Under the pieces are notes generated by a model, which was not told where the DNA came from, did not search any database, and saw only the letters and a program-made list of their open reading frames with translations. A program made the position numbers and the translations under genes. Below, in pieces: positions 1 through 64,000 of a stretch of DNA of 64,000 bases. Source of the DNA: Sporosarcina ureae DSM 2281. GTDB taxonomy: Bacteria; Bacillota; Bacilli; Bacillales_A; Planococcaceae. The first letter of the stretch is position 1; each line of letters starts with the position of its first letter. Location of the stretch: contig NZ_AUDQ01000010.1 of NCBI RefSeq assembly GCF_000425545.1, positions 62,001 through 126,000 on the forward strand. The letters are read 5' to 3'.

Positions 1-263
1 CCAATCTCCTTACTGCGTCGCTTAATAAATAGATTGTTAGCATATAGCAAGAATACAGACACGATAACAATTAGAAATACTGAACCTGTTTTAATAGCTG
101 CAGCACCTTTCACTCCTCCTGTTGCATCGTCCAATGCTGGATCAAATTGCAGCGTTACAAATGAAAAGTACAAGCCTACGCTAAAAACTAAAGCAAAGAT
201 ATACACATAATAATGCTTGATATTTTTCTTGATATTGCGGAAAATCAGTTGATTAAGCGTCAT
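1..263 (-). CDS. bceB: BceB-like ABC permease, partial
   Basis: This is the N-terminal part of an FtsX-like permease, cut by the left edge of the window. About 87 residues are visible. They show a short cytoplasmic start ([16 protein letters not shown]), a first membrane segment around residues 19-35, a soluble stretch containing KGAAAIK, a second membrane segment, and then [10 protein letters not shown]. This closely follows the start of Bacillus BceB, the permease of bacitracin and antimicrobial-peptide detoxification modules, in which a large extracellular domain would follow. The ATG overlaps the end of the ATPase gene by 11 bp, so the two are translationally coupled. BceB proteins both remove antibiotic from lipid II cycle targets and signal to the BceS kinase. 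The substrate cannot be told from this fragment. Confidence 0.85.
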
Positions 264-1014
264 GTTGCACACCACCCAACACACCTTGCGTTTTGATGAT
301 GTCATTAAAAAATTTGTTACGCGTTTGGTCTCCTTTATTCAGTTGCGTGTAGATTTGTCCATCTTTGATGAACACTACACGTTCACTAAAACTTGCGGCG
401 AGAGGATCATGAGTAACCATGACGATAGAGGCATTTCTCTTCATATTGAGATCACTTAGTTTGTTCAACAAATCGGATGCTGCTTTTGAGTCAAGAGCGC
501 CTGTTGGTTCATCCGCAAAAATGATGCTTGGATCATGGATAAATGCTCGTGCCGCGGACGTTCTTTGCTTTTGACCACCTGAAATTTCATTTGGATATTT
601 AGTAGCAATTTCGGTAATACCCAATTCATCCGCCACTGCAAGGAATTTTTCATTGGCTAGTTTTCTTGATACTTTCTGCACCGATAGTGGAAGTAGTATG
701 TTTTCTTTTACTGTTAACGTATCGAGTAGGTTATAGTCCTGAAAGATGAAGCCTAAATGACGTTTTCGGAATTCCGCCATTTGCTTTTCTTTCATATCGT
801 TGAGGTTCTGCCCTTCTATGCTGATCGTTCCCTGGCTAACCCGATCAATGGATGAAAGAACGTTCAGTAGAGTAGTTTTCCCCGATCCCGATGCCCCCAT
901 GATGCTGACGAATTCACCTTTTTGTACTTCAAGGTCCAACGCGCGTAACACTTCCTGTTTATTGAATTTATTGCCATATGTTTTATAGATTTTCGTTGCT
1001 TGTAAAATTACCAT
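253..1014 (-). CDS. bceA: BceA-like ABC transporter ATPase
   Basis: This is the ATP-binding subunit of a BceAB-type antimicrobial-peptide resistance transporter, 253 residues, the same length as B. subtilis BceA. Visible motifs are Walker [10 protein letters not shown] (about 40-48), Q-loop FQDYNLLD, signature ISGGQKQR (about 144-151), Walker B SIIFADEP (about 163-170) and the H-loop VTHDP. The C-terminus ends in [12 protein letters not shown], as in BceA. I chose the ATG at 1014 rather than the upstream one at 1023 because AAGGAG lies 8 bases before it. The gene is followed by the permease with an 11-bp overlap and preceded by the bceRS pair behind a terminator, so it is probably transcribed from its own BceR-activated promoter. 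Bacitracin, nisin-like or other cell-wall peptides are the likely substrates by family. Confidence 0.92.
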
Positions 1015-1087
1015 ATCCATCACTCCTTGTGTATTCTATCTTAATCAATGTACAAATTTTTCTCCTGTCTTTGATATGACAATTAGA

Positions 1088-1119
1088 AAAAGCATGTGAC
1101 GATACTGTCACATGCTTTT
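1088..1119 (-). terminator. Terminator between bceS and bceA
   Basis: A 13-bp inverted repeat (AAAGCATGTGAC and its complement) with a 6-base loop begins at the bceS stop codon. It is followed on the minus strand by TTTTTCTAATT. It separates the two-component genes from the transporter genes, as expected when bceAB has its own inducible promoter. Confidence 0.8.
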
Positions 1120-2122
1120 ACATACGCGCTATACGAACCATTTCGTTTTCTTTTGCAAAAATCAACGACAACCGCGTACCTTCCCCTACTGCTGACTCTA
1201 CTTCCATCGTAATTAGGAGGGATTCTGCTACTTGTTTTGCTAAATACAGCCCCATTCCTGTAGCCGCATGATTTTGATGGTTTGCTGTTCCAGTGAAACC
1301 CTTATCGAATATACGAGACAAGTCTCTTGGCGCGATACCCTGCCCAAAGTCTTCGATCGATAACGTGGTGATCCCACCCTTGCTAGTACACCGGATACGT
1401 ATGTCCGAATCCTCACTGTATTTCACCGCATTCGATAGCAATTGCCTTAGAATGAAGCCAAGCCATTTTGCATCGGTCAATACTTTTTCTGCTTCCAATG
1501 ATACATTAAAACCAATCCGCTTTTGCATACACCATTGCTTTAACGATTTTATCTCCTGAAATAACAACTTTTGTACATCGACCTTTTCAATATATAAATC
1601 ATTCTGGATAAATGGGATACGCTTTTGATGTAGTTGCTGGTCGAGTAACAAATGGATGCGAAGCCACTCGTACATCAACTGTGATCGAAGCACAGGATCT
1701 TCTGTTCGTTCGATCATTAATTGCAGCGTTGTCAGTGGTGTTTTCACTTCATGTATCCAATTCAACATGTCATCTTTCTCTTGCTCTAAACTGATTTGCA
1801 ATTCATCCAACTGTTTTTTAAACACTTGAATTTGTCCGGAAATTCTTTCGGAAGAAATGGCTTCGAAAGGACTGGTAGCTTCAGGTATTGCAGTAAGATC
1901 GAACGACGGTTCTAACTTTTCTAAGCTTTTATAAAATCTCGTTTCTATTCCATAACGCATGACTATAAATATAACAAAAGACAAACAAGATATGAATGTT
2001 ATATAGACAGTAGACAAAAATGGAATACTCGTGTCCAAGTAACCCATCGCTAGAACGAGCAGTTGCAAGAAGATGAAAAACAGTATCCAACTCACACGTT
2101 CTTTTAAAAATATTCGGATCAT
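1118..2122 (-). CDS. bceS: BceS-like intramembrane-sensing histidine kinase
   Basis: This sensor kinase has 334 residues, equal to B. subtilis BceS. Two membrane helices (about 10-28 and 36-56) are joined by a loop of only a few residues, the hallmark of intramembrane-sensing kinases that detect drug through the partner transporter rather than by an extracellular domain. The H-box reads WIHEVKTPLTTLQL with the phosphorylated His at about 124. The N-box is LLSNAVKYSED, the G1 box is EDFGQGI and the G2 box is ATGMGLYLAKQV. The gene overlaps the end of the response regulator by 4 bp (ATGA), so they are coupled. It should phosphorylate the BceR homologue upstream, which would turn on bceAB downstream. 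Assignment to the BceS branch is firm; the inducing antibiotic is unknown. Confidence 0.92.
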   Translation of the reverse strand: MIRIFLKERVSWILFFIFLQLLVLAMGYLDTSIPFLSTVYITFISCLSFVIFIVMRYGIETRFYKSLEKLEPSFDLTAIPEATSPFEAISSERISGQIQVFKKQLDELQISLEQEKDDMLNWIHEVKTPLTTLQLMIERTEDPVLRSQLMYEWLRIHLLLDQQLHQKRIPFIQNDLYIEKVDVQKLLFQEIKSLKQWCMQKRIGFNVSLEAEKVLTDAKWLGFILRQLLSNAVKYSEDSDIRIRCTSKGGITTLSIEDFGQGIAPRDLSRIFDKGFTGTANHQNHAATGMGLYLAKQVAESLLITMEVESAVGEGTRLSLIFAKENEMVRIARM

Positions 2123-2808
2123 AATTGCTTTTCCTTCGCCATATACCCTTGCCCCACTTTTGTTTCGATCACATCTACCAAACCGATCTCTGCGATCCGT
2201 TTACGTAAACGGTTGACATTGACCGTCAGCGTATTATCGCTGACAAATCGTTCATCATCCCAAAGGCTTGTGATGATTTCTTCTCTTGATACAATTTCAT
2301 TCTTTCTCTCTATTAATACTTTTAAGATGAAAATTTCGTTTTTCGTCAACTCAATAGTCCCGTTCTCATTGGTGAGCGTACCTTTGACAAAATCTACAGC
2401 GGCATCACACCACGTTTTCATTTCCAAAGTCTGATCGATACTATAGTTATACACACGGCGTAAAACCGCTTGAATCTTTGCGATCAATACGTCAAAGTGA
2501 AACGGCTTTTGAACGAAATCATCGGCTCCGAGTTGCATCGACATCACCATGTCAGTCGGATGATCCCGTGAAGACAGAAAAATAATTGGGACATTCGAAT
2601 GTGTTCGAATCATCCGACACCAATGAAATCCATCGAACTTTGGTAATTGAATATCGATGATTACAAGATCTGGTTTGATTTCCGTGAATTCTTGCAGTAC
2701 ATTTCCAAAATCTCCGATCCCCGCCACTAAGTAAGACCATTGCGTTAACCGTTCTTTTATTTCCTCAAATAATGTTTGATCATCTTCGATTAGCATAATT
2801 GTAAACAA
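2119..2808 (-). CDS. bceR: BceR-like OmpR-family response regulator
   Basis: This is a two-domain regulator of about 229 residues. The receiver domain has the acidic pocket IEDD (about 7-10), phospho-acceptor Asp52 in VIIDIQLPKFDGFHWCR, and the conserved Lys in FVQKPFHFD. The C-terminal winged helix ends in NRLRKRIAEIG...GQGYMAKE. The receiver segment is nearly identical in pattern to B. subtilis BceR. I chose the TTG at 2808 (MFTIMLIEDD), preceded by GGTGAG, because it matches the family N-terminus; an upstream GTG at 2820 is the alternative. It lies first in the leftward bceRS-bceAB cluster and should activate the bceAB promoter after phosphorylation by BceS. Confidence 0.9.
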   Translation of the reverse strand: MFTIMLIEDDQTLFEEIKERLTQWSYLVAGIGDFGNVLQEFTEIKPDLVIIDIQLPKFDGFHWCRMIRTHSNVPIIFLSSRDHPTDMVMSMQLGADDFVQKPFHFDVLIAKIQAVLRRVYNYSIDQTLEMKTWCDAAVDFVKGTLTNENGTIELTKNEIFILKVLIERKNEIVSREEIITSLWDDERFVSDNTLTVNVNRLRKRIAEIGLVDVIETKVGQGYMAKEKQL

Positions 2809-2870
2809 TGAACTCACCACACTTTTCTTCGTTGCTATTAGTTTATCCTATAAACAGTCAGAATCAAAAC

Positions 2871-2904
2871 AGCGCGCAAGTGAAAGCAGATTCACTTGCG
2901 CGCT
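2871..2904. terminator. 14-bp perfect hairpin between yqhG and bceR
   Basis: AGCGCGCAAGTGAA and its exact complement are separated by a 6-base loop. A T-rich stretch follows on either side (GTTTTGATTC on the minus strand). It lies just after the yqhG stop and before bceR, so it should end yqhHG transcription. Confidence 0.75.
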
Positions 2905-2914
2905 ATTTTGATTT

Positions 2915-3694
2915 CTATTTCAAATAAAATAAGCCACCATTTACAACATCCACTGAAATCCGTGGCTTAAAACGTTCTTCCATTGCCTGCTTCTCCATCT
3001 CATAACACTCAGGTTTAGGTTCTTGTCCTTCATAGAAATAATCTAGTACCGCCTGGTCTTTCCTCCATCTCTTTTCTGCTTCCTCCACCCACGTTAGATC
3101 TTCACCTTCAATTACTTGTGTGATCACAGCATCTAATCGATCAAGCGCACGGACAGGTGTGATGATATAAGGTAAATGAAATACCTGTTCAGACGATTGG
3201 TCGGATAAATCCAGCATACTAATAGTTTCCTGGAACTCTTTTACAACAGCCCCCGTCATCAAATTGATACCTACTGAATACAACATCTCTTTTGTTTGAT
3301 GACTGGTAAATGACACTTTGTAATTAACACCGACCCAAGGAGTCAAGATCAGCTGCTCGCTCGTATCCTCTATATGCTCATACATTTTCACAAACTGTCC
3401 CATTTCTTTCGTTACTTGAAATAATTGATGCAGTCGCGGTGACCCAAGGTGGATTATTTCCCCTTTCATCCCATTATGCAACTGTTGCATATCTGTAATT
3501 AGCGTTAGCTGTGCCGGATTCGGTGTCTCATTAACGCTTTCTATATACCTCCAATAAAAAGGGCGGTTCATGATTCTTTTATCCATATCAATTGTTAGTT
3601 GCACGGTTAGATAATGTTCATTCCCATGAAGTATTTCACAGTCATTCTCTTTGAAGAATCTGTGAAGGTACGTATGGATCTCTGTCGAATGCAT
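2915..3694 (-). CDS. yqhG: YqhG family protein
   Basis: This 259-residue soluble protein matches the Bacillus YqhG family in length and in pattern: N-terminal HSTEIHTYLHRFF, FYWRYIE in the first third, LTPWVGVNYKVSF in the middle, and a C-terminal KPRISVDVVNGGLFYLK. It shows no signal peptide, membrane segment or catalytic motif that I can name. The start is supported by AAGGAGGAG 8 bases upstream. It follows the helicase gene yqhH by 13 bp, the same order as in Bacillus, so the two are co-transcribed and probably work together. The biochemical role of YqhG is not established to my knowledge. Confidence 0.85.
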   Translation of the reverse strand: MHSTEIHTYLHRFFKENDCEILHGNEHYLTVQLTIDMDKRIMNRPFYWRYIESVNETPNPAQLTLITDMQQLHNGMKGEIIHLGSPRLHQLFQVTKEMGQFVKMYEHIEDTSEQLILTPWVGVNYKVSFTSHQTKEMLYSVGINLMTGAVVKEFQETISMLDLSDQSSEQVFHLPYIITPVRALDRLDAVITQVIEGEDLTWVEEAEKRWRKDQAVLDYFYEGQEPKPECYEMEKQAMEERFKPRISVDVVNGGLFYLK

Positions 3695-3707
3695 AAATTC
3701 TCCTCCT

Positions 3708-5240
3708 TCACACAGACCGTTCTTTCATTTCCAAAATATCATCTAGTTCGCCTACTACTTGTTCAAATGTCTCAATCTTTCCTTGCAGCACTTTCATCAC
3801 ATGATCATCAATCGTTTCTTTCACAGCAAGATTATAAATCTGTACGTCATGTTCTTGTCCCAACCGATGAACACGTCCAATTCGTTGTTCCAATTTCATA
3901 GGATTCCAAGGGAGGTCGTAATTGATGACGTGATGGCAAAATTGCAAGTTAATTCCCTCTGCTCCAGATTCTGTTGCGATCAGCACTTGTGCTTGTTGCT
4001 TGAATAAATGCTTAATCCATTCACGGCTACTTTTGCTTAGCTTTCCATTGAAAATGACATTCGATATGCCATTTGCATACAGATAATCACTTAAATACAA
4101 CTGTGTCATCCGATACTCAGTAAAAATAATTACTTTTTCATTCGCTTGTATGATCAGTTCCGTGGCCTTTTTTGCTTTTGAATGAATTGATAATTTCTCC
4201 AATTGTCCAATGACTTCTTCCACATGTGTAATTTCTTCAACTTGCTTACATTCCGGCAATAAATTCCTCAATGTACCGATTGTCGCCTCGGGGCTGCTAC
4301 ACATTTCCCTTTGTAAAGTCATCGTGGAAAATGCACCCGAAAATACCGAAGATATATGTTTCAGATTGGATATAGCTGTGTATACTTGTCTTTCATGGTC
4401 CGTGAATGTGATAGGAATTGTATGAACTTTCCTTGTGGACCATTCCACACCCGTGTCCTGTCGCCTGTTTCGTACCATAACTTGGCTGACTAGTTCTTTT
4501 AAATAACTATCTCGTTCTTCATCACGATTTTTTGCAGAGAACACGGAAGAAAACTCATCATAGTTTCCTAAATGACCTTGTTTAAGTAAAGTCACCAGAT
4601 AAAACAATTCAAACGTATCATTTTGAATCGGCGTGGCTGTAAGTAATAAACAGAATTTCTTCTTCAAACTTTGTACAAATTCATAACTAATTGTCTGATG
4701 ATTTTTCAACTTATGCGCTTCATCTACAATAATCAAATCATAGTCTTGCGCATAGATTTTCTCTTTATGCGGACTGCGTTTGGCTGTGTCCATACTCATG
4801 ACTACTACATCGACATAGTCAAGCTCATAATTCTTTTTGTACAGCAGCGCAGGGATATGGAATTTTGTATACAACTCTTCCACCCATTGATTAACGAGAG
4901 AAGCTGGTACTAAAATTAGCACTTTTTTTACAAGCCCTCGCAGCAAGTATTCTTTAATGATCAGACCTGCTTCAATGGTCTTACCGAGCCCTACTTCATC
5001 CGCTAAAATCGCTTTACCATTCATCTGTTCAATCACTCGTTCAGCCGCTTCTATCTGATGGGGTAACGGTTTTATGTTTGGTAAGTAAGCAAGTGACTGC
5101 AATCCAGTGAAATTCGTTATTAAATTATTTTCTGCTATGGTATAGCTCAAGTTATACAGCACCGAATTATTCCATGGTTCATGGTTTTCAAGTCGTTGAA
5201 TAAACCCTTCTTTCCAAGAAGACGATCTTTCAATTAGCAT
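3708..5240 (-). CDS. yqhH: SNF2-family DEAD/DEAH helicase YqhH
   Basis: This is a Snf2/Rad54-type ATPase of about 510 residues. In order it shows the Q-like motif LPHQIEAAERV, motif I LADEVGLGKTIEAG (about 80), motif Ia LVPASLVNQW, motif II DEAH (about 170), motif III LLTATPIQND, motif IV-like VIIFTEYRMTQ, motif V IATESGAEGINLQF and motif VI EQRIGRVHRLGQ. All catalytic motifs are intact, so it should be an active nucleic-acid-dependent ATPase that remodels protein-nucleic acid complexes, with no obvious nuclease domain. The ATG at 5240 is chosen over a GTG at 5249 because GAGGTGATT lies in front of it. It heads a two-gene operon with yqhG. In B. subtilis the pair lies beside the glycine cleavage genes, which are absent here. 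Confidence 0.9.
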   Translation of the reverse strand: MLIERSSSWKEGFIQRLENHEPWNNSVLYNLSYTIAENNLITNFTGLQSLAYLPNIKPLPHQIEAAERVIEQMNGKAILADEVGLGKTIEAGLIIKEYLLRGLVKKVLILVPASLVNQWVEELYTKFHIPALLYKKNYELDYVDVVVMSMDTAKRSPHKEKIYAQDYDLIIVDEAHKLKNHQTISYEFVQSLKKKFCLLLTATPIQNDTFELFYLVTLLKQGHLGNYDEFSSVFSAKNRDEERDSYLKELVSQVMVRNRRQDTGVEWSTRKVHTIPITFTDHERQVYTAISNLKHISSVFSGAFSTMTLQREMCSSPEATIGTLRNLLPECKQVEEITHVEEVIGQLEKLSIHSKAKKATELIIQANEKVIIFTEYRMTQLYLSDYLYANGISNVIFNGKLSKSSREWIKHLFKQQAQVLIATESGAEGINLQFCHHVINYDLPWNPMKLEQRIGRVHRLGQEHDVQIYNLAVKETIDDHVMKVLQGKIETFEQVVGELDDILEMKERSV

Positions 5241-5308
5241 TCCAATCACCTCAACTAGCTTGTATGTTTTGATTAGAATACCCAGAAAACATCATATTAT
5301 GATAAACA

Positions 5309-5341
5309 AAAAAGACCCTTCGCATACTGAAGGGTTTTAGG
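5309..5341 (-). terminator. Terminator after the VWA gene
   Basis: The stem ACCCTTC with a 7-base loop and GAAGGGT is followed on the minus strand by CTTTTTTGTTT. It ends the moxR-VWA operon. Confidence 0.8.
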
Positions 5342-5352
5342 ACTTGCATCTA

Positions 5353-6795
5353 TTAAATCTCAAAAGCGATAAAGCTTCCTTCGTCATCAAAATTGGTTAC
5401 ATGAAGTACTCGGTCTGAAAATGATTCTGCGACGGCCGTATCTTTCCCTATTGCTAGGGTGAGTACATTAAACTCTTTTTGTTTTTTCTTCTCATTGAAT
5501 TCTGTTAGGAAACTTTCGCTCATTTCATCTTCTCCATCACTAACAAAAATGACATCTGCATGTTTGAAAGTACTGTCTTCTATTACTTCAAGGGCTCCTT
5601 GCAGTGACAGTGTAAAGTCTGTTCCCCCACCCAAGTATGTTCTAGCAAGTCGTGCAAGTTCATTTGAAGTGATCTTGCCTTTAAGAAATACCTCTTTTTG
5701 AATGGTCGTGGAAAATAATATCACGCATAGATCGCGGCGTTGTTTCTTGGCGATTGATAGAAGCGCCAGGATGAATCCTTTTGACTGATTATCAAGCAAT
5801 TTCATACTTCCCGATTGGTCAAGACAAAAAATAATTGGACCTTTGCCAAGATTCTCTCGCTTCTTCTGTTCAAACTGCATCGTGTTTCCTTCCGCAAAGC
5901 GGCGCAAGAAATCTTTTTTCGTCGAGTCATTTGCATAGAGTCCTAATTCCATCGGCAAGAGACGTTCCATTTCATTCCCAACAGTTACGCCACGCCTCTC
6001 GATCGCCTCCACATAGTTCGTCTTCTGTTTTTCACGTGCTACTTCTTGAAAACGACCTGCCCACTCTGCAATTTCTTGCATTTTAGGATCCATCGCTACT
6101 TGATCCGCCACTGCAAGTTGTTCACGCAACGGCACTTTCTTTAACTCTGCATCTCCTTTACCTGCACTGCTCCCACCCATCAGCGAAATCAGGCTGTCTT
6201 TTACTTTGATCGACTCTTCTACCGCTTCATCGATCGCTTGCAAAAATCGTTCGCCATTCGTTTCAAGTGTGAATTCGAGTCGATCATTTAACTTATCCGT
6301 AGCATCAGCTAATTCTTGGATAGGTCCATCTTCTATTTCGTTCTGTTGTTCATCCACATAGTCAATCGGCACGTCATCTTGTAGCGCTTCTACAGCTTCC
6401 ATTTTCTTCAGTAAGTCTTCATCCATAGCTTTTGATTCCGCTAGCCATAGATTAATCATCTCAACCAATTTCACGGTACAGACAGTCGCGGCCAGATCGT
6501 CCAATCGAGTAAAGTTTCTATATTCTTCAAAACGTTCATCTTTCATTAGCTTTTCTATAATGGTCTTGTTCGGTTTCAGTGCTGGATCCATTCCCTCTAG
6601 TAAAATCCGTGGTTTCATTTTATACAGTGATGCCCAAACATCACCAAGCAATGCTTCTGTAGTAGGTAATTGTCCTTCTTCCCTGACCTTTTGCAAACCA
6701 TCTGACATCTCGAACAGTTCTTTAAAACGTCTTTTATCAAATGCATCGGTATTCAGTACGGAGCGATAATCTCTAATTATTTTACTTCTTTTCAT
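5353..6795 (-). CDS. VWA-domain protein, ViaA-like partner of the MoxR ATPase
   Basis: This 480-residue cytosolic protein has an all-helical N-terminal half and a C-terminal von Willebrand A domain. The metal-ion-dependent adhesion site is complete: DQSGS at about 326-330, the conserved Thr in LGGGTDF, and the Asp in FVSDGEDE. No signal peptide or membrane segment is visible. The gene follows the MoxR-type ATPase with a 15-bp gap, and AAAGGAG precedes the ATG. In known pairs such as RavA-ViaA the ATPase works on or with the VWA protein as a chaperone or assembly factor for metalloprotein complexes. The client here is unknown, since no target operon is adjacent. An acidic linker (about 145-160) separates the halves. 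Confidence 0.82.
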   Translation of the reverse strand: MKRSKIIRDYRSVLNTDAFDKRRFKELFEMSDGLQKVREEGQLPTTEALLGDVWASLYKMKPRILLEGMDPALKPNKTIIEKLMKDERFEEYRNFTRLDDLAATVCTVKLVEMINLWLAESKAMDEDLLKKMEAVEALQDDVPIDYVDEQQNEIEDGPIQELADATDKLNDRLEFTLETNGERFLQAIDEAVEESIKVKDSLISLMGGSSAGKGDAELKKVPLREQLAVADQVAMDPKMQEIAEWAGRFQEVAREKQKTNYVEAIERRGVTVGNEMERLLPMELGLYANDSTKKDFLRRFAEGNTMQFEQKKRENLGKGPIIFCLDQSGSMKLLDNQSKGFILALLSIAKKQRRDLCVILFSTTIQKEVFLKGKITSNELARLARTYLGGGTDFTLSLQGALEVIEDSTFKHADVIFVSDGEDEMSESFLTEFNEKKKQKEFNVLTLAIGKDTAVAESFSDRVLHVTNFDDEGSFIAFEI

Positions 6796-6810
6796 AGAAT
6801 ATCACTCCTT

Positions 6811-7995
6811 TTACATTCTAAAGAAGACTCCATATTGCTCACCATTTTCATCATTCTTACCATTCGTTTCACCATAATAAGCAGCATCCATACGACTACT
6901 TTCCACTTCGTTTTTTAAGGAAGTAATTTGTTTTTGTAAATGATCAACTTCAGTCGCACGGCTTGCATTTTGCTCTTTCAACTCATTTAATTCCGTTGAT
7001 AAAGCAGAAATTTTCTGGATTGCTTCCATACCCACTTCAGTTGAATGATCACGTACTGCGGAATCATAGATTTCATTCGCTTCATTTTCAATGGCTGAAA
7101 GCCTTTGTGCTAATCCATCTTGTGAATGTCTACGAACGATAGTGCAAACAGTCTCTTTCTGATCCAAAGTCTCCCAGAGTGCGTTCTCAAGAATCACCAG
7201 ATCATCTGTCTGTACGGATTCTCTTTGATGGATCAAAGCTCTCGCTTGCAAGATACTCAAAGACTGTTTGAATCGACGATCAGACGGCTGAATTCCTTCG
7301 TCTTGAAGTTCTCTTCGAATCGTAGACAATGTCTCATATACTTCATCTGGAATATGCACCTCATTAGTCCTATTTTGAAGTTGCACTAGGTCGTCCAAAT
7401 GCATCGTCGGAATTTCGACATGTTCGCCTTCATCTTTCATCATCGATACAAAATTAGATTCATCTTCAATGAAATTGATTTCGAAACGTAATAGGAAACG
7501 GTCAAATAACGCTTCAAGTCCTTCGCCATCCTCTGGATATTCGTTGGAAGCGCCAATGACTGACATTAATGGTGCTTCAATCGGTTGTCCATCATTATAA
7601 AATAGTCTTTCGTTAATTAAAGTCAACAGACTGTTTAATATTGCAGAGTTTGCTTTAAAAATTTCATCCAAAAACACCAAATGTGCTTCCGGCATTTTAG
7701 TAGCAGTATTGCGCTTATATACACCTTCTTCTAAGTCTTTTAGCGACAGCGGTCCGAATACCTCTTCCGGGGTACTAAATCTGGTCAGTAACCATTGAAA
7801 ATAAGACGTTCCATTCACAATCTTTGCTAACTCTACTGATAATGCTGATTTCGCTGTCCCTGCTGGCCCGATCATTAACATATGCTGTTTGGAAAGGAGA
7901 GCTACTAAAATTCCCTCTACTTCGTTTTCACGTTCAAAAAACTTTGCGTTTAGTGCTTTTTTTATTTCATGTAACTTTTTTATGTTCATATCCAT
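6811..7995 (-). CDS. MoxR/RavA-like AAA+ ATPase
   Basis: This AAA+ ATPase of 394 residues has Walker A GPAGTAKSAL (about 43-52), Walker B HLVFLDE (about 105-111), sensor 1 VIGASNE, and an arginine finger in FDRFLLRFE. The C-terminal third includes a predicted coiled coil (about 325-375, heptad-rich and charged), which may drive oligomer or partner contacts. The start at 7995 is supported by GAGGAG 8 bases upstream. With the following VWA gene it forms a two-gene unit resembling RavA-ViaA or other MoxR-VWA pairs, which remodel or insert cofactors into partner proteins. I infer a chaperone-like role. The substrate is not evident from the neighbours. Confidence 0.85.
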   Translation of the reverse strand: MDMNIKKLHEIKKALNAKFFERENEVEGILVALLSKQHMLMIGPAGTAKSALSVELAKIVNGTSYFQWLLTRFSTPEEVFGPLSLKDLEEGVYKRNTATKMPEAHLVFLDEIFKANSAILNSLLTLINERLFYNDGQPIEAPLMSVIGASNEYPEDGEGLEALFDRFLLRFEINFIEDESNFVSMMKDEGEHVEIPTMHLDDLVQLQNRTNEVHIPDEVYETLSTIRRELQDEGIQPSDRRFKQSLSILQARALIHQRESVQTDDLVILENALWETLDQKETVCTIVRRHSQDGLAQRLSAIENEANEIYDSAVRDHSTEVGMEAIQKISALSTELNELKEQNASRATEVDHLQKQITSLKNEVESSRMDAAYYGETNGKNDENGEQYGVFFRM

Positions 7996-8410
7996 ATAGA
8001 CATCTCCTCAAATCATAATAACGAATCATTGTTCTCTTTATGTAACAGTGTGACTGTAATATGAGGATTTTAACCGCCTACACCGTAATTCTTTCATTGA
8101 TCATGCAATAATTCATTTTATATTCTTGTCTAACTTTTCACATATAGTTAGAGTTCTGTTATTAGTAATTATTTACAGTAACCTGTTTACTTCTCTTACC
8201 CCTTTTACCCCTTATTCACTCATCTCATTAGTACTTTTATCAATATGTTTTCATAATACTATGCAAAGATTAAATACCAGCTAACGTACTTCGAGACAAC
8301 CGCTAATCATGGAAAAAAGGCAATGATTCCGGTATCTCGATTAGTTAAATACAGTCATAATAAAAAGGCTCCCCATGATGGGTAGCCTTTTCTTTGTAGG
8401 GAACTTAATA
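7996..8410. other. Intergenic stretch without a recognised gene
   Basis: About 415 bases of AT-rich sequence lie upstream of the MoxR gene. The only clear element is the hairpin at 8362-8391. The leftward promoter of the MoxR-VWA operon should be in this stretch, but I could not assign -35 and -10 boxes with confidence. Confidence 0.4.
8362..8393. terminator. Hairpin terminator beside the DUF6440 pseudogene
   Basis: AAAAGGCT pairs with AGCCTTTT around an inner CCC/GGG stem and a short loop. U-rich ends occur on both strands. It is placed where a terminator of the minus-strand pseudogene at 8411-8606 would be expected. Confidence 0.65.
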
Positions 8411-8606
8411 CTATAGCGGGTCTACTACTACATCCCCGTTCTGATCTAGTAAAGCAGTAATCCCAGTTCCTGAACAACCCCCGAGTGGAGATAGTTTACG
8501 CCCGTATTCCAATCAACTAAAACCGTTATTCTTGCAAGCGACGGGATGTCATCTGTTGATTTCACATAGAATCGGGTCTCTGTTTCTTCTTTTTATCTCC
8601 AAACAT
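8411..8606 (-). pseudogene. DUF6440-family protein, frameshifted
   Basis: The minus strand encodes pieces of a small DUF6440-type protein in three frames. It begins MFGDKKKKQRP. After a frameshift near AGACCCGA it continues RFYVKSTDD...ITVLVDWNTGVNYL, and after a second shift in the GGGGG run near HSG it ends GTGITALLDQNGDVVVDPL. The pieces are in the right order and add up to the usual length of about 65 residues, so this is a decayed gene and not chance. The conserved core NTGVNYL...G...GITxLLD is recognisable. An AG-rich site precedes the ATG at 8606. Sequencing error in the G-run could account for one shift but not both. Confidence 0.7.
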
Positions 8607-8626
8607 ATAAAACACCCTCTCTTTAG

Positions 8627-9409
8627 TCAACTTCCTACGGTAATCGCATTTCCTCTGTTTTGTAAAGTAGATACTATACTCAACGCTGCAAGATAGCTTG
8701 TTTTAGGGTTGTTTGGCATTGGCTCATTTTCGATTAGTAAATTCATTTTGCCGAAATCACCTTTTGCTTCAATAGTATGTGTGTTTCGTTGAATATTCGG
8801 ATCTGCTATTACGCGTACTGCCGTTTTATCTGCGCCCAATCCTGCAATTGATAGTAGTAATGCAACATTGACGTTTTTAGGGAATTTTTCAATGGCATCA
8901 ATTGCCATACCATCAAAAATGCATTCTTCTACATGCTTCACATCAAGTCCCAGTGATTGGTAGGACTTCCTAGTCGTAATGCGTACTTCCTGTAATCCAC
9001 CAAGAGAATTTGCAGATTGCAGAAGATCCAGTCCACCAATCGCTCCTGAAGGTAGATATATATGTTGCTGATTCTTCCGCGCTACTTCTTTCATTTCATT
9101 TAAATACTCAATATCTTTAAATGCCCCTATACTACTCACTATCAGGTGTTTCTTATTGTCCAGCACTTCTTCCATATGCTCCATTGCAACTCCAATCGTT
9201 GCAGCTTCCACGACTACATCCATAGGTGATTGAATGAATTCCTTAAAGTCTGTATAGAACTTTGCGCTATACTGTGATTCTAGCTTTGACCCCACCTCTT
9301 GGTTACGTCCGAATATCGAGACAATTTCAGCTTCCACTTTGCCGTTCCTATTGATACTCTCTAATAGATACTGCGCAATATTGCCAGTTCCGATTATGCC
9401 GATTTTCAT
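8627..9409 (-). CDS. nadX: Aspartate dehydrogenase NadX-like
   Basis: This 260-residue enzyme has an N-terminal Rossmann fold (GIIGTGNIAQYL, residues 4-15) and a C-terminal catalytic domain typical of L-aspartate dehydrogenase. The segments LPSGAIGGLD and NTHTIEAKG match the family; the His in NTHTI corresponds to the proposed catalytic residue. It would oxidise L-aspartate with NAD(P)+ to iminoaspartate, which feeds NAD synthesis, or run as an aspartate-forming or deaminating enzyme. No nadA or nadC is adjacent, so the pathway role is less certain; a broader amino-acid dehydrogenase activity is possible. It stands alone, divergent from the DUF2935 gene, with AAAGAGGTGTTG before the ATG. Confidence 0.85.
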   Translation of the reverse strand: MKIGIIGTGNIAQYLLESINRNGKVEAEIVSIFGRNQEVGSKLESQYSAKFYTDFKEFIQSPMDVVVEAATIGVAMEHMEEVLDNKKHLIVSSIGAFKDIEYLNEMKEVARKNQQHIYLPSGAIGGLDLLQSANSLGGLQEVRITTRKSYQSLGLDVKHVEECIFDGMAIDAIEKFPKNVNVALLLSIAGLGADKTAVRVIADPNIQRNTHTIEAKGDFGKMNLLIENEPMPNNPKTSYLAALSIVSTLQNRGNAITVGS

Positions 9410-9553
9410 TTTACAACACCTCTTTCTTCAGTATATACACTTCCCCAAGAAATAGATGGCTTTCTACTTCAATACCCTGCCTATACATAAACAACACTAG
9501 GAATGAATAGGATGGTAAAGATATCAGATAGGTAAATTAGGGGGTATGCATGA

Positions 9554-10330
9554 ATGGCTGGTTATACAGATAATTATGAACGTGATACGTATGGGATTAT
9601 TGATTTTTGGGTGCGCAATAACTTCGAACATGGGGAGTTTTTCGATCGAGAAATCAGTCACCATGAGTTGGAATTAGCACGCGCTAATCAACAAATGGTC
9701 GACCGAATGGGGAAGATCTTTAAAAAGACTGAATCCAAAACTGGCGATATTGGATTAATAATCGATGAGGCCAAGAGCTCTACAAAAGAGTTCGCTGATC
9801 TACTAATGCATACAATGGATCGGGCATTACATTGCGACGTAATTATTTCTACTCCTACTTCTCTTCTTGATCACATGATTCGTGAAGCGGAAGAAGCAGA
9901 GCGTGTGTTTAAATTAATTGAAACGAATTCTTATATCACGCCAGCTGACGCGACATTGCATGAGAACAACTTCTGGCTACGTCAAATGCTCGACCACCTC
10001 TTATTCATCAGTCATTACGTAGATGCTTCTAACTATGAATTACATGATCAAGTTCGCGCAATGACAAGGAAGTTTGAAAACCTGCTGTTACAGGCTCAAG
10101 CTTTGAAAACTATTATTCGTAGACCACGCAATGAAGTTTCACCCGTGTTGAATACATTCAATCAAATGGTGATAAAAGAGGCAAAAGCACTGGAAGCTTT
10201 TAAGTTGGAATTAAGTGAACTGATTAAAGCATGTGCCGCGGTCACGACTGCCCCGCCTGATTTGTTAGAACATATTGCGAGAGAAGCCCACCATCTGTGG
10301 AAAAACCTCGAAGATCAGGTCGTAAACTAA
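9554..10330 (+). CDS. DUF2935 family protein
   Basis: This 258-residue soluble helical protein shows the duplicated DUF2935 pattern: FWVRNNFEHGEFFDREIS near the N-terminus and FWLRQMLDHLLFISHYVD in the middle. Both halves carry a His and acidic residues spaced as in four-helix metal-binding bundles, so it may bind metal in a ferritin-like way; this is inference. The start at 9554 (MAGYTDN) is favoured by AGGGGG 9 bases upstream; two nearby ATGs are in other frames. It is a single-gene unit with its own terminator. The family is common in Bacilli and has no assigned function that I know of. Confidence 0.8.
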   Translation: MAGYTDNYERDTYGIIDFWVRNNFEHGEFFDREISHHELELARANQQMVDRMGKIFKKTESKTGDIGLIIDEAKSSTKEFADLLMHTMDRALHCDVIISTPTSLLDHMIREAEEAERVFKLIETNSYITPADATLHENNFWLRQMLDHLLFISHYVDASNYELHDQVRAMTRKFENLLLQAQALKTIIRRPRNEVSPVLNTFNQMVIKEAKALEAFKLELSELIKACAAVTTAPPDLLEHIAREAHHLWKNLEDQVVN

Positions 10331-10340
10331 TTTTCATGAA

Positions 10341-10373
10341 AACATGACGGGAATTTACTCGTCGTGTTTTTTT
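10341..10373 (+). terminator. Terminator after the DUF2935 gene
   Basis: AACATGACG and CGTCGTGTT form a 9-bp stem with G-U pairs and are followed by TTTTTTT. Confidence 0.75.
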
Positions 10374-10511
10374 ATCCTGTAAAAGTCTAGCGGCAACATT
10401 TTACTGCTTATGCTAATCACATATCGAGTTATGAACTATTGGAACACAAAGTCTTTACTTGCTCTAGATTGAATGGTAGTGATTTACGAGTAGGTATCCT
10501 CTGATCATTGC

Positions 10512-10558
10512 AAAAAGGAGATTGTCTACGCTGATATAGCGTGACAACCTCCTTTTTT
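10512..10558 (-). terminator. Terminator of the sulP-usp operon
   Basis: A long imperfect stem (AAAAAGGAG, TTGTC, ACGCT and their complements) lies exactly at the usp stop codon. A T-run follows on the minus strand. Confidence 0.8.
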
Positions 10559-10970
10559 ATTTCACTATGGTCACAGGACACCCTACATGCTTCATCACCT
10601 TATGGCTGACGCTACCTAAAACCATTTCTTGAAATGAATTTAGACCACGGCTACCGATGACTAGTTTGTCGATTTTCTTTTCATTTACATAGTCGATTAT
10701 TTCCTGGCTAGGATTCCCTTTGAGCATGATTACTTTCGCATCCACAGCCGCTTCCTTTGCCATAGCTAAAATCGGATGCATCTTTTGTTCGCGTTTCAAC
10801 GCTAGACTTTCAGGGCTTTGTGATAACAGTCTTTCATCCTTCGCCTTGCTAAGATCTTGTACATAAATAATCTCTAACGTAACTTTAGGCAAATATTCTG
10901 CTAGCATAATCGCATGTTTTGCGGCACGCATCGCATTTTCAGAACCATCAATCGCTACAGCAATTTTCAT
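10557..10970 (-). CDS. Universal stress protein UspA family
   Basis: This is a single-domain Usp of 137 residues. It begins MKIAVAIDGSENAMRAAKHA and has the ATP-binding signature near the C-terminus, VIGSRGLNSFQEMVLGSVSHKVMKHVGCPVTIVK (the G-2x-G-9x-G-S type). I chose the internal ATG at 10970 since GAGGGAG lies just in front and it matches the family start; the longer reading frame runs back into the sulP gene. The gene begins 13 bp after the SulP permease, so they share an operon. SulP carriers and Usp proteins are often genetically linked, which suggests that this Usp modulates the carrier or reports its state; that is inference. It is a paralogue of the usp at 20822-21232. Confidence 0.9.
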   Translation of the reverse strand: MKIAVAIDGSENAMRAAKHAIMLAEYLPKVTLEIIYVQDLSKAKDERLLSQSPESLALKREQKMHPILAMAKEAAVDAKVIMLKGNPSQEIIDYVNEKKIDKLVIGSRGLNSFQEMVLGSVSHKVMKHVGCPVTIVK

Positions 10971-10983
10971 ATCGTTCACTCCC

Positions 10984-12393
10984 TCACAATAGTTTTTCAT
11001 ATAATTGTTCACTTGATGAATTTAGCCCACGAATCGTGACTGCCATCCCTTTACTCTCGAGCTTAGTTATCACTTTTAAAATCGCACCCACTGCCGACTC
11101 ATCCCACAGCTGACTGTTTTCAAAATCAATGACAATCTGTTTTTCATTTATATTATCAAATGCCTGAATAAACTTCGTCGTAGAAGCAAAAAATAATGGA
11201 CCTTGTATTTTATAGATACCCTTTTCATTCGTTACCGAGACACGTGATATCTTCGCAACGAAGAATAATGCACTAAGGATAACTCCGATCACTACGCCTA
11301 TCGCTAAGTTATGCGTGTATAAAATCATTACTACAGTAATCAGCATAACAATCGATTCTGATCGGGGGGCGGAACGTAAAAATTTAAACGATCCCCAGTT
11401 AAAAGTCGTAGCCGCCACCATAACCATCACACCCGCAAGAACAGGCATTGGGATTTTGATGACCAAGTCCCCTAATACAATAATCAAAAACATTAAAAAT
11501 GCTCCAGCAGTCAATGTAGATAGCCGACCTCTACCACCTGATTTGATATTGATCACCGATTGACCGATCAGCGCACACCCCGCCATTCCACCGAAAAATC
11601 CAGTGATGAAGTTGGCAATACCTTGTCCGCGTGCTTCACGGTTTTTATTACTAGGTGTGTCCGTCATATCATCGAGCACTTGCGAAGTCAGTAGCGATTC
11701 AAGTAACCCTACAATAGAAAGGGCCAATGAATACGGTAAAATAATTTTCAGTGTTTCAAAATTCAGTGGGATATCAGGGAAGAAGAATGTTGGCAATGAA
11801 CTCGGCATTGTCCCCAAATCACCAATTGACTGCAATTTCACTCCACTGAACAGCGCAATTGCGGTCATAACAACAATCGCAATTAACGGAGCGGGTATCG
11901 CTGTGAAAAAACGCGGAACCGCATATACCAAAATCAATGTAGCGATCGCGAATACATACGTCATCGTACCTGAACCTACAAGGTAAGGTAGCTGTGTGAT
12001 AAAGATCATAATTCCTAACGCATTGACGAATCCAAGCATGACTGAATTCGGTATGAAGCGCATTAAATTCGCCACTCCTAGTGAGCCTAAAATTAATTGA
12101 ATAATACCCGTTAAGATAGTCGCTGCCAGTACATACTCTAGGCCATGATCCGCCATTAAACTAACTAGCACTAGTGCCATTGCACCCGTAGCAGCCGAGA
12201 TCAATCCGGGTCTACCTCCGACAAATGCAGTAATAACGGCAATAGTAAATGATGCATATAGCGCTACCCGTGGATCCACCCCGACGATAAACGCAAAAGC
12301 CAATGCTTCCGGTATGAGCGCGAGACCGACGACTATACCTGCCAATATATCCGCACGTACATTCCCAAACCATTGTTGTTGTAAAGTTTGCAT
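10984..12393 (-). CDS. SulP-family anion permease with STAS domain
   Basis: This 469-residue membrane protein has about 10-12 hydrophobic segments (residues 10-380) and a C-terminal STAS domain (about 385-465, with the IDFENSQLWDESAVGAI segment). The N-terminus DILAGIVVGLALIPEALAFAFIVGVDP and AATGAMALVLVSLMADHG are characteristic of SulP carriers, which move sulfate, bicarbonate or related anions, often with Na+ or H+. The sequence resembles the shorter bacterial branch that includes BicA-like bicarbonate carriers, but the substrate cannot be fixed by eye. It is co-transcribed with the downstream usp gene, and a divergent gene for a resolvase-like DNA-binding protein begins 107 bp away, a position typical of a local regulator. 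Confidence 0.88.
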   Translation of the reverse strand: MQTLQQQWFGNVRADILAGIVVGLALIPEALAFAFIVGVDPRVALYASFTIAVITAFVGGRPGLISAATGAMALVLVSLMADHGLEYVLAATILTGIIQLILGSLGVANLMRFIPNSVMLGFVNALGIMIFITQLPYLVGSGTMTYVFAIATLILVYAVPRFFTAIPAPLIAIVVMTAIALFSGVKLQSIGDLGTMPSSLPTFFFPDIPLNFETLKIILPYSLALSIVGLLESLLTSQVLDDMTDTPSNKNREARGQGIANFITGFFGGMAGCALIGQSVINIKSGGRGRLSTLTAGAFLMFLIIVLGDLVIKIPMPVLAGVMVMVAATTFNWGSFKFLRSAPRSESIVMLITVVMILYTHNLAIGVVIGVILSALFFVAKISRVSVTNEKGIYKIQGPLFFASTTKFIQAFDNINEKQIVIDFENSQLWDESAVGAILKVITKLESKGMAVTIRGLNSSSEQLYEKLL

Positions 12394-12500
12394 ATTTTTC
12401 TCCTCTCGTGATGTGAAAAAATCAACTCAATGTTAGAATGTACATAGCATATCATTTACAGTCCCATAAGTGAACAGTTTTGGGATGAAAGGAGTAAAAA

Positions 12501-13058
12501 ATGAAGTATGGATATATCCGCCCGATTGTAGGTGATCAGCAAACTACTGAACAACTAGCAAATCTTACTATAGACACGATTTATGTAGAATCACATGGAC
12601 TGGCTAAACAAAGAGTGGAGCTTGAACGACTACTAATGGATGTCCAAAGTGGAGACACATTGTACGTACAAAACATTGAAGTGTTAGCTGACTCGCTTCA
12701 GCAACTTTGGGATATTTTACGTTTGGCAGAACGTGATCAACTCATAATTAATTTTGTGGACGAACAGCTAACGAATCAAACTATGCAATCTACCACATTG
12801 CTGCAAAACGTAGAGTTTTTCGCAAAGCTGCAAACCACTTTTCTCAGTCATTCCTCTACATTTTCACTACAAGTTGCGAAACAACAAGGTAAAACAATTG
12901 GACGTCCACGAAAGTCTGATGATAACTTACAACGCGCATTTGAAATGTATGATAGTAAGAATTTCACTTTGTTCGATATCAAAGAAGAAACAGGTATTAG
13001 TAAATCAACACTCTATCGCTATTTGGATGAGAGAGCAGCATCGTATGATAAGCAGTAG
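12501..13058 (+). CDS. Serine-recombinase-like protein lacking catalytic residues
   Basis: This 185-residue protein has the architecture of a small resolvase/invertase. The N-terminal fold (1-120) includes KYGYIRPIVGDQQT and GDTLYVQNIEVLADS, and the C-terminus is a helix-turn-helix preceded by the usual GKTIGRPRKSDDN linker. In active enzymes the first motif reads YxRVSTxDQ and the second DRLxRS. Here the catalytic Ser is replaced (RPI in place of RVS) and both Arg positions of the DRLxR motif are lost (NIEVLAD). So it probably binds DNA but does not recombine it, and may have become a transcription regulator. It is divergent from the sulP-usp operon. AAAGGAG precedes the ATG. Alternatively, it is an old resolvase in decay, although the frame is intact. 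Confidence 0.75.
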   Translation: MKYGYIRPIVGDQQTTEQLANLTIDTIYVESHGLAKQRVELERLLMDVQSGDTLYVQNIEVLADSLQQLWDILRLAERDQLIINFVDEQLTNQTMQSTTLLQNVEFFAKLQTTFLSHSSTFSLQVAKQQGKTIGRPRKSDDNLQRAFEMYDSKNFTLFDIKEETGISKSTLYRYLDERAASYDKQ

Positions 13059-13230
13059 TTTTTCATCTGGTTAATTTTCTTTATCTGTAGTTTCAGTGTC
13101 ACTTGCTCAGATAGCAGAAGTATCAAGTATTAAAATGGTTTTTTATAATCAATTCATTCCTATTGTTTTTCTTATTAGAATTCCCTTCTGACGAACTCAA
13201 TTTGTACTTGCCCTATTTCATAAAAAGCGT

Positions 13231-13268
13231 AAAGTAGCCAGTGAAATAAATATTTCACTGGCTACTTT
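13231..13268. terminator. 18-bp perfect hairpin after the multicopper oxidase gene
   Basis: AAAGTAGCCAGTGAAATA and its perfect complement are separated by two bases. The hairpin lies 11 bp beyond the stop of the multicopper oxidase gene and is followed by ACGCTTTTTATG on the minus strand. It could serve both converging genes. Confidence 0.75.
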
Positions 13269-13279
13269 AGGCATCACTT

Positions 13280-14788
13280 TTATTTCACTTCTATTTGTCC
13301 CATCATCCCGTTGTCTTCATGCTCTAAAATATGACAATGAAACATATACACACCTTTATGCTTAAATTGTATGGCAATCTTCACTTTTTCTCCTGGATGA
13401 ATAGCAATTGTATCCTTCCATCCTTGTTCATACTCTTTAGGTTCTACTCCATCTCGTGAAACTATTTTAAACTGTGTTCCGTGAATGTGGAATGGGTGAA
13501 TCATACCACCCATCATATCTTTTTTATTATAGATCTCCCATACTTCTGTCACGCCTTGTTCTTGCGTAAAATCTATTCTTTCCGGATCAAATTTCTTTCC
13601 ATTTATCTCAACATGTTCCATCATACCAAAAAGCTCTATATTCTTCGTAACCGGCATATTTTCTTCTTCATCCGTTACGGCAAAATCATTTAGCTTCTCG
13701 GATGTTTTCAAACTATCCGCTTCTTGATTTGATACGTCAAACGGTAAAAGGATAGATCCATCTTCATTAATTAGAGACAAATCATTTGTAGAATTAAGTT
13801 GCGAGAAATCAATAATTATTTCCGCTCGTTCTGATGGTGTCAAAGTTACTTCATTCAATGTAACAGGTTCATTCAAGAAGCCACCATCTGTCGCAATTTG
13901 AACAAACGATTCACCTGTATTCAATTTGAATGTGAAATTTCTCGCGTTTGATCCATTTAGCAAGCGAAGACGCACTTGTTCTTTCTCTACTGGTAATACA
14001 GGATTTACTGTGCCGTTGACCAATAACGTATCGCCTATCGTTCCATCTTCGTTCATTACCGCTTTATAATCCAATTGGCCTTGCTCATCGAAAATTCGAT
14101 CTTGGAAAACTAAAGGTATATCATTTTTTCCGTATTCTTTAGGAATTTCTAATTTCGCTGAATTAGAATCCTCAATATAAATTAGCCCTGCAAGTCCTTT
14201 GTATACTTGTTCAGATGTCTTTCCCTCGGGATGTGGATGAAACCATAACGTAGCCGCTTCTTGTGTCACTTTAAATTCTATTTGTTCTTTTTCACCAGGA
14301 CTAAGTGTAGTATGCGGTCCGCCATCTGCTTCACCAGGCACTTCTAAACCATGCCAATGAAACGTTGTCTCTTGATCCAATTCATTGATTGTGTTAATTT
14401 TTATGGTTTCACCTTTTTTAAATTGAAGAACCGGACCTAACAGATCACCGTTATATCCCAAGGTTTCTGTAGTCATCCCATCAAGTATATCTACCTTACC
14501 TGTTTGCGCTTTAATAGTATATTCAGTTCTATCTGTCGCATCACTAGTTAGCAATGGTGGGATATTTAATTCATTTACACCTGTCGAGTCTTTTAAACTC
14601 ACTACATTGTCATGGCTCATATGTCCGTGTTCCATTGTAGAGTCATCCATCATGTGATGATTTCCTTCGTTGCTCTGTTGATTCATCATGTGTTGATTGT
14701 TCGGTTCATTCGATTGTGTATCGTTATTACAACCACTGACCAGTAGAAAACCCGTTAGAAGTATAATGGGTTGAATTTTTTTACTCAT
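13280..14788 (-). CDS. Multicopper oxidase lipoprotein
   Basis: This is an exported three-domain cupredoxin oxidase of 502 residues. The signal ends in a lipobox (LLVSGC, Cys at about 20). A Met/His-rich tail follows (HMMNQQ...HHMMDD...MEHGHMSHD), which resembles a copper-collecting segment. The type 2/3 copper ligands are seen in HWHGLEVPG, WFHPHPEG, HPFHIHG and HCHILEHEDNGMMG; the last also holds the type 1 Cys and an axial Met. It is thus most like CueO/CotA-type laccases or copper oxidases at the outer face of the membrane. I chose the ATG at 14788, with AAGGGGA in front; the longer frame upstream has no ribosome site. Likely roles are copper tolerance or oxidation of Mn or phenolics; the substrate is not settled. 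It has its own terminator. Confidence 0.9.
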   Translation of the reverse strand: MSKKIQPIILLTGFLLVSGCNNDTQSNEPNNQHMMNQQSNEGNHHMMDDSTMEHGHMSHDNVVSLKDSTGVNELNIPPLLTSDATDRTEYTIKAQTGKVDILDGMTTETLGYNGDLLGPVLQFKKGETIKINTINELDQETTFHWHGLEVPGEADGGPHTTLSPGEKEQIEFKVTQEAATLWFHPHPEGKTSEQVYKGLAGLIYIEDSNSAKLEIPKEYGKNDIPLVFQDRIFDEQGQLDYKAVMNEDGTIGDTLLVNGTVNPVLPVEKEQVRLRLLNGSNARNFTFKLNTGESFVQIATDGGFLNEPVTLNEVTLTPSERAEIIIDFSQLNSTNDLSLINEDGSILLPFDVSNQEADSLKTSEKLNDFAVTDEEENMPVTKNIELFGMMEHVEINGKKFDPERIDFTQEQGVTEVWEIYNKKDMMGGMIHPFHIHGTQFKIVSRDGVEPKEYEQGWKDTIAIHPGEKVKIAIQFKHKGVYMFHCHILEHEDNGMMGQIEVK

Positions 14789-14932
14789 CAAGCTATCCCC
14801 TTTTTCATTTTCTATTGATTTCAAGAATAGTATAGCAATAACATATGGAAAAACTATGCACATGCGATAGTTTCGAGTGGTTTCAATTATATAAAGTCGA
14901 AAAAATTTAAAAGATTGCACAACTGATCAACC

Positions 14933-14971
14933 AAAAAAAGATGCCCGGCAAAGTACTTCCCGGACATCTTT
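14933..14971 (-). terminator. Terminator after the DEDDh exonuclease gene
   Basis: AAAGATG and CCGG pair with CCGG and CATCTTT around an 11-base loop. A run of seven T follows on the minus strand. Confidence 0.7.
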
Positions 14972-14979
14972 TACTACTA

Positions 14980-15552
14980 TTAAAATCTGGATTTAGTTGG
15001 TTTCTTCATCGGCGCTTTGTTCATCAAATAGGAGATAAACGTATCATCTTCCAGATGCGGATTGGACGAGTTCAGTAAGATGGCAAGATTTTTTGCGTCG
15101 TCGAGAGCTCTGTGGGCATTATGCACTTGAATTCGGTGCGCTCTCAGCAATTGTTGCAGTTTACCGTTCTCAAAGCCGTAATTCTTCCATTTGATTTGTC
15201 GGACGGAGCAATACCAGTCCATGTCGAGCGTTTCAGGCAATAGTCGACTAACGAATCCCCTATCAAATGATGCGTTATGCGCTACTATACCGTCTGCTTG
15301 ATCTAGTATTTTCAAGATTCTATCCATATCCAATGACTTCCCTCTTACCATCTGATCGGTAATGCCTGTGAGATTCGTAATGGTCGGAGAGATGGAATAG
15401 AACGGTTCTTGAAACTCGCAATACTCATCAGCCACCCGAATAATACGATTATCCTCATACTCTCCTAGCATAACGCCTAACTCGATCACTTCACTCGCCT
15501 CGGCACTCATACCTGTCGTTTCCACGTCAATAAATGCTATATGTTTCGTCAT
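14980..15552 (-). CDS. DnaQ-like 3'-5' exonuclease (DEDDh)
   Basis: This 190-residue protein consists of a single exonuclease domain. Motif ExoI is FIDVETTGM (Asp9 and Glu11), ExoII is IVAHNASFDRGF, and ExoIII is HNAHRALDDAKN with the His and Asp of the DEDDh type. All catalytic residues are present. It would remove nucleotides from the 3' end of DNA or RNA; proteins of this size include free-standing epsilon-like exonucleases and orphan nucleases. No polymerase domain is fused. The start has AAAAGGAG at suitable distance. It stands alone, divergent from the TPP riboswitch operon. Confidence 0.85.
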   Translation of the reverse strand: MTKHIAFIDVETTGMSAEASEVIELGVMLGEYEDNRIIRVADEYCEFQEPFYSISPTITNLTGITDQMVRGKSLDMDRILKILDQADGIVAHNASFDRGFVSRLLPETLDMDWYCSVRQIKWKNYGFENGKLQQLLRAHRIQVHNAHRALDDAKNLAILLNSSNPHLEDDTFISYLMNKAPMKKPTKSRF

Positions 15553-15699
15553 GTAAAAACTCCTTTTACACTCTATTTACATTATATTAAGAACACAATT
15601 AAGATCATTTCTATCCTTTTAGTATATCAGGATTTCAATAGTATTTGTTCAATTTAAACTGTAAGCAGTTCATTGAAACGTGTAGTAATTTCTTAAGTT

Positions 15700-15728
15700 G
15701 CCAGACAATTCAACGTACTGTATACTAG
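15700..15728 (+). promoter_or_regulatory. Sigma-A promoter of the ykoEDC operon
   Basis: The boxes TTGCCA (15700-15705) and TATACT (15723-15728) are 17 bases apart. This places the transcript start just before the TPP riboswitch. Confidence 0.75.
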
Positions 15729-15747
15729 AATTACTTACATAATTGTC

Positions 15748-15840
15748 CGTACGGGTGCTTGAGAGAAACAGGCTGAGATAGCAGATTAATCCACTGCTGA
15801 CCGTTAATCTGATCTGGGTAATGCCAGCGTAGAGACCGTG
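15748..15840 (+). ncRNA. TPP riboswitch (thi box)
   Basis: The stretch shows the conserved thi-box pieces in order: ACGGGTGC, then CTGAGA (pyrimidine-binding arm), a variable P3 arm, and then CTGATCTGGGTAATGCCAGCG (20-base core shown in part: CTGATCTGG, TAATGCCAGCG). It is followed by a terminator at 15878-15904 and then by ykoE. Thiamine pyrophosphate binding should favour the terminator and turn off the thiamine-precursor transporter. The identification is by direct recognition of the consensus; boundaries are approximate. Confidence 0.93.
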
Positions 15841-15877
15841 ATCGATGGAATCATACAGGAATCTCTTTCCTTCCTCG

Positions 15878-15904
15878 GCCGTCTGCTCTTCAGACGGCTT
15901 TTTT
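15878..15904 (+). terminator. Riboswitch-controlled terminator
   Basis: GCCGTCTG and CAGACGGC with a 5-base loop are followed by TTTTTT. It lies between the TPP aptamer and ykoE, so it is the expression platform. Confidence 0.88.
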
Positions 15905-15934
15905 GTATAAAAAAATAACAAGGAGTGGAAGAGT

Positions 15935-16504
15935 ATGAAGAAGTTAAAGTTTACCGATTTGTTGGTCACTATCATGATTGGCGTGGTGTTTGGGGTACTG
16001 ATGAAGTTTTGGGATGATTTATACACTGTCGTCAAACCGATCATGCCTGTCGCACGTCAACTGCTTTACGGCATGTGGTTCATGGTAGGACCGTTCGCCT
16101 TTTTATTATTGCGAAAGCCTGGTACTGCATTCATCGCAAGTCTGGCAGGGGCTTCCTTGTCTGCGTTTGCCGGACATGGTATTGAGGTTTTGATGTATGG
16201 ATTTGCACAGGGTCTTGCTGCGGAATTACTGTTCGCTGCATTCCGTTATAGACGCTATTCCATTTTAATCGCCGGGTTAGCAGGTATCGCTTCCTGTCTT
16301 GCAAGTTTCGGACTCGATTTAATTTACGGGTACGCAGCACTCGAAACATGGGCACTCATTGTGAAATACGGATTACGTACAATCAGCGCATTCATCTTCA
16401 CAGGTATTTTCGCTGTATTTATTGTAAGAGCGCTAGAAGCAACAGGCGTAACATCGTTAATTCGACCTGTTGATAAGAAAGAATATACGTTGCTTGATCA
16501 GTAA
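15935..16504 (+). CDS. ykoE: ECF transporter S component YkoE (thiamine or HMP)
   Basis: This 189-residue membrane protein has five to six hydrophobic segments and matches YkoE, the substrate-binding subunit of the ECF-type YkoEDC importer. It is the first gene after the TPP riboswitch, with AACAAGGAG before the ATG and a 21-bp gap to ykoD. Regulation by TPP and membership in the ykoEDC cluster show that it imports thiamine or its pyrimidine precursor hydroxymethylpyrimidine. The B. subtilis operon also has ykoF, a soluble thiamine or HMP-binding protein, which is missing here. Confidence 0.9.
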   Translation: MKKLKFTDLLVTIMIGVVFGVLMKFWDDLYTVVKPIMPVARQLLYGMWFMVGPFAFLLLRKPGTAFIASLAGASLSAFAGHGIEVLMYGFAQGLAAELLFAAFRYRRYSILIAGLAGIASCLASFGLDLIYGYAALETWALIVKYGLRTISAFIFTGIFAVFIVRALEATGVTSLIRPVDKKEYTLLDQ

Positions 16505-16525
16505 ACGCGGAGGAATGATCCAACT

Positions 16526-17992
16526 ATGAAAAACATCAGCGTTACCGATTTACGATTAAAGTTTCCAGGAGAAGATGCTTTGCTCTTTAAAGACCTCTCC
16601 TTCTCTGTTCAGCCTGGTGAAAAAGTTCTCATGCTCGGTCCTAGTGGTTGCGGGAAATCTACTTTACTCCAAGTATTGAGCGGCATTATACCAAACTCTA
16701 TCGAACTGCCAATGAAAGCAACAGACATTCAGTTGCCTGACTCATGGGGATTCGTTTTCCAAGACCCCGATACACAGTTCTGTATGACATATGTCGATGA
16801 GGAACTCGCTTTTGTATTGGAGAATCTTCAAGTTACGCGTGAAGAAATGGCACTTCTTATTGAAGAGGTATTGAAACGTGTAGACCTGCATTTGAAAGAC
16901 CCACATACGTCCATCAATGAAATGTCGCAAGGTATGAAGCAGCGGTTAGCATTAGCTTCTGTATTATTACTGGAACCTGACGTGCTATTTTTGGATGAAC
17001 CTTCTGCATTACTGGATCCAGAAGGCACGCAACAGATTTGGACTTCTATTAAAGAAGCAACCGCTGATAAAACTGTGATCATCGTAGAGCATAAAATTGA
17101 TTTGATTGCGGACTGGGTTGATCGCGTAGTGCTGTTTAATGATCATGGGGTTATGATAGCAGACGGTTCACCAGCAGATATTTTTGCAAACTATCAGGAG
17201 GAACTGAAACGTTACGGCATTTGGTATCCGGGTGTATGGAAAGAATATAAAACATCCGAAGCATTTCAATCAATGATGATCAATCGTCAACCAGTTACAT
17301 CCGAGGAGAAAATTCAGATTCAGGACTTTCACGGCTATCGTGGTCAAGTGGAGAAGATTTCTGCCAAACAGGCGACCGCACAAGCTGGCGATTGGATTAC
17401 GATTGTTGGAGAAAATGGTTCTGGTAAAAGTACATTGCTCTTATCACTCATGCAATTACTTCGGACTGACGGTGTCTACAAGGTGAACGGCGTACCCATT
17501 GTGTGGAAAAAGAAGAAGCGCCAACTGCCGAAAGGTCTTTCACTTGTCTTTCAAAATCCCGAACTACAATTTGTGACGAATTCGATTACGGAAGAGTTAA
17601 CCGTCTCTTTGCACGATATGCCAAAAGCGGATGCAGATTGTTATGCGAAGGAATTGATACGCTTATTTAACTTACCTGATTCTGTTTCACGCCATCCTTA
17701 TCAGCTATCTACGGGTCAAAAGCGTCGTTTGAGTGTAGCAACTGCTCTCACTCCTGATACAGATATCTTATTGCTCGATGAACCTACTTTTGGACAGGAC
17801 GCACGAAACACATTCGCCATTCTTGAGAAGCTGGAACAGCTGCGCATTGAAGGCATGACCATTTTGATGGTTACGCATGATACGGAAATTGTAGAGAGCT
17901 TCGCCACTGCTGTTTGGACTGTAGTGGACGGCGTACTGCATACGGCTAATATACCAGGAGGTGCAAAGAATGTTCAATTGGTTCACACCTAA
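16526..17992 (+). CDS. ykoD: ECF transporter ATPase YkoD (two fused ABC domains)
   Basis: This energizing subunit of 488 residues holds two ATP-binding domains. The first has Walker A GPSGCGKST (about 38-46), signature NEMSQGMKQR and Walker B DVLFLDEP. The second has Walker A GENGSGKST, signature YQLSTGQKRR and Walker B DILLLDEP. In most ECF systems these are two separate proteins (EcfA and EcfA'). It sits between ykoE and ykoC; its 3' end overlaps ykoC by 23 bp. GGAGGAATG-like spacing (CGCGGAGGAATGATC) precedes the start. It would power the import of thiamine or HMP through YkoE and YkoC. Confidence 0.92.
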   Translation: MKNISVTDLRLKFPGEDALLFKDLSFSVQPGEKVLMLGPSGCGKSTLLQVLSGIIPNSIELPMKATDIQLPDSWGFVFQDPDTQFCMTYVDEELAFVLENLQVTREEMALLIEEVLKRVDLHLKDPHTSINEMSQGMKQRLALASVLLLEPDVLFLDEPSALLDPEGTQQIWTSIKEATADKTVIIVEHKIDLIADWVDRVVLFNDHGVMIADGSPADIFANYQEELKRYGIWYPGVWKEYKTSEAFQSMMINRQPVTSEEKIQIQDFHGYRGQVEKISAKQATAQAGDWITIVGENGSGKSTLLLSLMQLLRTDGVYKVNGVPIVWKKKKRQLPKGLSLVFQNPELQFVTNSITEELTVSLHDMPKADADCYAKELIRLFNLPDSVSRHPYQLSTGQKRRLSVATALTPDTDILLLDEPTFGQDARNTFAILEKLEQLRIEGMTILMVTHDTEIVESFATAVWTVVDGVLHTANIPGGAKNVQLVHT

Positions 17993-18740
17993 ACGCGAGA
18001 CCTGGTTATTCCGAGTCAATCCCGCACTAAAATTTATCGTATTTTTTGCGTTCTTGATTATTACGCTTGTGAATCAAAGTGTACCTTTTGCTATCTCACA
18101 AGCGGTTTTATACGGAATAGTGTTTTATGTATTCAGCGGTTATTCATTGAAGAAACTTTCAATACTTTCAATTCCGTTAGTCATTTCTTTCCTGTCTACT
18201 GGATTGACGATGTTGTTGTTCGGTAAGGGGGAAGCGGTGCTATGGCAATGGGGGCTGTTCAAGATTTCCGAAGAGAGCATTCAACATGCGCTTTTGCTCG
18301 GAAGTAAGTCCCTTTCATTCGGATTCGTCGGCTTTACGTTTATCTTAACGATCCAACCCGTATTATTCTTTTACGCTATGATGCAGCAGTTTCGTCTACC
18401 ATCCAAATATGCATATAGTTTTATTGCGGCTTTTCGTTTAATTCCTGCTGTCACTGAAGAACTGCAAATTCGCAGGAATGCGTTGAAAGTACGGAATATC
18501 CAGTTTTCAAAAGGGATCAAGGGGTTGTATGAGAGATTGCAATCCTATACCGTCCCTCTATTTGCCCAAAGTATACGTCGCGCACAACGTATTGCAGTTG
18601 CGATGGAAGCGAAACAGTATCAGATGGGTGCTGCGAGGACATATTATTATCCTACACGGTATAATGGAATGGATAGGGTATTTTTACTAGTCATGATAGG
18701 TAGTTTATGTTCAGCCTTTTTACTATCAGTTTATCTTTAG
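17970..18740 (+). CDS. ykoC: ECF transporter T component YkoC
   Basis: This transmembrane scaffold of 256 residues (CbiQ/EcfT family) shows several hydrophobic segments and the coupling-helix region with the Ala-Arg-rich patches RRNALKVRNIQFSKG and SIRRAQRIAVAMEAKQY, the latter holding the family's A-R-G-like contact with the ATPase. I chose the ATG at 17970, since AGGAGG occupies 17956-17961; the upstream GTG overlaps that ribosome site. It is the last gene of the riboswitch-controlled operon and ends before a terminator at about 18779. Confidence 0.9.
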   Translation: MFNWFTPKRETWLFRVNPALKFIVFFAFLIITLVNQSVPFAISQAVLYGIVFYVFSGYSLKKLSILSIPLVISFLSTGLTMLLFGKGEAVLWQWGLFKISEESIQHALLLGSKSLSFGFVGFTFILTIQPVLFFYAMMQQFRLPSKYAYSFIAAFRLIPAVTEELQIRRNALKVRNIQFSKGIKGLYERLQSYTVPLFAQSIRRAQRIAVAMEAKQYQMGAARTYYYPTRYNGMDRVFLLVMIGSLCSAFLLSVYL

Positions 18741-18778
18741 TTATTCGATAACCAACATATAAAAAATGTAACCACATT

Positions 18779-18822
18779 AAAAGAGTGTACAGATCTAGTT
18801 TAGATCCTGTGCTCTCTTTTTT
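18779..18822 (+). terminator. Terminator of ykoEDC
   Basis: AAGAGTGTACAGATCT pairs imperfectly (G-U and one bulge) with AGATCCTGTGCTCTCTT and is followed by TTTTTT. Confidence 0.75.
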
Positions 18823-18833
18823 CATTACACACG

Positions 18834-19257
18834 CTAATGATCAGCTCTCCATGATTTTAGGGATTTCTTTATGTCATCAGGTGAGAGCTCTTCAATCACT
18901 GCCCGATCCGCAAGCTCCACGTACTCCTCATCTGAAGCAAATCATAATGCAATCAATTGTGGCTTCGTCAAACTTGTAGCTAAACGGTTACCGGTCAACA
19001 TAAAGTAACGAAGCTGCTCTTCCATGACGATTAATCGATCTTGCAGAGACAGCGCATAAATACGTACGAGCATTCCTGGAATAATAGCGAGAACGATGAT
19101 AGCGAATAATAATAGAATCTACATTGAAAACCGTGTTTTACAAATTGATAAGCTCCATAGATCGCTGTTGTCAAAAGCAATAGAATGCTTAACGGCAACC
19201 AAATATAGTGTTGCAAAGGTGTTACGCGTGTATGGCTTTCATAGATTGCTCTTTCAT
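18834..19257 (-). pseudogene. DUF6526-family membrane protein, broken
   Basis: The minus strand reads as a DUF6526-like protein of the normal length of about 140 residues, but with at least three lesions. MKEQS is followed by a one-base shift. The next frame gives YESHTRVTPLQHYIWLPLSI and a membrane segment to KHGF. A second shift near TTTTCAATG changes the frame to ILLFAIIVLAIIPGMLVRIYALSLQDRLIVMEEQLRYF. The codon before FASDEEYVELADRAV is a TGA where Arg is expected. The order and spacing are intact, so this is an old gene in decay. GGGGGCAAG is still present in front of the ATG. Confidence 0.75.
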
Positions 19258-19433
19258 CTTGCCCCCTTTAATACTTACAGGGGTATCATGTTCTATTTAG
19301 TACTAGATGCGTATGTCATTGCCCAAAATTAGGGTAATCGTTTTGATTAATCACAAGACCCATTCCGTCTTATAGAGACACACTCAACAGATTTAGCAAC
19401 TGTATACATTTTTAATAGTCGGAATTTTTAGTA

Positions 19434-19462
19434 TTGACAAATCATATATATTTCATTATATT
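19434..19462 (+). promoter_or_regulatory. Sigma-A promoter of the first DAACS carrier
   Basis: TTGACA (19434-19439) and TATATT (19457-19462) are separated by 17 bases, just upstream of the symporter gene. Confidence 0.72.
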
Positions 19463-19502
19463 AAACCTACTATAACAATAAGAATTAAAGGAGTTGTTCT
19501 CT

Positions 19503-20765
19503 ATGAAACTTTCAACAAAAATCACTGTCGGTCTCGTGTCCGGCATTATTTTCGGAATTATTCTAAATATCTTTCTCCCACAAGCAGTAGCACAATTGAA
19601 TGAATACGTACTTTCCCCGATCGGTAAAGTTTTTCTGAACTTAATCCAGTTCGTAGTAGTACCCATTGTATTCACATCATTAATTGTGGGTTTCTCTAGT
19701 ATAGACAACTCTGAAAAAGTTGGACGGTTAACAGGAAAGCTATTATTCCTTTACATCAGCACAAGCATTCTTGCTCTTGTCATTGGCTACATCACCGCTT
19801 CAGTATTGAAACCGGGGAACATGGTAGATGGTTTAGTTGAAGTGGCAGCCGGAGAGGCAAAGGAAGGACAAGGTATTCTTGAATGGTTGATTTCGATAGT
19901 TCCTACCAATCCATTCGAAGCATTTGCAACAGGGAATTTGTTACAGATTATCTTCACAGCAATTATTGTTGTCTTCGGAATTCGTATGGCTGGCAGTCAC
20001 GCAAAACCATTTCTTTTATTCGTAGAGAGCGTACACGCTATCGTAGAAAAGATTACGATGCTTGTTCTGAAGTTATCGCCAATAGGTGTTTTCGCCTTAA
20101 TCAGTTCCGTCATTGCCACACAAGGTTTTGATATTGTACAGAAATTATTTGTTTATATCTTAGGACTAATCTTAGCTTTGACACTGATGGCAATTGCTTA
20201 CTTCATTATTCTAAGCTTCCTACACGTCTCTCCAAAGCACTTCTGGAAGAGCTTCCAGCCGACATTCGGCATCGCATTCGGTACCGCGAGCTCTAATGCA
20301 GCATTACCGGTTGCTATTGAAAACAGCAAAAAAGAATTTAAAATGAGGGAAGAGATTGCAGGCTTTGCAATACCCTTAGGAACTGCCTTGAAGCGTGACG
20401 GCGCTTGTATTTTACAGACATTCAATGCATTATTCGTTGCTCAGCTATTTAACATCCAACTTAGTGGCGCACAAATCCTGGCAATCATTGTCAGTGCACT
20501 TGTCGTGTCATTTAGTACAGCAGGTGTTCCAGGGGCAGGTATCATTATGATGTCTACCGTACTTGCCGCCGCCAATTTACCTCTTGCGGGTATTGCGCTT
20601 GTAGCTGGAGTTGATCGTTTGACTGATGGCTTCCGCACATTGTTGAACGTATTTGGTAATACAGCCAATGCAGTGATACTAGATAAGTGGGAAGGAAATT
20701 CTTCAATTACCGATATGAAAGTGCATAGCTCAGAACCAGTATACGCAGATACTAAAAGACTCTAA
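19503..20765 (+). CDS. Dicarboxylate/amino acid:cation symporter (DAACS)
   Basis: This 420-residue carrier belongs to the GltP/GltT/DctA family (EAAT-like fold). Recognisable parts are the N-terminal MKLSTKITVGLVSGIIFGIILN, the first re-entrant loop FGTASSNAALPVAIEN (serine-rich), the TM7 region PLGTALKRDGACILQTF, the second hairpin VSFSTAGVPGAGII and the TM8 motif DRLTDGFRTLLNVFGNTANAVI. TM7 lacks the usual NMDGT; KRDGA is found instead, as in a sub-branch of the family, so glutamate or dicarboxylate may not be its substrate. The ATG at 19503 follows AAAGGAG. It is a single-gene unit, sharing a bidirectional terminator with the converging usp gene. A second family member, with a normal NMDGT motif, lies at 35477. 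Confidence 0.87.
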   Translation: MKLSTKITVGLVSGIIFGIILNIFLPQAVAQLNEYVLSPIGKVFLNLIQFVVVPIVFTSLIVGFSSIDNSEKVGRLTGKLLFLYISTSILALVIGYITASVLKPGNMVDGLVEVAAGEAKEGQGILEWLISIVPTNPFEAFATGNLLQIIFTAIIVVFGIRMAGSHAKPFLLFVESVHAIVEKITMLVLKLSPIGVFALISSVIATQGFDIVQKLFVYILGLILALTLMAIAYFIILSFLHVSPKHFWKSFQPTFGIAFGTASSNAALPVAIENSKKEFKMREEIAGFAIPLGTALKRDGACILQTFNALFVAQLFNIQLSGAQILAIIVSALVVSFSTAGVPGAGIIMMSTVLAAANLPLAGIALVAGVDRLTDGFRTLLNVFGNTANAVILDKWEGNSSITDMKVHSSEPVYADTKRL

Positions 20766-20766
20766 A

Positions 20767-20809
20767 AAAACTGCCAAAGCATATCTGTAGGATATGCTTT
20801 GGCAGTTTT
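20767..20809. terminator. Bidirectional terminator between the DAACS carrier and usp genes
   Basis: A 19-bp perfect stem (AAAACTGCCAAAGCATATC and complement) has a 5-base loop. T-runs flank it on both strands, so it ends both converging genes. Confidence 0.9.
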
Positions 20810-20821
20810 GCTTTATATTAT

Positions 20822-21232
20822 TTATTTAATTATCGTGACAGAGGTGTTAACATGTTTGATTACTTTTTGACTGACACTACCCATTACTAAATTTTTAAGT
20901 AATCGCAAGCCTCGACTACTAAGGATGAGGTGATCAATTTCATTATTGTTTACATGCTTAATGATTTGCTGGTGCGGATTTCCTTGAAGTACTGTGACTT
21001 CCGCTACTATTCCCTTATCTTTTACTAACTTCAACGCAGATTGCAACTTCTTCTTTTGATACTTATCAAGACTATTAGGACTTTGTTTTAATAATCGCTC
21101 ATCTTCTTTATTGAAGTCGATGACATGGATCAATTCTAGTTTCGCTTCAGAAAATTGTTCCATTAACATAATCGCATAATCTGTTGCCCGCAATGCATTA
21201 TCTGAGCCATCTACCGCCACAGCAATCTTCAT
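20822..21232 (-). CDS. Universal stress protein UspA family
   Basis: This is a single-domain Usp of 136 residues, MKIAVAVDGSDNALRATDYA at the start and LSSRGLRLLKNLVMGSVSQKVIKHVNTSVTIIK at the end. The ATP-loop pattern has Ser in place of the first Gly (SSRGL), so nucleotide binding might be altered. The start at 21232 is supported by AGGAGG 8 bases upstream; the longer frame has no such site. It is a clear paralogue of the usp at 10557-10970 and lies beside a dead copy at 21500-21862. It converges on the DAACS gene. Confidence 0.88.
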   Translation of the reverse strand: MKIAVAVDGSDNALRATDYAIMLMEQFSEAKLELIHVIDFNKEDERLLKQSPNSLDKYQKKKLQSALKLVKDKGIVAEVTVLQGNPHQQIIKHVNNNEIDHLILSSRGLRLLKNLVMGSVSQKVIKHVNTSVTIIK

Positions 21233-21453
21233 GATAAAACCTCCTACAACTACTTTCTTCAATTTTTCAATTGAGATCTTCTTTCAGCTTCTGTCACCGA
21301 CATAACAATCCATTCTCATGTTCTTTTCCCTCTTCACGGATCATGTAGTCCAGTACTAAATATCTGTTCTAACAATCCAAAACCATTCTACCAATTACTT
21401 AACAAAAATCCAACTATCTGCTTCTTAAAAAACAAAAATTCCTATCTACATTA

Positions 21454-21497
21454 AAAGTCGTCAAAAAGTCTACTATACAAGTCTATATGACGACTTT
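21454..21497 (-). terminator. Probable terminator of the dead usp copy
   Basis: AAAGTCGTCA and TGACGACTTT form a 10-bp stem with a long loop of about 24 bases. It sits right after the pseudogene stop. Confidence 0.5.
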
Positions 21498-21499
21498 CT

Positions 21500-21862
21500 T
21501 TATTTGACGATTGTTACTGGACAATTTGCTTTCTCCATTACACTACCAAGCACTAATAGTGCAACATTTCCCGTATGTAAATAATTAATAATTCCTTAAC
21601 CCGGATTCCCTCGTAACAGCGTGATAGTCGTTTTGACTCCGGCTCTTTCCGCCAATTCCACTACAGGTCTCACAATTCGATCTTGTTACCAGGATAGACT
21701 GTTAAAGTTTTGTAACAGGAGTTGTTCAACTTCCACTCTGTTATAGTCGGTTACGGAAATCACATCAAGCTCTGCGTCTTGTGCATTTTCTAAAAGTATT
21801 AGCGCATATTTCGCTGCACGAAAAGGATGTTCAGAGCCATCGATAGCTACAGCATTTTTCAT
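21500..21862 (-). pseudogene. Universal stress protein gene with two in-frame stops and a deletion
   Basis: One reading frame runs from ATG (MKNAVAIDGSEHPFRAAKYALILLENA) to VMEKANCPVTIVK and a stop, clearly a Usp. A TAA follows NSLSW, and a second TAA replaces the Gln expected after LLRGNPG. The frame has 120 codons against about 137 in the intact copies, because the segment between NYLHTGN and LVLGSV has lost the residues that carry the first part of the ATP loop. It must be non-functional as a full protein. It lies in tandem with the intact usp at 20822, which suggests that it arose as a duplicate. Confidence 0.85.
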
Positions 21863-21995
21863 ACTAACAGCCCCTCATTAACTTGAATACTTACTATTGT
21901 TAGTATATATATCAGTACGCTATAATATTCAGTAATCCAACTGCTTTTCTTATGCATTTGATATGAGATACAAAAGGGCTTATATATCAACTAAA

Positions 21996-22032
21996 AAAAC
22001 GTTAACTCATAGTATATGAATTAACGTTTTTC
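21996..22032 (-). terminator. Terminator of bioY
   Basis: AAACGTTAA and TTAACGTTT form the outer stem and TCATA/TATGA extends it. A run of T follows on the minus strand. Confidence 0.8.
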
Positions 22033-22048
22033 AGGTTCAAAAATTAGA

Positions 22049-22600
22049 TTATGCTAGCAATAAACGGTTAGTGAGCAATCTGCCTCGAACCATAATACCA
22101 GCCCATGCTGCAAGAAACGCTTTGATGAAGCCACCAATTAAAAATGGAACAAAGCCTGCCATGATCGCGGCTGTCCATGAAAGTTCCGCGATAAACTTTA
22201 GCCAGACTGTACCAAACGCTAACGCAACGAACATTCCAAGTATATTGGCGATGATCGCATTGGGTAGTTTGAAACTTGTGCGCTCCATATAATAACCCGT
22301 AATGAATGCCGTTGGGATAAAGCCAATCAGAAATCCGCCAGTAGGTCCAAAGATCACACCTAACCCCGACGACATGCCTGAGAATACCGGCATACCAACC
22401 GCTCCCATCGCTAAATATACTAGTACAGAGATCGTTCCATAACGTGAACCTAAAATCGTCGCTGCTAAACCGACTGCAAGTGTTTGTCCTGTAATTGGAA
22501 CGAGTGGTAGTGGAATTGTCAGCTGTGCCATAATACCAATAATGGCTGCAAATAACGCAGTTACAATCATCATTTTCAATTTATTTCTCGAGTCCATCAT
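22049..22600 (-). CDS. bioY: Biotin ECF transporter S component BioY
   Basis: This 183-residue membrane protein has six hydrophobic segments. The biotin-family signature segments are ITIPLPLVPITGQTLAVGLAA-like (here LTIPLPLVPITGQTLAVG), VFSGMSSGLGVIFGPTGGFLIGF and the C-terminal FIKAFLAAWAG. It captures biotin and is expected to work with shared EcfAA'T subunits encoded elsewhere, since none is adjacent. AGGGGA lies 8 bases before the ATG at 22600. The leader has a sigma-A promoter and a candidate BirA site, so biotin repression is likely. It is a single-gene unit. Confidence 0.93.
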   Translation of the reverse strand: MMDSRNKLKMMIVTALFAAIIGIMAQLTIPLPLVPITGQTLAVGLAATILGSRYGTISVLVYLAMGAVGMPVFSGMSSGLGVIFGPTGGFLIGFIPTAFITGYYMERTSFKLPNAIIANILGMFVALAFGTVWLKFIAELSWTAAIMAGFVPFLIGGFIKAFLAAWAGIMVRGRLLTNRLLLA

Positions 22601-22616
22601 TTCTCTAATCCCCTTT

Positions 22617-22647
22617 AAGTAAACCGTTATCTAAGTAGCGTTGACAT
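22617..22647 (-). promoter_or_regulatory. Candidate BirA operator upstream of bioY
   Basis: Two half sites, ATGTCAAC and GTTTACTT on the minus strand, are spaced by 15 bases like the Firmicute BirA operator (TTGTTAAC-N15-GTTAACAA). Several positions deviate. The position, just downstream of the -10 box, is right for repression. Confidence 0.4.
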
Positions 22648-22649
22648 TG

Positions 22650-22678
22650 ATTTTATAGTATAAAAATAGTTGTGTCAA
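22650..22678 (-). promoter_or_regulatory. Sigma-A promoter of bioY
   Basis: On the minus strand, TTGACA (22678-22673) and TAAAAT (22655-22650) are 17 bases apart. Confidence 0.6.
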
Positions 22679-22739
22679 TGCTTTTTAGTAGCTTGTTTAC
22701 TCAATGGGTAGCGTGATCAATTACTATGTTTCAGAATTT

Positions 22740-25412
22740 TTATACATCCATCATGCTTTCAGCTACTGCAGGTAATAAGCCACCTTGCATATATGCATCT
22801 TTTTCCATCATGTTATCGATTCTAAGTAATACAGTAAATTGAATGGCTTCACCGTTCAGCCGGACTGCTGTCATTTTGCAGCGCTGCCCAGGAACGAATG
22901 CACGATCTTCCACATCCAGCGTATATGTTTCTGTTCCATCCAAGCCGAGCACAGACACAGATTCTCCTTCTACAAATTGAAGAGGCAGCACTCCCATGCC
23001 CGATAGATTACTACGGTGAATGCGCTCAAAGCTTTCAGCAAGCACCACTTTCACACCAAGCAGCGAAGTACCCTTTGCCGCCCAGTCCCGCGAACTTCCC
23101 GTTCCGTACTCTTTCCCTGCCAATACAATTAAATTACGCTGTTCTTCTTCGTATCGCTGTGCCGCTTCAAATACTGTAACTTGTTCTCCTGTACCCCTGT
23201 GTATTGTATAGCCACCTTCTACACCGGGGATAAGTTGGTTGCGAAGACGTATATTCGCAAACGTACCGCGCATCATCACATGATGATTTCCTCTGCGGGC
23301 ACCATAGTTATTGTAAGAACGCGGACTGATTCCCTGTTCTGATAAAAATCTTCCCGCCTCACTATTCATCGGAATTTGCCCTGCCGGTGATATGTGATCC
23401 GTTGTAATAGAATCACCCAGCATCAGCAGTGGAATCATCTTCTCGGTGTTTTTTGTGATGGATACGTTATGAACCTTATCAAAATAAGGCGCACGTTGAA
23501 TATACGTTGAGTCTTGATCCCAGTTATATAGCAAACCTTCCGTTGCCGGTATGGATTCCCAAGTTTCATTTGAATAAATACCTGCGTATTCTTCACGGAA
23601 CAGTGAAGCGTCGACAGTTTCCGCAATCACTTCTTGCACTATTTCCGTAGAAGGCCATACGTCCGCTAAATAAACTGGTTGTCCTTCTGTTCCTATGCCG
23701 ATTGGTTCGCTATCAAAGTCGATATCGATACGCCCTGCCAGTGCATAGGCAACAACTAGTGGAGGTGAAGCTAAATAGTTTGCACGGATCAGTGGATGTA
23801 CACGCCCTTCAAAATTCCGGTTCCCACTTAAAATTGACGCCGCTACCAAATCATGTTCTGCTATAGCTTCTTCCGCTTCTGGCATCAGAGAGCCGCTATT
23901 GCCACAGCATGTAGCGCACCCATAGCCATCTACGTAAAACCCAAGTTGCTCTAGCGATGTTAGTAATTCTGCCTTCTCTAAATAACGTGTGACGACTCGA
24001 GAGCCAGGTGTCAATGTCGTTTTGACATACGAAGGTACGTGTAAGCCCATCTCCACGGCACGTGCAGCTAATAAGCCTGCTGCCATCATGACTGATGGAT
24101 TGGATGTATTAGTGCAACTTGTAATAGAAGCCAGCACAATAGACCCGTCCTGTATACCCTTCGCAGTTTTCACACGTTGCTTGCCGTATCCACCGTCAGT
24201 AACAGATTTCATCAAAACAGTTTCAAACGACTGCTTCATATCAATTAGTGCCACTGTATCTTGGGGCCTTTTCGGTCCACTGACCGTCGGTATGATAGTA
24301 GCCAAATCTAGCTCCACTGTTTCTGAAAACCGTGGAGTTATAGATGCATCATCCATAAATAAGCCTTGAGCACGTAGGTATCCTTCCACTAAAGGAACAA
24401 CATCCTCACGTCCTGTTTGATGAAAATATTCCATTGTTCGCTCATCAGTCGGAAAGAAGCTCATTGTAGCGCCATATTCAGGCGCCATATTAGCTATTGT
24501 TGCACGATCAGTTACAGGTATCTGACGTAGACCTTCACCGTAAAACTCCACAAACTTCCCAACGACCCCTTTTTTTCTTAAGGTATTCGTAACCGTTAAC
24601 GCAAGGTCAGTCGCCGTTACACCATCAGCTAATGAACCCGTCAGCTCCACTCCTACTACATCTGGAATTGTAAAGTATAATGGCTGTCCTAGCATGGCAG
24701 ACTCCGCTTCGATTCCACCTACACCCCAACCTACTATTCCAACTCCATTAATCATCGGTGTATGCGAATCCGTGCCAACTAAAGAATCCGGGTACAACCA
24801 ACTTCTATCATTGTATGTTTCCGTTCTAACACCTGTAGCTAAGTACTCCAAATTCACCTGATGGACAATACCGTTTGCCGGCGGTACGACATGGAAGTTT
24901 TCAAAGCTTTTCTGTGCCCAACGCACAAACGAATATCGTTCTGCATTTCGTTCATATTCAATGGACAGATTTTGTTCAAACGCCGCCTGATCACCTGAGT
25001 GTTCGATAATAACCGAATGGTCGATTACCAAATCAACAGGAATTTGAGGATTGACTACTAGAGGATTGCCACCACGTGCTGCTACCGCATCCCGCATAGA
25101 AGCCAGATCCACAATAGCCGGAATCCCTGTGAAATCCTGAAAAACAATACGTGCTGGTTTAAAAGGTACTTCCTGGCCCTCAGTCCCACCTGACCAATTT
25201 GCCAGTACAGCGATATGTTCATCTGTTATGTATAGTCCGTCAGCATGACGAACTGCAGATTCTAGTAGCAACCTAATTGTATAAGGCAAGCTATCTATTG
25301 TATCAAAGCCAAACCTTTCCAACTTCTTCAATGAAACATAGCTGTATTGCTGCCCATCAATCGTTAACTCTTCGCGCAGTGTATCACGATGCCATTCGCA
25401 GTGCTTTTTCAT
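22740..25412 (-). CDS. acnD: Aconitase family, AcnD-type 2-methylcitrate dehydratase
   Basis: This 890-residue iron-sulfur hydratase has the AcnA/AcnD layout: domains 1-3 from about residue 60 to 560, a linker, and the swivelling domain 4 (about 660-860). The [4Fe-4S] ligands are Cys433 (TSCTNTSNPS), Cys499 and Cys502 (GCATCCGNSGS). Substrate-binding pieces such as GTDSHTPMINGVG and KEYGTGSSRDWAAKG are present. The gene directly follows prpF (41-bp gap) and prpB, which is the context of AcnD, the enzyme that dehydrates 2-methylcitrate to 2-methylaconitate and needs PrpF. The context makes AcnD more likely than the housekeeping aconitase, though the latter cannot be excluded from sequence alone. 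AAGGGGG precedes the ATG. Confidence 0.82.
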   Translation of the reverse strand: MKKHCEWHRDTLREELTIDGQQYSYVSLKKLERFGFDTIDSLPYTIRLLLESAVRHADGLYITDEHIAVLANWSGGTEGQEVPFKPARIVFQDFTGIPAIVDLASMRDAVAARGGNPLVVNPQIPVDLVIDHSVIIEHSGDQAAFEQNLSIEYERNAERYSFVRWAQKSFENFHVVPPANGIVHQVNLEYLATGVRTETYNDRSWLYPDSLVGTDSHTPMINGVGIVGWGVGGIEAESAMLGQPLYFTIPDVVGVELTGSLADGVTATDLALTVTNTLRKKGVVGKFVEFYGEGLRQIPVTDRATIANMAPEYGATMSFFPTDERTMEYFHQTGREDVVPLVEGYLRAQGLFMDDASITPRFSETVELDLATIIPTVSGPKRPQDTVALIDMKQSFETVLMKSVTDGGYGKQRVKTAKGIQDGSIVLASITSCTNTSNPSVMMAAGLLAARAVEMGLHVPSYVKTTLTPGSRVVTRYLEKAELLTSLEQLGFYVDGYGCATCCGNSGSLMPEAEEAIAEHDLVAASILSGNRNFEGRVHPLIRANYLASPPLVVAYALAGRIDIDFDSEPIGIGTEGQPVYLADVWPSTEIVQEVIAETVDASLFREEYAGIYSNETWESIPATEGLLYNWDQDSTYIQRAPYFDKVHNVSITKNTEKMIPLLMLGDSITTDHISPAGQIPMNSEAGRFLSEQGISPRSYNNYGARRGNHHVMMRGTFANIRLRNQLIPGVEGGYTIHRGTGEQVTVFEAAQRYEEEQRNLIVLAGKEYGTGSSRDWAAKGTSLLGVKVVLAESFERIHRSNLSGMGVLPLQFVEGESVSVLGLDGTETYTLDVEDRAFVPGQRCKMTAVRLNGEAIQFTVLLRIDNMMEKDAYMQGGLLPAVAESMMDV

Positions 25413-25453
25413 ACCGTAGTCCCCCTTCGTCTTCTAATATGAGTCAGTTAAAA

Positions 25454-26596
25454 TTACAGCCAACTTGGTACATAACATTGTCCCTCTAGTATTCTTCTGG
25501 CTGTACGATCTAAGCCAACTGCAGCGACATCTTTGCCATCTTCCGTTAATTCGACAGTCACTTCTGCTATACCATCGGGATGACCTATTCGTATGTTTTG
25601 GAGCTGCTTCTGCTCGCTCGACGTGTAACAATCATTCGGAATCGTGCCATCTATCAATAATGTGGAGGCTAAGTTGTATAGACCACTACCGGCAAACGTC
25701 CGATGAAATTTCCCCATGGAAATCATTCTAGCTATGATGTCAATTTCCTCTGCTTTGACCTCAACACCTGACGTAGTAAAATAATCGCGTGGCGGTGCAA
25801 CTAGTGCGATCTTCGGTATCGAAGGTACTTCCTTGGCCGCCTCGATAGTTTCAGCCATGCCTGCAGAAACGGCACCTTGGACACGTAATGTTTCAAGCTG
25901 CGTGAGCAAGTGTTGGTTTTGACTGAGTATATCGTTCGACTCTGAACCATCCAATCCAAAATCTTGTGCGTTTACAAAAATAAACGGATTAACAATATCA
26001 CTAATAGTCACCGAAAATTTTTGTTCATCCGCCACTAACTCTGAACGCATTTCAGCAGGAAATGTAGTGCCAGTTTTACCACCGCCCGGAGACAAAATCG
26101 AGACGCTGATTTTTGCACCCGTATGCACAATTCCGGCCATTAAATAATCTCCATCCACTTGAGCTGCTCCGTCTACTATTGGAACTTCAATCCGCACCAA
26201 ACGGTTGATATTATGATTCAGCACGGTCACATCACACATTCCGTCAGCTGAAGGAACTTTCGCCAATCCTTCATCTATCGCATAAGCTCCAACCGCTGCC
26301 ATTAAATTCCCACACGTTCCTGCTGAATCTACAATAGCCTCTCCAATTCCTACTTGGTAGAATGTGTACGCAAGACACGCTTGTTCACTGTCAGTTTCAT
26401 GAATAACAATTACTTTGCTCGTATGAGAGGTACCGCTCCCAAGACCGTTTACTTGTGACGGATTATACGCATCCATTGCAGACATGAATATTTGTTCTTG
26501 CGCACTCTTCGATTTCGGTAGATCACTTTCCTTAAAGAACACACCTCTACTCGTACCGCCGCGATAGACTGTACACGGCACAGCATTTTGTTTCAT
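25454..26596 (-). CDS. prpF: PrpF-type 2-methylaconitate isomerase
   Basis: This 380-residue protein belongs to the PrpF family (diaminopimelate-epimerase-like fold). Typical segments are the N-terminal CTVYRGGTSRGVFF, VNGLGSGTSHTSKV, VDSAGTCGNLMAAVGAYA and the C-terminal IRIGHPDGIAEVTVE. It isomerises the trans-2-methylaconitate made by AcnD to the cis form that aconitase can hydrate to 2-methylisocitrate. The start at 26596 (MKQNAVPC) has AAGGAGG 8 bases upstream; the frame extends 6 codons further to overlap prpB. It lies between prpB and acnD in one leftward operon. Confidence 0.9.
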   Translation of the reverse strand: MKQNAVPCTVYRGGTSRGVFFKESDLPKSKSAQEQIFMSAMDAYNPSQVNGLGSGTSHTSKVIVIHETDSEQACLAYTFYQVGIGEAIVDSAGTCGNLMAAVGAYAIDEGLAKVPSADGMCDVTVLNHNINRLVRIEVPIVDGAAQVDGDYLMAGIVHTGAKISVSILSPGGGKTGTTFPAEMRSELVADEQKFSVTISDIVNPFIFVNAQDFGLDGSESNDILSQNQHLLTQLETLRVQGAVSAGMAETIEAAKEVPSIPKIALVAPPRDYFTTSGVEVKAEEIDIIARMISMGKFHRTFAGSGLYNLASTLLIDGTIPNDCYTSSEQKQLQNIRIGHPDGIAEVTVELTEDGKDVAAVGLDRTARRILEGQCYVPSWL

Positions 26597-26610
26597 GGCT
26601 AGTTCCTCCT

Positions 26611-27513
26611 TCACTCAGGAATGATTGTTTTGGCGATTTTCCCATCTAATGACTCATATTTTTCCAACTCTATCTTTTCGTATAATTCACGACGTGTCTG
26701 CATTTGATCGAGCACATCCACTTGCGTCCCTTTATCAAAGATTTCCTGAAATACTGTTTCAAATGCTTTCGCAGCTGCACGTAAAGAAGTAACAGGATAA
26801 ATAACCATTGAAAAACCAAAATTCTGAAATTCTTCCGCTGTATAGTATTCCGTCCGTCCAAACTCTGTCATATTAGCCAGCAGCGGCACATCAAATGCAG
26901 CTCCCACTTTCTCGAATTCTTCTTTTGTTGTCAACGCTTCAGGGAATAACGCATCTGCTCCTGCTTTAACATATAACTCCATCCGTTCAATAGCTGCATC
27001 GAGTCCTTCAACAGACAGTGCATCCGTTCTTGCCACCACCACTAATGAAGGAGCTACTTCTTTGATTGCACGAATCTTCGCTGCCATCTCATCGGCAGGA
27101 ATTAACTTCTTGCCATTTAGATGCCCACACTTTTTCGGCAAATCTTGGTCCTCAATTTGTACGGCCGCTACATTTGCTTCGACCATTTCTTTAGCTGTTC
27201 GCGCAACATTCAGCACACCGCCGAACCCAGTATCGATATCTACTAAAATAGGTAAATTTGTTGCACGCACTAATTCTCTCGCACGTTCCGCCACTTCCTG
27301 CGAATGCAAAATCCCAAGATCAGGTAAACCTCGGCTTGCAGTAAATGCCGCACCGGATAAATACAGTGCTTCAAAGCCTACTTTTTTTGCAGTCAAGGCT
27401 GCCATCCCATCATGCGCACCCATGATTTTCAAAATTTCTGTTTTACGAATAGCAGCCGAAAAATCTCCTGCTAGTTCTTTCTGTGTTTTCTGTTCTTGAA
27501 CTAACCAAGTCAT
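26611..27513 (-). CDS. prpB: Methylisocitrate lyase PrpB
   Basis: This 300-residue member of the isocitrate lyase/PEP mutase superfamily has a TIM barrel with the metal-binding segment LVDIDTGFGG, the catalytic loop KKCGHLNGKKL and the helix EALTTKEEFEKVG. Loss of the longer isocitrate lyase insertions and the KKCGH motif mark it as PrpB, which cleaves 2-methylisocitrate to pyruvate and succinate. I chose the ATG at 27513 (MTWLVQEQ), with AAAAGGGGA before it. The long upstream frame extension overlaps the DASS gene and has no ribosome site. It is followed by prpF. Confidence 0.92.
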   Translation of the reverse strand: MTWLVQEQKTQKELAGDFSAAIRKTEILKIMGAHDGMAALTAKKVGFEALYLSGAAFTASRGLPDLGILHSQEVAERARELVRATNLPILVDIDTGFGGVLNVARTAKEMVEANVAAVQIEDQDLPKKCGHLNGKKLIPADEMAAKIRAIKEVAPSLVVVARTDALSVEGLDAAIERMELYVKAGADALFPEALTTKEEFEKVGAAFDVPLLANMTEFGRTEYYTAEEFQNFGFSMVIYPVTSLRAAAKAFETVFQEIFDKGTQVDVLDQMQTRRELYEKIELEKYESLDGKIAKTIIPE

Positions 27514-27532
27514 CCGTAATTCCCCTTTTCTT

Positions 27533-28924
27533 TTAAGAATAAAATACCATCCAATATCCATAAATTGAAGCGAGTACGACGAGCAGCCAAATGACAAATG
27601 CACCTGATCCCAATCGCAGTAAATCACGCTTCGTGAAATAACCATATTCATAACTAATTAAATGTATGGGTGATTGCGTTATCAAAACAAAGCCTGGGAT
27701 TCCCATTAAGAACACGCCCATTGATAAGTACAGTGGGTCATGCGTGGGGAATGCTTCACCTATTGCTAACGTTACAGGTAGCATGATTGTTAAAAAGCCA
27801 AGTACATTGACAAAAAACAGTCGTAGTAAAGCCGTAACTAACAACAGTGATAAAACCACCAAGAAATACGAATCCATCGATAGCAAATTGATCAGCTGGG
27901 AAGCAAACCATTTCACTGCACCGGTCTTAATCAACATGCTCGATAACATCAACGTTGCTGCAAAGAACAGTAATAAATCCCAGCCAATCTTTTTCTTTGC
28001 CGTCTCCCATTGCCAGATCCCCGTAACCGGAAGTATTGTCAATGTCGCACCAAACAGTGCAACTAGCGAGACCGAAAAGCCATGTAGACTTCCCGTCATC
28101 CACAATATTACGGTCAATCCAAGAACCGCAAGAACTTTCCATTCGTTACGTGACATATGCCCGAGCGCATGTATTTTATCACCAATTACTCTTTCAAGTT
28201 CTGCACCGTCAATCTGTTCAGGTGGGAATACTAAAAGAAAGAGCAGAAATAATAACAACAAAAACACGGTGATAGGAGGTCCCATATATAAAATCCAGCT
28301 CACGTAATCTAGCCCTTCCGTCATATCGCCCAGCAACCCATAAGCATATAGCGTCGAGCTAGCACCCGTTGCCACTATCGCCCCTGATATCGGTACAATG
28401 AGCGTTAAGCCGACAAATAAAGACTTTGCTAACCTTTCCACGGTACCCATCGTCTGTAAATGCTTGACGATGCTATCTAGTACTGATGATACTAGACTCG
28501 CTTTTCCTACATTGGACGGAATGAATAGAGATAAGATGAACATTAGGATGAATGAGAAAAACACTAGCAAACGGCTCGAGCCTTTCGATAAGGAAAGTAG
28601 TTTCAATGACAAACGGCTAGCGAGTCCCGATTCGATGAATGCACCTGCTAAAATGAACGTCGAAAATAGCAACCAGACAATCTCTGAAGCAAAATAACTC
28701 AATGTTTCTTCATACGTAAAGAAGTGCACTGAGAGCAATAACATCAGCAACAAGGAGCTGAATGCTAAAGGAAAGACCCCACCAATCCAAAGAACTTGGA
28801 TAATGATGAGGCATGCGATGGCACGTAATACTTCTGTTGTCTCCACTAGAGGAGACAACGTCATGATATATAGCAACACACTAAAAGAGAATAATAGTTT
28901 TTTCTGTTTTGTCATCGCTGTCAT
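27533..28924 (-). CDS. DASS/SLC13-type anion transporter
   Basis: This 463-residue polytopic protein with about 11-12 hydrophobic segments belongs to the ion transporter superfamily that includes SLC13. The paired SNT-type hairpins are seen as SNVGKASL in the first half and TQSPIHLIS in the second, with GASSTLYAYG nearby. Such carriers bring in succinate, citrate or related di- and tricarboxylates with Na+. It follows tctA by 8 bp and precedes prpB by 19 bp, so the operon encodes two unrelated carboxylate importers. The substrate is likely a product or relative of the tricarboxylate handled by TctABC. The exact start is ambiguous between 28924 and 28915. Confidence 0.8.
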   Translation of the reverse strand: MTAMTKQKKLLFSFSVLLYIMTLSPLVETTEVLRAIACLIIIQVLWIGGVFPLAFSSLLLMLLLSVHFFTYEETLSYFASEIVWLLFSTFILAGAFIESGLASRLSLKLLSLSKGSSRLLVFFSFILMFILSLFIPSNVGKASLVSSVLDSIVKHLQTMGTVERLAKSLFVGLTLIVPISGAIVATGASSTLYAYGLLGDMTEGLDYVSWILYMGPPITVFLLLLFLLFLLVFPPEQIDGAELERVIGDKIHALGHMSRNEWKVLAVLGLTVILWMTGSLHGFSVSLVALFGATLTILPVTGIWQWETAKKKIGWDLLLFFAATLMLSSMLIKTGAVKWFASQLINLLSMDSYFLVVLSLLLVTALLRLFFVNVLGFLTIMLPVTLAIGEAFPTHDPLYLSMGVFLMGIPGFVLITQSPIHLISYEYGYFTKRDLLRLGSGAFVIWLLVVLASIYGYWMVFYS

Positions 28925-28932
28925 ACAATCAC

Positions 28933-30447
28933 TTACATTGCTTCGCTATTATTTTTTTGCGCTTTACGCTTCTTTAACCAAGAAGACAAGAAAGGTAATC
29001 CGAGCGAAACAATTGTCATAATAACAAGTGCAATAGTAATTGGTGATGCCGTAAGAATACCAATAGCGTTCGGATACGAGATCAAACTCATTCGGAAGTT
29101 TTGTTCCATATCTGACCCGACAATTACTGCCAGAATCAATGGAGCTACCGGGAAGTTCAGCATCTTCATGAACAGACCAACGAAACCGAAGATGATCAAA
29201 ATCAAGAAGTCTACTGTGCTGTATCCAAGTGTATAGGTACCGATAAACGCCAGCATCATAATAACAGGATATAATACGCGAGGCGGTGTGTCTAAAATCT
29301 TTACAAGGATTCCGACAAGTGCAATATTCAAGATAACTAGGAACAAGTTACCGATAAACATACTATTGATGAACGTCCATACCATATCGGGGTTATTCTC
29401 AAACAATAGTGGGCCAGGCTTTAAACCGAGCATGACAATTGCACCAAGGATCACGGCAGTTGTTCCTGATCCTGGAATACCCATAGCGAGCATCGGAATA
29501 AATGCTCCGACAGCCGCTGCGTTGTTAGAAGACTCTGGTGCTGCCAATCCTTCAATCGCACCTTCTCCGAATTCTTCTGGGTGCTTAGAAACTTGTTTCT
29601 CTAAGGAATAACTTAGCATCGATGCAATTGCACCGCCTGCCCCAGGAAGTACACCGATTAGGAAACCAATAGGACCATTACGAATAATTGGCCACTTCGA
29701 ACGCTTCCACTGTTCTTTTGTAATCCAAATTTTGCCGACAGATTTTTTCTCTCCAACCGGTTTATTGATGGATAAGAAGTTGTATAATACTTCCCCTACC
29801 GCATAAATACCGATAATGACGACAAGGAAATCAATGCCTTCACTCAGATGAACATTGCCCATTGTAAAACGGTAAACTCCCGTCTGCAAATCAATTCCTA
29901 CTGTACTGATCATTAATCCAATACACATCGAAATGAATCCTTTGACCATCTGCCCTTTTGCCAATGCAACAATTGCTGATAGTGTGAAAACCATCAATAA
30001 GAAGTACTCAGCAGGGCCGAATCGCAAAGCAAAACTGGCGAGCGGCTTAGCCAGTACAATAAAACCGACAACCGCGATTAATCCACCGATTAACGAAGCA
30101 ATAGCAGATATTGCAAGCGCTTGGCCTGCTTGACCTTTCTGTGCCATCGGATAGCCGTCAAACGTAGCAGCAATTGCCGATCCGTCACCCGGTGTATTCA
30201 GTAAGATCGAACTTCTTGAACCTCCATACATCGCACCATAGTAAATAGCAGCCATTAAAATCAGTGCACTAGTAGGCTCCATTCCAAATGTAATTGGAAT
30301 CAGCAAAGCAATTGCGGTTGCAGGTCCAAGACCAGGCAGCATTCCTACAACTGTTCCGAGGAACCCGCCGAGTGCGATCCAAAATAAATTCATTGGTTGA
30401 ATTGTAGTCAAAAATCCATCTAAGATGGCTTGTACATCTATTCCCAT
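28933..30447 (-). CDS. tctA: Tripartite tricarboxylate transporter large subunit TctA
   Basis: This 504-residue protein, the usual length of TctA, has about 11-12 membrane segments. The family motifs GTVVGMLPGLGPATAIALL near the N-terminus and PESSNNAAAVGAFIPMLAMGIPGSGTTAVILGA in the middle are both present. It is the main translocating subunit of TTT systems, which use a periplasmic-type binding protein and an ion gradient. The start at 30447 (MGIDVQ) follows AAGGAGG. tctB ends 13 bp upstream. Confidence 0.92.
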   Translation of the reverse strand: MGIDVQAILDGFLTTIQPMNLFWIALGGFLGTVVGMLPGLGPATAIALLIPITFGMEPTSALILMAAIYYGAMYGGSRSSILLNTPGDGSAIAATFDGYPMAQKGQAGQALAISAIASLIGGLIAVVGFIVLAKPLASFALRFGPAEYFLLMVFTLSAIVALAKGQMVKGFISMCIGLMISTVGIDLQTGVYRFTMGNVHLSEGIDFLVVIIGIYAVGEVLYNFLSINKPVGEKKSVGKIWITKEQWKRSKWPIIRNGPIGFLIGVLPGAGGAIASMLSYSLEKQVSKHPEEFGEGAIEGLAAPESSNNAAAVGAFIPMLAMGIPGSGTTAVILGAIVMLGLKPGPLLFENNPDMVWTFINSMFIGNLFLVILNIALVGILVKILDTPPRVLYPVIMMLAFIGTYTLGYSTVDFLILIIFGFVGLFMKMLNFPVAPLILAVIVGSDMEQNFRMSLISYPNAIGILTASPITIALVIMTIVSLGLPFLSSWLKKRKAQKNNSEAM

Positions 30448-30460
30448 ATCGGTTCCTCCT

Positions 30461-30904
30461 TTAAGGTAAACTAACCTGCAATAGTGTTCCAAATGCATAC
30501 CAAGTTACAAACGAAAATACGACCGCAATAATAATGTTGGACATCCACTTCTTGCGTCCATTCAATAAGAACAATAATCCAGCAAGGAACAGGATAGTTG
30601 AATACAAGAAACCAATCCGTTCAAACAATACTGTATAAATTAGCATCAAAATGAGAGATACAAGCAAATATAATGGTGACTTGCCGATTCGCAAGGCACG
30701 AAAATCAGCAAAGTCATTACCTCGCGCCTTGAATTCTTGATAGAAATAGACAATACCTGAAATAATTAAAATACTAGCGATTAAAAGCGGGAAATACATC
30801 GGACCGTTCGGGTTTCCGAGATTTGATTTAGGTAAGTTGATTGCACTGATTAGCATAATGATACCAACGACCGTTGCCAGTATTGGGGTTATGTAACGAA
30901 CCAT
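30461..30904 (-). CDS. tctB: Tripartite tricarboxylate transporter small subunit TctB
   Basis: This 147-residue membrane protein has four hydrophobic segments. The pattern GPMYFPLLIASILIISGIVYF near the start, with a conserved P, is typical of TctB, and so is the position between tctC and tctA. It assists TctA; its exact job is not known. AAGGAGGAAC precedes the ATG. Confidence 0.88.
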   Translation of the reverse strand: MVRYITPILATVVGIIMLISAINLPKSNLGNPNGPMYFPLLIASILIISGIVYFYQEFKARGNDFADFRALRIGKSPLYLLVSLILMLIYTVLFERIGFLYSTILFLAGLLFLLNGRKKWMSNIIIAVVFSFVTWYAFGTLLQVSLP

Positions 30905-30937
30905 ACAGTGTTCCTCCTTCTAGTTGATAAATTAAAA

Positions 30938-30970
30938 AAGCGAGCCCGCTTGAGCGGGACTCAATCTTTT
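30938..30970 (-). terminator. Terminator-like hairpin between tctC and tctB
   Basis: AGTCCCGCT pairs with AGCGGGCT (one bulge) across a two-base loop on the minus strand, followed by CGCTTTTTTAA. It lies inside the operon, so it may act as a partial terminator or a 3' stabiliser that keeps tctC mRNA above tctBA. Confidence 0.72.
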
Positions 30971-30979
30971 TATGTGTAC

Positions 30980-31966
30980 TTACTTCTGTAAACCAGACTC
31001 GTCAATCAGTTCTGTATACATTTCTTTTTGCTCTTTCAAGAACTCAGTTGTTTCAGTACTGTCTTGATAGAAATCTTCCCAACCATTGTTCTCTAGCAAT
31101 TCTTTCCAAGAGTCCGTCTCAACCATTTCCCCGAACGCTTCATTCCAATATGCGATCTCATCTTCAGTCATATCCGGTGGTCCGAGAATACCGCGCCAGT
31201 GAGGAAAGACCATATCTACGCCTTCTTCTTTCCATGTCGGTACGTCAGGCAATTCTTCAAGGCGCTCGTCAGCAGAAATTGCAACAATCTTAAATTTTCC
31301 TGCAAGGTGCTGTTCTGAGGATTCGGACACTGCCATCGTTGCTACGTCTACGTGACCGCCAAGTAAACTGGTCATAACGTCGCCGCCGCTCTCATATACG
31401 AGGAAGTTTAATTTTGTAACATCGACTCCGAAAGTTTTAGCTGCTTTTACGAAAGACAAGTGATCGTTGTTTCCAAGGCCAGGCGCAATACCGATCTTTA
31501 TGGAAGCAGGATCTTTTTTTAGCTGCTCCATTAAGTCCGTTGCTGTTTCATAAGGTGAACCGTTTTTGACTGCTACCGAAATCCACTCTGTTGTTAATGT
31601 AGCAAGTGGCGTGAACTCCTCATATGTGAGATCACTTTGTCCAAGCAAGTTATTTGTAATCAATAGACTAGAGTCAATCGCCATTGTATGTGCATCTTTC
31701 TTAGAAAGATATTGCCAACCTACTTCACCGTTACCACCCGGTTTGTTGATGACAGTCATACTCTGATCTACAATATCTTCTTCTTTCAAAATCTTTTGTA
31801 TGGCACGGGCTGTAGCATCCCAACCGCCTCCTGGTGTTGCTGGTGCAATGAACTCAAGATTCTTCTTTGGGAAATCTGAATCGTCTTTTTCACCTGCATT
31901 ATCCGATGAACAAGCGCCTAGAATAAGTGCAAATGAAAGTGCTGCTACGCCTACTATTTTTTTCAT
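30980..31966 (-). CDS. tctC: Tricarboxylate-binding lipoprotein TctC
   Basis: This is a solute-binding protein of 328 residues with a lipoprotein signal (ILGAC, Cys19). The mature part follows the Bug/TctC fold: EFIAPATPGGGWDATARAI, INKPGGNGEVGWQYL and HVDVATMAVSESSEQ. The aromatic-glycine loop PATPGGGWD is the carboxylate-binding site in this family. It delivers a tricarboxylate such as citrate, tricarballylate or 2-methylcitrate to TctAB. AAAAGGGGAG precedes the ATG. Upstream is a consensus cre box, and upstream again the two-component system that likely senses the same acid. Confidence 0.92.
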   Translation of the reverse strand: MKKIVGVAALSFALILGACSSDNAGEKDDSDFPKKNLEFIAPATPGGGWDATARAIQKILKEEDIVDQSMTVINKPGGNGEVGWQYLSKKDAHTMAIDSSLLITNNLLGQSDLTYEEFTPLATLTTEWISVAVKNGSPYETATDLMEQLKKDPASIKIGIAPGLGNNDHLSFVKAAKTFGVDVTKLNFLVYESGGDVMTSLLGGHVDVATMAVSESSEQHLAGKFKIVAISADERLEELPDVPTWKEEGVDMVFPHWRGILGPPDMTEDEIAYWNEAFGEMVETDSWKELLENNGWEDFYQDSTETTEFLKEQKEMYTELIDESGLQK

Positions 31967-32029
31967 ACTGTTCTCCCCTTTTCTTTCTGATTTATCATCT
32001 ATATGTAGTGTACTTTAATAATTCTGAAT

Positions 32030-32043
32030 TGTAATCGTTTACA
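32030..32043. promoter_or_regulatory. cre (CcpA) box upstream of tctC
   Basis: TGTAATCGTTTACA fits the cre consensus TGWNANCGNTNWCA at every position. It lies about 65 bp before the tctC start. It should bring the operon under carbon catabolite repression. Confidence 0.75.
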
Positions 32044-32094
32044 ATTTTAACAATTCAAAAGACTTTAACAACTTTTCGTTCATTATGTTCACAA

Positions 32095-32122
32095 GAAAAG
32101 CATCCTATGAAAGGATGCTAAA
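32095..32122 (-). terminator. Terminator of the CitAB-like genes
   Basis: AGCATCCT and AGGATGCT with a 5-base loop are followed by TTTTCTTGT on the minus strand, beyond the response regulator gene. Confidence 0.65.
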
Positions 32123-32164
32123 GAGTGCTTATTTAGTAAATACTCTATTACTCAATTTATATAC

Positions 32165-32839
32165 CTATAATCCAAAGTATTTCCGTTCTGGCCTGCCGAC
32201 AATTCCATATTCGAGCTCTGCCCTCATCTTCCCCTCTGCAATTAGATATTCTAAATACCTTCGAGCCGTCGTACGTGAAGCACCTAGTCTTTCACCTACT
32301 TCTTCTGCTGTCGTTCCTTCGGTCAAAGAATTGACGATATCTATTACTTTCTGCAAAGTTAAAGGATGAATACCCTTAGGAAGATTTGTTTCATCTTCTT
32401 TTACTGCCGCGGCATGCACGAAGAGTTTATCAATCTCTTCTTGATCTGCGTAAAGGCTTTCCTGAAGAAATAACCGTCGCTGTTGATAGCGCTCAATGAC
32501 TTCTTGTAACTTGGTTAATTCTACAGGTTTTACTAAATAGTGAAATGCACCTGCCGACAAACTTTGTGCAACCAATTCACGATCTGTAGCTGCTGTAATA
32601 ATGATGAAATCCAATGAAGGGAAGTCTACTTTCAACTCCCGTACCAAATCAATACCTGATTGGTCAGGCATGTAAACATCCACCAACAGCAAATCCACCG
32701 GCTGTTTTTCGAGCATTTCCCATGTGTCTTTTGCACGTAACGCTTGCCAGACTACTTTCACGCCATCTACACTTTCTAAAAACTGCTGATGTATGGAGGC
32801 AATACGAAAATCATCTTCTACAATTCCCACACGAATCAT
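32165..32839 (-). CDS. CitB/DcuR-type response regulator
   Basis: This 224-residue regulator has a receiver domain (EDD at about 8-10, phospho-acceptor Asp in LLLVDVYMPD at about 54, Lys in YLVKPVEL) and a C-terminal helix-turn-helix of the CitB/DcuR class (EVGERLGASRTTARRYLEYLIAEG), ending VGRPERKYFGL. These regulators answer to extracellular citrate or C4-dicarboxylates. The gene overlaps the kinase gene by 4 bp. Together they should turn on tctCBA and the methylcitrate genes just downstream when the substrate is present. Confidence 0.9.
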   Translation of the reverse strand: MIRVGIVEDDFRIASIHQQFLESVDGVKVVWQALRAKDTWEMLEKQPVDLLLVDVYMPDQSGIDLVRELKVDFPSLDFIIITAATDRELVAQSLSAGAFHYLVKPVELTKLQEVIERYQQRRLFLQESLYADQEEIDKLFVHAAAVKEDETNLPKGIHPLTLQKVIDIVNSLTEGTTAEEVGERLGASRTTARRYLEYLIAEGKMRAELEYGIVGRPERKYFGL

Positions 32840-34443
32840 TTCACTTCACGCTCCTCATGTTCTGCATGTTTTGGAATATAGACAGAAATGATTGTGCCTT
32901 CTTCTGTACTGGACACTTGAATTGTTCCACCCAGCGAACGTACAGCTTGCTGAACATTCGCTAAGCCAAAACCTCTTCCTGTCTTCGATTTTGTAGAGTA
33001 ACCTTTTTGGAATAACGTATCAATTTGGTCTGTCTGAATACCATGTCCGTTATCTGACAATTCAAAAATAACATCTTCTCCAAAATCTAAAGCAAAAAAT
33101 GAAACATGTCCTTCCGAATGGTTTGCGGTTACTTCCAGCGCATTATCAATCAAATTCCCTAGAATTACAGTCAATGCACCCGTTCCCAACCATTTTGGTA
33201 ACGATCCCAAACTGCTATTGTCATCAATTTCAAATCCGACTTTCATTTCAGATGCCTTCCCCAATTTTCCAAACAGAATAGCTTGTACATGTGCGTCTTT
33301 AATGTTTTCGAGGATAAATTGATTGGTGTTATCACTAACATTGATTTCGGTTTGAATCGTACGAACTGCTTCCTCATATTTGCCGAGTTGCAATAAGCCT
33401 GAAATTAAATAGAGTTTATTTGTAAATTCATGCGTCTGTGCTCTCAAGTCATCCGAATACTTCCTAACTTCATAGAGCGTGTTCACAACTTCCACCATCT
33501 CTGTCGTATCACGGAAAGTAATTAGTGCGCCTTTTTGTACTCCTTCTAGTTGAAGCGGCATCCCACTGACAACCAGTCTCTTTGCAGAATAGACCATTTC
33601 AAAGGATTGAGTGACCGACCCATTTAATTCTGCGACAGAAGGCAAGTTAGGAAATATTGTTTCTATGTCATCTCCCTTACGATTCGTACGAATGCCTAAA
33701 ATAGAACGGGCCGCAGTATTAATCAGTGTAATCTTACCTGATTGATTTACTGCAATAATTCCTTCATCGATTGATGCCAATATCGCTCTTCTTTCCATAT
33801 AAAAGTTTGCTATTTGTTCTGGCTCCAGCCCAAATGTATCTTTCCTAATGGATTTCGCCAATCGAAAACTGATGTATATTCCGAGGGCAAGGATCAGCAA
33901 TGATATATAGATCAGTTTTTCTACACGATTATGCACATTTTCCCGTAAATCTGAGATTAGATACCCTACTGTTACGACACCAATAATTTGATTTTCTTCT
34001 TCATTATAAATTGGTGCTTTACTGCTGACTGATGGACCGATAATTTCGCTAGACAGCATAGAATAATTCGCTCCAAACACAATCGCTTTATAGCCATCTT
34101 CAAATGGTATCACTTTGCCTATTTGACTATCATCCGGTGAAGCGAGAATATGCCCCGCTTTGTCTTGAACTACAATAAAAGTAGCATCCACTTGATTGGA
34201 ATAACGTTCAATTACCGCTTCCAAATCGCCGGCCTTTTCCACATCCCCTTTCTCCTCAAGACCATCTTTAACTGTGTCCATATAAGAAAGCATCTTTGCA
34301 GTTTGTAAGCCTACTGTATGACTACGATCAAGTAAGTTCAAATAGTCTGTGATGACAAAAACGATTAGCATAAGAGTCATTAAAAATAAAATAAGTGAAG
34401 TAACCATTAACAATATTTTCTTTTGCAGTTTTGATTTCAGCAT
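32836..34443 (-). CDS. CitA/DcuS-type sensor histidine kinase
   Basis: This 535-residue kinase has a first membrane helix (about 11-34), an extracellular sCache/PDC-like sensor domain (about 38-172), a second helix (about 178-195), a PAS domain (about 212-320) and a SpoOB-like dimerisation helix with the phospho-His in RAQTHEFTNKLYLISGLLQLG. The ATPase domain has N-box NLIDNALEVT, DNGHGI and GRGFGLANVQQAV. This is the layout of CitA, DcuS and DctS, which bind carboxylates outside the cell. The gene is first in a leftward pair with its regulator, next to tctC. Which acid it detects is unknown; a tricarboxylate is likely from context. Confidence 0.9.
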   Translation of the reverse strand: MLKSKLQKKILLMVTSLILFLMTLMLIVFVITDYLNLLDRSHTVGLQTAKMLSYMDTVKDGLEEKGDVEKAGDLEAVIERYSNQVDATFIVVQDKAGHILASPDDSQIGKVIPFEDGYKAIVFGANYSMLSSEIIGPSVSSKAPIYNEEENQIIGVVTVGYLISDLRENVHNRVEKLIYISLLILALGIYISFRLAKSIRKDTFGLEPEQIANFYMERRAILASIDEGIIAVNQSGKITLINTAARSILGIRTNRKGDDIETIFPNLPSVAELNGSVTQSFEMVYSAKRLVVSGMPLQLEGVQKGALITFRDTTEMVEVVNTLYEVRKYSDDLRAQTHEFTNKLYLISGLLQLGKYEEAVRTIQTEINVSDNTNQFILENIKDAHVQAILFGKLGKASEMKVGFEIDDNSSLGSLPKWLGTGALTVILGNLIDNALEVTANHSEGHVSFFALDFGEDVIFELSDNGHGIQTDQIDTLFQKGYSTKSKTGRGFGLANVQQAVRSLGGTIQVSSTEEGTIISVYIPKHAEHEEREVK

Positions 34444-34622
34444 TGCCCGTCACTTCCAACTAAACAGTTTTTATACATCTTTTGAACTTCTACTATTTCA
34501 AATATCAGTGTGTGTAAAACCAAGATACTATCCATGGTATACCTAACAATACATCTTAATAAGGCTTGCATAAGTAAAAAGCATAAACTCTATATGTGAG
34601 CTTACGCTTGTGTATATCATAC

Positions 34623-35213
34623 TTATATTTTCAACCCATGTAAAAATAATTGTGTAATCTCTTCAGCCAGCTCATCTGGTGTATGAGAGCCTGTCCAAAG
34701 TTTAGTGATCGCCAGATATTCGATCGCTCCAACCATGGCAGCAGCGACCACACTGAAATTTACATTAGTATGAAAGTATCCAAGTCTAGCTTCTTCTGTA
34801 AGATTACTTTCTATTTGAGCAGTCATTTCCGCTTTAATAGTAGTTGCTTCTTCCGAAACGACGAAACCAATCCGGGCAACTTCTTCATTTTGTTGGAAGA
34901 GTTCAAAAACGGCACGCAAGCCATAAGCAATTCGTTCCATTAACCCTTCTTCGGCCACATCTGCCGGTAGTTTGCTTTGTGCTACATGATGATATAATTT
35001 CTCTTTGAATACATCGACTAATTCCTGGAATACAGCTTCTTTGCTTTTAAAATATAAGTAGAACGTTGGCTGCGTGACATTTGCTTCTTTCACGATTTCA
35101 CTAATCTTCGTTTTATGAAAACCATGAATAGCGAATTGCATTGCTGAGATTTCTAAAAGTAATTTACGACTTTTTTCGCCATCTGCTCCTACTTGACGCC
35201 CTCTTTTCTTCAG
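34623..35213 (-). CDS. TetR-family regulator with an apparent CTG start
   Basis: This 196-residue TetR protein has the DNA-binding helix-turn-helix ISEIVKEANVTQPTFYLYFKSKEAVFQ and a C-terminal ligand domain. The first ATG in frame (35141) would cut away helix 1. The frame continues upstream as KKRGRQVGADGEKSRKLLLEISA, a typical TetR N-terminus, back to a CTG codon at 35213, immediately after an in-frame stop, with AGGAAG 8 bases before it. No ATG, GTG or TTG fits. So translation probably starts at CTG, or the start codon was mutated. It is divergent from the DAACS gene at 35477 and may regulate it. Confidence 0.8.
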   Translation of the reverse strand: MKKRGRQVGADGEKSRKLLLEISAMQFAIHGFHKTKISEIVKEANVTQPTFYLYFKSKEAVFQELVDVFKEKLYHHVAQSKLPADVAEEGLMERIAYGLRAVFELFQQNEEVARIGFVVSEEATTIKAEMTAQIESNLTEEARLGYFHTNVNFSVVAAAMVGAIEYLAITKLWTGSHTPDELAEEITQLFLHGLKI

Positions 35214-35384
35214 TTAAAACACTTCCTATCTTAATATAAAGAATTATCAATAGATAAACTAATTGTACAGCGAGATATTAAAAAAACCAAACAATACATT
35301 GAATTTTAAAAGCAGTTAATCTATTTGTTTAACCTTTTTTCTCTTTAACTAGTTAATAATTTACTAAGCAGGTAACAAGACAGG

Positions 35385-35413
35385 TTGACATTTTGCATAA
35401 TATATCGAATAAT
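35385..35413 (+). promoter_or_regulatory. Sigma-A promoter of the second DAACS carrier
   Basis: TTGACA (35385-35390) and AATAAT (35408-35413) are 17 bases apart. A cre-like box follows at once. Confidence 0.6.
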
Positions 35414-35417
35414 GGTA

Positions 35418-35431
35418 AGTAAGCGCTTTCA
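35418..35431. promoter_or_regulatory. cre-like box at the DAACS transcription start
   Basis: AGTAAGCGCTTTCA matches the cre consensus except the first base. It overlaps the expected transcription start, a position used for CcpA repression. Confidence 0.6.
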
Positions 35432-35476
35432 TATTTATGTTTATAATTGAATACATTATGTTAAGGAGGGATCTGT

Positions 35477-36730
35477 ATGAAGTTGGCTAGGAATATTATT
35501 ATTGCACTTATTGCAGGGGTAGTTGTCGGTTTAGTATTGAATATTTTCACACCTAGTATTTTTACACAAGCTGACGCATTTCTTTTTAAACCACTCGGTA
35601 CCATCTTCTTGAACCTGATGAAGATGCTAGTTGTGCCCGTGGTATTCATCTCAATCGTCCTCGGAACGGTTGGAATGGGAGATCCGAAGAAATTAGGTAG
35701 AATTGGTGGGAAGACGATCGGATTTTTCTTAATTACAACAGCCATCGCTCTTGTCATCGCACTTTCTCTCGGTCTATTGCTAAAGCCTGGTGAAGGAGGT
35801 AACTTCGAAACAGCTAACGCCACATATGAAGCACAAGAAGCTCCACCAGTAGCAGAAACTCTATTAGGCATTATTCCTACAAACCCGATTAGTGCGATGG
35901 CAGAAGGTAATATGCTGCAGATTATCTTCTTTGCAGCATTGGTTGGCTTTGGAATGGCAATGATGGGTAGTAAAGTTGAAAGAGTGAAAGAGTTATTCGA
36001 ACAAGCGAATGAACTCATTATGTATCTGATTACATTTGTGATGAAGTTCGCGCCATACGGAGCATTTGGTTTGATTGCATCCGCTGTAGGAAGTCAGGGT
36101 ATGGACGCACTTAAGGTAATGGGTATGTATATGGGAGTTGTTCTGGGAGCCCTTTTAATCCATACGATTGTCGTCTATGGTGGATCAGTCGCATTGATCG
36201 GCAAGCGCAGTCCCATTTGGTTTTTCAAAAACTTCTTTCCAGCTCAGGTAGTCGCATTCAGTACGGCCAGTCCTGCTGCGACACTACCTATTTCAATGAA
36301 AACGGCACAGGAGAAGTTAAAAGTACCGGAGTCTATCAGTTCGTTCACTCAATCGCTTGGCGCCACTATTAATATGGACGGCACTGCGATCATGCAAGGG
36401 GCAGCTGTGATATTCATTGCACAAGCTTATGGTATTGAATTAACTATTGGACAGTTACTCACTGTTGTTTTAACTGCAGTACTGGCTAGTATTGGAACGG
36501 CTGCTGTACCAGGCGCTGGCCTAATTATGCTAGCTATGGTTTTGACGTCAGTCGGTCTGCCAGTTGAAGGAATCGCACTCGTTCTCGGAGTAGATCGTCT
36601 ACTTGATATGGTGCGTACAGCCGTCAACATTACCGGTGATGCTGCATGTGCGGTCGTCGTTGCAAAAACAGAAAATGTTTTAGGCGAGCCAGATGTTGAA
36701 GAGATTCAAGGGAAAACGGAAATCGCGTAA
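35477..36730 (+). CDS. Dicarboxylate/amino acid:cation symporter (DAACS)
   Basis: This 417-residue carrier of the GltT/DctP/DctA family shows AFSTASPAATLPISMKTAQ (re-entrant loop 1), QSLGATINMDGTAIMQGAA (TM7 with the cation-binding NMDGT), GTAAVPGAGLIMLAMVL (loop 2) and DRLLDMVRTAVNITGDAACAVVVA (TM8, with Asp and Arg as in glutamate/aspartate carriers). It should import acidic amino acids or C4-dicarboxylates with Na+ or H+. TAAGGAGGG precedes the ATG. A cre-like box at the promoter suggests catabolite repression, and a divergent TetR gene may add specific control. It ends at a terminator shared with the threonine-synthase-like gene. Confidence 0.9.
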   Translation: MKLARNIIIALIAGVVVGLVLNIFTPSIFTQADAFLFKPLGTIFLNLMKMLVVPVVFISIVLGTVGMGDPKKLGRIGGKTIGFFLITTAIALVIALSLGLLLKPGEGGNFETANATYEAQEAPPVAETLLGIIPTNPISAMAEGNMLQIIFFAALVGFGMAMMGSKVERVKELFEQANELIMYLITFVMKFAPYGAFGLIASAVGSQGMDALKVMGMYMGVVLGALLIHTIVVYGGSVALIGKRSPIWFFKNFFPAQVVAFSTASPAATLPISMKTAQEKLKVPESISSFTQSLGATINMDGTAIMQGAAVIFIAQAYGIELTIGQLLTVVLTAVLASIGTAAVPGAGLIMLAMVLTSVGLPVEGIALVLGVDRLLDMVRTAVNITGDAACAVVVAKTENVLGEPDVEEIQGKTEIA

Positions 36731-36742
36731 ACTTCAATAATT

Positions 36743-36799
36743 CCTGTACGGAAAACTATCGTGTTTACTAAACATGACCGCTCTCCGTGCAGGTTTTTT
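36743..36799. terminator. Terminator after the second DAACS carrier
   Basis: CCTGTACGGA and TCCGTGCAGG form a 10-bp stem with one mismatch and a long loop, followed by TTTTTT at 36794-36799. Confidence 0.7.
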
Positions 36800-37902
36800 C
36801 ATGTTGGAGACTTGATTCCCGCTCCGCATAGCGGGATCACGATGACTTCATCTCTAGAATTCGCATATTTCATGTACCCAGCATAATTAACAGCCGAAGT
36901 GATTTCTACATAGAAACCTTTTACGGCAAGTATTTCACGCGCTTCCAAAATTTCATCTTCCGAGACAGTAATGAACGTACCTTCTGTCTCTCTAATAGCT
37001 TCTACGATTTGTTTGGATCTGGCTGGTGATGCAATGGCAATACCTTCTGCAAGAGTTCCTTCATTCACGAACGGCTTTTCTTTGAAATCTTGACCTTCAA
37101 ATGCTTTAGCAATCGGTGAACAATTCTCTGCTTGAATAGCGATGATCTTCGGCATATACTCAATTTTCTTTGCTTCCAGTAACTCTCTAAACCCATAGTA
37201 GGCCCCTAATAACAAGGTTCCATTTCCTACTGGAATTAACACTGTATTAGGTGCTTTGCCTAATTGTTCATAAACTTCAAAAGCATACGTCTTCGTACCT
37301 TCGTAAAAATACGGGTTGTAAACATGGCTTGCATAAAACACTTGCTCTTCTTTCACTGCAAATTGAGCCGCAGTCGCTACATCTTCCCTTGTTCCTTTCA
37401 CTGATTTAATAGTTGCTCCATGCGCTTTAATTTGCGCCAATTTATTGGGTGATGTATCCGCACTTACATAAACATCACACTCTATTCCTGCTTTGGCACT
37501 GTATGCAGCGATAGCTGTTCCCGCATTACCACTACTATCTGCAATCACCTTGTTCACGCCCAACTGTTTTGCCAGTGTTACAAGTACCGCTGCACCTCGA
37601 TCTTTAAAAGAAAGTGTAGGCATCATAAAGTCTAGCTTGACCAAAGTGTTTGGGTCCGATTCATTTAATTCTAGTAATGGTGTTTGACCTTCCCCAAGCG
37701 TAATAGAACGCCAACCACTTAAATACTCTTTACCTGCCATCGAAGAAACATATCTCCAAATGGATTGTTGACTCGTCCAATTATCATATGGGGTGTTAGA
37801 TTCTGTTTGTAATAAATTTAGTAGACCGCCACATTCACATTTCCAGCGCGTTGCAGTAATAGGATATACTTGCTTACATTCCGAACAGCTATATAGGGTC
37901 AT
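36799..37902 (-). CDS. Threonine-synthase-like PLP enzyme with N-terminal zinc ribbon
   Basis: This 367-residue protein starts with a small zinc ribbon (CSECKQVYP...WKCECGG, residues 5-25). The fold II PLP core follows: the cofactor lysine in LSFKDRGAAVL, the phosphate loop GNGTLLLG and the active-site ADSSGNAGTAIAAYSAKAG. Family members convert O-phosphohomoserine to threonine (ThrC), but several zinc-ribbon proteins of this type act on other substrates such as 2,3-diaminopropionate or cysteate. No hom or thrB gene is adjacent, so a catabolic or salvage role is as likely as threonine synthesis. It is a single-gene unit divergent from an RNase H-like gene. Confidence 0.82.
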   Translation of the reverse strand: MTLYSCSECKQVYPITATRWKCECGGLLNLLQTESNTPYDNWTSQQSIWRYVSSMAGKEYLSGWRSITLGEGQTPLLELNESDPNTLVKLDFMMPTLSFKDRGAAVLVTLAKQLGVNKVIADSSGNAGTAIAAYSAKAGIECDVYVSADTSPNKLAQIKAHGATIKSVKGTREDVATAAQFAVKEEQVFYASHVYNPYFYEGTKTYAFEVYEQLGKAPNTVLIPVGNGTLLLGAYYGFRELLEAKKIEYMPKIIAIQAENCSPIAKAFEGQDFKEKPFVNEGTLAEGIAIASPARSKQIVEAIRETEGTFITVSEDEILEAREILAVKGFYVEITSAVNYAGYMKYANSRDEVIVIPLCGAGIKSPT

Positions 37903-37991
37903 GTTCGTGATCTCCTTTATGTATATATATTTTACTTATAACAGGTTTCTATAAAGTTTTATTGGATAAACTGAATATGGGAGGGATTACT

Positions 37992-38648
37992 TTGAATGTA
38001 CTAATTGAATGGATCTATAAATCAAAAAAAGGAGTACAAACCGTTTTCAAGTCTGAGGAATTACCTGCAGAACAAGCGCTGTTGATTGCTGAGGATTTAG
38101 AGAGAACGGGTCGTACAAAACAAATATTGTTCACAGATCAGTTTGATAGTTCCTGGACTATCAAGGAATTAAGAGGCTATTTGAAAGGAATCGAGACAGA
38201 GCCACATAATATCACTGTATATTTCGATGGAGGATTTGACTGGGACACCAAGTTGGCTGGTCTCGGTTGCGTACTCTATTATAACCAAAATGGTAAATCC
38301 TATAGACTGCGAAAAAATGTTAGGGCTACTTACCTATCCTCAAATAACGAAGCGGAATATGCAGCACTTCTTCTGTGCTTGCAAGAACTTGAAACTCTTG
38401 GAGCACACCACCTACCCATTGAAGTTAAGGGTGACTCCCGGGTCGTAATCAATCATTTAAGTGAACAATGGCCAGTCATTGAAGAAGAACTATACAGCTG
38501 GGCGAATAAAGTGGAAGAAAAGATGGAGTCTTTAGGATTCCAGCCCCGGTATGAACTGATTTCACGCAAAAAGAACAGCGAAGCAGACCGCCTAGCAACG
38601 CAAGCTTTGACAGGTGTAGAAATTACGGCGACTATAGAGAGAACATGA
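37992..38648 (+). CDS. RNase H-like protein (YpeP type)
   Basis: This 218-residue protein has an N-terminal region of about 75 residues and then an RNase H fold. The four acidic positions are visible: Asp in VYFDGGFDW, Glu in NNEAEYAALLL, Asp in EVKGDSRVV and Asp in SEADRLAT. So hydrolysis of RNA in RNA-DNA hybrids is plausible. It resembles Bacillus YpeP/YpdQ-type proteins annotated as RNase HI or reverse-transcriptase-like. The start is TTG at 37992 with GGGAGGG at 8 bases; the ATG-containing extension upstream overlaps that ribosome site. Confidence 0.8.
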   Translation: MNVLIEWIYKSKKGVQTVFKSEELPAEQALLIAEDLERTGRTKQILFTDQFDSSWTIKELRGYLKGIETEPHNITVYFDGGFDWDTKLAGLGCVLYYNQNGKSYRLRKNVRATYLSSNNEAEYAALLLCLQELETLGAHHLPIEVKGDSRVVINHLSEQWPVIEEELYSWANKVEEKMESLGFQPRYELISRKKNSEADRLATQALTGVEITATIERT

Positions 38649-38791
38649 GCAGTTTCAGCGTGAATACTATTGATCCTACACATGCCCGGCACTCAATCAA
38701 GTTTAGATTTGTCGGGTGCATGGGGATATTCGTCCGTTTCCAAAATCCTCGCTAAGTCTGCTTGGCAGATTTAACAAGGATTGGGGATTTC

Positions 38792-39463
38792 TTATGCTTT
38801 TTTCATCTCATACATAGATGTATCTGCCTTCTGAATAAGCGCCTCAAAAGTCTCTCCATCATCTGGATAAACCGCGATTCCGATTGAAGCACTGACGGTC
38901 TGGACTACTTCCATGTCTAAATTGCATAATTTGCCTCTTAAATTTCGAACATAGTCTGAAAGTGTATCCTCTTTGAGATCGAGAATGACATGTACAAATT
39001 CATCGCCACCCCATCGCACGACATAGTCCTCTTTTTTTGCGATGTTCATAATAAGTTCCGCAACGCAACGTAATAATTCATCTCCTGTTTGATGACCGAA
39101 TGTATCGTTTATATCTTTAAATTCATCAAGATCGATCAAGACTACGCCCATTTTCTTCCCTCGACTTCTATATTGGTAAATCTGTTTCTTAAATACTTTA
39201 TCTATTGTACGCCGATTGTATGCATTAGTTAGCGGATCTTTCTCTGAGTAAAACTTGGCTACGTCGTATTGTCTTCCACCTGTCCAGGCAACCAGCAAGA
39301 ATATCCCTGTTAAAACAAAGAAACTCCTATCAAAGAGATAACCCAAATAGATATGATAATAACCATAACGCAAGATATTAAACAGTATAACAACACAAAC
39401 AGCCACTACTCTACCTCTATACCCCATACTATATCCCCATATCAAACCACGATTTTCTCTCAT
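38792..39463 (-). CDS. Membrane diguanylate cyclase (GGDEF)
   Basis: This 223-residue protein has two N-terminal hydrophobic segments (about 18-35 and 42-60) and one GGDEF domain (about 75-223). The catalytic motif RWGGDEFV is intact, and DPLTNAYNRR, DLDEFKDINDTFGHQTGD and SIGIAVYP follow the family. The inhibitory RxxD site five residues before GGDEF is not kept (KKED). It should make cyclic di-GMP and lack classical product inhibition. The first ATG (39463) has no strong ribosome site; the ATG at 39427, preceded by GGGATAT, is an alternative. No EAL or other c-di-GMP gene lies nearby. Confidence 0.85.
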   Translation of the reverse strand: MRENRGLIWGYSMGYRGRVVAVCVVILFNILRYGYYHIYLGYLFDRSFFVLTGIFLLVAWTGGRQYDVAKFYSEKDPLTNAYNRRTIDKVFKKQIYQYRSRGKKMGVVLIDLDEFKDINDTFGHQTGDELLRCVAELIMNIAKKEDYVVRWGGDEFVHVILDLKEDTLSDYVRNLRGKLCNLDMEVVQTVSASIGIAVYPDDGETFEALIQKADTSMYEMKKA

Positions 39464-39535
39464 CTTACCACAGATGGAATGTACAGGAAAATAGAATGGT
39501 GATAGAAATTACACAAACAATATTATCCTAGTATT

Positions 39536-40102
39536 TCACAGTCGGAGTACCCCCCGAAATCCTCTTGCAGCATAATACGATTCTGCTCCATTGTGATACA
39601 AAAATACTTGATCATATCGACGGTCGCAAAAAAGAGCGCCACCACGTTTCCTAATTTCCTCTGGAGTCTGCACCCAGCTCGATGTTTTTTTATCAAATTC
39701 GCCAAACTGTTGCAGCCATCTATATTGTTCTTCTGTCAATAATTCAATACCCATCTCATTCGCCATATCCATCGCGTTGTTTTCCGGCTTGTTCTTCTTT
39801 CTTGATTCCAAAGCTTCTCGGTCATAGCAAACACTTCGGCGGCCCACAGGACTCTCTGCTGAACAATCAAAAAAAATGTATTGATCTGTTGTTTTATCAT
39901 AGTCTACCACGTCAGGCTCACCTCCCGTAACTTCCATTTCATGGAGGGTCCATAGTTTTTCTACGTTTGTTAATAGCCTGTCATGTAACGAAGACCAGTC
40001 CAAATTTATGTGACGATCCATATTACTAGCAAAACGTGATTGAAGTGTTTCGAGTATTTTTTCTTGTTGCTCTGCTGATAACTTCTTAATTATATTTGTC
40101 AT
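39536..40102 (-). CDS. DUF4256 family protein
   Basis: This 188-residue soluble protein matches DUF4256: EVTGGEPDVVDYD, YIFFDCSAESPVGRRSVCYDREALESRKKNKP, GIELLTEEQYRWLQ and the C-terminal YYAARGFRGVLRL. The family is conserved in length and widespread in bacteria, but its function is not known. It has conserved Cys, Asp and Arg residues in the FDCSAESP-GRRSVCYD stretch that would be worth testing for catalysis; that is only an impression. AGGAGGAACAG precedes the ATG. It is a single-gene unit. Confidence 0.85.
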   Translation of the reverse strand: MTNIIKKLSAEQQEKILETLQSRFASNMDRHINLDWSSLHDRLLTNVEKLWTLHEMEVTGGEPDVVDYDKTTDQYIFFDCSAESPVGRRSVCYDREALESRKKNKPENNAMDMANEMGIELLTEEQYRWLQQFGEFDKKTSSWVQTPEEIRKRGGALFCDRRYDQVFLYHNGAESYYAARGFRGVLRL

Positions 40103-40368
40103 GTTCTGTTCCTCCTGACTGATTCTACGCTCTGATCAATACATGTTAGTATATTCATTTGTAAATTATTATACAAGGTGATTTACTGCATTCCTTCTAT
40201 AGTAAATATATTACATAAAAGCAGAATTTCATATATCATTCTAATTTCCTTTAAATAATTAGACTGTGTGTATAAATATGGTATAGTGAGAAACAAATTA
40301 TTGCCATGCTATCGTTATGACATCGGACTTAAGAAAGTTGATCCTGATTTTCTGAGGAGATTTGGCGA

Positions 40369-40785
40369 ATGAATGAATACATGGATATTCTAGTCGCGGT
40401 AGATGGTTCAAGCGAGGCAAAATTGGCTTTGTATAAATCAACAGAGATGATAAAGCTAGAAGAAAATGCGCGTTTGCATCATCGATACCTTTTCAATTGA
40501 TGAAGATGACGCATCTTATCTAGAACGCGAACAGGAGCACATAGAGGAGTTGCTGAATAGCGATAAAGCCTTTGCCAAAGAAGAAGGAATTGACCACGTG
40601 GAAACACACATGGTGATCCTAAAGTGAATATTTCCAAAGAACTTGGTCATGTACTAGAAGCCGACATAATCGTCTGTGGCGCTCAAGGTTTGAAAAATGC
40701 AGAGCATTATTTTCTAGGTTCTGTATCTGAAGCAATCGTTTTGACTGCATCATGTGATGTATTAATCGTTCGACGTAGTAAGTGA
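40369..40785 (+). pseudogene. Universal stress protein gene with frameshifts
   Basis: The start MNEYMDILVAVDGSSEAKLALYKSTEMIKLEENARL is that of a Usp. The frame then shifts to give IDTFSIDEDDASYLEREQEHIEELLNSDKAFAKEEGIDHVETHM, and shifts again to give VNISKELGHVLEADIIVCGAQGLKNAEHYFLGSVSEAIVLTASCDVLIVRRSK. The ATP-loop region is recognisable (GAQGL...LGSVSEAI). GAGGAG stands 10 bases before the ATG. Two frameshifts in 417 bases make this a pseudogene. It belongs to a different Usp branch from the two intact copies in this window. Confidence 0.82.
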
Positions 40786-40787
40786 TA

Positions 40788-40850
40788 ATAAATTAATGCC
40801 TGTGTAACAGTAGACTAAAAATCCGCTGTTGCACAGGCATTAATTTATTT
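40788..40850. terminator. Terminator between the usp pseudogene and the STAS gene
   Basis: AATTAATGCCTGTG and AACAG pair with CTGTT and CACAGGCATTAATT. The long stem with AT-rich ends can serve both converging genes. Confidence 0.8.
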
Positions 40851-41330
40851 TTTATACACAATTTCCATTCCCTTTTGATCCAATAAATAGCGAAGACCTT
40901 CACGGAAATTCGTAAACGCACGAATTTGAGTAAAGCTTGATACATTGGATAGAATCAAGTTTTGAGCAAATTCAGGTGAGAATCCTACAAAAATCGTTTC
41001 TGTACCCATTAATTGCAACACACTGACCAATTCATTGATTTTTTCACTCAGTAGCTCGTACCCCATATTTTCCTCTACTGCCAAGGTGCTGATATCGGTA
41101 AAGTCAAAAACTACTGTCAGTATATTATTAGCAGATATTCTTTTTACAATTTTATTTTGGATATGCATAAAGCGCCCTACTGAAAGAGCACCGGTTAGCG
41201 GAACTAAAATCGTTTCCGGTACAATGGAAGGTATAATGGGAGCTGATAAATCCTCTATGATCTTCTCATACGTTATAATTTGTTCTCTAAGTTGTGTAAT
41301 TTCTTGTACTGTATTTGTTTCTTCATTCAT
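40845..41330 (-). CDS. STAS-domain protein, RsbR-like
   Basis: This 161-residue cytosolic protein has a short N-terminal coiled coil (about 5-28, TVQEITQLREQIITYEKIIED) followed by a STAS domain (about 38-150, VPLTGALSVGRFMHIQNKIV...VVFDFTDIST). The SxPIIPI-like linker (SAPIIPSIVPETILVPL) is the hallmark of RsbR-type co-antagonists of the stressosome. The usual N-terminal non-haem globin domain is absent. So it may be a stressosome-like or other STAS regulator; no kinase or phosphatase is nearby. I chose the ATG at 41330, with AGGGGACA upstream. A role in sigma-B control is possible but not shown. Confidence 0.78.
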   Translation of the reverse strand: MNEETNTVQEITQLREQIITYEKIIEDLSAPIIPSIVPETILVPLTGALSVGRFMHIQNKIVKRISANNILTVVFDFTDISTLAVEENMGYELLSEKINELVSVLQLMGTETIFVGFSPEFAQNLILSNVSSFTQIRAFTNFREGLRYLLDQKGMEIVYKK

Positions 41331-41503
41331 GTAAATGTCCCCTACCTTGCCTGTCATATTGTAAATTTACTTAGTTTTTCATTGATTAATTATACCATAA
41401 GTTCATCTAATTAGACTTATTCAGTTCATTGTAAATCGTTGAAACTATACATTTAACGCGATAAACTAAACTAGTCAACGTCCAATAAAATGAGATTATT
41501 TAT

Positions 41504-42307
41504 ATGGCTTATCAACCAGATACAACAGAGACTACAGAACTCATCCAACAACTCGTATCCATTCCAAGCCCTTCAGGATATACGAAGCAAGTGATTTCGT
41601 TTGTAGAATACTTGTTACAAGAATATAATGTGAAAACAATACGCAATCGTAAAGGTGGATTAATCGCTACATTTTCGGGTGAAAACGAAAAAGAGCAGCG
41701 TATGTTGACAGCTCACCTCAATACACTTGGTGCGGTGGCAAAGAAGTGAAAAGCGACGGTCGCCTGAAGCTCGATTTAATCGGTGGCTACCACTTCAATT
41801 CAATTGAAGGCGAATATTGTAAGATCCACACGGCTTCTGGCGATGCTATTGCAACTCATTAAACAGATCCAAACAGAAAATATCAAATTGCCTTACACAA
41901 TTCACTTCCTCATTTTGAATAATGAAGAAATCGGGTATGGTGGGAACTCAACTATTACTGAAGAAACCGTCGAGTATTTAGCAGTCGATATGAGGGCCAC
42001 GGGTGATGGTCAGTCAACCGATGAATACACGGTAGCTATTTGTGCCAAAGATTTTAATGGACCATACCACTATGGCCTTCGCAACCATCTAGTTGAGCTA
42101 GCTAAGAAAAATGACATTGGGTACCAAATCGATATGTATCCACAATCTGGCTCTGATGCGTCTGCAGCTATCAAGGCAGGACACGACATCATTCACGGAT
42201 TGATTGGACTGGGAATTGACTCTTCCCATGCGTTTGAACGTACACATGAAGACTCATCAAAAAACACTTTACAACTGCTCTATTATTATTTGCTACCCGA
42301 TAGTTAA
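41504..42307 (+). pseudogene. M42-family metallopeptidase, frameshifted with an internal deletion
   Basis: The first part (41504-41749) reads MAYQPDTTETTELIQQLVSIPSPSGYTKQVISFVE...RMLTAHLNTLGA in one frame and ends at a stop. A second frame gives VKSDGRLKLDLIGGYHFNSIEGEYCKIHTASG. The remaining frame, to 42307, gives LLQLIKQIQ...FLILNNEEIGYGGNS...AVDMRATGDG...SSHAFERTH. These are the ends of a glutamyl-aminopeptidase-like M42 enzyme (usually about 350 residues). The middle, with the metal-binding Asp of the HLDDK motif, is deleted, about 100-120 residues short. The protein cannot be active. Confidence 0.8.
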
Positions 42308-42367
42308 AGTTATTAAAATATAAACAAGATACTGGGCCATTTGATGCTTCAGTATCTTTTCGATTAA

Positions 42368-42396
42368 TTGACATTTCACGTAAAATAACAAATAAT
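42368..42396 (+). promoter_or_regulatory. Sigma-A promoter of the serine dehydratase gene
   Basis: TTGACA (42368-42373) and AATAAT (42391-42396) are 17 bases apart, directly before a cre-like box. Confidence 0.6.
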
Positions 42397-42400
42397 AAAA

Positions 42401-42414
42401 GGTAAGCGCTTTCA
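42401..42414. promoter_or_regulatory. cre-like box upstream of the serine dehydratase gene
   Basis: GGTAAGCGCTTTCA differs from the cre consensus only at the first base and is nearly identical to the box at 35418. It lies at the expected transcription start. Confidence 0.6.
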
Positions 42415-42498
42415 ACAGATCGGTAACTTATATCAAATACAGCGAGAGCGATTCCAGTTTTTTCATATGGAATGGTTCTCTTTAAGGAGCAAATACAC

Positions 42499-44076
42499 AT
42501 GGCATTCACGAGTTTAAATCAACTGATCGAGCATGCAAAACAGGACCATACACCGATTCACGAGTTAATGATTCAATCTGAAATCAAGCAAAAAAGCATG
42601 CAGAGAGAAACTATCATCAAGAAAATGTCAGAGCAGTTTACAGTGATGGAAGAAGCAGTTCGTAAAGGAACGACTACATCTGTCATGTCACGTACAGGAC
42701 TAACAGGCGGTGACGGACAGCGCTTATATGATTATGCGGGAAAGGGGAATTCTTTTGTTCATCCATCTACCCTGCATACCGCTGCGAATGCATTGGCCGT
42801 CTCAGAAGTAAATGCGAATATGGGACGAATCGTCGCAACACCTACTGCAGGATCAGCAGGAATTTTACCTGCAGTTCTCGTTCATGCGCTCGATAGTGGC
42901 AAGTATACACGCGAAAAAATTGTCTTATCTATGTTCACAGCTTCTGCACTAGGGTTAGTCATCGCAAATCGCGCATCTATTTCAGGAGCTGCAGGAGGAT
43001 GCCAAGCTGAAGTCGGCTCTGCTACCGCAATGGCAGCAGGAACATTAGTGGAATTGGCTGGTGGCACGCCTGACCAAGTCGGTCACGCAATAGGTATCGC
43101 ATTGAAAAATTCTTTGGGTCTTGTTTGTGATCCGGTCGCGGGGCTAGTAGAAATCCCTTGTATTATTCGAAATGGACTGCATGCTATCACGGCTGAAGCT
43201 GCCGCAGATATGGCGTTGGCAGGGGTTGTTAGTATTATCCCTCCAGATGAAGTGATTCACGTTATGCACGAAGTAGGACAAAACATGCCAGAGTCACTGC
43301 GAGAAACTGGAATCGGTGGACTTGCTGGTACGCCTACAGGTCAAAAACTGAAAAGCCAAGTATTCGGGAAAGAAAAAGTGACTAAAGAAAAGAGCAGCGG
43401 TGCTCCTGCTAAATACCAAAGTGCCTATGAAATTATCGGCCCTGTCATGATCGGTCCATCAAGCTCACACACTGCTGGAGCTGTTCGAATTGGAAACGTT
43501 GCACATCAGCTATTGAACGAACGACCTATTCGTGCGAAATTTTCATTAATGGGTTCTTTCGCCACTACTTACCAAGGACACGGTACCGACTTGGCGCTTC
43601 TGGCTGGTGTCATGGGGTACAATACGACAGATGATAGAATTCCGAACGCGAAAGAACTTGCGAACAATATAGGATTGGAATATGAATTTACAAAACGTGT
43701 GCTCGGCAGCTATCATCCTAATACTGTACTGGTCGAGTTAACAGGCCCAACCAACACAATAAAAGTCCTCGCCAGTTCACTTGGCGGAGGTAAAATCGAA
43801 GTCCAGGAACTAGATGATTATCCGTTAAAATTCTCAGGCGAACGTCCGGCACTATTAATTCGCCACACCGATCAAAAAGGGGTTATTGCCGATCTTTTAA
43901 GTATTCTCTCAAGAAAAGGAATCAATATCGCGCGTATGGCGAATGAACGGTTTGCAATAGACGGTCCGGCCATTACGATTTGTGAAATCGACGGCTCTGT
44001 AGACGAAGAAATGCTTGCCGAGTTAAAGCGTGACGTGCCTATTATTGATGATATTGTCTTGGTAGAAACAGAATAA
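42499..44076 (+). CDS. Fused L-serine dehydratase, alpha then beta
   Basis: This 525-residue iron-sulfur L-serine ammonia-lyase deaminates serine to pyruvate. The N-terminal half (about 1-290) is the alpha domain with cluster ligands Cys168 (GGCQAEV), Cys210 and Cys221 (CDPVAGLVEIPC); the spacings of 42 and 11 equal those of characterised enzymes. The second half is the beta domain (about 308-440, GPSSSHTAGAVRIGN) with a C-terminal ACT domain (about 452-525, RHTDQKGVIADLL). In Bacillus the two are separate genes, and in E. coli SdaA the beta part comes first. Here they are joined alpha-beta through a Lys/Ser-rich linker (about 285-305). AAGGAG precedes the ATG at 42499. A cre-like box suggests catabolite repression. 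Confidence 0.92.
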   Translation: MAFTSLNQLIEHAKQDHTPIHELMIQSEIKQKSMQRETIIKKMSEQFTVMEEAVRKGTTTSVMSRTGLTGGDGQRLYDYAGKGNSFVHPSTLHTAANALAVSEVNANMGRIVATPTAGSAGILPAVLVHALDSGKYTREKIVLSMFTASALGLVIANRASISGAAGGCQAEVGSATAMAAGTLVELAGGTPDQVGHAIGIALKNSLGLVCDPVAGLVEIPCIIRNGLHAITAEAAADMALAGVVSIIPPDEVIHVMHEVGQNMPESLRETGIGGLAGTPTGQKLKSQVFGKEKVTKEKSSGAPAKYQSAYEIIGPVMIGPSSSHTAGAVRIGNVAHQLLNERPIRAKFSLMGSFATTYQGHGTDLALLAGVMGYNTTDDRIPNAKELANNIGLEYEFTKRVLGSYHPNTVLVELTGPTNTIKVLASSLGGGKIEVQELDDYPLKFSGERPALLIRHTDQKGVIADLLSILSRKGINIARMANERFAIDGPAITICEIDGSVDEEMLAELKRDVPIIDDIVLVETE

Positions 44077-44090
44077 ATGTGCAGTAAAAT

Positions 44091-44138
44091 ACCAGACGTG
44101 AAGACACTTTCTATTGTCTTCACGTCTGGTATATTTTT
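44091..44138. terminator. Terminator between the serine dehydratase and metQ genes
   Basis: A 16-bp perfect stem (ACCAGACGTGAAGACA and complement) with an 8-base loop is followed by ATATTTTTAC on the plus strand. Confidence 0.88.
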
Positions 44139-44162
44139 ACCTTGCTACTATACATGTAAATA

Positions 44163-44987
44163 TTATTTTTCCATCCATGCTGGTTTACCGAACCCTTTAA
44201 ATTCGGATTCAATCACTTCTAAGAATTGCTCAGATTCTATTACTTCCATAATATCTTTCGCAAATTGCTTTTCCACATTTTCTGTTTTCACAGCTACCAC
44301 ATTACGGAACCGATCGGGCATATCTTCTAAAGCCAGTGCTTCTAACAAATCCATATTTGCTGCAATGGCAAAGTTACCAGGTACTGCAGCTAAATCTGAC
44401 CCCTCAACCGAACGAGGTAATTGTCCCGCTTCAACCGGCTGAATGACTAAGTTTTTCGGGTTCTCTGTGATATCTTTTTCAGATGCTGTCAATTGATCAA
44501 TTTCTTCATCCATTTTCACTAACCCTGCATCTTCCAATACATATAATGTTCTTGCTGCGTTCACGGGATCATTCGGAATAGTAATTGTTGATCCATCTTC
44601 AATTTCCTCAAGAGACTTATATTTGTTTGAATAGATACCTAATGGCGCTGTCGGTACTATAATCAACTCAGAGAGTTCCATATTGTTTTCTTTCTCGAAG
44701 TTTTCTAAGTACGTAATGTTTTGGAACAAGTTCGCATCTATATCGCCACTGTCCAGTGAAATATTTGGCTGAATATAGTCACTGAACTCCGTGATTTTAA
44801 CGGTATATCCTTTTTCTTCAAGACCAGGTTGTATCGCCTTTTTTAGCATGTCACTATAAGGACCTGCTGTTGCACCAAAATGAAGATTTTTATCATCATC
44901 CGATTTTTCAGTGGACTTTTCTCCTCCACAAGCAGCCAAGGCCGCAACCAACGCAGTAAGAATGATTGTAAGTACCAGTTTCTTCAT
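44163..44987 (-). CDS. metQ: Methionine-binding lipoprotein MetQ
   Basis: This is a 274-residue NlpA/MetQ-type solute-binding protein. The signal ends in the lipobox LAAC (Cys20). The mature protein shows HFGATAGPYSDML, ISLDSGDIDANLFQNITYLENF and TIPNDPVNAARTLYVLEDAGL, all typical of MetQ. It captures methionine at the outer face and hands it to MetNI. It is the last of three genes under the SAM-I riboswitch, 17 bp after metI. GGAGAGATGG precedes the ATG. Confidence 0.93.
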   Translation of the reverse strand: MKKLVLTIILTALVAALAACGGEKSTEKSDDDKNLHFGATAGPYSDMLKKAIQPGLEEKGYTVKITEFSDYIQPNISLDSGDIDANLFQNITYLENFEKENNMELSELIIVPTAPLGIYSNKYKSLEEIEDGSTITIPNDPVNAARTLYVLEDAGLVKMDEEIDQLTASEKDITENPKNLVIQPVEAGQLPRSVEGSDLAAVPGNFAIAANMDLLEALALEDMPDRFRNVVAVKTENVEKQFAKDIMEVIESEQFLEVIESEFKGFGKPAWMEK

Positions 44988-45004
44988 AATCCATCTCTCC
45001 CCTA

Positions 45005-45673
45005 CTATCTTTTATCTATCATTTTTGAAATTCGATCTCCGCCAAATTGAATCAACTGCACTAGCACTATTAAAATCGCAACGGTGACTAGCATAATACT
45101 GTCGTCATATCGGTAATAGCCGAAACGAATCGCCAAGTCCCCAATCCCGCCTCCGCCAACAAAGCCAGCCATGGCTGAATAGGCAACTAAGTTAATTAGT
45201 GTCAGTGTAAGTCCTTGGATAATACTCGACTTTGATTCTGGTAATAACACATTCCAAATAATCATCCACGGCGACGCACCCGTTGATATTGCAGCCTCTA
45301 TAACTCCTTTGTCTATTTCACGCATGGATGTTTCAACAATCCTAGCAAAGAAAGGAATGGCTGCCACCGAAAGCGACACACTTGCAGCTGCCGGTCCAAT
45401 CGTATTTCCAACAATCAGTTTCGTCAGAGGTATTAGGGCTACAAGTAGTATGATGAATGGGATGGATCGAATAATATTAACGAAAAAACCAACTACTGAA
45501 TTTATTGCACGGTTCTCTAAAAATAACCCTTTATCTGTTGTAAATAACAGAACCCCGAGCGGCAATCCAATAATCAGTGCAATTGTAAGCGAGATGCCGA
45601 TCATATAAAGTGTTTCACCAAATGCTTTTGTAATATCCGGCATGAGTTCCATAATGTGAGATAGATCAAACAT
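45005..45673 (-). CDS. metI: Methionine ABC transporter permease MetI
   Basis: This 222-residue permease has five hydrophobic segments. The EAA loop is EAAISTGASPWMIIWNVLLPES, and NIIRSIPFIILLVALIPLTKLIVG is the family signature. It overlaps metN by 8 bp, so it is translationally coupled. Confidence 0.94.
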   Translation of the reverse strand: MFDLSHIMELMPDITKAFGETLYMIGISLTIALIIGLPLGVLLFTTDKGLFLENRAINSVVGFFVNIIRSIPFIILLVALIPLTKLIVGNTIGPAAASVSLSVAAIPFFARIVETSMREIDKGVIEAAISTGASPWMIIWNVLLPESKSSIIQGLTLTLINLVAYSAMAGFVGGGGIGDLAIRFGYYRYDDSIMLVTVAILIVLVQLIQFGGDRISKMIDKR

Positions 45674-46679
45674 GTTGTCGGATCACCTCCACTTGTGCAT
45701 TTTGTTCGAGTATGTATGCAATCGCCTGCTCTACTTCGTCACACTCACCTTGCAATTCCATTAAGAAAATCCCAAGTGCTCGTTCTTGAATATATTCAAT
45801 CGACCCATGCAGGAAGTTTCCTTTCACTCTATACTTCTGCATAGTATCGGAAATCACACCCTCCATGGCTACTTCACCTTTAAAAGTAATTTTTACCAGT
45901 GTACCTGCCAAGGTGGACATGACGGTATCCGGGATTTCATAAGACACTACACTACTAATAAACTCCTTCGTCAAAGGTTGAACTGGGTTAGAAAAGATGT
46001 CATACACTTGTCCTTCTTCAATGACTTTTCCGTCTTGCATAATCGCCATGCGATCACAAATCTCTTTTACGACATTCATCTCATGCGTAATTAACACAAT
46101 GGTGATATTCAATTCTTTATTGATCTTTTTCAACAATCGTAAAATGGACATCGTCGTGTTAGGATCCAGTGCAGATGTTGCTTCATCACAAAGCAAAACG
46201 GATGGATTATTAGCTAGGGCTCTTGCAATTCCAACGCGTTGCTTCTGTCCTCCGCTCAACTGAGCAGGATATACATCGCGTTTTTCAGACAGACCTACCA
46301 TTTCAAGAAGTTCCATTACACGTGTCTCTATTTTGTTTGACGGCATTTTTGCTGCTTGTAAAGCAAATGCGATATTTTCGAAAATCGTTTTTTGGCTAAT
46401 TAAATAAAAGTGCTGAAAAATCATTCCGATCTTCAAGCGCGCCTGCCGAAGTTTTACCCCTGATAGTTTCGTTAAATTTACATCATCAATTAAGATCGTG
46501 CCGCTCGTTGGTGTCTCCAACAAATTCAAACAGCGTATGAGAGAACTTTTTCCTGCACCTGAATAACCGACAATACCAAATATTTCTCCAGTCTCGATGT
46601 CTAGTGATACATCATCTACACCTTTTACCACTTTTTCTTTTGTCTGATAGACTTTAGACAAATGTTGAATTTGGATCAT
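45666..46679 (-). CDS. metN: Methionine ABC transporter ATPase MetN
   Basis: This 337-residue ATPase has Walker A GYSGAGKSS (about 38-46), signature LSGGQKQR, Walker B VLLCDEATSALDP and the His loop ITHEM. The C-terminal NIL domain (about 265-335) is the ligand-binding ACT-like domain that senses methionine and inhibits transport. I chose the ATG at 46679 (MIQIQHLSKV), preceded by GAAGTGAG. It is the first gene after the SAM-I riboswitch, so S-adenosylmethionine should turn the operon off. Confidence 0.94.
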   Translation of the reverse strand: MIQIQHLSKVYQTKEKVVKGVDDVSLDIETGEIFGIVGYSGAGKSSLIRCLNLLETPTSGTILIDDVNLTKLSGVKLRQARLKIGMIFQHFYLISQKTIFENIAFALQAAKMPSNKIETRVMELLEMVGLSEKRDVYPAQLSGGQKQRVGIARALANNPSVLLCDEATSALDPNTTMSILRLLKKINKELNITIVLITHEMNVVKEICDRMAIMQDGKVIEEGQVYDIFSNPVQPLTKEFISSVVSYEIPDTVMSTLAGTLVKITFKGEVAMEGVISDTMQKYRVKGNFLHGSIEYIQERALGIFLMELQGECDEVEQAIAYILEQNAQVEVIRQHV

Positions 46680-46750
46680 CTTCTCACTTCTTTCTACATT
46701 CAAGTAAATAATCATCATAAATAGTAAGTTTTTAAAACTTCTTTCTAAAT

Positions 46751-46780
46751 AAAAAAATCTTTCATTTTTCTAAATGAAAG
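46751..46780 (-). terminator. SAM-riboswitch-controlled terminator
   Basis: On the minus strand CTTTCATTT and AAATGAAAG form the stem and TTTTTTT follows. It lies between the SAM aptamer and metN. Confidence 0.82.
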
Positions 46781-46800
46781 AAGTACTGAAATACACTCAG

Positions 46801-46910
46801 CTTATCTCTCAGATGGAAAACCATGCTGTAGGATTTGGCACCTTCCTTGTTTCATTCAAGGGGTTGCTGGACTTCATCGGGCCTTTTCCCTCAGTCGCTC
46901 TTGATAAGAG
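46801..46910 (-). ncRNA. SAM-I riboswitch (S box)
   Basis: The minus strand shows the S-box elements in order: CTCTTATCAAGAG (P1 and kink turn), CGACTGAGGGAA, GGCCCGATGAAGTCC, CAGCAACCCC, AAGGTGCCAAATCCTACAGC and the closing GAGAGATAAG. It is followed by a terminator and then metN. Binding of S-adenosylmethionine should cause termination. Recognition is by direct match to the S-box consensus. Confidence 0.95.
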
Positions 46911-46939
46911 ATTACTATTAAATTATATGCGTAAAACAT

Positions 46940-46968
46940 ATACTAATCTGAATTTACAAAACTGTCAA
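46940..46968 (-). promoter_or_regulatory. Sigma-A promoter of metNIQ
   Basis: On the minus strand, TTGACA (46968-46963) and TAGTAT (46945-46940) are 17 bases apart, about 30 bases before the S box. Confidence 0.75.
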
Positions 46969-47072
46969 GGCGAATAACAACAAGTCGGTAGAATATCCGA
47001 CTCATTCTATCAACATTACTTTCCTTTTGCCTAATCTTCGCAATCATCCGGAATACAATGTCCAACCTTCTA

Positions 47073-47102
47073 TTGAAAAGTCTAGTATGATCTATGTATA
47101 CT
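47073..47102 (+). promoter_or_regulatory. Sigma-A promoter of the aminotransferase gene
   Basis: TTGAAA (47073-47078) and TATACT (47097-47102) are 18 bases apart, 39 bases before the ATG. Confidence 0.65.
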
Positions 47103-47140
47103 TAACGCAAATACCCTATTAAAGAAAGAAGGAATAGACT

Positions 47141-48307
47141 ATGGCTTTATCTAACCGATTACAAAATCTCCCTCCGCATTTCTTTACGTTATTATTAAAT
47201 AAAATAGAAAAGGCTATGGGTGAAGGCAGAGATGTAATTAATCTCGGACGCGGAAATCCTGATCAGCCAACACCTCCCCATATTATTAAAGCATTGCAAG
47301 AAGCCGTTGAAGATCCAGCGACACACGGCTACTCTCCATTTAGAGGAACACTTGCTTTAAAACAAGCTGTGGCTGAATACTATCAGCGTGAATATGATGT
47401 CACGATTGACCCTGAAACAGAAGTCGCGGTACTCGGTGGCACAAAAATAGGTGTCGTAGAACTTCCTTTAGCTATTATGAATGAAGGAGACTTATTATTA
47501 CTGCCAGACCCTGGTTATCCAGACTACTTATCAGGTGTGAGCTTAGCGGGTATTCGATATGATACGATGCCACTACGTAAGGAGAATGAATTTCTTCCTG
47601 ATTACGATAAACTAACAGATGTTCAGAAAAAAGATGCCAAACTAATGTACTTAAACTATCCAAGTAATCCAACAGGCGTCACAGCAACTCCCGAGTTTTA
47701 TGAAAAAACTGTGGCGTTTGCCAAAGAAAATCAGATTGCCGTCTTACAAGATTTTGCGTATGGTGGAATTGGTTTTGAAGGCCAAAAACCGATTAGCTTT
47801 TTACAAACTGAGGGGGCAAAGGAAGTCGGCATTGAAATGCTGTCCCTTTCCAAAATGTATAATATGGCAGGTTGGCGAGTAGGTTTTGCAGTCGGTAACT
47901 CTGAAATAATAGAAGCATTAAATGTATTGCAAGACCACTTATTCACTAGCATTTTCCCGGCAGTTCAACGTGCCGCAATTGAAGCATTGACAGGTCCTCA
48001 ACAATGCGTTGAAGAATTAGTTGCGCTCTATGAAGGACGCCTGACAGTATTGCTAACGGAATGTGAGCGCATCGGGTGGAACGTAACGGCTCCTACTGGC
48101 TCATTTTTCGCTTGGCTACCTGTCCCAGAAGGCTTTACAAGCGAATCCTTCGCCGATTTATTACTGGATAAAGCAGACGTCGCAGTATCACCGGGGAACG
48201 GATTTGGTGTTCACGGAGAAGGTTATATTCGTGTCGGGTTGTTGGAAAGTGAAGAACGCTTGCAAGAAGCGATTCGCCGTATTGAAAAGCTTGGTTTATT
48301 TAAGTAA
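47141..48307 (+). CDS. Class I/II PLP aminotransferase
   Basis: This 388-residue fold I aminotransferase has NLGRGNPDQPTPPHI at the start, the PLP-ring segment LNYPSNPTGVTA, the Asp in VLQDFAYGG, the Schiff-base lysine in SLSKMYNMAGWRVGF and the carboxylate-binding Arg in YIRVGLLES. It resembles the group that includes methionine-salvage aminotransferase MtnE (YkrV) and LL-diaminopimelate aminotransferases. The divergent metNIQ operon makes a sulfur amino acid role attractive, but there is no S box on this side. I would not fix the substrate from sequence. AAGAAGGAAT precedes the ATG. Confidence 0.85.
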   Translation: MALSNRLQNLPPHFFTLLLNKIEKAMGEGRDVINLGRGNPDQPTPPHIIKALQEAVEDPATHGYSPFRGTLALKQAVAEYYQREYDVTIDPETEVAVLGGTKIGVVELPLAIMNEGDLLLLPDPGYPDYLSGVSLAGIRYDTMPLRKENEFLPDYDKLTDVQKKDAKLMYLNYPSNPTGVTATPEFYEKTVAFAKENQIAVLQDFAYGGIGFEGQKPISFLQTEGAKEVGIEMLSLSKMYNMAGWRVGFAVGNSEIIEALNVLQDHLFTSIFPAVQRAAIEALTGPQQCVEELVALYEGRLTVLLTECERIGWNVTAPTGSFFAWLPVPEGFTSESFADLLLDKADVAVSPGNGFGVHGEGYIRVGLLESEERLQEAIRRIEKLGLFK

Positions 48308-48338
48308 GAATAGTAATTCTACACTACATTAATTACAC

Positions 48339-48392
48339 AAAAAGACTCCTTGCTCATACCAGTATTTCTGGTATGGCAAGGAGGCTTTTTTA
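48339..48392. terminator. Terminator between the aminotransferase and dus genes
   Basis: A long stem (CTCCTTG, CATACCAG and complements) with a 5-base loop ends in CTTTTTTAG on the plus strand. AAAG at its other end gives a T-run on the minus strand, so it is bidirectional. Confidence 0.85.
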
Positions 48393-48399
48393 GAATCTA

Positions 48400-49362
48400 T
48401 TAATCGAGTTCTACAGTATCCAGTAACGCTCGTACTTCGTCTGTCGTATTCGTACTCATCAATTCATTTCGAAGTTCAGCTGCTCCACGGAACCCTTTAA
48501 TGTAAATCTTAAAGAATCTACGCAGCGGTTTAAATAGTCGCGGTTCCAGCTCTGTCGAATATTTATCGAAAAGATCCAGATGAAGACGCAAAAGATCTAG
48601 CAACTCTTTATAATCATGTTCTTTCTTCTCTTTTTCAAAGGCAAATGGATTATTAAAAATTCCGCGTCCAATCATAACCCCATCCACACCATACTTCTCC
48701 ACAAGCTCCAGGCCCATTTGACGATCGAGAATATCACCATTGATCGTCAACAACGTATTAGGCGCTATTTCATCACGAAGTTTCTTGATTTCCGGAATCA
48801 ATTCCCAGTGCGCATCACCATTGCTCATTTCCTTGCGGGTACGGAGATGGATTGACAAGTTCGCGATATCTTGCTCCAGTACATGTCTGAGCCATGTGCG
48901 CCACTCTTCAATGTCTGTGTAGCCAAGACGCGTCTTGACACTGACAGGTAATCCGCCAGCTTTTGCCGCTTGAATAATTGCTGCAGCGGTTTCAGGATGA
49001 TTAATCAAACCACTACCTTTACCTTTTGTTGCAACGTTTGGCACAGGACATCCCATATTAATATCCAAGCCTTTAAAACCAAGTTCCGCCATGCCAATAC
49101 TCATCTCGCGGAAATGTTCAGGCTTATCTCCCCAGATATGAGCGACGATTGGCTGTTCGTCTTCTGTAAACGCCAAACGTCCCCGCACGCTAAAAATTCC
49201 CTCTGGATGACAAAAGCTTTCCGTATTGGTAAATTCGGTAAAGAATACATCCGGACGTGCAGCTTCGCTTACTACGTGGCGAAAAACCACGTCCGTAACA
49301 TCCTCCATCGGTGCTAGTATGAAAAATGGCCGTGGTAGATCAAGCCAAAAATTAGTAGTCAT
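48400..49362 (-). CDS. tRNA-dihydrouridine synthase
   Basis: This 320-residue flavoprotein is a TIM barrel with the Dus signature [16 protein letters not shown] near the N-terminus, [21 protein letters not shown] with the catalytic Cys, SVKTRLGY, and [15 protein letters not shown] (phosphate-binding loop). The C-terminal helical domain recognises tRNA. It reduces uridines in tRNA to dihydrouridine with NADPH. Which position it modifies cannot be told by eye. I chose the ATG at 49362; a TTG at 49374 is too near the GAGAGG site. It is a single-gene unit. Confidence 0.9.
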
Positions 49363-49580
49363 CGTTACGTTCAAATCCTCTCTTCATAACTTGCACCTGC
49401 GTACAAAAATAGTTTTTTACATATACTTACCCTCAACAGATGCCAGTCCTACCATTATACAAAAAATGCACAGATGAATTCCACTTCTTTGAGCTACCCT
49501 CAATATTTATTATCGAACTACTTATAGTTGACATTGTTTTATCCATCAACTGTAGTCGATTCATACCGTACGGTAAACTA

Positions 49581-49609
49581 AAAACCGCTGCTTTTACTAC
49601 AGCAACGGC
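49581..49609 (-). terminator. Terminator of the BCCT gene
   Basis: CCGTTGCT and AGCAGCGG pair (one T-G) around an 8-base loop on the minus strand and are followed by TTTTTAG. Confidence 0.75.
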
Positions 49610-49637
49610 TTCATATACTATTTAATAAATTAGGATA

Positions 49638-51119
49638 CTACCTACGCTTATTTTTCTCTCTACGTAGCTCTTTCATCAGAGAGATGACCATCAATAACAT
49701 GACGAACGAGAACGGTAAGGCGGCAATAATAATCGTGTTTTGTAAGGCAGCCAATCCACCAACTGACAACAAGATTAATGCAATGGACGATTGGATAATA
49801 CCCCAAATCATTTTCACACTAGTAGGCGGTGTTAGCGATCCATACGTCGATTGCATACCGAGCACAAACGTCGCTGAATCAGCGCTAGTCACGAAGAATG
49901 ATGCAATCAACAGAATGGCTATAATCGAAATAATAAATGACCACGGCATTTCGTTAAACATTTCAAAGACCACTAGCTCGGACGAAGAGCTTGCGATATC
50001 CGCTAGTCCACTGCGCTGCATATCAACAGCTGTCGTACCGAACGTAGAGAACCAAAATGCACAAAGCAATGTAGGTGCAAGAAGGACGCCCACCATGAAT
50101 TCTCGGATCGTACGGCCCTTTGAGACACGTGCGATAAACATACTGACGAACGGTGCCCATGAAATCCACCAAGCCCAGTAGAAGATCGTCCAGTCAAACA
50201 ACCATTGCTGGTTACCTGCATTCAGCGGCGCCGTACGAAGACTCATTTGAACCAGATTTCCTACGTAACCTCCAAGTGATTCAGTAAACATATTCAATAT
50301 TAACAATGTCGGTCCCAAAACAACGACGAATGCAAGAAGTAACACAGCAAGTACCAAGTTTGTATTGGATAAATACTTGATCCCTTTACTAAGTCCCGAC
50401 GAAGCGGAAATAATGAACAGTACTGTAACTATAGCGATTATAATAAACTGAGAGAACGTCCCAATTTCAATCCCAAATAGATAATTCAGCCCTGCGTTAA
50501 TTTGAACAGCACCGAAACCGAGAGTTGTCGCAACACCGAATGCGGTAGCAAAGACTGCAAGAACATCAACGAATATTCCCCACGGACCATCCATCTTCTT
50601 GCCAAAAATCGGTTTCAATGTTGCTGAAATTAAACCAGGTGCATCTTTACGGAACTGAAAATAAGCGAGAGACAAAGCGACTATTCCATACATCGCCCAT
50701 ACATGGAGTCCCCAGTGATGGAATGATTCACGTAATCCTTCCTTAAACGCTTCATCGGTGTTTGGATCTTCTGTAGCAGGATTGACGAAATGTGACAAAG
50801 GTTCAGCTGCTCCATAGAACACTAATCCGATACCCATTCCTGCTGAAAACAGCATAGCAATCCACGTGACCGTAGAAAATTCAGGTCGGTCGGTATCTTT
50901 ACCGAGTCGAATCTTACCGTACGGACTAAAAATGAGGAATATACTTAATAATAGTAGTAATGAAAGCAACAGCAAGTAGTACCATCCAAATGAGGATGCG
51001 ACAAAATTCTTTGCATTCATTGTAATGGTTTCGAAGCTTTCCGATGCAAATACGCCGTACCCAACCGTAACGACGATCAAAGCGATCGTAATGTAAAAGA
51101 CATTTGATATTTTTCTCAT
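49638..51119 (-). CDS. BCCT-family betaine/choline/carnitine transporter
   Basis: This 493-residue protein has 12 hydrophobic segments. The BCCT signature is clear: the glycine-rich stretch AMLFSAGMGIGLVFYGAAEPLSHF in TM3 and the aromatic WTIFYWAWWISWAPFVSMFIARVSKGRT in TM8. It is most like the OpuD/BetL group of glycine betaine importers used for osmoprotection, driven by Na+ or H+. The C-terminus is short, with a basic ELRREKNKRR tail, so osmosensing through that tail may be limited. It has its own promoter and terminator. Confidence 0.92.
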   Translation of the reverse strand: MRKISNVFYITIALIVVTVGYGVFASESFETITMNAKNFVASSFGWYYLLLLSLLLLLSIFLIFSPYGKIRLGKDTDRPEFSTVTWIAMLFSAGMGIGLVFYGAAEPLSHFVNPATEDPNTDEAFKEGLRESFHHWGLHVWAMYGIVALSLAYFQFRKDAPGLISATLKPIFGKKMDGPWGIFVDVLAVFATAFGVATTLGFGAVQINAGLNYLFGIEIGTFSQFIIIAIVTVLFIISASSGLSKGIKYLSNTNLVLAVLLLAFVVVLGPTLLILNMFTESLGGYVGNLVQMSLRTAPLNAGNQQWLFDWTIFYWAWWISWAPFVSMFIARVSKGRTIREFMVGVLLAPTLLCAFWFSTFGTTAVDMQRSGLADIASSSSELVVFEMFNEMPWSFIISIIAILLIASFFVTSADSATFVLGMQSTYGSLTPPTSVKMIWGIIQSSIALILLSVGGLAALQNTIIIAALPFSFVMLLMVISLMKELRREKNKRR

Positions 51120-51437
51120 GTTTCTCCTTTCAAAATAAGGTTACTTGTTCGTCTAATGAACGATTATATACTATACATATACTTTCCAAAGAAGGCAAAA
51201 GGTAAAAAGAAGAGATAAATATCAAATGAGTTACTTTATTTATTCATAAAGCACGACAAACGTAGACAGGATATAACAAAAAAGAGTTGTTTTATGAAAT
51301 TACTTATCTCAGATCTATTACACTGAATGAATTAATAATGACCTTATACCTAGACAAAAGTAGATAGACACTATTTCTCTTCCGCTAGTAATGTGTGTCA
51401 TTTTGTGAAATTACTACTCTTGTATGTCAAACTAAAA
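51120..51437. other. Leader region upstream of the BCCT gene
   Basis: No gene is visible. On the minus strand TTGCCT (51198-51193) and TATAGT (51175-51170) are 17 bases apart and form a plausible sigma-A promoter for the BCCT gene. A small dyad (CGTTC-N7-GAACA, about 51147-51163) follows the -10 box and could be an operator. The rest is AT-rich. Confidence 0.5.
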
Positions 51438-51484
51438 AACATTGTATATCATCAGCTACTTCACAGCTGATGATATACAATGTT
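51438..51484 (-). terminator. 20-bp perfect hairpin after the BluB-like gene
   Basis: AACATTGTATATCATCAGCT and its complement have a 7-base loop. TTTTTTAG follows on the minus strand. Confidence 0.85.
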
Positions 51485-51510
51485 AATGAGCTTAGAGCTT
51501 CTGTAAACCG

Positions 51511-52158
51511 TTATTTGTTATTCCACTGATCGGTAAAAATTAAATCTTCTACACTTCGTCGTTTCTCCCAATTCGCTGTTTCCAATATAGGCGCAGTGGG
51601 ATAATTCTCCGTGTATCCAATAGATAAAAGAGCAATCGGTTCAACATGGGGGGGTATGTTCAAAATATCGCGCACATCATTCTTTTTATAAAAACTCACC
51701 CATCCCATCGCCAGGCCTTCCGCACATGCTGCTAGCCACATATTTTGAATTGCACAAGCAGTCGATAACATGTCCGTTTCAGGAATGGAGTTACGTCCTA
51801 ACACATGTGAACCGCCACGCGTAGGATCACATGTTACGCAAATAGTGATGGGTGCTTCTTTCAATCCTTGTATTTTTAAGCCAAGAAACTTTGTCTCTTT
51901 TTCTCCCTCGTCTTCATAATGAATCGCTAGCGCACGCCTTTCTTTATCGGCTGCCCAAGCCAACTTTTCTTTCGTTTCATCAGATGAAACGATGACGAAA
52001 TTCCATGGTTGCATGAAGCCAACTGAAGGTGCGTGATGAGCCGCTTTCAATATGTTATGCAGCTTATCCTCAGGAATGGGAGTCGGCAAAAAACTTCGCA
52101 CATCTCTTCTATTGTAAATCACTTTGTAGACCGCATCTTTTTCTTCTCTCGATAACAT
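51511..52158 (-). CDS. bluB: BluB-like nitroreductase family enzyme
   Basis: This 215-residue flavin enzyme follows BluB closely: FMN-binding YNRRDVRSFLP near the N-terminus, HHAPSVGFMQPWNFV, CDPTRGGSHVLGRNSIPETDMLSTACAIQNMWLAA and GLAMGWVSFYKK. BluB destroys FMN to make 5,6-dimethylbenzimidazole, the lower ligand of vitamin B12. The segment GGSHVLGR...PETD is particularly characteristic. No cobalamin genes are nearby, so a role in B12 assembly is inferred only from the family; some relatives may be ordinary nitroreductases. GGAGAGATG precedes the ATG. Confidence 0.83.
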   Translation of the reverse strand: MLSREEKDAVYKVIYNRRDVRSFLPTPIPEDKLHNILKAAHHAPSVGFMQPWNFVIVSSDETKEKLAWAADKERRALAIHYEDEGEKETKFLGLKIQGLKEAPITICVTCDPTRGGSHVLGRNSIPETDMLSTACAIQNMWLAACAEGLAMGWVSFYKKNDVRDILNIPPHVEPIALLSIGYTENYPTAPILETANWEKRRSVEDLIFTDQWNNK

Positions 52159-52339
52159 GTAACATCTCTCCTCTAGACCTGTACGTCATTTAGTTTGCTG
52201 TTCGTTATAGATCATCATGACTTTATTATAGTGAAGTTACGTAAAGAAAGACAGGTTTGTTAGAGTAGCACTTACATATACTCTATTTGCTAAGCATGCA
52301 GTTCCAGCCTTATTCGATCAGTATATTTCAAGTAGTAGA

Positions 52340-52388
52340 AAAGTGGTTTCAACCGTTTTGAACATCACCGGTTGAAACCACTTTAAAA
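52340..52388 (-). terminator. Terminator after the CMD-family gene
   Basis: AAAGTGGTTTCAACCG and its complement form a 16-bp stem, with a 13-base loop and T-rich flanks. Confidence 0.8.
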
Positions 52389-52411
52389 TGTACTATTCGT
52401 AAGAAGCTTGC

Positions 52412-52825
52412 TTACTTCTCGTCTGTTTTCGTAATCGATACTCCGCGTTCTGCAAATACTGTTTGCGCAACGGATAAAGCATTTAGCACGCTCGGGAATC
52501 CAGTGTATGGAATCAGATGCATAATGCAGCCGATAATCTCGTCCGGTGTCAAGCCTACATCAAGACCTGTTTTGATGTGCATCTGAATCTGTGGTTTGCC
52601 TTGTGCTACAAGAGCCGTAATTGTCGTAAGGACCTTCTGTTTATTATCCAATCCAGGCCGCGAATAAATATCACCAAATGCAAATTCCACTACATACTTA
52701 GTCAAATCAGGTGCTACATCTTTGAAGCTCTCGCCAATTTCCATCTCACCTGCTGGGTTATCTTCACCCGATAACGTAAGTTCCATTAATTTTTCCAAAC
52801 CACGTTGATAGCGATCTTCCGCCAT
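52412..52825 (-). CDS. Carboxymuconolactone decarboxylase family protein
   Basis: This 137-residue helical protein has the CMD fold: EFAFGDIYSRPGLDNKQKVLTTITALVAQGKPQIQMHIKTGLDVGLTPDEIIGCIMHLIPYTGFPSVLNAL. The redox CxxC of AhpD-type members is not present (the Cys stands alone in IIGCIMHL), so peroxidase activity is unlikely. It may be a gamma-carboxymuconolactone decarboxylase or a relative. The start at 52825 has AAGGAGG ahead; the longer frame does not. It is a single gene about 3 kb from the aromatic block, so a link with aromatics is only a guess. Confidence 0.83.
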   Translation of the reverse strand: MAEDRYQRGLEKLMELTLSGEDNPAGEMEIGESFKDVAPDLTKYVVEFAFGDIYSRPGLDNKQKVLTTITALVAQGKPQIQMHIKTGLDVGLTPDEIIGCIMHLIPYTGFPSVLNALSVAQTVFAERGVSITKTDEK

Positions 52826-53114
52826 TCCAAAAACCTCCTTGATTATAGTAGCCGCCATTCCATCAAAGCTGTCCGTGAACTTTCTTGTGTATTATTATCT
52901 AGCGGTCATACTACTATTGTAGCAATTTTTATAAGAAACCCAAATTTTTCGTCTATTTACGGTTTTATAGCCGATTAATTTGATATATAAGTGCAATAAC
53001 CCACTAACTAGCTTTTCTATTTAGTAATTTAATAAGTGATGTTGTTATTCATTACTAGAAAATCTTGCTATCGTTTATACTTAAAAGAAACAATCGACCC
53101 AGGAGGTTTGCATA

Positions 53115-53411
53115 ATGGAATTTAAAAGTATTGAAGAACAGATTATTCAAAAGTATAAAGATGATGAAAACTTGATGATTCGCCTGTTTGTCCAGTGGTG
53201 CACGAATCATAAACTAAATCCACAAGCTCTTTATCAACAAGCATACCCTGAACAACAGCCAAATCCCGCACTAAAGGAAATCATGGAAAACGATGATGGA
53301 TTTGAGGAGCTTCATATAGATAATGAAACTATGTTGGATGTGCTTCAACTGTTTGGGAATGATGATTTGGCATTTGTAGTAGCTGATGAAATAGCGAAGT
53401 TCACATCATGA
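53115..53411 (+). CDS. Small acidic protein of unknown function
   Basis: This 98-residue acidic protein starts MEFKSIEEQIIQKYKDDENLMIRLFVQWC and ends IDNETMLDVLQLFGNDDLAFVVADEIAKFTS. It has no signal, membrane segment or metal motif. One Cys is present. A strong ribosome site (AGGAGG, 8 bases) supports translation, and codon use looks like that of neighbours. I do not recognise the family. The two halves are helical by eye, separated by a Gln/Pro-rich loop (YPEQQPNP). It stands alone. Confidence 0.75.
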   Translation: MEFKSIEEQIIQKYKDDENLMIRLFVQWCTNHKLNPQALYQQAYPEQQPNPALKEIMENDDGFEELHIDNETMLDVLQLFGNDDLAFVVADEIAKFTS

Positions 53412-53478
53412 TGTGTATCTGCGAGGGAACCATTCCGTTTGTTTATGCTATCAAACGTGAGCAGTTCTTACGCAGATT

Positions 53479-54411
53479 CTATTTTTCAAAAGTATGATCT
53501 CTTTTATAAAAATTCTTACTTTTCACTTGCTTTCCTACTATGAGTACAGCTGAGTACAACACAAGAGCGATGCCAAGTATCTGTAACGGAAGCAGTTGAT
53601 CACCAAGAAACAATACACCAACTAAAACTGCAACAATTGGTTCAATAGTTGCGAGAATCGACGCCTTCCCTGCTTCCAAATATTTTAGACCCGTTGTATA
53701 GAACACATACGCTGCTACGGTGGAAATCAACGCTAGGAGTAAGGCGGCAATCCAAACGTCCACATACCGGAATGTGTCAACCTTGCGCCATACGTCACTT
53801 GTCAGCGACATGAATAAGGCCATATAAAAGAATGTGTACGTAGTAATTGTCAGAGCCGAATATCGTTTCGTTATCGGCTTAGTGAAAACACTGTATAGCG
53901 CATAACAAAATCCCGATAGAATCCCCATGAACAGGGTCTTACTAGGAATACTCTCCGATCCGAGCGGCAATAGTCCGACAACAAATGCACAACCAACAAT
54001 AGCAAATACTAGTGCTAAACCTTTGCGTGCAGTTAGTAATTCCTTAAAGAAGATCCTCGATAGAATCATCACGAATAACGGTCCCGTATATAATAACGTC
54101 ACCGCAAGAGACAAGCTAGAACGTGAAAACACTTCGAAATAAAAGTAGTTAAACAGCGCAAGGCTGAAGATACCTGCACTTGCAAAAAACACATGATCTT
54201 TTATTCGTGTCTGTAACTGATCACGAAAGAACAGCATCATGATGGCAAATAAAAACACAAAGCTGAAGATCCCTCGAATTGCTACTACATCCCAAGCTGT
54301 GAATCCCCTTGCATACAGTGGCGCTATGAATAAACCGATCAATCCCCAACAGACTGCTCCTGCAATTGTGATTACATATGTTTTCGCACTCGGCTGTGTT
54401 TCCACCCTCAT
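53479..54411 (-). CDS. EamA/DMT-family exporter
   Basis: This 310-residue membrane protein has 10 hydrophobic segments formed by two EamA repeats (about 10-145 and 158-295). The segments GIFSFVFLFAIMM and the second-repeat end EAGKASILATIEPIVAVLVGVLFLGDQL are typical of drug/metabolite exporters of the RhaT/YdcZ type. The substrate is unknown. The N-terminus has ITIAGAVCWGLIGLFIAPLYARGFTAWDVVAIRG. It is a single gene, converging on the small acidic protein. Confidence 0.88.
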   Translation of the reverse strand: MRVETQPSAKTYVITIAGAVCWGLIGLFIAPLYARGFTAWDVVAIRGIFSFVFLFAIMMLFFRDQLQTRIKDHVFFASAGIFSLALFNYFYFEVFSRSSLSLAVTLLYTGPLFVMILSRIFFKELLTARKGLALVFAIVGCAFVVGLLPLGSESIPSKTLFMGILSGFCYALYSVFTKPITKRYSALTITTYTFFYMALFMSLTSDVWRKVDTFRYVDVWIAALLLALISTVAAYVFYTTGLKYLEAGKASILATIEPIVAVLVGVLFLGDQLLPLQILGIALVLYSAVLIVGKQVKSKNFYKRDHTFEK

Positions 54412-54777
54412 CCCCCTATTCTAATACATGTACTGATGATCTCACATAAAATAAGTATAGTTATGTACTGAATTATAATGCATACTTGTAGACGAAACCA
54501 TTCCAATAGTTACATATCATATCTAGTAGATTAGTTTATGTTGTTCTCTGGACGTAGAAAAGCGCGATAGCCTTGTCATCAATCATGACAATTCTCTCAC
54601 GCATTTTTTACTACTCTAAAATCCCTTTATCGAACAATACATTATAATGCATAAAGAAGCTTTCACTAGCCAATCAAGTACTGTCACGAATTAGCTTAAG
54701 CATTGTATGTGCACAGATCTCATTATTCCGTCCTACATCAATCATGTATCGTTTAAGTGACGGACTATAAAATCCCG
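54412..54777. other. Intergenic stretch with possible gene remnants
   Basis: No intact gene is visible. On the minus strand, broken frames read LKRYMIDVGRNNEICAHTMLK (about 54680-54760) and MRERIVMIDDKAIALF (about 54540-54600), each running into a stop. They could be a decayed gene, but I cannot name it. Confidence 0.3.
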
Positions 54778-55500
54778 CTACTCAACAATCAAAAAATCCA
54801 CACTACCTACCCCAACATCAACTTTCAAATGAATGTTAGTATCCGAATGATTGTATGCTTCATTTACATAGATGCCTTTACCCTTAGATATTAAATCTTT
54901 TGTTCCCACGCTACCTATCCCCTTTGAAATAGTTAATTTAACTCCAGTCTCTTTAGGTAAATGAATCTTCGCATCGCCCACTCCCAGGTTGATGTCCACG
55001 TCAAAGCTATCCTTCCATTCGCCGCCTAGATTGATCGTCGTATCCCCCACACCAGCATCAATTGATACATGACTGAGATGGATTCCTGCCAATCTCAGTT
55101 CTGAATCAGATACACCCATTTCGACATCGAGGTTCACAGGTATTTCATTTGTCAGTTGAAGATTCCAATCGTTTCGATGCTTCCGCAAAGCTGAAAAACC
55201 TTTCATTTTCTGCTGAATCTCTACATATCCGATATCTCTTTTATTCTTATACGTAACGGATGGATACCATTTTTTCACGTTCGTATCAATGTCCCCATCC
55301 ACCCATTGCGTTGCCCCGCCCTCAATTAGAAGAGTACCGGCACCAAAACCGATAGCCACTTCGAGCGACTTCGCGTTATCCTTTTCAATTGACAATGCAC
55401 CAGAGACCCGGTCCGATTTCATCCAGTCATATACCCAAAAGCTCACTATACCTAACAGTACTGTGCCCGCAATAACTATCAGTATTTTCCGCATATTCAC
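54778..55500 (-). CDS. Membrane-anchored toast-rack/LiaF-like protein
   Basis: This 240-residue protein has a single N-terminal membrane helix (about 4-24) and an outside domain built from repeated beta hairpins. A Gly-x-Gly/Ser-Asp turn recurs six times: IGFGAGTLLIEGG, MGVSDSELRLAG, AGVGDTTINLGG, LGVGDAKIHLPK, KGIGSVGTK and VGVGSVDFLIVE. This fits the toast-rack/DUF4097-like beta-solenoid found at the C-terminus of LiaF, which senses or damps cell-envelope stress. No liaRS genes lie beside it, and the membrane part of LiaF (several helices) is absent, so it is a relative and not LiaF itself. It has its own start site (GGGGTGTGAAT). Confidence 0.72.
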   Translation of the reverse strand: MNMRKILIVIAGTVLLGIVSFWVYDWMKSDRVSGALSIEKDNAKSLEVAIGFGAGTLLIEGGATQWVDGDIDTNVKKWYPSVTYKNKRDIGYVEIQQKMKGFSALRKHRNDWNLQLTNEIPVNLDVEMGVSDSELRLAGIHLSHVSIDAGVGDTTINLGGEWKDSFDVDINLGVGDAKIHLPKETGVKLTISKGIGSVGTKDLISKGKGIYVNEAYNHSDTNIHLKVDVGVGSVDFLIVE

Positions 55501-55626
55501 ACCCCTTTACTCTATCATAAGCGAAACTCAATAAATTTGAGTCCATCAGATGACTGAAGTTTACATCAGACTAAGGTCTGAGTGGTAAAGTATATGGAGT
55601 CCTTATGGTGATTATTTCATTTCACA

Positions 55627-55672
55627 ACAAAAAATCGCTTACACTGAGACATCACAATTCAGCATAAGCAAT
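55627..55672 (-). terminator. Terminator of the aromatic operon
   Basis: ATTGCTTATGCTGA and TCAGTGTAAGCGAT pair with one internal mismatch pair on the minus strand and are followed by TTTTTTGTTG, right after the flavin reductase gene. Confidence 0.8.
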
Positions 55673-55688
55673 TTCATATTTGCTGTGG

Positions 55689-56162
55689 TTAAACTTTTAC
55701 TACCTCATTTGTTAGTTTTCCAAACTTCCCAGCGAAATAAGTCAAGGCATCTCCTTCATTATTTACGAAGTTCTGTACTTCACCCACGAATAACACATGA
55801 TCACCGCCATCATACTCTTGCCATGGCTTACATTCAATATAAGCCAGCGACTCTTTAAGGCGAGGAGCGTGTTCACCTTGAATCCAGTTAAAAGGTGCTA
55901 CCTCTTTCGGTCGTCCAGCAAAATGCATGGCAACATCCTCTTGAGAAGCATTTAAAATATTAACAGTAAATGCATTATTTTTCATATGTTCAAATGCTTT
56001 TGTTTTGCGGTCTACTGACACTAGTACGAGAGGAGGATCTAGTGATACGGAAGTAAATGAGTTCGCTGTTAATCCATGAGATCCATTTTCTGTTTTGCAC
56101 GTCACAACTGTTACGCCAGTTGCAAATTTCCCCATGCAGTTTCTAAATTCTTTAACATCCAT
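55689..56162 (-). CDS. Flavin reductase of a two-component monooxygenase
   Basis: This 157-residue protein is a flavin-reductase-domain (HpaC/PheA2) enzyme. Landmarks are MGKFATGVTVVTC, HGLTANSFTSVSLDPPLVLVSVDR, FTVNILNASQEDVAMHFAG and DHVLFVGEVQNF. It would reduce FAD or FMN with NADH and pass it to the monooxygenase encoded upstream in the same operon. Its length is that of PheA2 of thermophilic Bacilli. It is the last gene, 22 bp after the FAD synthetase gene. Confidence 0.9.
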   Translation of the reverse strand: MDVKEFRNCMGKFATGVTVVTCKTENGSHGLTANSFTSVSLDPPLVLVSVDRKTKAFEHMKNNAFTVNILNASQEDVAMHFAGRPKEVAPFNWIQGEHAPRLKESLAYIECKPWQEYDGGDHVLFVGEVQNFVNNEGDALTYFAGKFGKLTNEVVKV

Positions 56163-56184
56163 TTATATGACCCCCATAATAATT

Positions 56185-56736
56185 TTAATGTGAATTAGTT
56201 ATAGCATACGACTTCCTACCTAATAAGTAATAAGCTTGTTCTGCTTTTTGTTGTCTGAATAGTTCACGGATCCGTGTTGAGGAGATAACTTCACCTTTTG
56301 AACACGTAACTACAGGATGTTGAAATGCATTAAAATGTTTGGTTAAATCTTCAATCGAACCACTTTTCCCACTTCCAAAGTGAAAGCCAGGTCCAATCCA
56401 TATTTCTTTCGGATTAATTTTACTTAATTCATCGATAAAGTCTTGCACACTTCTTGACGCGTACACCTGATCAAACGGAGCGAAAACGGTATAGGAGACA
56501 CCTAACTCTTCAAGAAACTTTTTCTTTTCAGGTAGCGAAGTCAGCTTGGATTGATTTTGAAAATAAACTTTGGGTGGGGGATCAAATGTGTAAACAACTA
56601 GTGGTACCCCATAACGATCCGCTTGTGCCTTAGCTTGACTAATCAAAGCTTGATGTCCTCTATGAATCCCGTCAAATGCGCCAATCGTCACAATAGATTG
56701 ATTCAATTCTAGTTGATTGTCTTGAAAACAAATCAT
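56185..56736 (-). CDS. Single-domain FAD synthetase (RibF N-terminal type)
   Basis: This 183-residue protein corresponds to the N-terminal, FMN adenylyltransferase half of RibF. The nucleotidyltransferase motifs are GAFDGIHRGHQALI (the HxGH type) and ISSTRIRELFRQ. The riboflavin kinase domain that usually follows is missing, and the frame ends in a normal stop after YAITNSH. So it would make FAD from FMN but not FMN from riboflavin. It sits between the dioxygenase and the flavin reductase in a flavin monooxygenase operon, which suggests a dedicated FAD supply. The ATG has only a weak ribosome site (GAGGCGACT). Confidence 0.85.
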   Translation of the reverse strand: MICFQDNQLELNQSIVTIGAFDGIHRGHQALISQAKAQADRYGVPLVVYTFDPPPKVYFQNQSKLTSLPEKKKFLEELGVSYTVFAPFDQVYASRSVQDFIDELSKINPKEIWIGPGFHFGSGKSGSIEDLTKHFNAFQHPVVTCSKGEVISSTRIRELFRQQKAEQAYYLLGRKSYAITNSH

Positions 56737-56804
56737 AATAGTCGCCTCGCTTTCTCAATTGTACAAAGAGAGAAGGATAAAACCCTTCTGCTCTTGAATC
56801 ATAC

Positions 56805-57587
56805 TTATACAGTGCGCATTACAAAGTCTAGAGAGGAGACTTTACACCCGTCTTTTTCTTCGATCTTTGTCATTAAGTCTAAGCGAACACCGTCTGCTAC
56901 ATCTGTTTCCAACCATTCATCGCCTTCGAAAAATACTTGGGTAATTAGTGTTTCATGACCTTCTGCCTCAAACATTAAATGTAAGTGTGCTGGTCGCATC
57001 GGATGCTGATCCGTATATTCTAAAAATTCTCCTGTCGGTCCGTCAGTTGGAATTGAATACGGAAGAGGTACTATTGTTTTAACTTCAAAGTTTCCATTTT
57101 CATCTGTGTAAAAATGTCCTCTAAAATTATATTTTGGTGCCTCCGAATCAAATGCTGAATACTTACCAGAAGCATCATTTTGCCACATTTCTACTCTTGC
57201 TTTGGCAAGTGGTTCTCCATTTGTACTACTAACGTTTCCGCTAAAGTACATGACATCTCCAGCTTCATTAGGGCGTTGTGTCAATACAAGTGGTTGTCCC
57301 GGCTTAGCTTCGATGAGAGGCGTTCCTTCAACAAAATAGGGTCCTAATAGCGAAGGTTGCGTTCCAGGCTTGTCTGTATACATCGCTCTTAAAACATGAC
57401 TTTCTAAGAATACGTCCGCATAAAGTGGTAGTTCTCCAGCACGACCTAAGCGATCTGCCCAATCCACAAAGTTTGTATACTCTTCATGATTCAAGTTTGC
57501 TTCTTTTAAAAAGTTTTGTACATGTGCTATGAATAAGTTAAATACCTCTTCTACACGTTCATTTTTCTTTGATATTTGTTTTAACAT
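56805..57587 (-). CDS. catA: Intradiol ring-cleavage dioxygenase (catechol 1,2-dioxygenase type)
   Basis: This 260-residue enzyme has an N-terminal helical dimerisation domain and the beta-sandwich catalytic domain. Iron ligands appear as Tyr in LLGPYFVEGTPL, Tyr in PLPYSIPTDG and two His in RPAHLHL; the Arg in YNFRGHFYTDENG is also conserved. It would open catechol between the hydroxyls to cis,cis-muconate. A closely related family, hydroxyquinol 1,2-dioxygenase, has the same motifs and also occurs next to HpaB-like monooxygenases, so that is the chief alternative. I chose the ATG at 57587 because GAGGAGG stands 8 bases before it. It follows the monooxygenase gene by 42 bp. Confidence 0.85.
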   Translation of the reverse strand: MLKQISKKNERVEEVFNLFIAHVQNFLKEANLNHEEYTNFVDWADRLGRAGELPLYADVFLESHVLRAMYTDKPGTQPSLLGPYFVEGTPLIEAKPGQPLVLTQRPNEAGDVMYFSGNVSSTNGEPLAKARVEMWQNDASGKYSAFDSEAPKYNFRGHFYTDENGNFEVKTIVPLPYSIPTDGPTGEFLEYTDQHPMRPAHLHLMFEAEGHETLITQVFFEGDEWLETDVADGVRLDLMTKIEEKDGCKVSSLDFVMRTV

Positions 57588-57629
57588 TATAATTTCCTCC
57601 TCTATTTTACGTTTCACACTTTTAAAAAC

Positions 57630-59174
57630 TTACTTTTTTCCATAAGCATGTACATCGTCATTATTAATCCAAGTCGGATTGACCCAACCATCTAAATTGT
57701 AATCATCCATACATTTCTGTACAAAATCTTCAAACTTTTGTGCTTGACCACTAGCTTTTGCGGTTATTAAATTTTCCAAGCGTATATTTTCGTTGTTACC
57801 AGAATAATTTCTTTCATACAACTCGTGTCGACCGCCATATTCAGTTCCAATTGCATCCCAAAGTAACTTAATCACTTTGATCTTTTCTTCAGCTTCTATA
57901 CCGTTTGATCCACGGTATAATTTATCAATGATTGGGCGCAGTTCAGCATTTTTAAAATCAGCAGCACTAGACGGCTGCACAATTAAACTTCCCGCAACAA
58001 CTGTCTCTACAATATTTTTCACATGTGACCAACCATCAGACATGAACACACGATATGCCAAGCCATATTCTAGATTAGGTAAAACAGTATTGTTAGCTCC
58101 TTTTTCAGGATTCAATGCCATTGCATCACTCATTGCCCAAAACATATTACGATATGCAATGACTTCACCAATTTGGGCTTGGACACCGCGGAATGAATCC
58201 GTTCCATTCCCCCGTAATGCCTTAATAAGTAGACCTGAAATGAAGTCCAATTTCACGGCGAATCTTGTTACACCGTGGAAAGTTAAACGGTGAAGGAATC
58301 CACTTTCAGCAAAAAACGTATTCGCTTTTTCAATGTCTTTGTAAACTAACACGTTCTCCCATGGTATGAGAGCGTTCTCAAAAACTAGTACAGAATCATT
58401 TTCATCGAAGCGGCTACTAAGTGGATAGTCGAAAGGACTTCCTGTAACAGCTGCATTCATTTCATAAGATGCTCGACAGACTAATTTAATGCCTGGTGTA
58501 TTCATATCTGCGACGAAGACGAGTGCATATTCTTCGCTAGGAATTGCAAGTGCACCGTAGTGAGCAACGAAATTATAGTTTGTAAGTGCAGAACCTGTTG
58601 CAACCATCTTTGCACCACTCACTAAAATCCCTTCTTCCGTTTCACCTACCGCATGAATAAAGACATCTTTCACTTCGTCGATTGGCTTATCGCGATCAAC
58701 AGGAGGATTGATAATTGCATGGTTGAAGAACCAGTTTTTCTCTTGAACTTCTTTGTACCACCTTCTTGCATTGTCAGCGTACTCACCGTAATACTCTGGG
58801 TTTGCGCCTAACGTGGCTAAGAATGAAGCTTTATAATCTGGAGAACGTCCCATTTGTCCATAAGACATTTTGGCCCACTCCGCGATTGCATCCCGCGTTT
58901 TAAACAAATCTTCAGGTGTTTCATCTGGTACGAAGAAACGCTGTGTATATCCACCGTTACCAGTATCTGTTTCCCGTGTTAAAATCTCTTTATGTTTTGG
59001 ATCATGTAATGCATCATAAAGGCTAGCAATAGAGCGTGCACTATTTCTAAAGCCGGGATGAGTTGTTACGTCTTCTACTTTTTTCCCGTGTAGCCAAATT
59101 TCACGATTATCTCTTAAGCTCTCAAGGTATTCTGCTCCGGTCATAGGTAATCTAACTGCTTGTTTTACTGTCAT
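57630..59174 (-). CDS. Flavin-dependent phenol monooxygenase, HpaB/PheA1 family
   Basis: This 514-residue protein is a reduced-flavin-dependent monooxygenase of the HpaB/PheA1 family (acyl-CoA dehydrogenase fold). It begins with VRLPMTGAEYLESLRDNREIWLHGKKVEDVTTHPGF, and shows INPPVDRDKP, YNFVAHYGALAIPSEEYALVFVADMN, NDSVLVFENALIPWENVLVYKD and LHRLTFHGVTRFAVKLDF. It adds a hydroxyl ortho to a phenol and needs a separate reductase, which is at 55689. Together with the intradiol dioxygenase this best fits phenol hydroxylase (PheA1) of Bacillus/Geobacillus, about 500 residues. 4-Hydroxyphenylacetate, nitrophenol or chlorophenol are alternatives. AAGGGGGT precedes the ATG. Confidence 0.88.
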   Translation of the reverse strand: MTVKQAVRLPMTGAEYLESLRDNREIWLHGKKVEDVTTHPGFRNSARSIASLYDALHDPKHKEILTRETDTGNGGYTQRFFVPDETPEDLFKTRDAIAEWAKMSYGQMGRSPDYKASFLATLGANPEYYGEYADNARRWYKEVQEKNWFFNHAIINPPVDRDKPIDEVKDVFIHAVGETEEGILVSGAKMVATGSALTNYNFVAHYGALAIPSEEYALVFVADMNTPGIKLVCRASYEMNAAVTGSPFDYPLSSRFDENDSVLVFENALIPWENVLVYKDIEKANTFFAESGFLHRLTFHGVTRFAVKLDFISGLLIKALRGNGTDSFRGVQAQIGEVIAYRNMFWAMSDAMALNPEKGANNTVLPNLEYGLAYRVFMSDGWSHVKNIVETVVAGSLIVQPSSAADFKNAELRPIIDKLYRGSNGIEAEEKIKVIKLLWDAIGTEYGGRHELYERNYSGNNENIRLENLITAKASGQAQKFEDFVQKCMDDYNLDGWVNPTWINNDDVHAYGKK

Positions 59175-59194
59175 AAATATACCCCCTTATTTAT

Positions 59195-59208
59195 TGTAAC
59201 CGCTTACT
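59195..59208. promoter_or_regulatory. cre-like box upstream of the phenol monooxygenase gene
   Basis: TGTAACCGCTTACT deviates from the cre consensus only at the last base. It lies 21 bases before the monooxygenase ATG. Catabolite repression of the aromatic operon is plausible. Confidence 0.5.
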
Positions 59209-59334
59209 AATCTGAATATTACATGCTTTCTTGAAAGTTAGTAACTGTAAATATATATTAATAAATGATTAATGACTAGCAGTTTTTGTGGGTAGGATTG
59301 AACGTCCCTTTTAAATATTAGGTTTTACATACGC

Positions 59335-59366
59335 AAAAAAGACGAATCAATAATCGACTCGTCTTG
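59335..59366 (-). terminator. Terminator after the aromatic sensor gene
   Basis: AAGACGA and TCGTCTT form the outer stem with an inner AT-rich part, followed by TTTTTGCG on the minus strand. Confidence 0.75.
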
Positions 59367-59374
59367 GAATTTCA

Positions 59375-61165
59375 TTAACTTCCCATTACTTTTAAACCAA
59401 AGTAAATCCTCGTAGCCAATTGACCATTAAATCGACCTGATCCTGTTTTTAAATCGATGTCACTTAATGATTCTATCTTTTCAATACGATAGCGTAGACC
59501 TGCGATAGATAGATGTAAATCGTCTGCCGTCTGTTGAAGGTTACCGTTATTGTCTAAATATGATTTAAGCGTAATTAGCAAACTGCCTGAATTAGCTTCA
59601 TCATATTTAACTAAGCTGCCAATTGTTTTCATATAAAACATTAGAAGTTCCTCATGATCTGCGCCTTTCAAGAACATCATAATCCCTTCAAAGTCCTTAT
59701 AGGTTGCTTGTCTGCTGCTCACTGGATAAGTTAGCTGTACGAAATCACAAATTCGCTTTGCATCAACATAACTTTCCCGTAGCTTATAAACGGAATCTAC
59801 TAGACGTCCAGAACCTATATGCACAATGATATCTGGTAAACTTGCTTTAATATCATTCATCAACTTATCAGATATATTTTCAATATCCTGATCTTCAATT
59901 TTCGCGATAATAATGACGATATAATTATCTTTTAGAAACAAATCGAACGTAGGATGTTTATTCGTCAGAACATGCAATACTCTATCTTTCATTTTTTGCG
60001 GTATTACTTTAATCGCAATAATACGGTGAGGTTCGTTTATATTAAATCCAAATATTGCCGCCTGTCTATTTAATATATTCTCATCCATAATTTTATTTTC
60101 AATCATTTCATTAAAAAAATCCTCTCTTTTGCTCCAAAGGGATTCTGTTAACTTACGTTGGTGATACATTTGAATGGTAAAGACTAATAAGGCACGTTTA
60201 ATAATCATTTGTTCTCTTTGATTTAACTTCTGTTCTCCAATAACCATTAGATTACCGAGTAGCACTTTGTCACTCTTAATTAAGAATGATTCGAAGAATA
60301 ATTCGTTTTGTTGATTTGTAATGACACCGCTTGCTTTCCATTTCTTATATGCCATTTGTTCTTCTACACTTTCGAAGTACGACGAATAAACTTCATCGTA
60401 ATGATCAATAATGATGCTACGGCCGAGAATAGTACCAATCGTTTGTGTTATATCGTTAATATCTTTATCCTCTAAGAAAAGTTCTGTTAACTGATTTTGA
60501 ATCTCTTCTGATTCAATAATATTATTATTTAGCTGTTCTATTTCAGCATATATATCATCTAATACAGACTGCATTGATTCGCTTTGATAATAACGTAAGT
60601 CCAATAAATTTGTTTCATCGCAATGTGCTACAGTTTCAGCGACAAAATAACATTCAGCATCCCCTTTACCTCGGCAACTTTTCTCGTAAACGATTACTTC
60701 CTTATCGAAAACATATGTTAAGTAACCGCTCGCATAACCGATTAGCGTCCAGCAAACGGGCTCGTTTCCTATTTCATTTTCAGCTATGTGATTTGTAGAT
60801 TCAAAAGAATTTTTCCAATACCCCGTAAGATATAAATGATCATTATTAATTTCCAATATATCAGGGTCTACGGTCACAATTCCTTCTAATGTGTGCATGA
60901 CCGTTCCTGACAGCATCAGTTCTTCTATAGATTCCCAATCATATCTTTTTTTAATCGATTCAGCAGCCCGCTTACCACAGGCATAGCCATAGCGCATTAA
61001 AAAACCTTTGGTACGTTCTTTACCAAGCGTATCAATTAAATCATTACGCAATATTCCAAGCGCCTCTACTGAAATTAATCCCATTCTTTTATCATGAAGT
61101 TTAATAATCCCCGAACGAGGATTGATATCTAGCAAGTTTTGTAATATCAATTGATTAGCTTTCAT
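59375..61165 (-). CDS. Aromatic-sensing activator: XylR_N and V4R domains fused to a PucR-type HTH
   Basis: This 596-residue regulator starts with a XylR_N-like domain (about 1-115, with GFLMRYGYACGKRAAE) and a V4R domain (about 120-180) whose three cysteines, Cys138 (PVCW), Cys164 (KSCRGKG) and Cys172 (AECYF), have the layout of the zinc site of the phenol sensors DmpR and PoxR. A linker coiled coil (about 195-235), a GAF-like middle part and a PucR-type C-terminus follow, with the helix-turn-helix GNLQQTADDLHLSIAGLRYRIEKIE at about 545-570. The sigma-54 AAA+ domain of DmpR is absent. It should bind phenol or a relative and activate the monooxygenase operon directly downstream. I chose the ATG at 61165, with AAGGGAG ahead. 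Confidence 0.82.
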   Translation of the reverse strand: MKANQLILQNLLDINPRSGIIKLHDKRMGLISVEALGILRNDLIDTLGKERTKGFLMRYGYACGKRAAESIKKRYDWESIEELMLSGTVMHTLEGIVTVDPDILEINNDHLYLTGYWKNSFESTNHIAENEIGNEPVCWTLIGYASGYLTYVFDKEVIVYEKSCRGKGDAECYFVAETVAHCDETNLLDLRYYQSESMQSVLDDIYAEIEQLNNNIIESEEIQNQLTELFLEDKDINDITQTIGTILGRSIIIDHYDEVYSSYFESVEEQMAYKKWKASGVITNQQNELFFESFLIKSDKVLLGNLMVIGEQKLNQREQMIIKRALLVFTIQMYHQRKLTESLWSKREDFFNEMIENKIMDENILNRQAAIFGFNINEPHRIIAIKVIPQKMKDRVLHVLTNKHPTFDLFLKDNYIVIIIAKIEDQDIENISDKLMNDIKASLPDIIVHIGSGRLVDSVYKLRESYVDAKRICDFVQLTYPVSSRQATYKDFEGIMMFLKGADHEELLMFYMKTIGSLVKYDEANSGSLLITLKSYLDNNGNLQQTADDLHLSIAGLRYRIEKIESLSDIDLKTGSGRFNGQLATRIYFGLKVMGS

Positions 61166-61521
61166 CAAATTATCTCCCTTCATCTTCTTGACATTTCACA
61201 TACTCAAAACACATAATTTTGGTCCACTTCCTATAGTGATTTAAGGGACAGCCACAATGCATTTATACTTCAACACTCTTCGTATCATCAAATTTCGTTC
61301 ATAATCTTTTATTAAAGATACCTTATACTAATGACATTCAGTTTATTGTATTTATAAAGAAACGTAAACTAATAACCCCGATATATCTTATTCACATACT
61401 ATGCCAGTAACCAATAAGTCAACCAAAATAGCCAGCATGAGTCCAATTAAACATAGACTTCACACCAGCTAAATTGCATGTTTTATCAATGCCAATTAGT
61501 CAGCATTATCAAATTGATTAA
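61166..61521. other. Intergenic region between pcaF and the sensor gene
   Basis: About 355 AT-rich bases hold no recognisable gene. The promoter of the sensor gene must lie here; I cannot fix it. No strong hairpin follows pcaF, so read-through from pcaIJF into the sensor gene is possible. Confidence 0.4.
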
Positions 61522-62721
61522 TTAGTCTCGCTCAACTAAAGTAGAAATACCTTGTCCCACACCAATACACATCGTTGCCAGACCCAATTTACTGTCTTGG
61601 CGTTTCATTTGATGTAAGAGTGTCGTCAAAATCCGGGTACCACTCGCACCTAAAGGATGGCCTAACGCTATGGCACCGCCGTTGACGTTAACCTTTTCTA
61701 TAGGCAAATGCAGATTATCAATACATGCCAAAGATTGAGAGGCAAAAGCTTCATTCAGCTCTATTAAATCCAAATCTTTCACATCTACATTTGCCTTCTT
61801 CAATAACTTCTTCGTTGAAGCAATAGGACCAATGCCCATGACTCTTGGTTCTACTCCGGCTGTAGCAGACATTTTATAATATCCCAATATATCCAGACCC
61901 AGTTCCTTTGCTTTATCTTCTCTCATTAATAACACTGCCGCCGCACCGTCGTTAACACCTGACGCGTTTCCAGCAGTAATCGTTCCATTAGGGAATAATG
62001 GTCGAAGTTTCTCTAGCGCATTCATCGTAGAATCAGCACGCGGATGTTCATCTGTATCAACAGTGATTTCTTCGCCTTTGCGCGTTTTGAAAGTCACGGG
62101 GAATATTTCATCTTTGAAAATACCCTGCTCTTGTGCTTCTTTCGTTTTCATCTGGGATTGGTAAGCAAATTCGTCTTGTCTATCTCTTGTGATATCGTAA
62201 TCACTCGCAACATTTTCCGCAGTTTGTGGCATAGTGTCCACTCCATAAAGCTCTTCCATTTTCGAATTCACAAAGCGCCATCCAATCGTCGTATCCTGAA
62301 GATTCATATCACCCCTTGGATATGCACGCTCCGGTTTCGCCATTACATAAGGCGCCCGTGACATACTCTCTGTCCCACCTGCAATAATTACATCTTGTTC
62401 ACCTGCAAGAATCGCACGCGCTCCAAAGTTTACCGCATCAAGTCCTGATCCACATAGACGATTCAATGTGGTTCCGCCGACCTCAATCGGTAAGCCGGCT
62501 AAAAGTGCTGACATTCTTGCTACATTTCGATTCTCTTCACCTGCGCCATTCGCATTACCGAAAATTACATCGTCAATTGTCTTAGGATCAACAGCTGGAT
62601 TACGTTTCAGTAAGGCTTTGATGACTATCGCACCTAAATCGTCCGCACGAACTGTACTGAGGGCTCCTGCATATCTACCAATTGGCGTTCGAACCGCATC
62701 AATAATCGCCACTCTGCTCAT
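61522..62721 (-). CDS. pcaF: 3-oxoadipyl-CoA thiolase PcaF
   Basis: This 399-residue thiolase has the acylated Cys in [11 protein letters not shown] (about 90), the His in [12 protein letters not shown] and the second Cys in [10 protein letters not shown]. The stretch [20 protein letters not shown] is typical of 3-oxoadipyl-CoA thiolases, and the CoA-transferase genes beside it settle the pathway. It splits beta-ketoadipyl-CoA into succinyl-CoA and acetyl-CoA, the last step of aromatic degradation by the beta-ketoadipate route. It overlaps pcaJ by 4 bp. Confidence 0.9.
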
Positions 62722-63368
62722 AGCGCACTCTCCTTTACTAATTGATCCGACACCGTATATTGTAGTCCCGTAGATTCTTTGATATCTTCTAATGTATAGC
62801 CATCAGTCACTTCTATCAGTTCATATCCACTCTTTGACCACTTAAAGGTAGCTCGTTCGGTAATAATTAAATCTGCCGTACGTTCTGAAGTGATGGGAAA
62901 ACTACATTCATCCAATAGCTTTTTGTCGCCATCTTTCGATGTATGAAGCATTGTAACAATAATAGTTTTTGCACCTTCGAGTAAATCCATTGCTCCTCCA
63001 ACACCAACGATGTCTTTACCAGGAATAGCCCAATTCGCAATTCTTCCTTTGGAGTCGACTTGCAATGCACCCAAGATAGCTATATCAATATGACCGCCAC
63101 GGATCATAGCAAATGAATCTGCGCTATGGAAATATGAAGCGCCAATTGCTTCACCTATTGGCAATTTTCCCGCGTTTACGAGTTGTGGGTCCAGTTGCTC
63201 TTCCTTCAATTCGGAAACCCCAAGCATTCCATTTTCTGTGTGAAAATAACATTCGCTATCTCCCAGATAATCAGGTACTAGTGTGGGAATTCCAATCCCT
63301 AAGTTAATAATGGAGTACTGTGGTATATGGGAAGCTACTTTTTGCGCGATAATTTGCTTATAATTCAT
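62718..63368 (-). CDS. pcaJ: 3-oxoadipate CoA-transferase subunit B
   Basis: This 216-residue protein is the beta subunit of a family I CoA-transferase. The catalytic Glu lies in [12 protein letters not shown]. Other marks are [37 protein letters not shown] and [26 protein letters not shown]. It forms the active enzyme with subunit A, encoded just upstream with an 11-bp overlap. The product of acetoacetate CoA-transferase genes is similar in sequence, but pcaF next door favours 3-oxoadipate. Confidence 0.88.
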
Positions 63369-64000
63369 ACTCTACTCTTCTCCCTTCAAGCAAAGTAGCT
63401 TTACTTTGCACGATATGGTCTATAAATAAATGCGGTGTAATAACTGCTTCAGGATCGAGACCCCCAGCCGGCACGATTTCATCAACTTCTACAATTACTG
63501 TTTTAGCAGCAGTTGCCATCAAAGGATTAAAGTTTCGAGCAGTCTTGTAATACGTCAGATTCCCCATTTCATCTGCTTTATGCGCTTTAATGATAGCTAT
63601 ATCTGCTTTCAAGGACTTCTGAAGGACATATGTCTTCCCATAAAACACTTTCTGTTCTTTACCTTCGGCTAGTTTAGTGCCGGCGCTTGTACTAGTATAA
63701 AAAGCTGGAATGCCCGCCCCACCTGCTCGGATAGCTTCTGATAACGTTCCTTGTGGAAGAAGTTGAAGCTGTAATTTATTCTCGTTATACATTCGGACTG
63801 CCTCTCTATTACTCGTAAAATAAGAGCCGATTGCCGTACCGATTTTACCTTGTTGCAAAATAATCCCCAGGCCAATGCCTTCTTCTCCTACATTATTACT
63901 AATGACAGTTAAATCTGTCACTTCTTTTTCTTCAAGCGCTTTAAGAACCGTTAATGGACTTCCAATTAATCCAAACCCTCCGACCATCACAGTCATCCCG
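63358..64000 (-). CDS. pcaI: 3-oxoadipate CoA-transferase subunit A, partial
   Basis: The frame runs off the right edge. The visible 213 residues contain GMTVMVGGFGLIGSPLTVLKAL (the GGFG CoA-binding motif), ISNNVGEEGIGLG, GAGIPAFYTSTSAGT and ARNFNPLMATAAKTVIVEVDEIV. These are the marks of the alpha subunit of a family I CoA-transferase. About 15-20 residues of the N-terminus are missing. It activates beta-ketoadipate with CoA from succinyl-CoA, together with PcaJ. It is the first visible gene of the leftward pcaIJF operon. Confidence 0.88.
   Translation of the reverse strand, partial: GMTVMVGGFGLIGSPLTVLKALEEKEVTDLTVISNNVGEEGIGLGIILQQGKIGTAIGSYFTSNREAVRMYNENKLQLQLLPQGTLSEAIRAGGAGIPAFYTSTSAGTKLAEGKEQKVFYGKTYVLQKSLKADIAIIKAHKADEMGNLTYYKTARNFNPLMATAAKTVIVEVDEIVPAGGLDPEAVITPHLFIDHIVQSKATLLEGRRVEYEL

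Follow-up and report, generated by a model that had tools for sequence, protein, structure and literature searches.

The regulator gene described here lies within a 64,000-nt stretch of DNA from the soil bacterium Sporosarcina ureae DSM 2281 (assembly GCF_000425545.1, contig NZ_AUDQ01000010.1, positions 62,001-126,000), the whole of which is referred to as the "window" in this study. Its product is a well-preserved member of the usual family of phenol regulators in Bacillota, a kind that is known but has hardly been studied. Judging from the sequence and its surroundings, this protein is quite probably a PheR-type, phenol-activated activator of the sigma A type that acts on the operon downstream of it, with the operon being under catabolite control. 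What goes beyond the reports that we found in print is the uniform PucR-type output in the phylum sample, the retention of the phenol pocket together with its zinc site, a GAF-like domain as a likely relay, and a predicted operator.

The 596-residue reading frame starts at ATG 61165, with GGGAG located 8 nt upstream. An alternative start at 61183 is possible and would give a 602-residue form; in four relatives the alignment begins at MKAN. In the numbering of the 602-residue form, Pfam places XylR_N at residues 14-112, V4R at 125-183, GGDEF_2 at 367-478 and HTH_30 at 535-593, each above its gathering score (E-values in Table 1). A phmmer search against the PDB matched residues 15-225 to MopR (3e-30), CapR/DmpR (2.5e-29) and PoxR (2.6e-27). 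Pfam gave no match to an AAA+ module in the regulator, and NCBIfam gave only partial matches below the cut-offs, chiefly MobR (residues 18-231 of the 602-residue form) and AdeR (310-584). The sequence-only reading had described an N-terminus resembling XylR_N and V4R, and a C-terminus with a PucR-like helix-turn-helix in place of a sigma-54 AAA+ module; the three profiles that it named (XylR_N, V4R and HTH_30) bear this out. A full-length structure model, built from 5 sequences, had a mean pLDDT of only 51, and its sensor part was not used.

Table 1. Features of the regulator gene, the operon behind it and the gap between them (positions within the window; residues of the 596-residue form)
Feature	Positions	Strand	Basis
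Regulator gene, 596 aa, XylR_N-V4R-GAF-like-GGDEF_2-HTH_30 (PheR type)	59375-61165	minus	ORF, Pfam, PDB phmmer, homologues
XylR_N domain, residues 8-106, contains phenol-hydroxyl residue H91	60848-61144	minus	Pfam 1.6e-28; alignment to MopR H106
V4R domain, residues 119-177; zinc ligands C138, E161, C164, C172; W117 just ahead	60635-60811	minus	Pfam 1.6e-11
Helical linker, residues 199-234, at DmpR B-linker position	60464-60571	minus	single long helix in model of residues 200-356
GAF-like domain, residues about 236-330	60176-60460	minus	family profile, model, Foldseek
GGDEF_2 (CdaR/PucR-type) domain, residues 361-472	59750-60085	minus	Pfam 2.9e-11
HTH_30, PucR-type DNA-binding domain, residues 529-587	59405-59581	minus	Pfam 3e-15
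Intrinsic terminator behind regulator gene	59339-59365	minus	12-bp stem followed by TTTT; shuffled sequences give 0.1 on average
Predicted operator; core TGCTAGT-N23-TTTRCAGTT at 59243-59281	59235-59290	minus	conservation, matrix scan, genus pattern search
Weak -35 candidate TTACTA, overlapping operator right end	59239-59244	minus	17-nt spacer; three of six positions
Predicted -10 box TAATAT	59216-59221	minus	conserved 20-21 nt behind CAGTT; our own reading of the hexamer
cre-like site AGTAAGCGGTTACA between -10 box and ribosome site	59195-59208	minus	conserved in orthologues; 1 mismatch to consensus
HpaB-type flavin-dependent monooxygenase, presumed phenol hydroxylase oxygenase	57630-59174	minus	PF11794 1.4e-92, PF03241 1.9e-64
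Intradiol catechol 1,2-dioxygenase-like	56805-57617	minus	PF00775 2.4e-45
FAD-synthetase-like protein	56185-56736	minus	PF06574 3.6e-37
Flavin reductase, presumed monooxygenase partner	55689-56162	minus	PF01613 4.5e-42

Alignment to MopR places its zinc ligands C155, E178, C181 and C189 opposite C138, E161, C164 and C172 of the regulator, and its phenol contacts H106 and W134 opposite H91 and W117. The MopR numbers given here are consistent with the numbering of the aligned MopR chain in the PDB search. The zinc-site spacing of the three cysteines had been noticed from the letters alone and agrees with this alignment; the fourth zinc ligand, E161, and the phenol residues H91 and W117 are added here. 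The zinc ligands are conserved in all 77 full-length Bacillota homologues described below, and H91 and W117 are each conserved in 76 of the 77, with one protein (L122) being the exception for both. At some other pocket positions the residues are unlike those of MopR (F99 is replaced by M84, F132 by G115 and Y176 by V159), and the ligand may thus be another phenolic. The roles of the DmpR counterparts of the zinc and pocket residues are given in passages of PMC7264223, where the glutamate is printed as 172; according to the same passages, the pocket histidine is common to DmpR, PoxR and MopR, and XylR, a toluene/xylene regulator, has a tyrosine there.

As had been stated from the sequence alone, the regulator gene lies directly ahead of an operon for a phenol-type monooxygenase and ring cleavage (the last four rows of Table 1). 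On its other side are genes for a thiolase (Pfam) and a CoA-transferase subunit (NCBIfam). At least one of nine aromatic-catabolism markers was found within 7.5 kb of 61 of the 77 homologues, whereas among 20 control stretches (15 kb each, placed at round coordinates in 16 surveyed genomes) 1 had such a marker; the marker queries were drawn from the window, L095 and L096, so that these three are positive by construction, and some of the scanned loci end at contig edges. None of the nine markers was found within 7.5 kb in the other 16 homologues. For 13 of these (12 loci, without L079, L081 and L133), Pfam analysis of 17 neighbouring proteins revealed no common theme: aldehyde dehydrogenase, CoA-transferase, amidases, a TRAP binding protein, ABC, MFS, cytochrome oxidase, hydrogenase and others were present, and 3 proteins were unmatched.

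It is possible, though somewhat unlikely, that the effector is a substituted phenol, a hydroxylated aromatic acid or the product catechol rather than phenol. The oxygenase is of the HpaB type, for which the NCBIfam models are named for 4-hydroxyphenylacetate (681.9 bits versus a cut-off of 885.2), and the pocket substitutions listed above point the same way. However, both residues that hold the phenol hydroxyl are retained, the next gene in the operon encodes an intradiol catechol dioxygenase, and in P. thermoglucosidasius the phenol hydroxylase proposed in passages of PMC8696081, PheA, is a two-component enzyme of the HpaB type.

Some other arrangements around such regulators deserve mention. 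One locus without an aromatic marker carries two XylR_N/PucR-type regulators about 6 kb apart (L121:4432-6393 and 12338-14263), with amidase genes and a gene for a TRAP-type binding protein between or beside them. In S. limicola, a 289-residue protein with a methyl-accepting chemotaxis signalling domain is encoded between the regulator and the hpaB-like gene (L097:8942-9808), possibly tying phenol breakdown to taxis. The window itself also encodes BluB (5,6-dimethylbenzimidazole synthase; 51511-52158, minus strand), which scored above the NCBIfam equivalog cut-off.

Between the sensor and the output, the helical linker occupies the position of the DmpR B-linker, the role of which is described in passages of PMC7264223. 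The following residues (236-330) gave no Pfam family above the gathering score. A profile of the 77 homologues, when compared with PDB chains, matched SpoVT (6.7e-5) and CodY (8.6e-5) through this middle domain, and Rv2242 (9f80; 6e-9) and 3onq (3.6e-6) through the C-terminal half. A model of residues 200-356 had a pLDDT of 80, and Foldseek returned CodY chains at the top (E 6.2e-5, TM 0.62), with identities of 14% or less in the CodY rows. Pfam recognized GAF in 2, GAF_2 in 2 and SpoVT_C in 6 of the 77 homologues. The profile and the model are consistent with a CodY-like GAF domain that is likely part of the signal relay. We consider a more far-reaching version doubtful, namely a two-input switch in which the phenol sensor and the CodY-like GAF domain would both feed the PucR-type output, with the operon firing on an aromatic plus a second cytoplasmic nutrient signal; compared with the DmpR mechanism, such a switch would act directly and without an ATPase, and it would have become fixed a single time, at the base of the Bacillota family.

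The architecture is no exception. It was found in all 77 full-length Bacillota homologues examined, and a PucR-type output is the usual arrangement among these relatives as judged from their domains. The survey searched whole genomes for the Pfam family XylR_N, so that proteins were selected by the sensor and not by the output. XylR_N was present in 12 of 68 genomes of the genus, 43 of 398 of the class sample (41 over the family cut-off) and 7 of 299 of the phylum sample, with the three samples overlapping and the window's genome in each; it was found in none of 14 control genomes, B. subtilis included. The 77 full-length reading frames comprise 74 from the genome survey, two from plasmid records and the one in the window. 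Excluded were six partial reading frames (L005, L088 (twice), L089, L131 and one of L134), three fragments from G125 (L015-L017), L116 (a weak match for which the search gave no reading frame), and G635 and G687, which were below the cut-off.

Among the 77 homologues, HTH_30 and V4R were matched in all, and XylR_N and GGDEF_2 in 76 each; the 10 families with matches at E 0.001 do not include an AAA+ family. Neither a Walker A motif nor GAFTGA/GAYTGA occurred in any of the 77, the window protein included. Of 11 proteobacterial regulators encoded on plasmids, 10 have the same motifs, the exception being a Pseudosulfitobacter protein that has neither (a stricter GAFTGA expression matched only 4 of the 11). 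A maximum likelihood tree (quick method) was made from 91 sensor domains, 77 of the PucR type and 14 proteobacterial (11 plasmid, 3 PDB; a small sample that includes the Pseudosulfitobacter protein). One branch splits the 77 from the 14 (SH-aLRT 99, one label change), although several branches are long. This split fits a single exchange of the output half, in either direction. When the tree is drawn with a midpoint root, the PucR-type sensors placed with the proteobacterial ones are those of three proteins from outside the window's class (L091, L092 and L093, 668-812 aa), which retain the zinc ligands, the histidine and the tryptophan, and have none of the nine aromatic markers nearby.

In the gap before the hpaB-like gene, an alignment of Sporosarcina sequences is poorly alike in its left part, and sharp conservation starts at CnCAAAAACTGCTAGT, which is followed by the conserved blocks TTTRCAGTTAC, TGTAATATT and AGTAAGCGRTTACA. 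A matrix built from 9 sites was scanned over 26 sources and yielded five sites outside the training set, with scores of 71.0, 35.1, 32.9, 22.0 and 19.3; the highest score elsewhere in these sources was 12.0, and 20 mononucleotide shuffles of the window reached 11.9 at most. The highest score belongs to L098 of the same genus, and the second to another copy in S. limicola, located before the FAD synthetase gene (L097:12688), where the -10-like box also recurs together with a cre-like site. The other three lie before an hpaB-like gene in L067, L095 and L069 (32.9, 22.0 and 19.3). The regulators of these loci share 61, 50 and 52% identity with that of the window, respectively; the left half of the operator is weak in L095 and L069. 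No site was found in L068 (regulator 47% identical, with an hpaB-like gene behind it; best score -5.0), the best score in L114 (38% identical) was only 8.5, and L096, with its PheR-like regulator, gave -3.0. Because of these absent or low-scoring sites, the predicted operator seems to be confined to a close subgroup of the regulators.

The exact pattern TGCTAGT-N23-TTTRCAGTT was found at 11 places in 10 of the 68 genus genomes, compared to 0 for a reversed control pattern. Those 10 are the genomes that carry this regulator subtype; the other 58 do not have the pattern, being G317 and G365, which have distant relatives only, and 56 genomes without XylR_N. Since the pattern was designed from these ten genomes, its presence in them is by construction; information comes only from its absence elsewhere, from the lack of further sites and from the additional copy in S. 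limicola. Nine of the ten genomes have just one site, which suggests that the regulator is local and dedicated. A wider regulon in the genome of S. ureae was also sought by allowing up to 3 mismatches, with 73 forward and 62 reverse hits versus 80 and 90 for the control pattern, so that this search, unlike that with the exact two-part pattern over the genus, did not discriminate; thus, a regulon beyond the hpaB-like operon is not supported, apart from the extra exact match that S. limicola has ahead of its FAD synthetase gene.

The intrinsic terminator lies between the regulator gene and the operon, which therefore needs its own promoter. The predicted -35 element is weak, resembling what activator-dependent promoters often show, and it overlaps the right end of the operator. 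A promoter scanner proposed another promoter-like pair on the same strand inside the operator (59278-59250), but this pair is not conserved. The overlap with the presumed -35 would also suit a ligand-relieved repressor, in which case the regulator would cover the -35 region and block the operon when phenol is absent. We consider this quite improbable, as a weak, non-consensus -35 is what activator-dependent promoters have, and XylR_N regulators such as DmpR are mostly activators. PucR-type regulators are mostly activators as well.

The conserved -10-like box, and a -24/-12 search in which the best site on the minus strand of 59175-59374 has 4 mismatches at 11 fixed positions, point to an output that is probably of the sigma A type, even though the genome encodes sigma-54 (PF04552, 3.6e-60). 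The absence of sigma-54 can therefore not explain the different output, and its presence is the one point in favour of a regulator that still works with sigma-54 in some unusual manner, which is highly improbable given that there is no AAA+ match in the regulator, no Walker A or GAFTGA/GAYTGA in the homologues and no good -24/-12 site before the operon.

Against the cre consensus with which AGTAAGCGGTTACA was scored, 19 matches with at most 1 mismatch occur in the window on both strands; since such sites are not rare, the weight of AGTAAGCGGTTACA comes from its conservation. Further cre-like sites in the window at 32030-32043 and 35418-35431 each have 2 mismatches to AGTAAGCGRTTACA, and the former is a near-perfect palindrome, TGTAAACGATTACA.

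In the phenol-activated reading that we prefer, phenol or a close relative would bind to a dimer of the N-terminal XylR_N/V4R part, held by H91 and W117 beside a Cys3Glu zinc site. The bound state would be passed through the helical linker and the CodY-like GAF domain to GGDEF_2 and HTH_30. A regulator dimer may then hold the bipartite operator with its right end over the weak -35, and would recruit RNA polymerase with the vegetative sigma A for transcription of the four operon genes, from the hpaB-like gene through those for catechol dioxygenase and FAD synthetase to that for flavin reductase. The cre-like site behind the promoter could let CcpA close the operon when a better carbon source is present. 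As the aromatic sensor domain presumably works here without an AAA+ ATPase, one ligand signal can be compared between two kinds of output, and the predicted operator makes a sigma A-type phenol biosensor for Bacillus hosts directly testable.

The sequence-only reading knew of no characterised member with this architecture, though it allowed for annotated ones in related genomes. However, PheR, a 642-residue protein of the phe operon of Geobacillus stearothermophilus DSM6285 (Omokoko et al. 2008, PMC2590616), very probably shares the XylR_N/V4R plus PucR-type architecture. No paper joining XylR_N or V4R with PucR was found in the open literature searched. Phenol sensing in Gram-positive bacteria has been little studied, and in its abstract, Discussion and other passages the 2008 paper calls PheR the first regulator of phenol metabolism from a Gram-positive bacterium, notes that its sub-domains are unlike those of DmpR and XylR, and leaves its mode of regulation open. 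PheR is encoded in a phenol operon, the transcript of which was detected in phenol-grown cells; those same parts of the paper do not describe an operator, and the words "PucR" and "helix-turn-helix" are absent from it. Later papers (2009 on) with PheR, Geobacillus and phenol were not found in the open literature searched. At the corresponding position of a P. thermoglucosidasius plasmid locus, a gene is labelled pucR in passages of PMC8696081, and plasmid records label such proteins "XylR N-terminal domain-containing protein".

PheR (deposited as DQ146476) is represented here by the regulator of the P. thermoglucosidasius plasmid locus L096, which is among the 77 homologues, the likeness resting on a gene order that matches the PheR locus and on the length of 642 residues. 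The L096 regulator is 27% identical to that of the window over residues 26-590. PheR and the window's regulator are both Bacillota regulators beside phenol hydroxylase genes. However, PheR is located within a meta-cleavage operon and is co-transcribed with it, whereas the gene in the window has a terminator behind it and precedes an ortho-cleavage operon with its own predicted promoter.

When compared with DmpR (CapR), MopR, PoxR and XylR, the regulator has the same sensor, zinc site, His/Trp phenol contacts (XylR having Tyr for His) and helical linker after the sensor, but the output of those proteins is an AAA+ ATPase with a Fis-type helix-turn-helix, while here it consists of the GAF-like, GGDEF_2 and HTH_30 domains. 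Of the features of the DmpR/XylR class it thus has the sensor, and lacks the AAA+ module (Walker A, GAFTGA) and a good -24/-12 target promoter. As in the PheR-type class, XylR_N and V4R are followed by GGDEF_2 and HTH_30 in one chain, and the gene adjoins phenol/catechol catabolism genes. Its C-terminal 250 residues (GGDEF_2 and HTH_30) resemble the PucR/CdaR family, with AdeR being the best NCBIfam match in this part and Rv2242 and 3onq being relatives of solved structure; it differs from that family by the XylR_N/V4R sensor as its N-terminal half. The GAF domains of CodY and SpoVT are like the middle domain by profile, and that of CodY also by predicted fold, but their positions and outputs differ.

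The genome of S. ureae encodes a second XylR_N/PucR-type regulator of 633 residues on another contig (L112:4630-6531, contig C22), which is flanked by a further catechol 1,2-dioxygenase-like gene and, directly after it, by a flavin reductase gene. The operator described above was not found beside this gene or that of its nearest relative, with matrix scores of -1.1 (L112) and 0.2 (L111), and in the tree a separate branch holds the sensors of its Sporosarcina group. A 117-residue reading frame (L007:1814-2167), with no Pfam match at E 1e-5, overlaps the start of the C22 regulator, and several Sporosarcina species have similar DNA ahead of the regulator.
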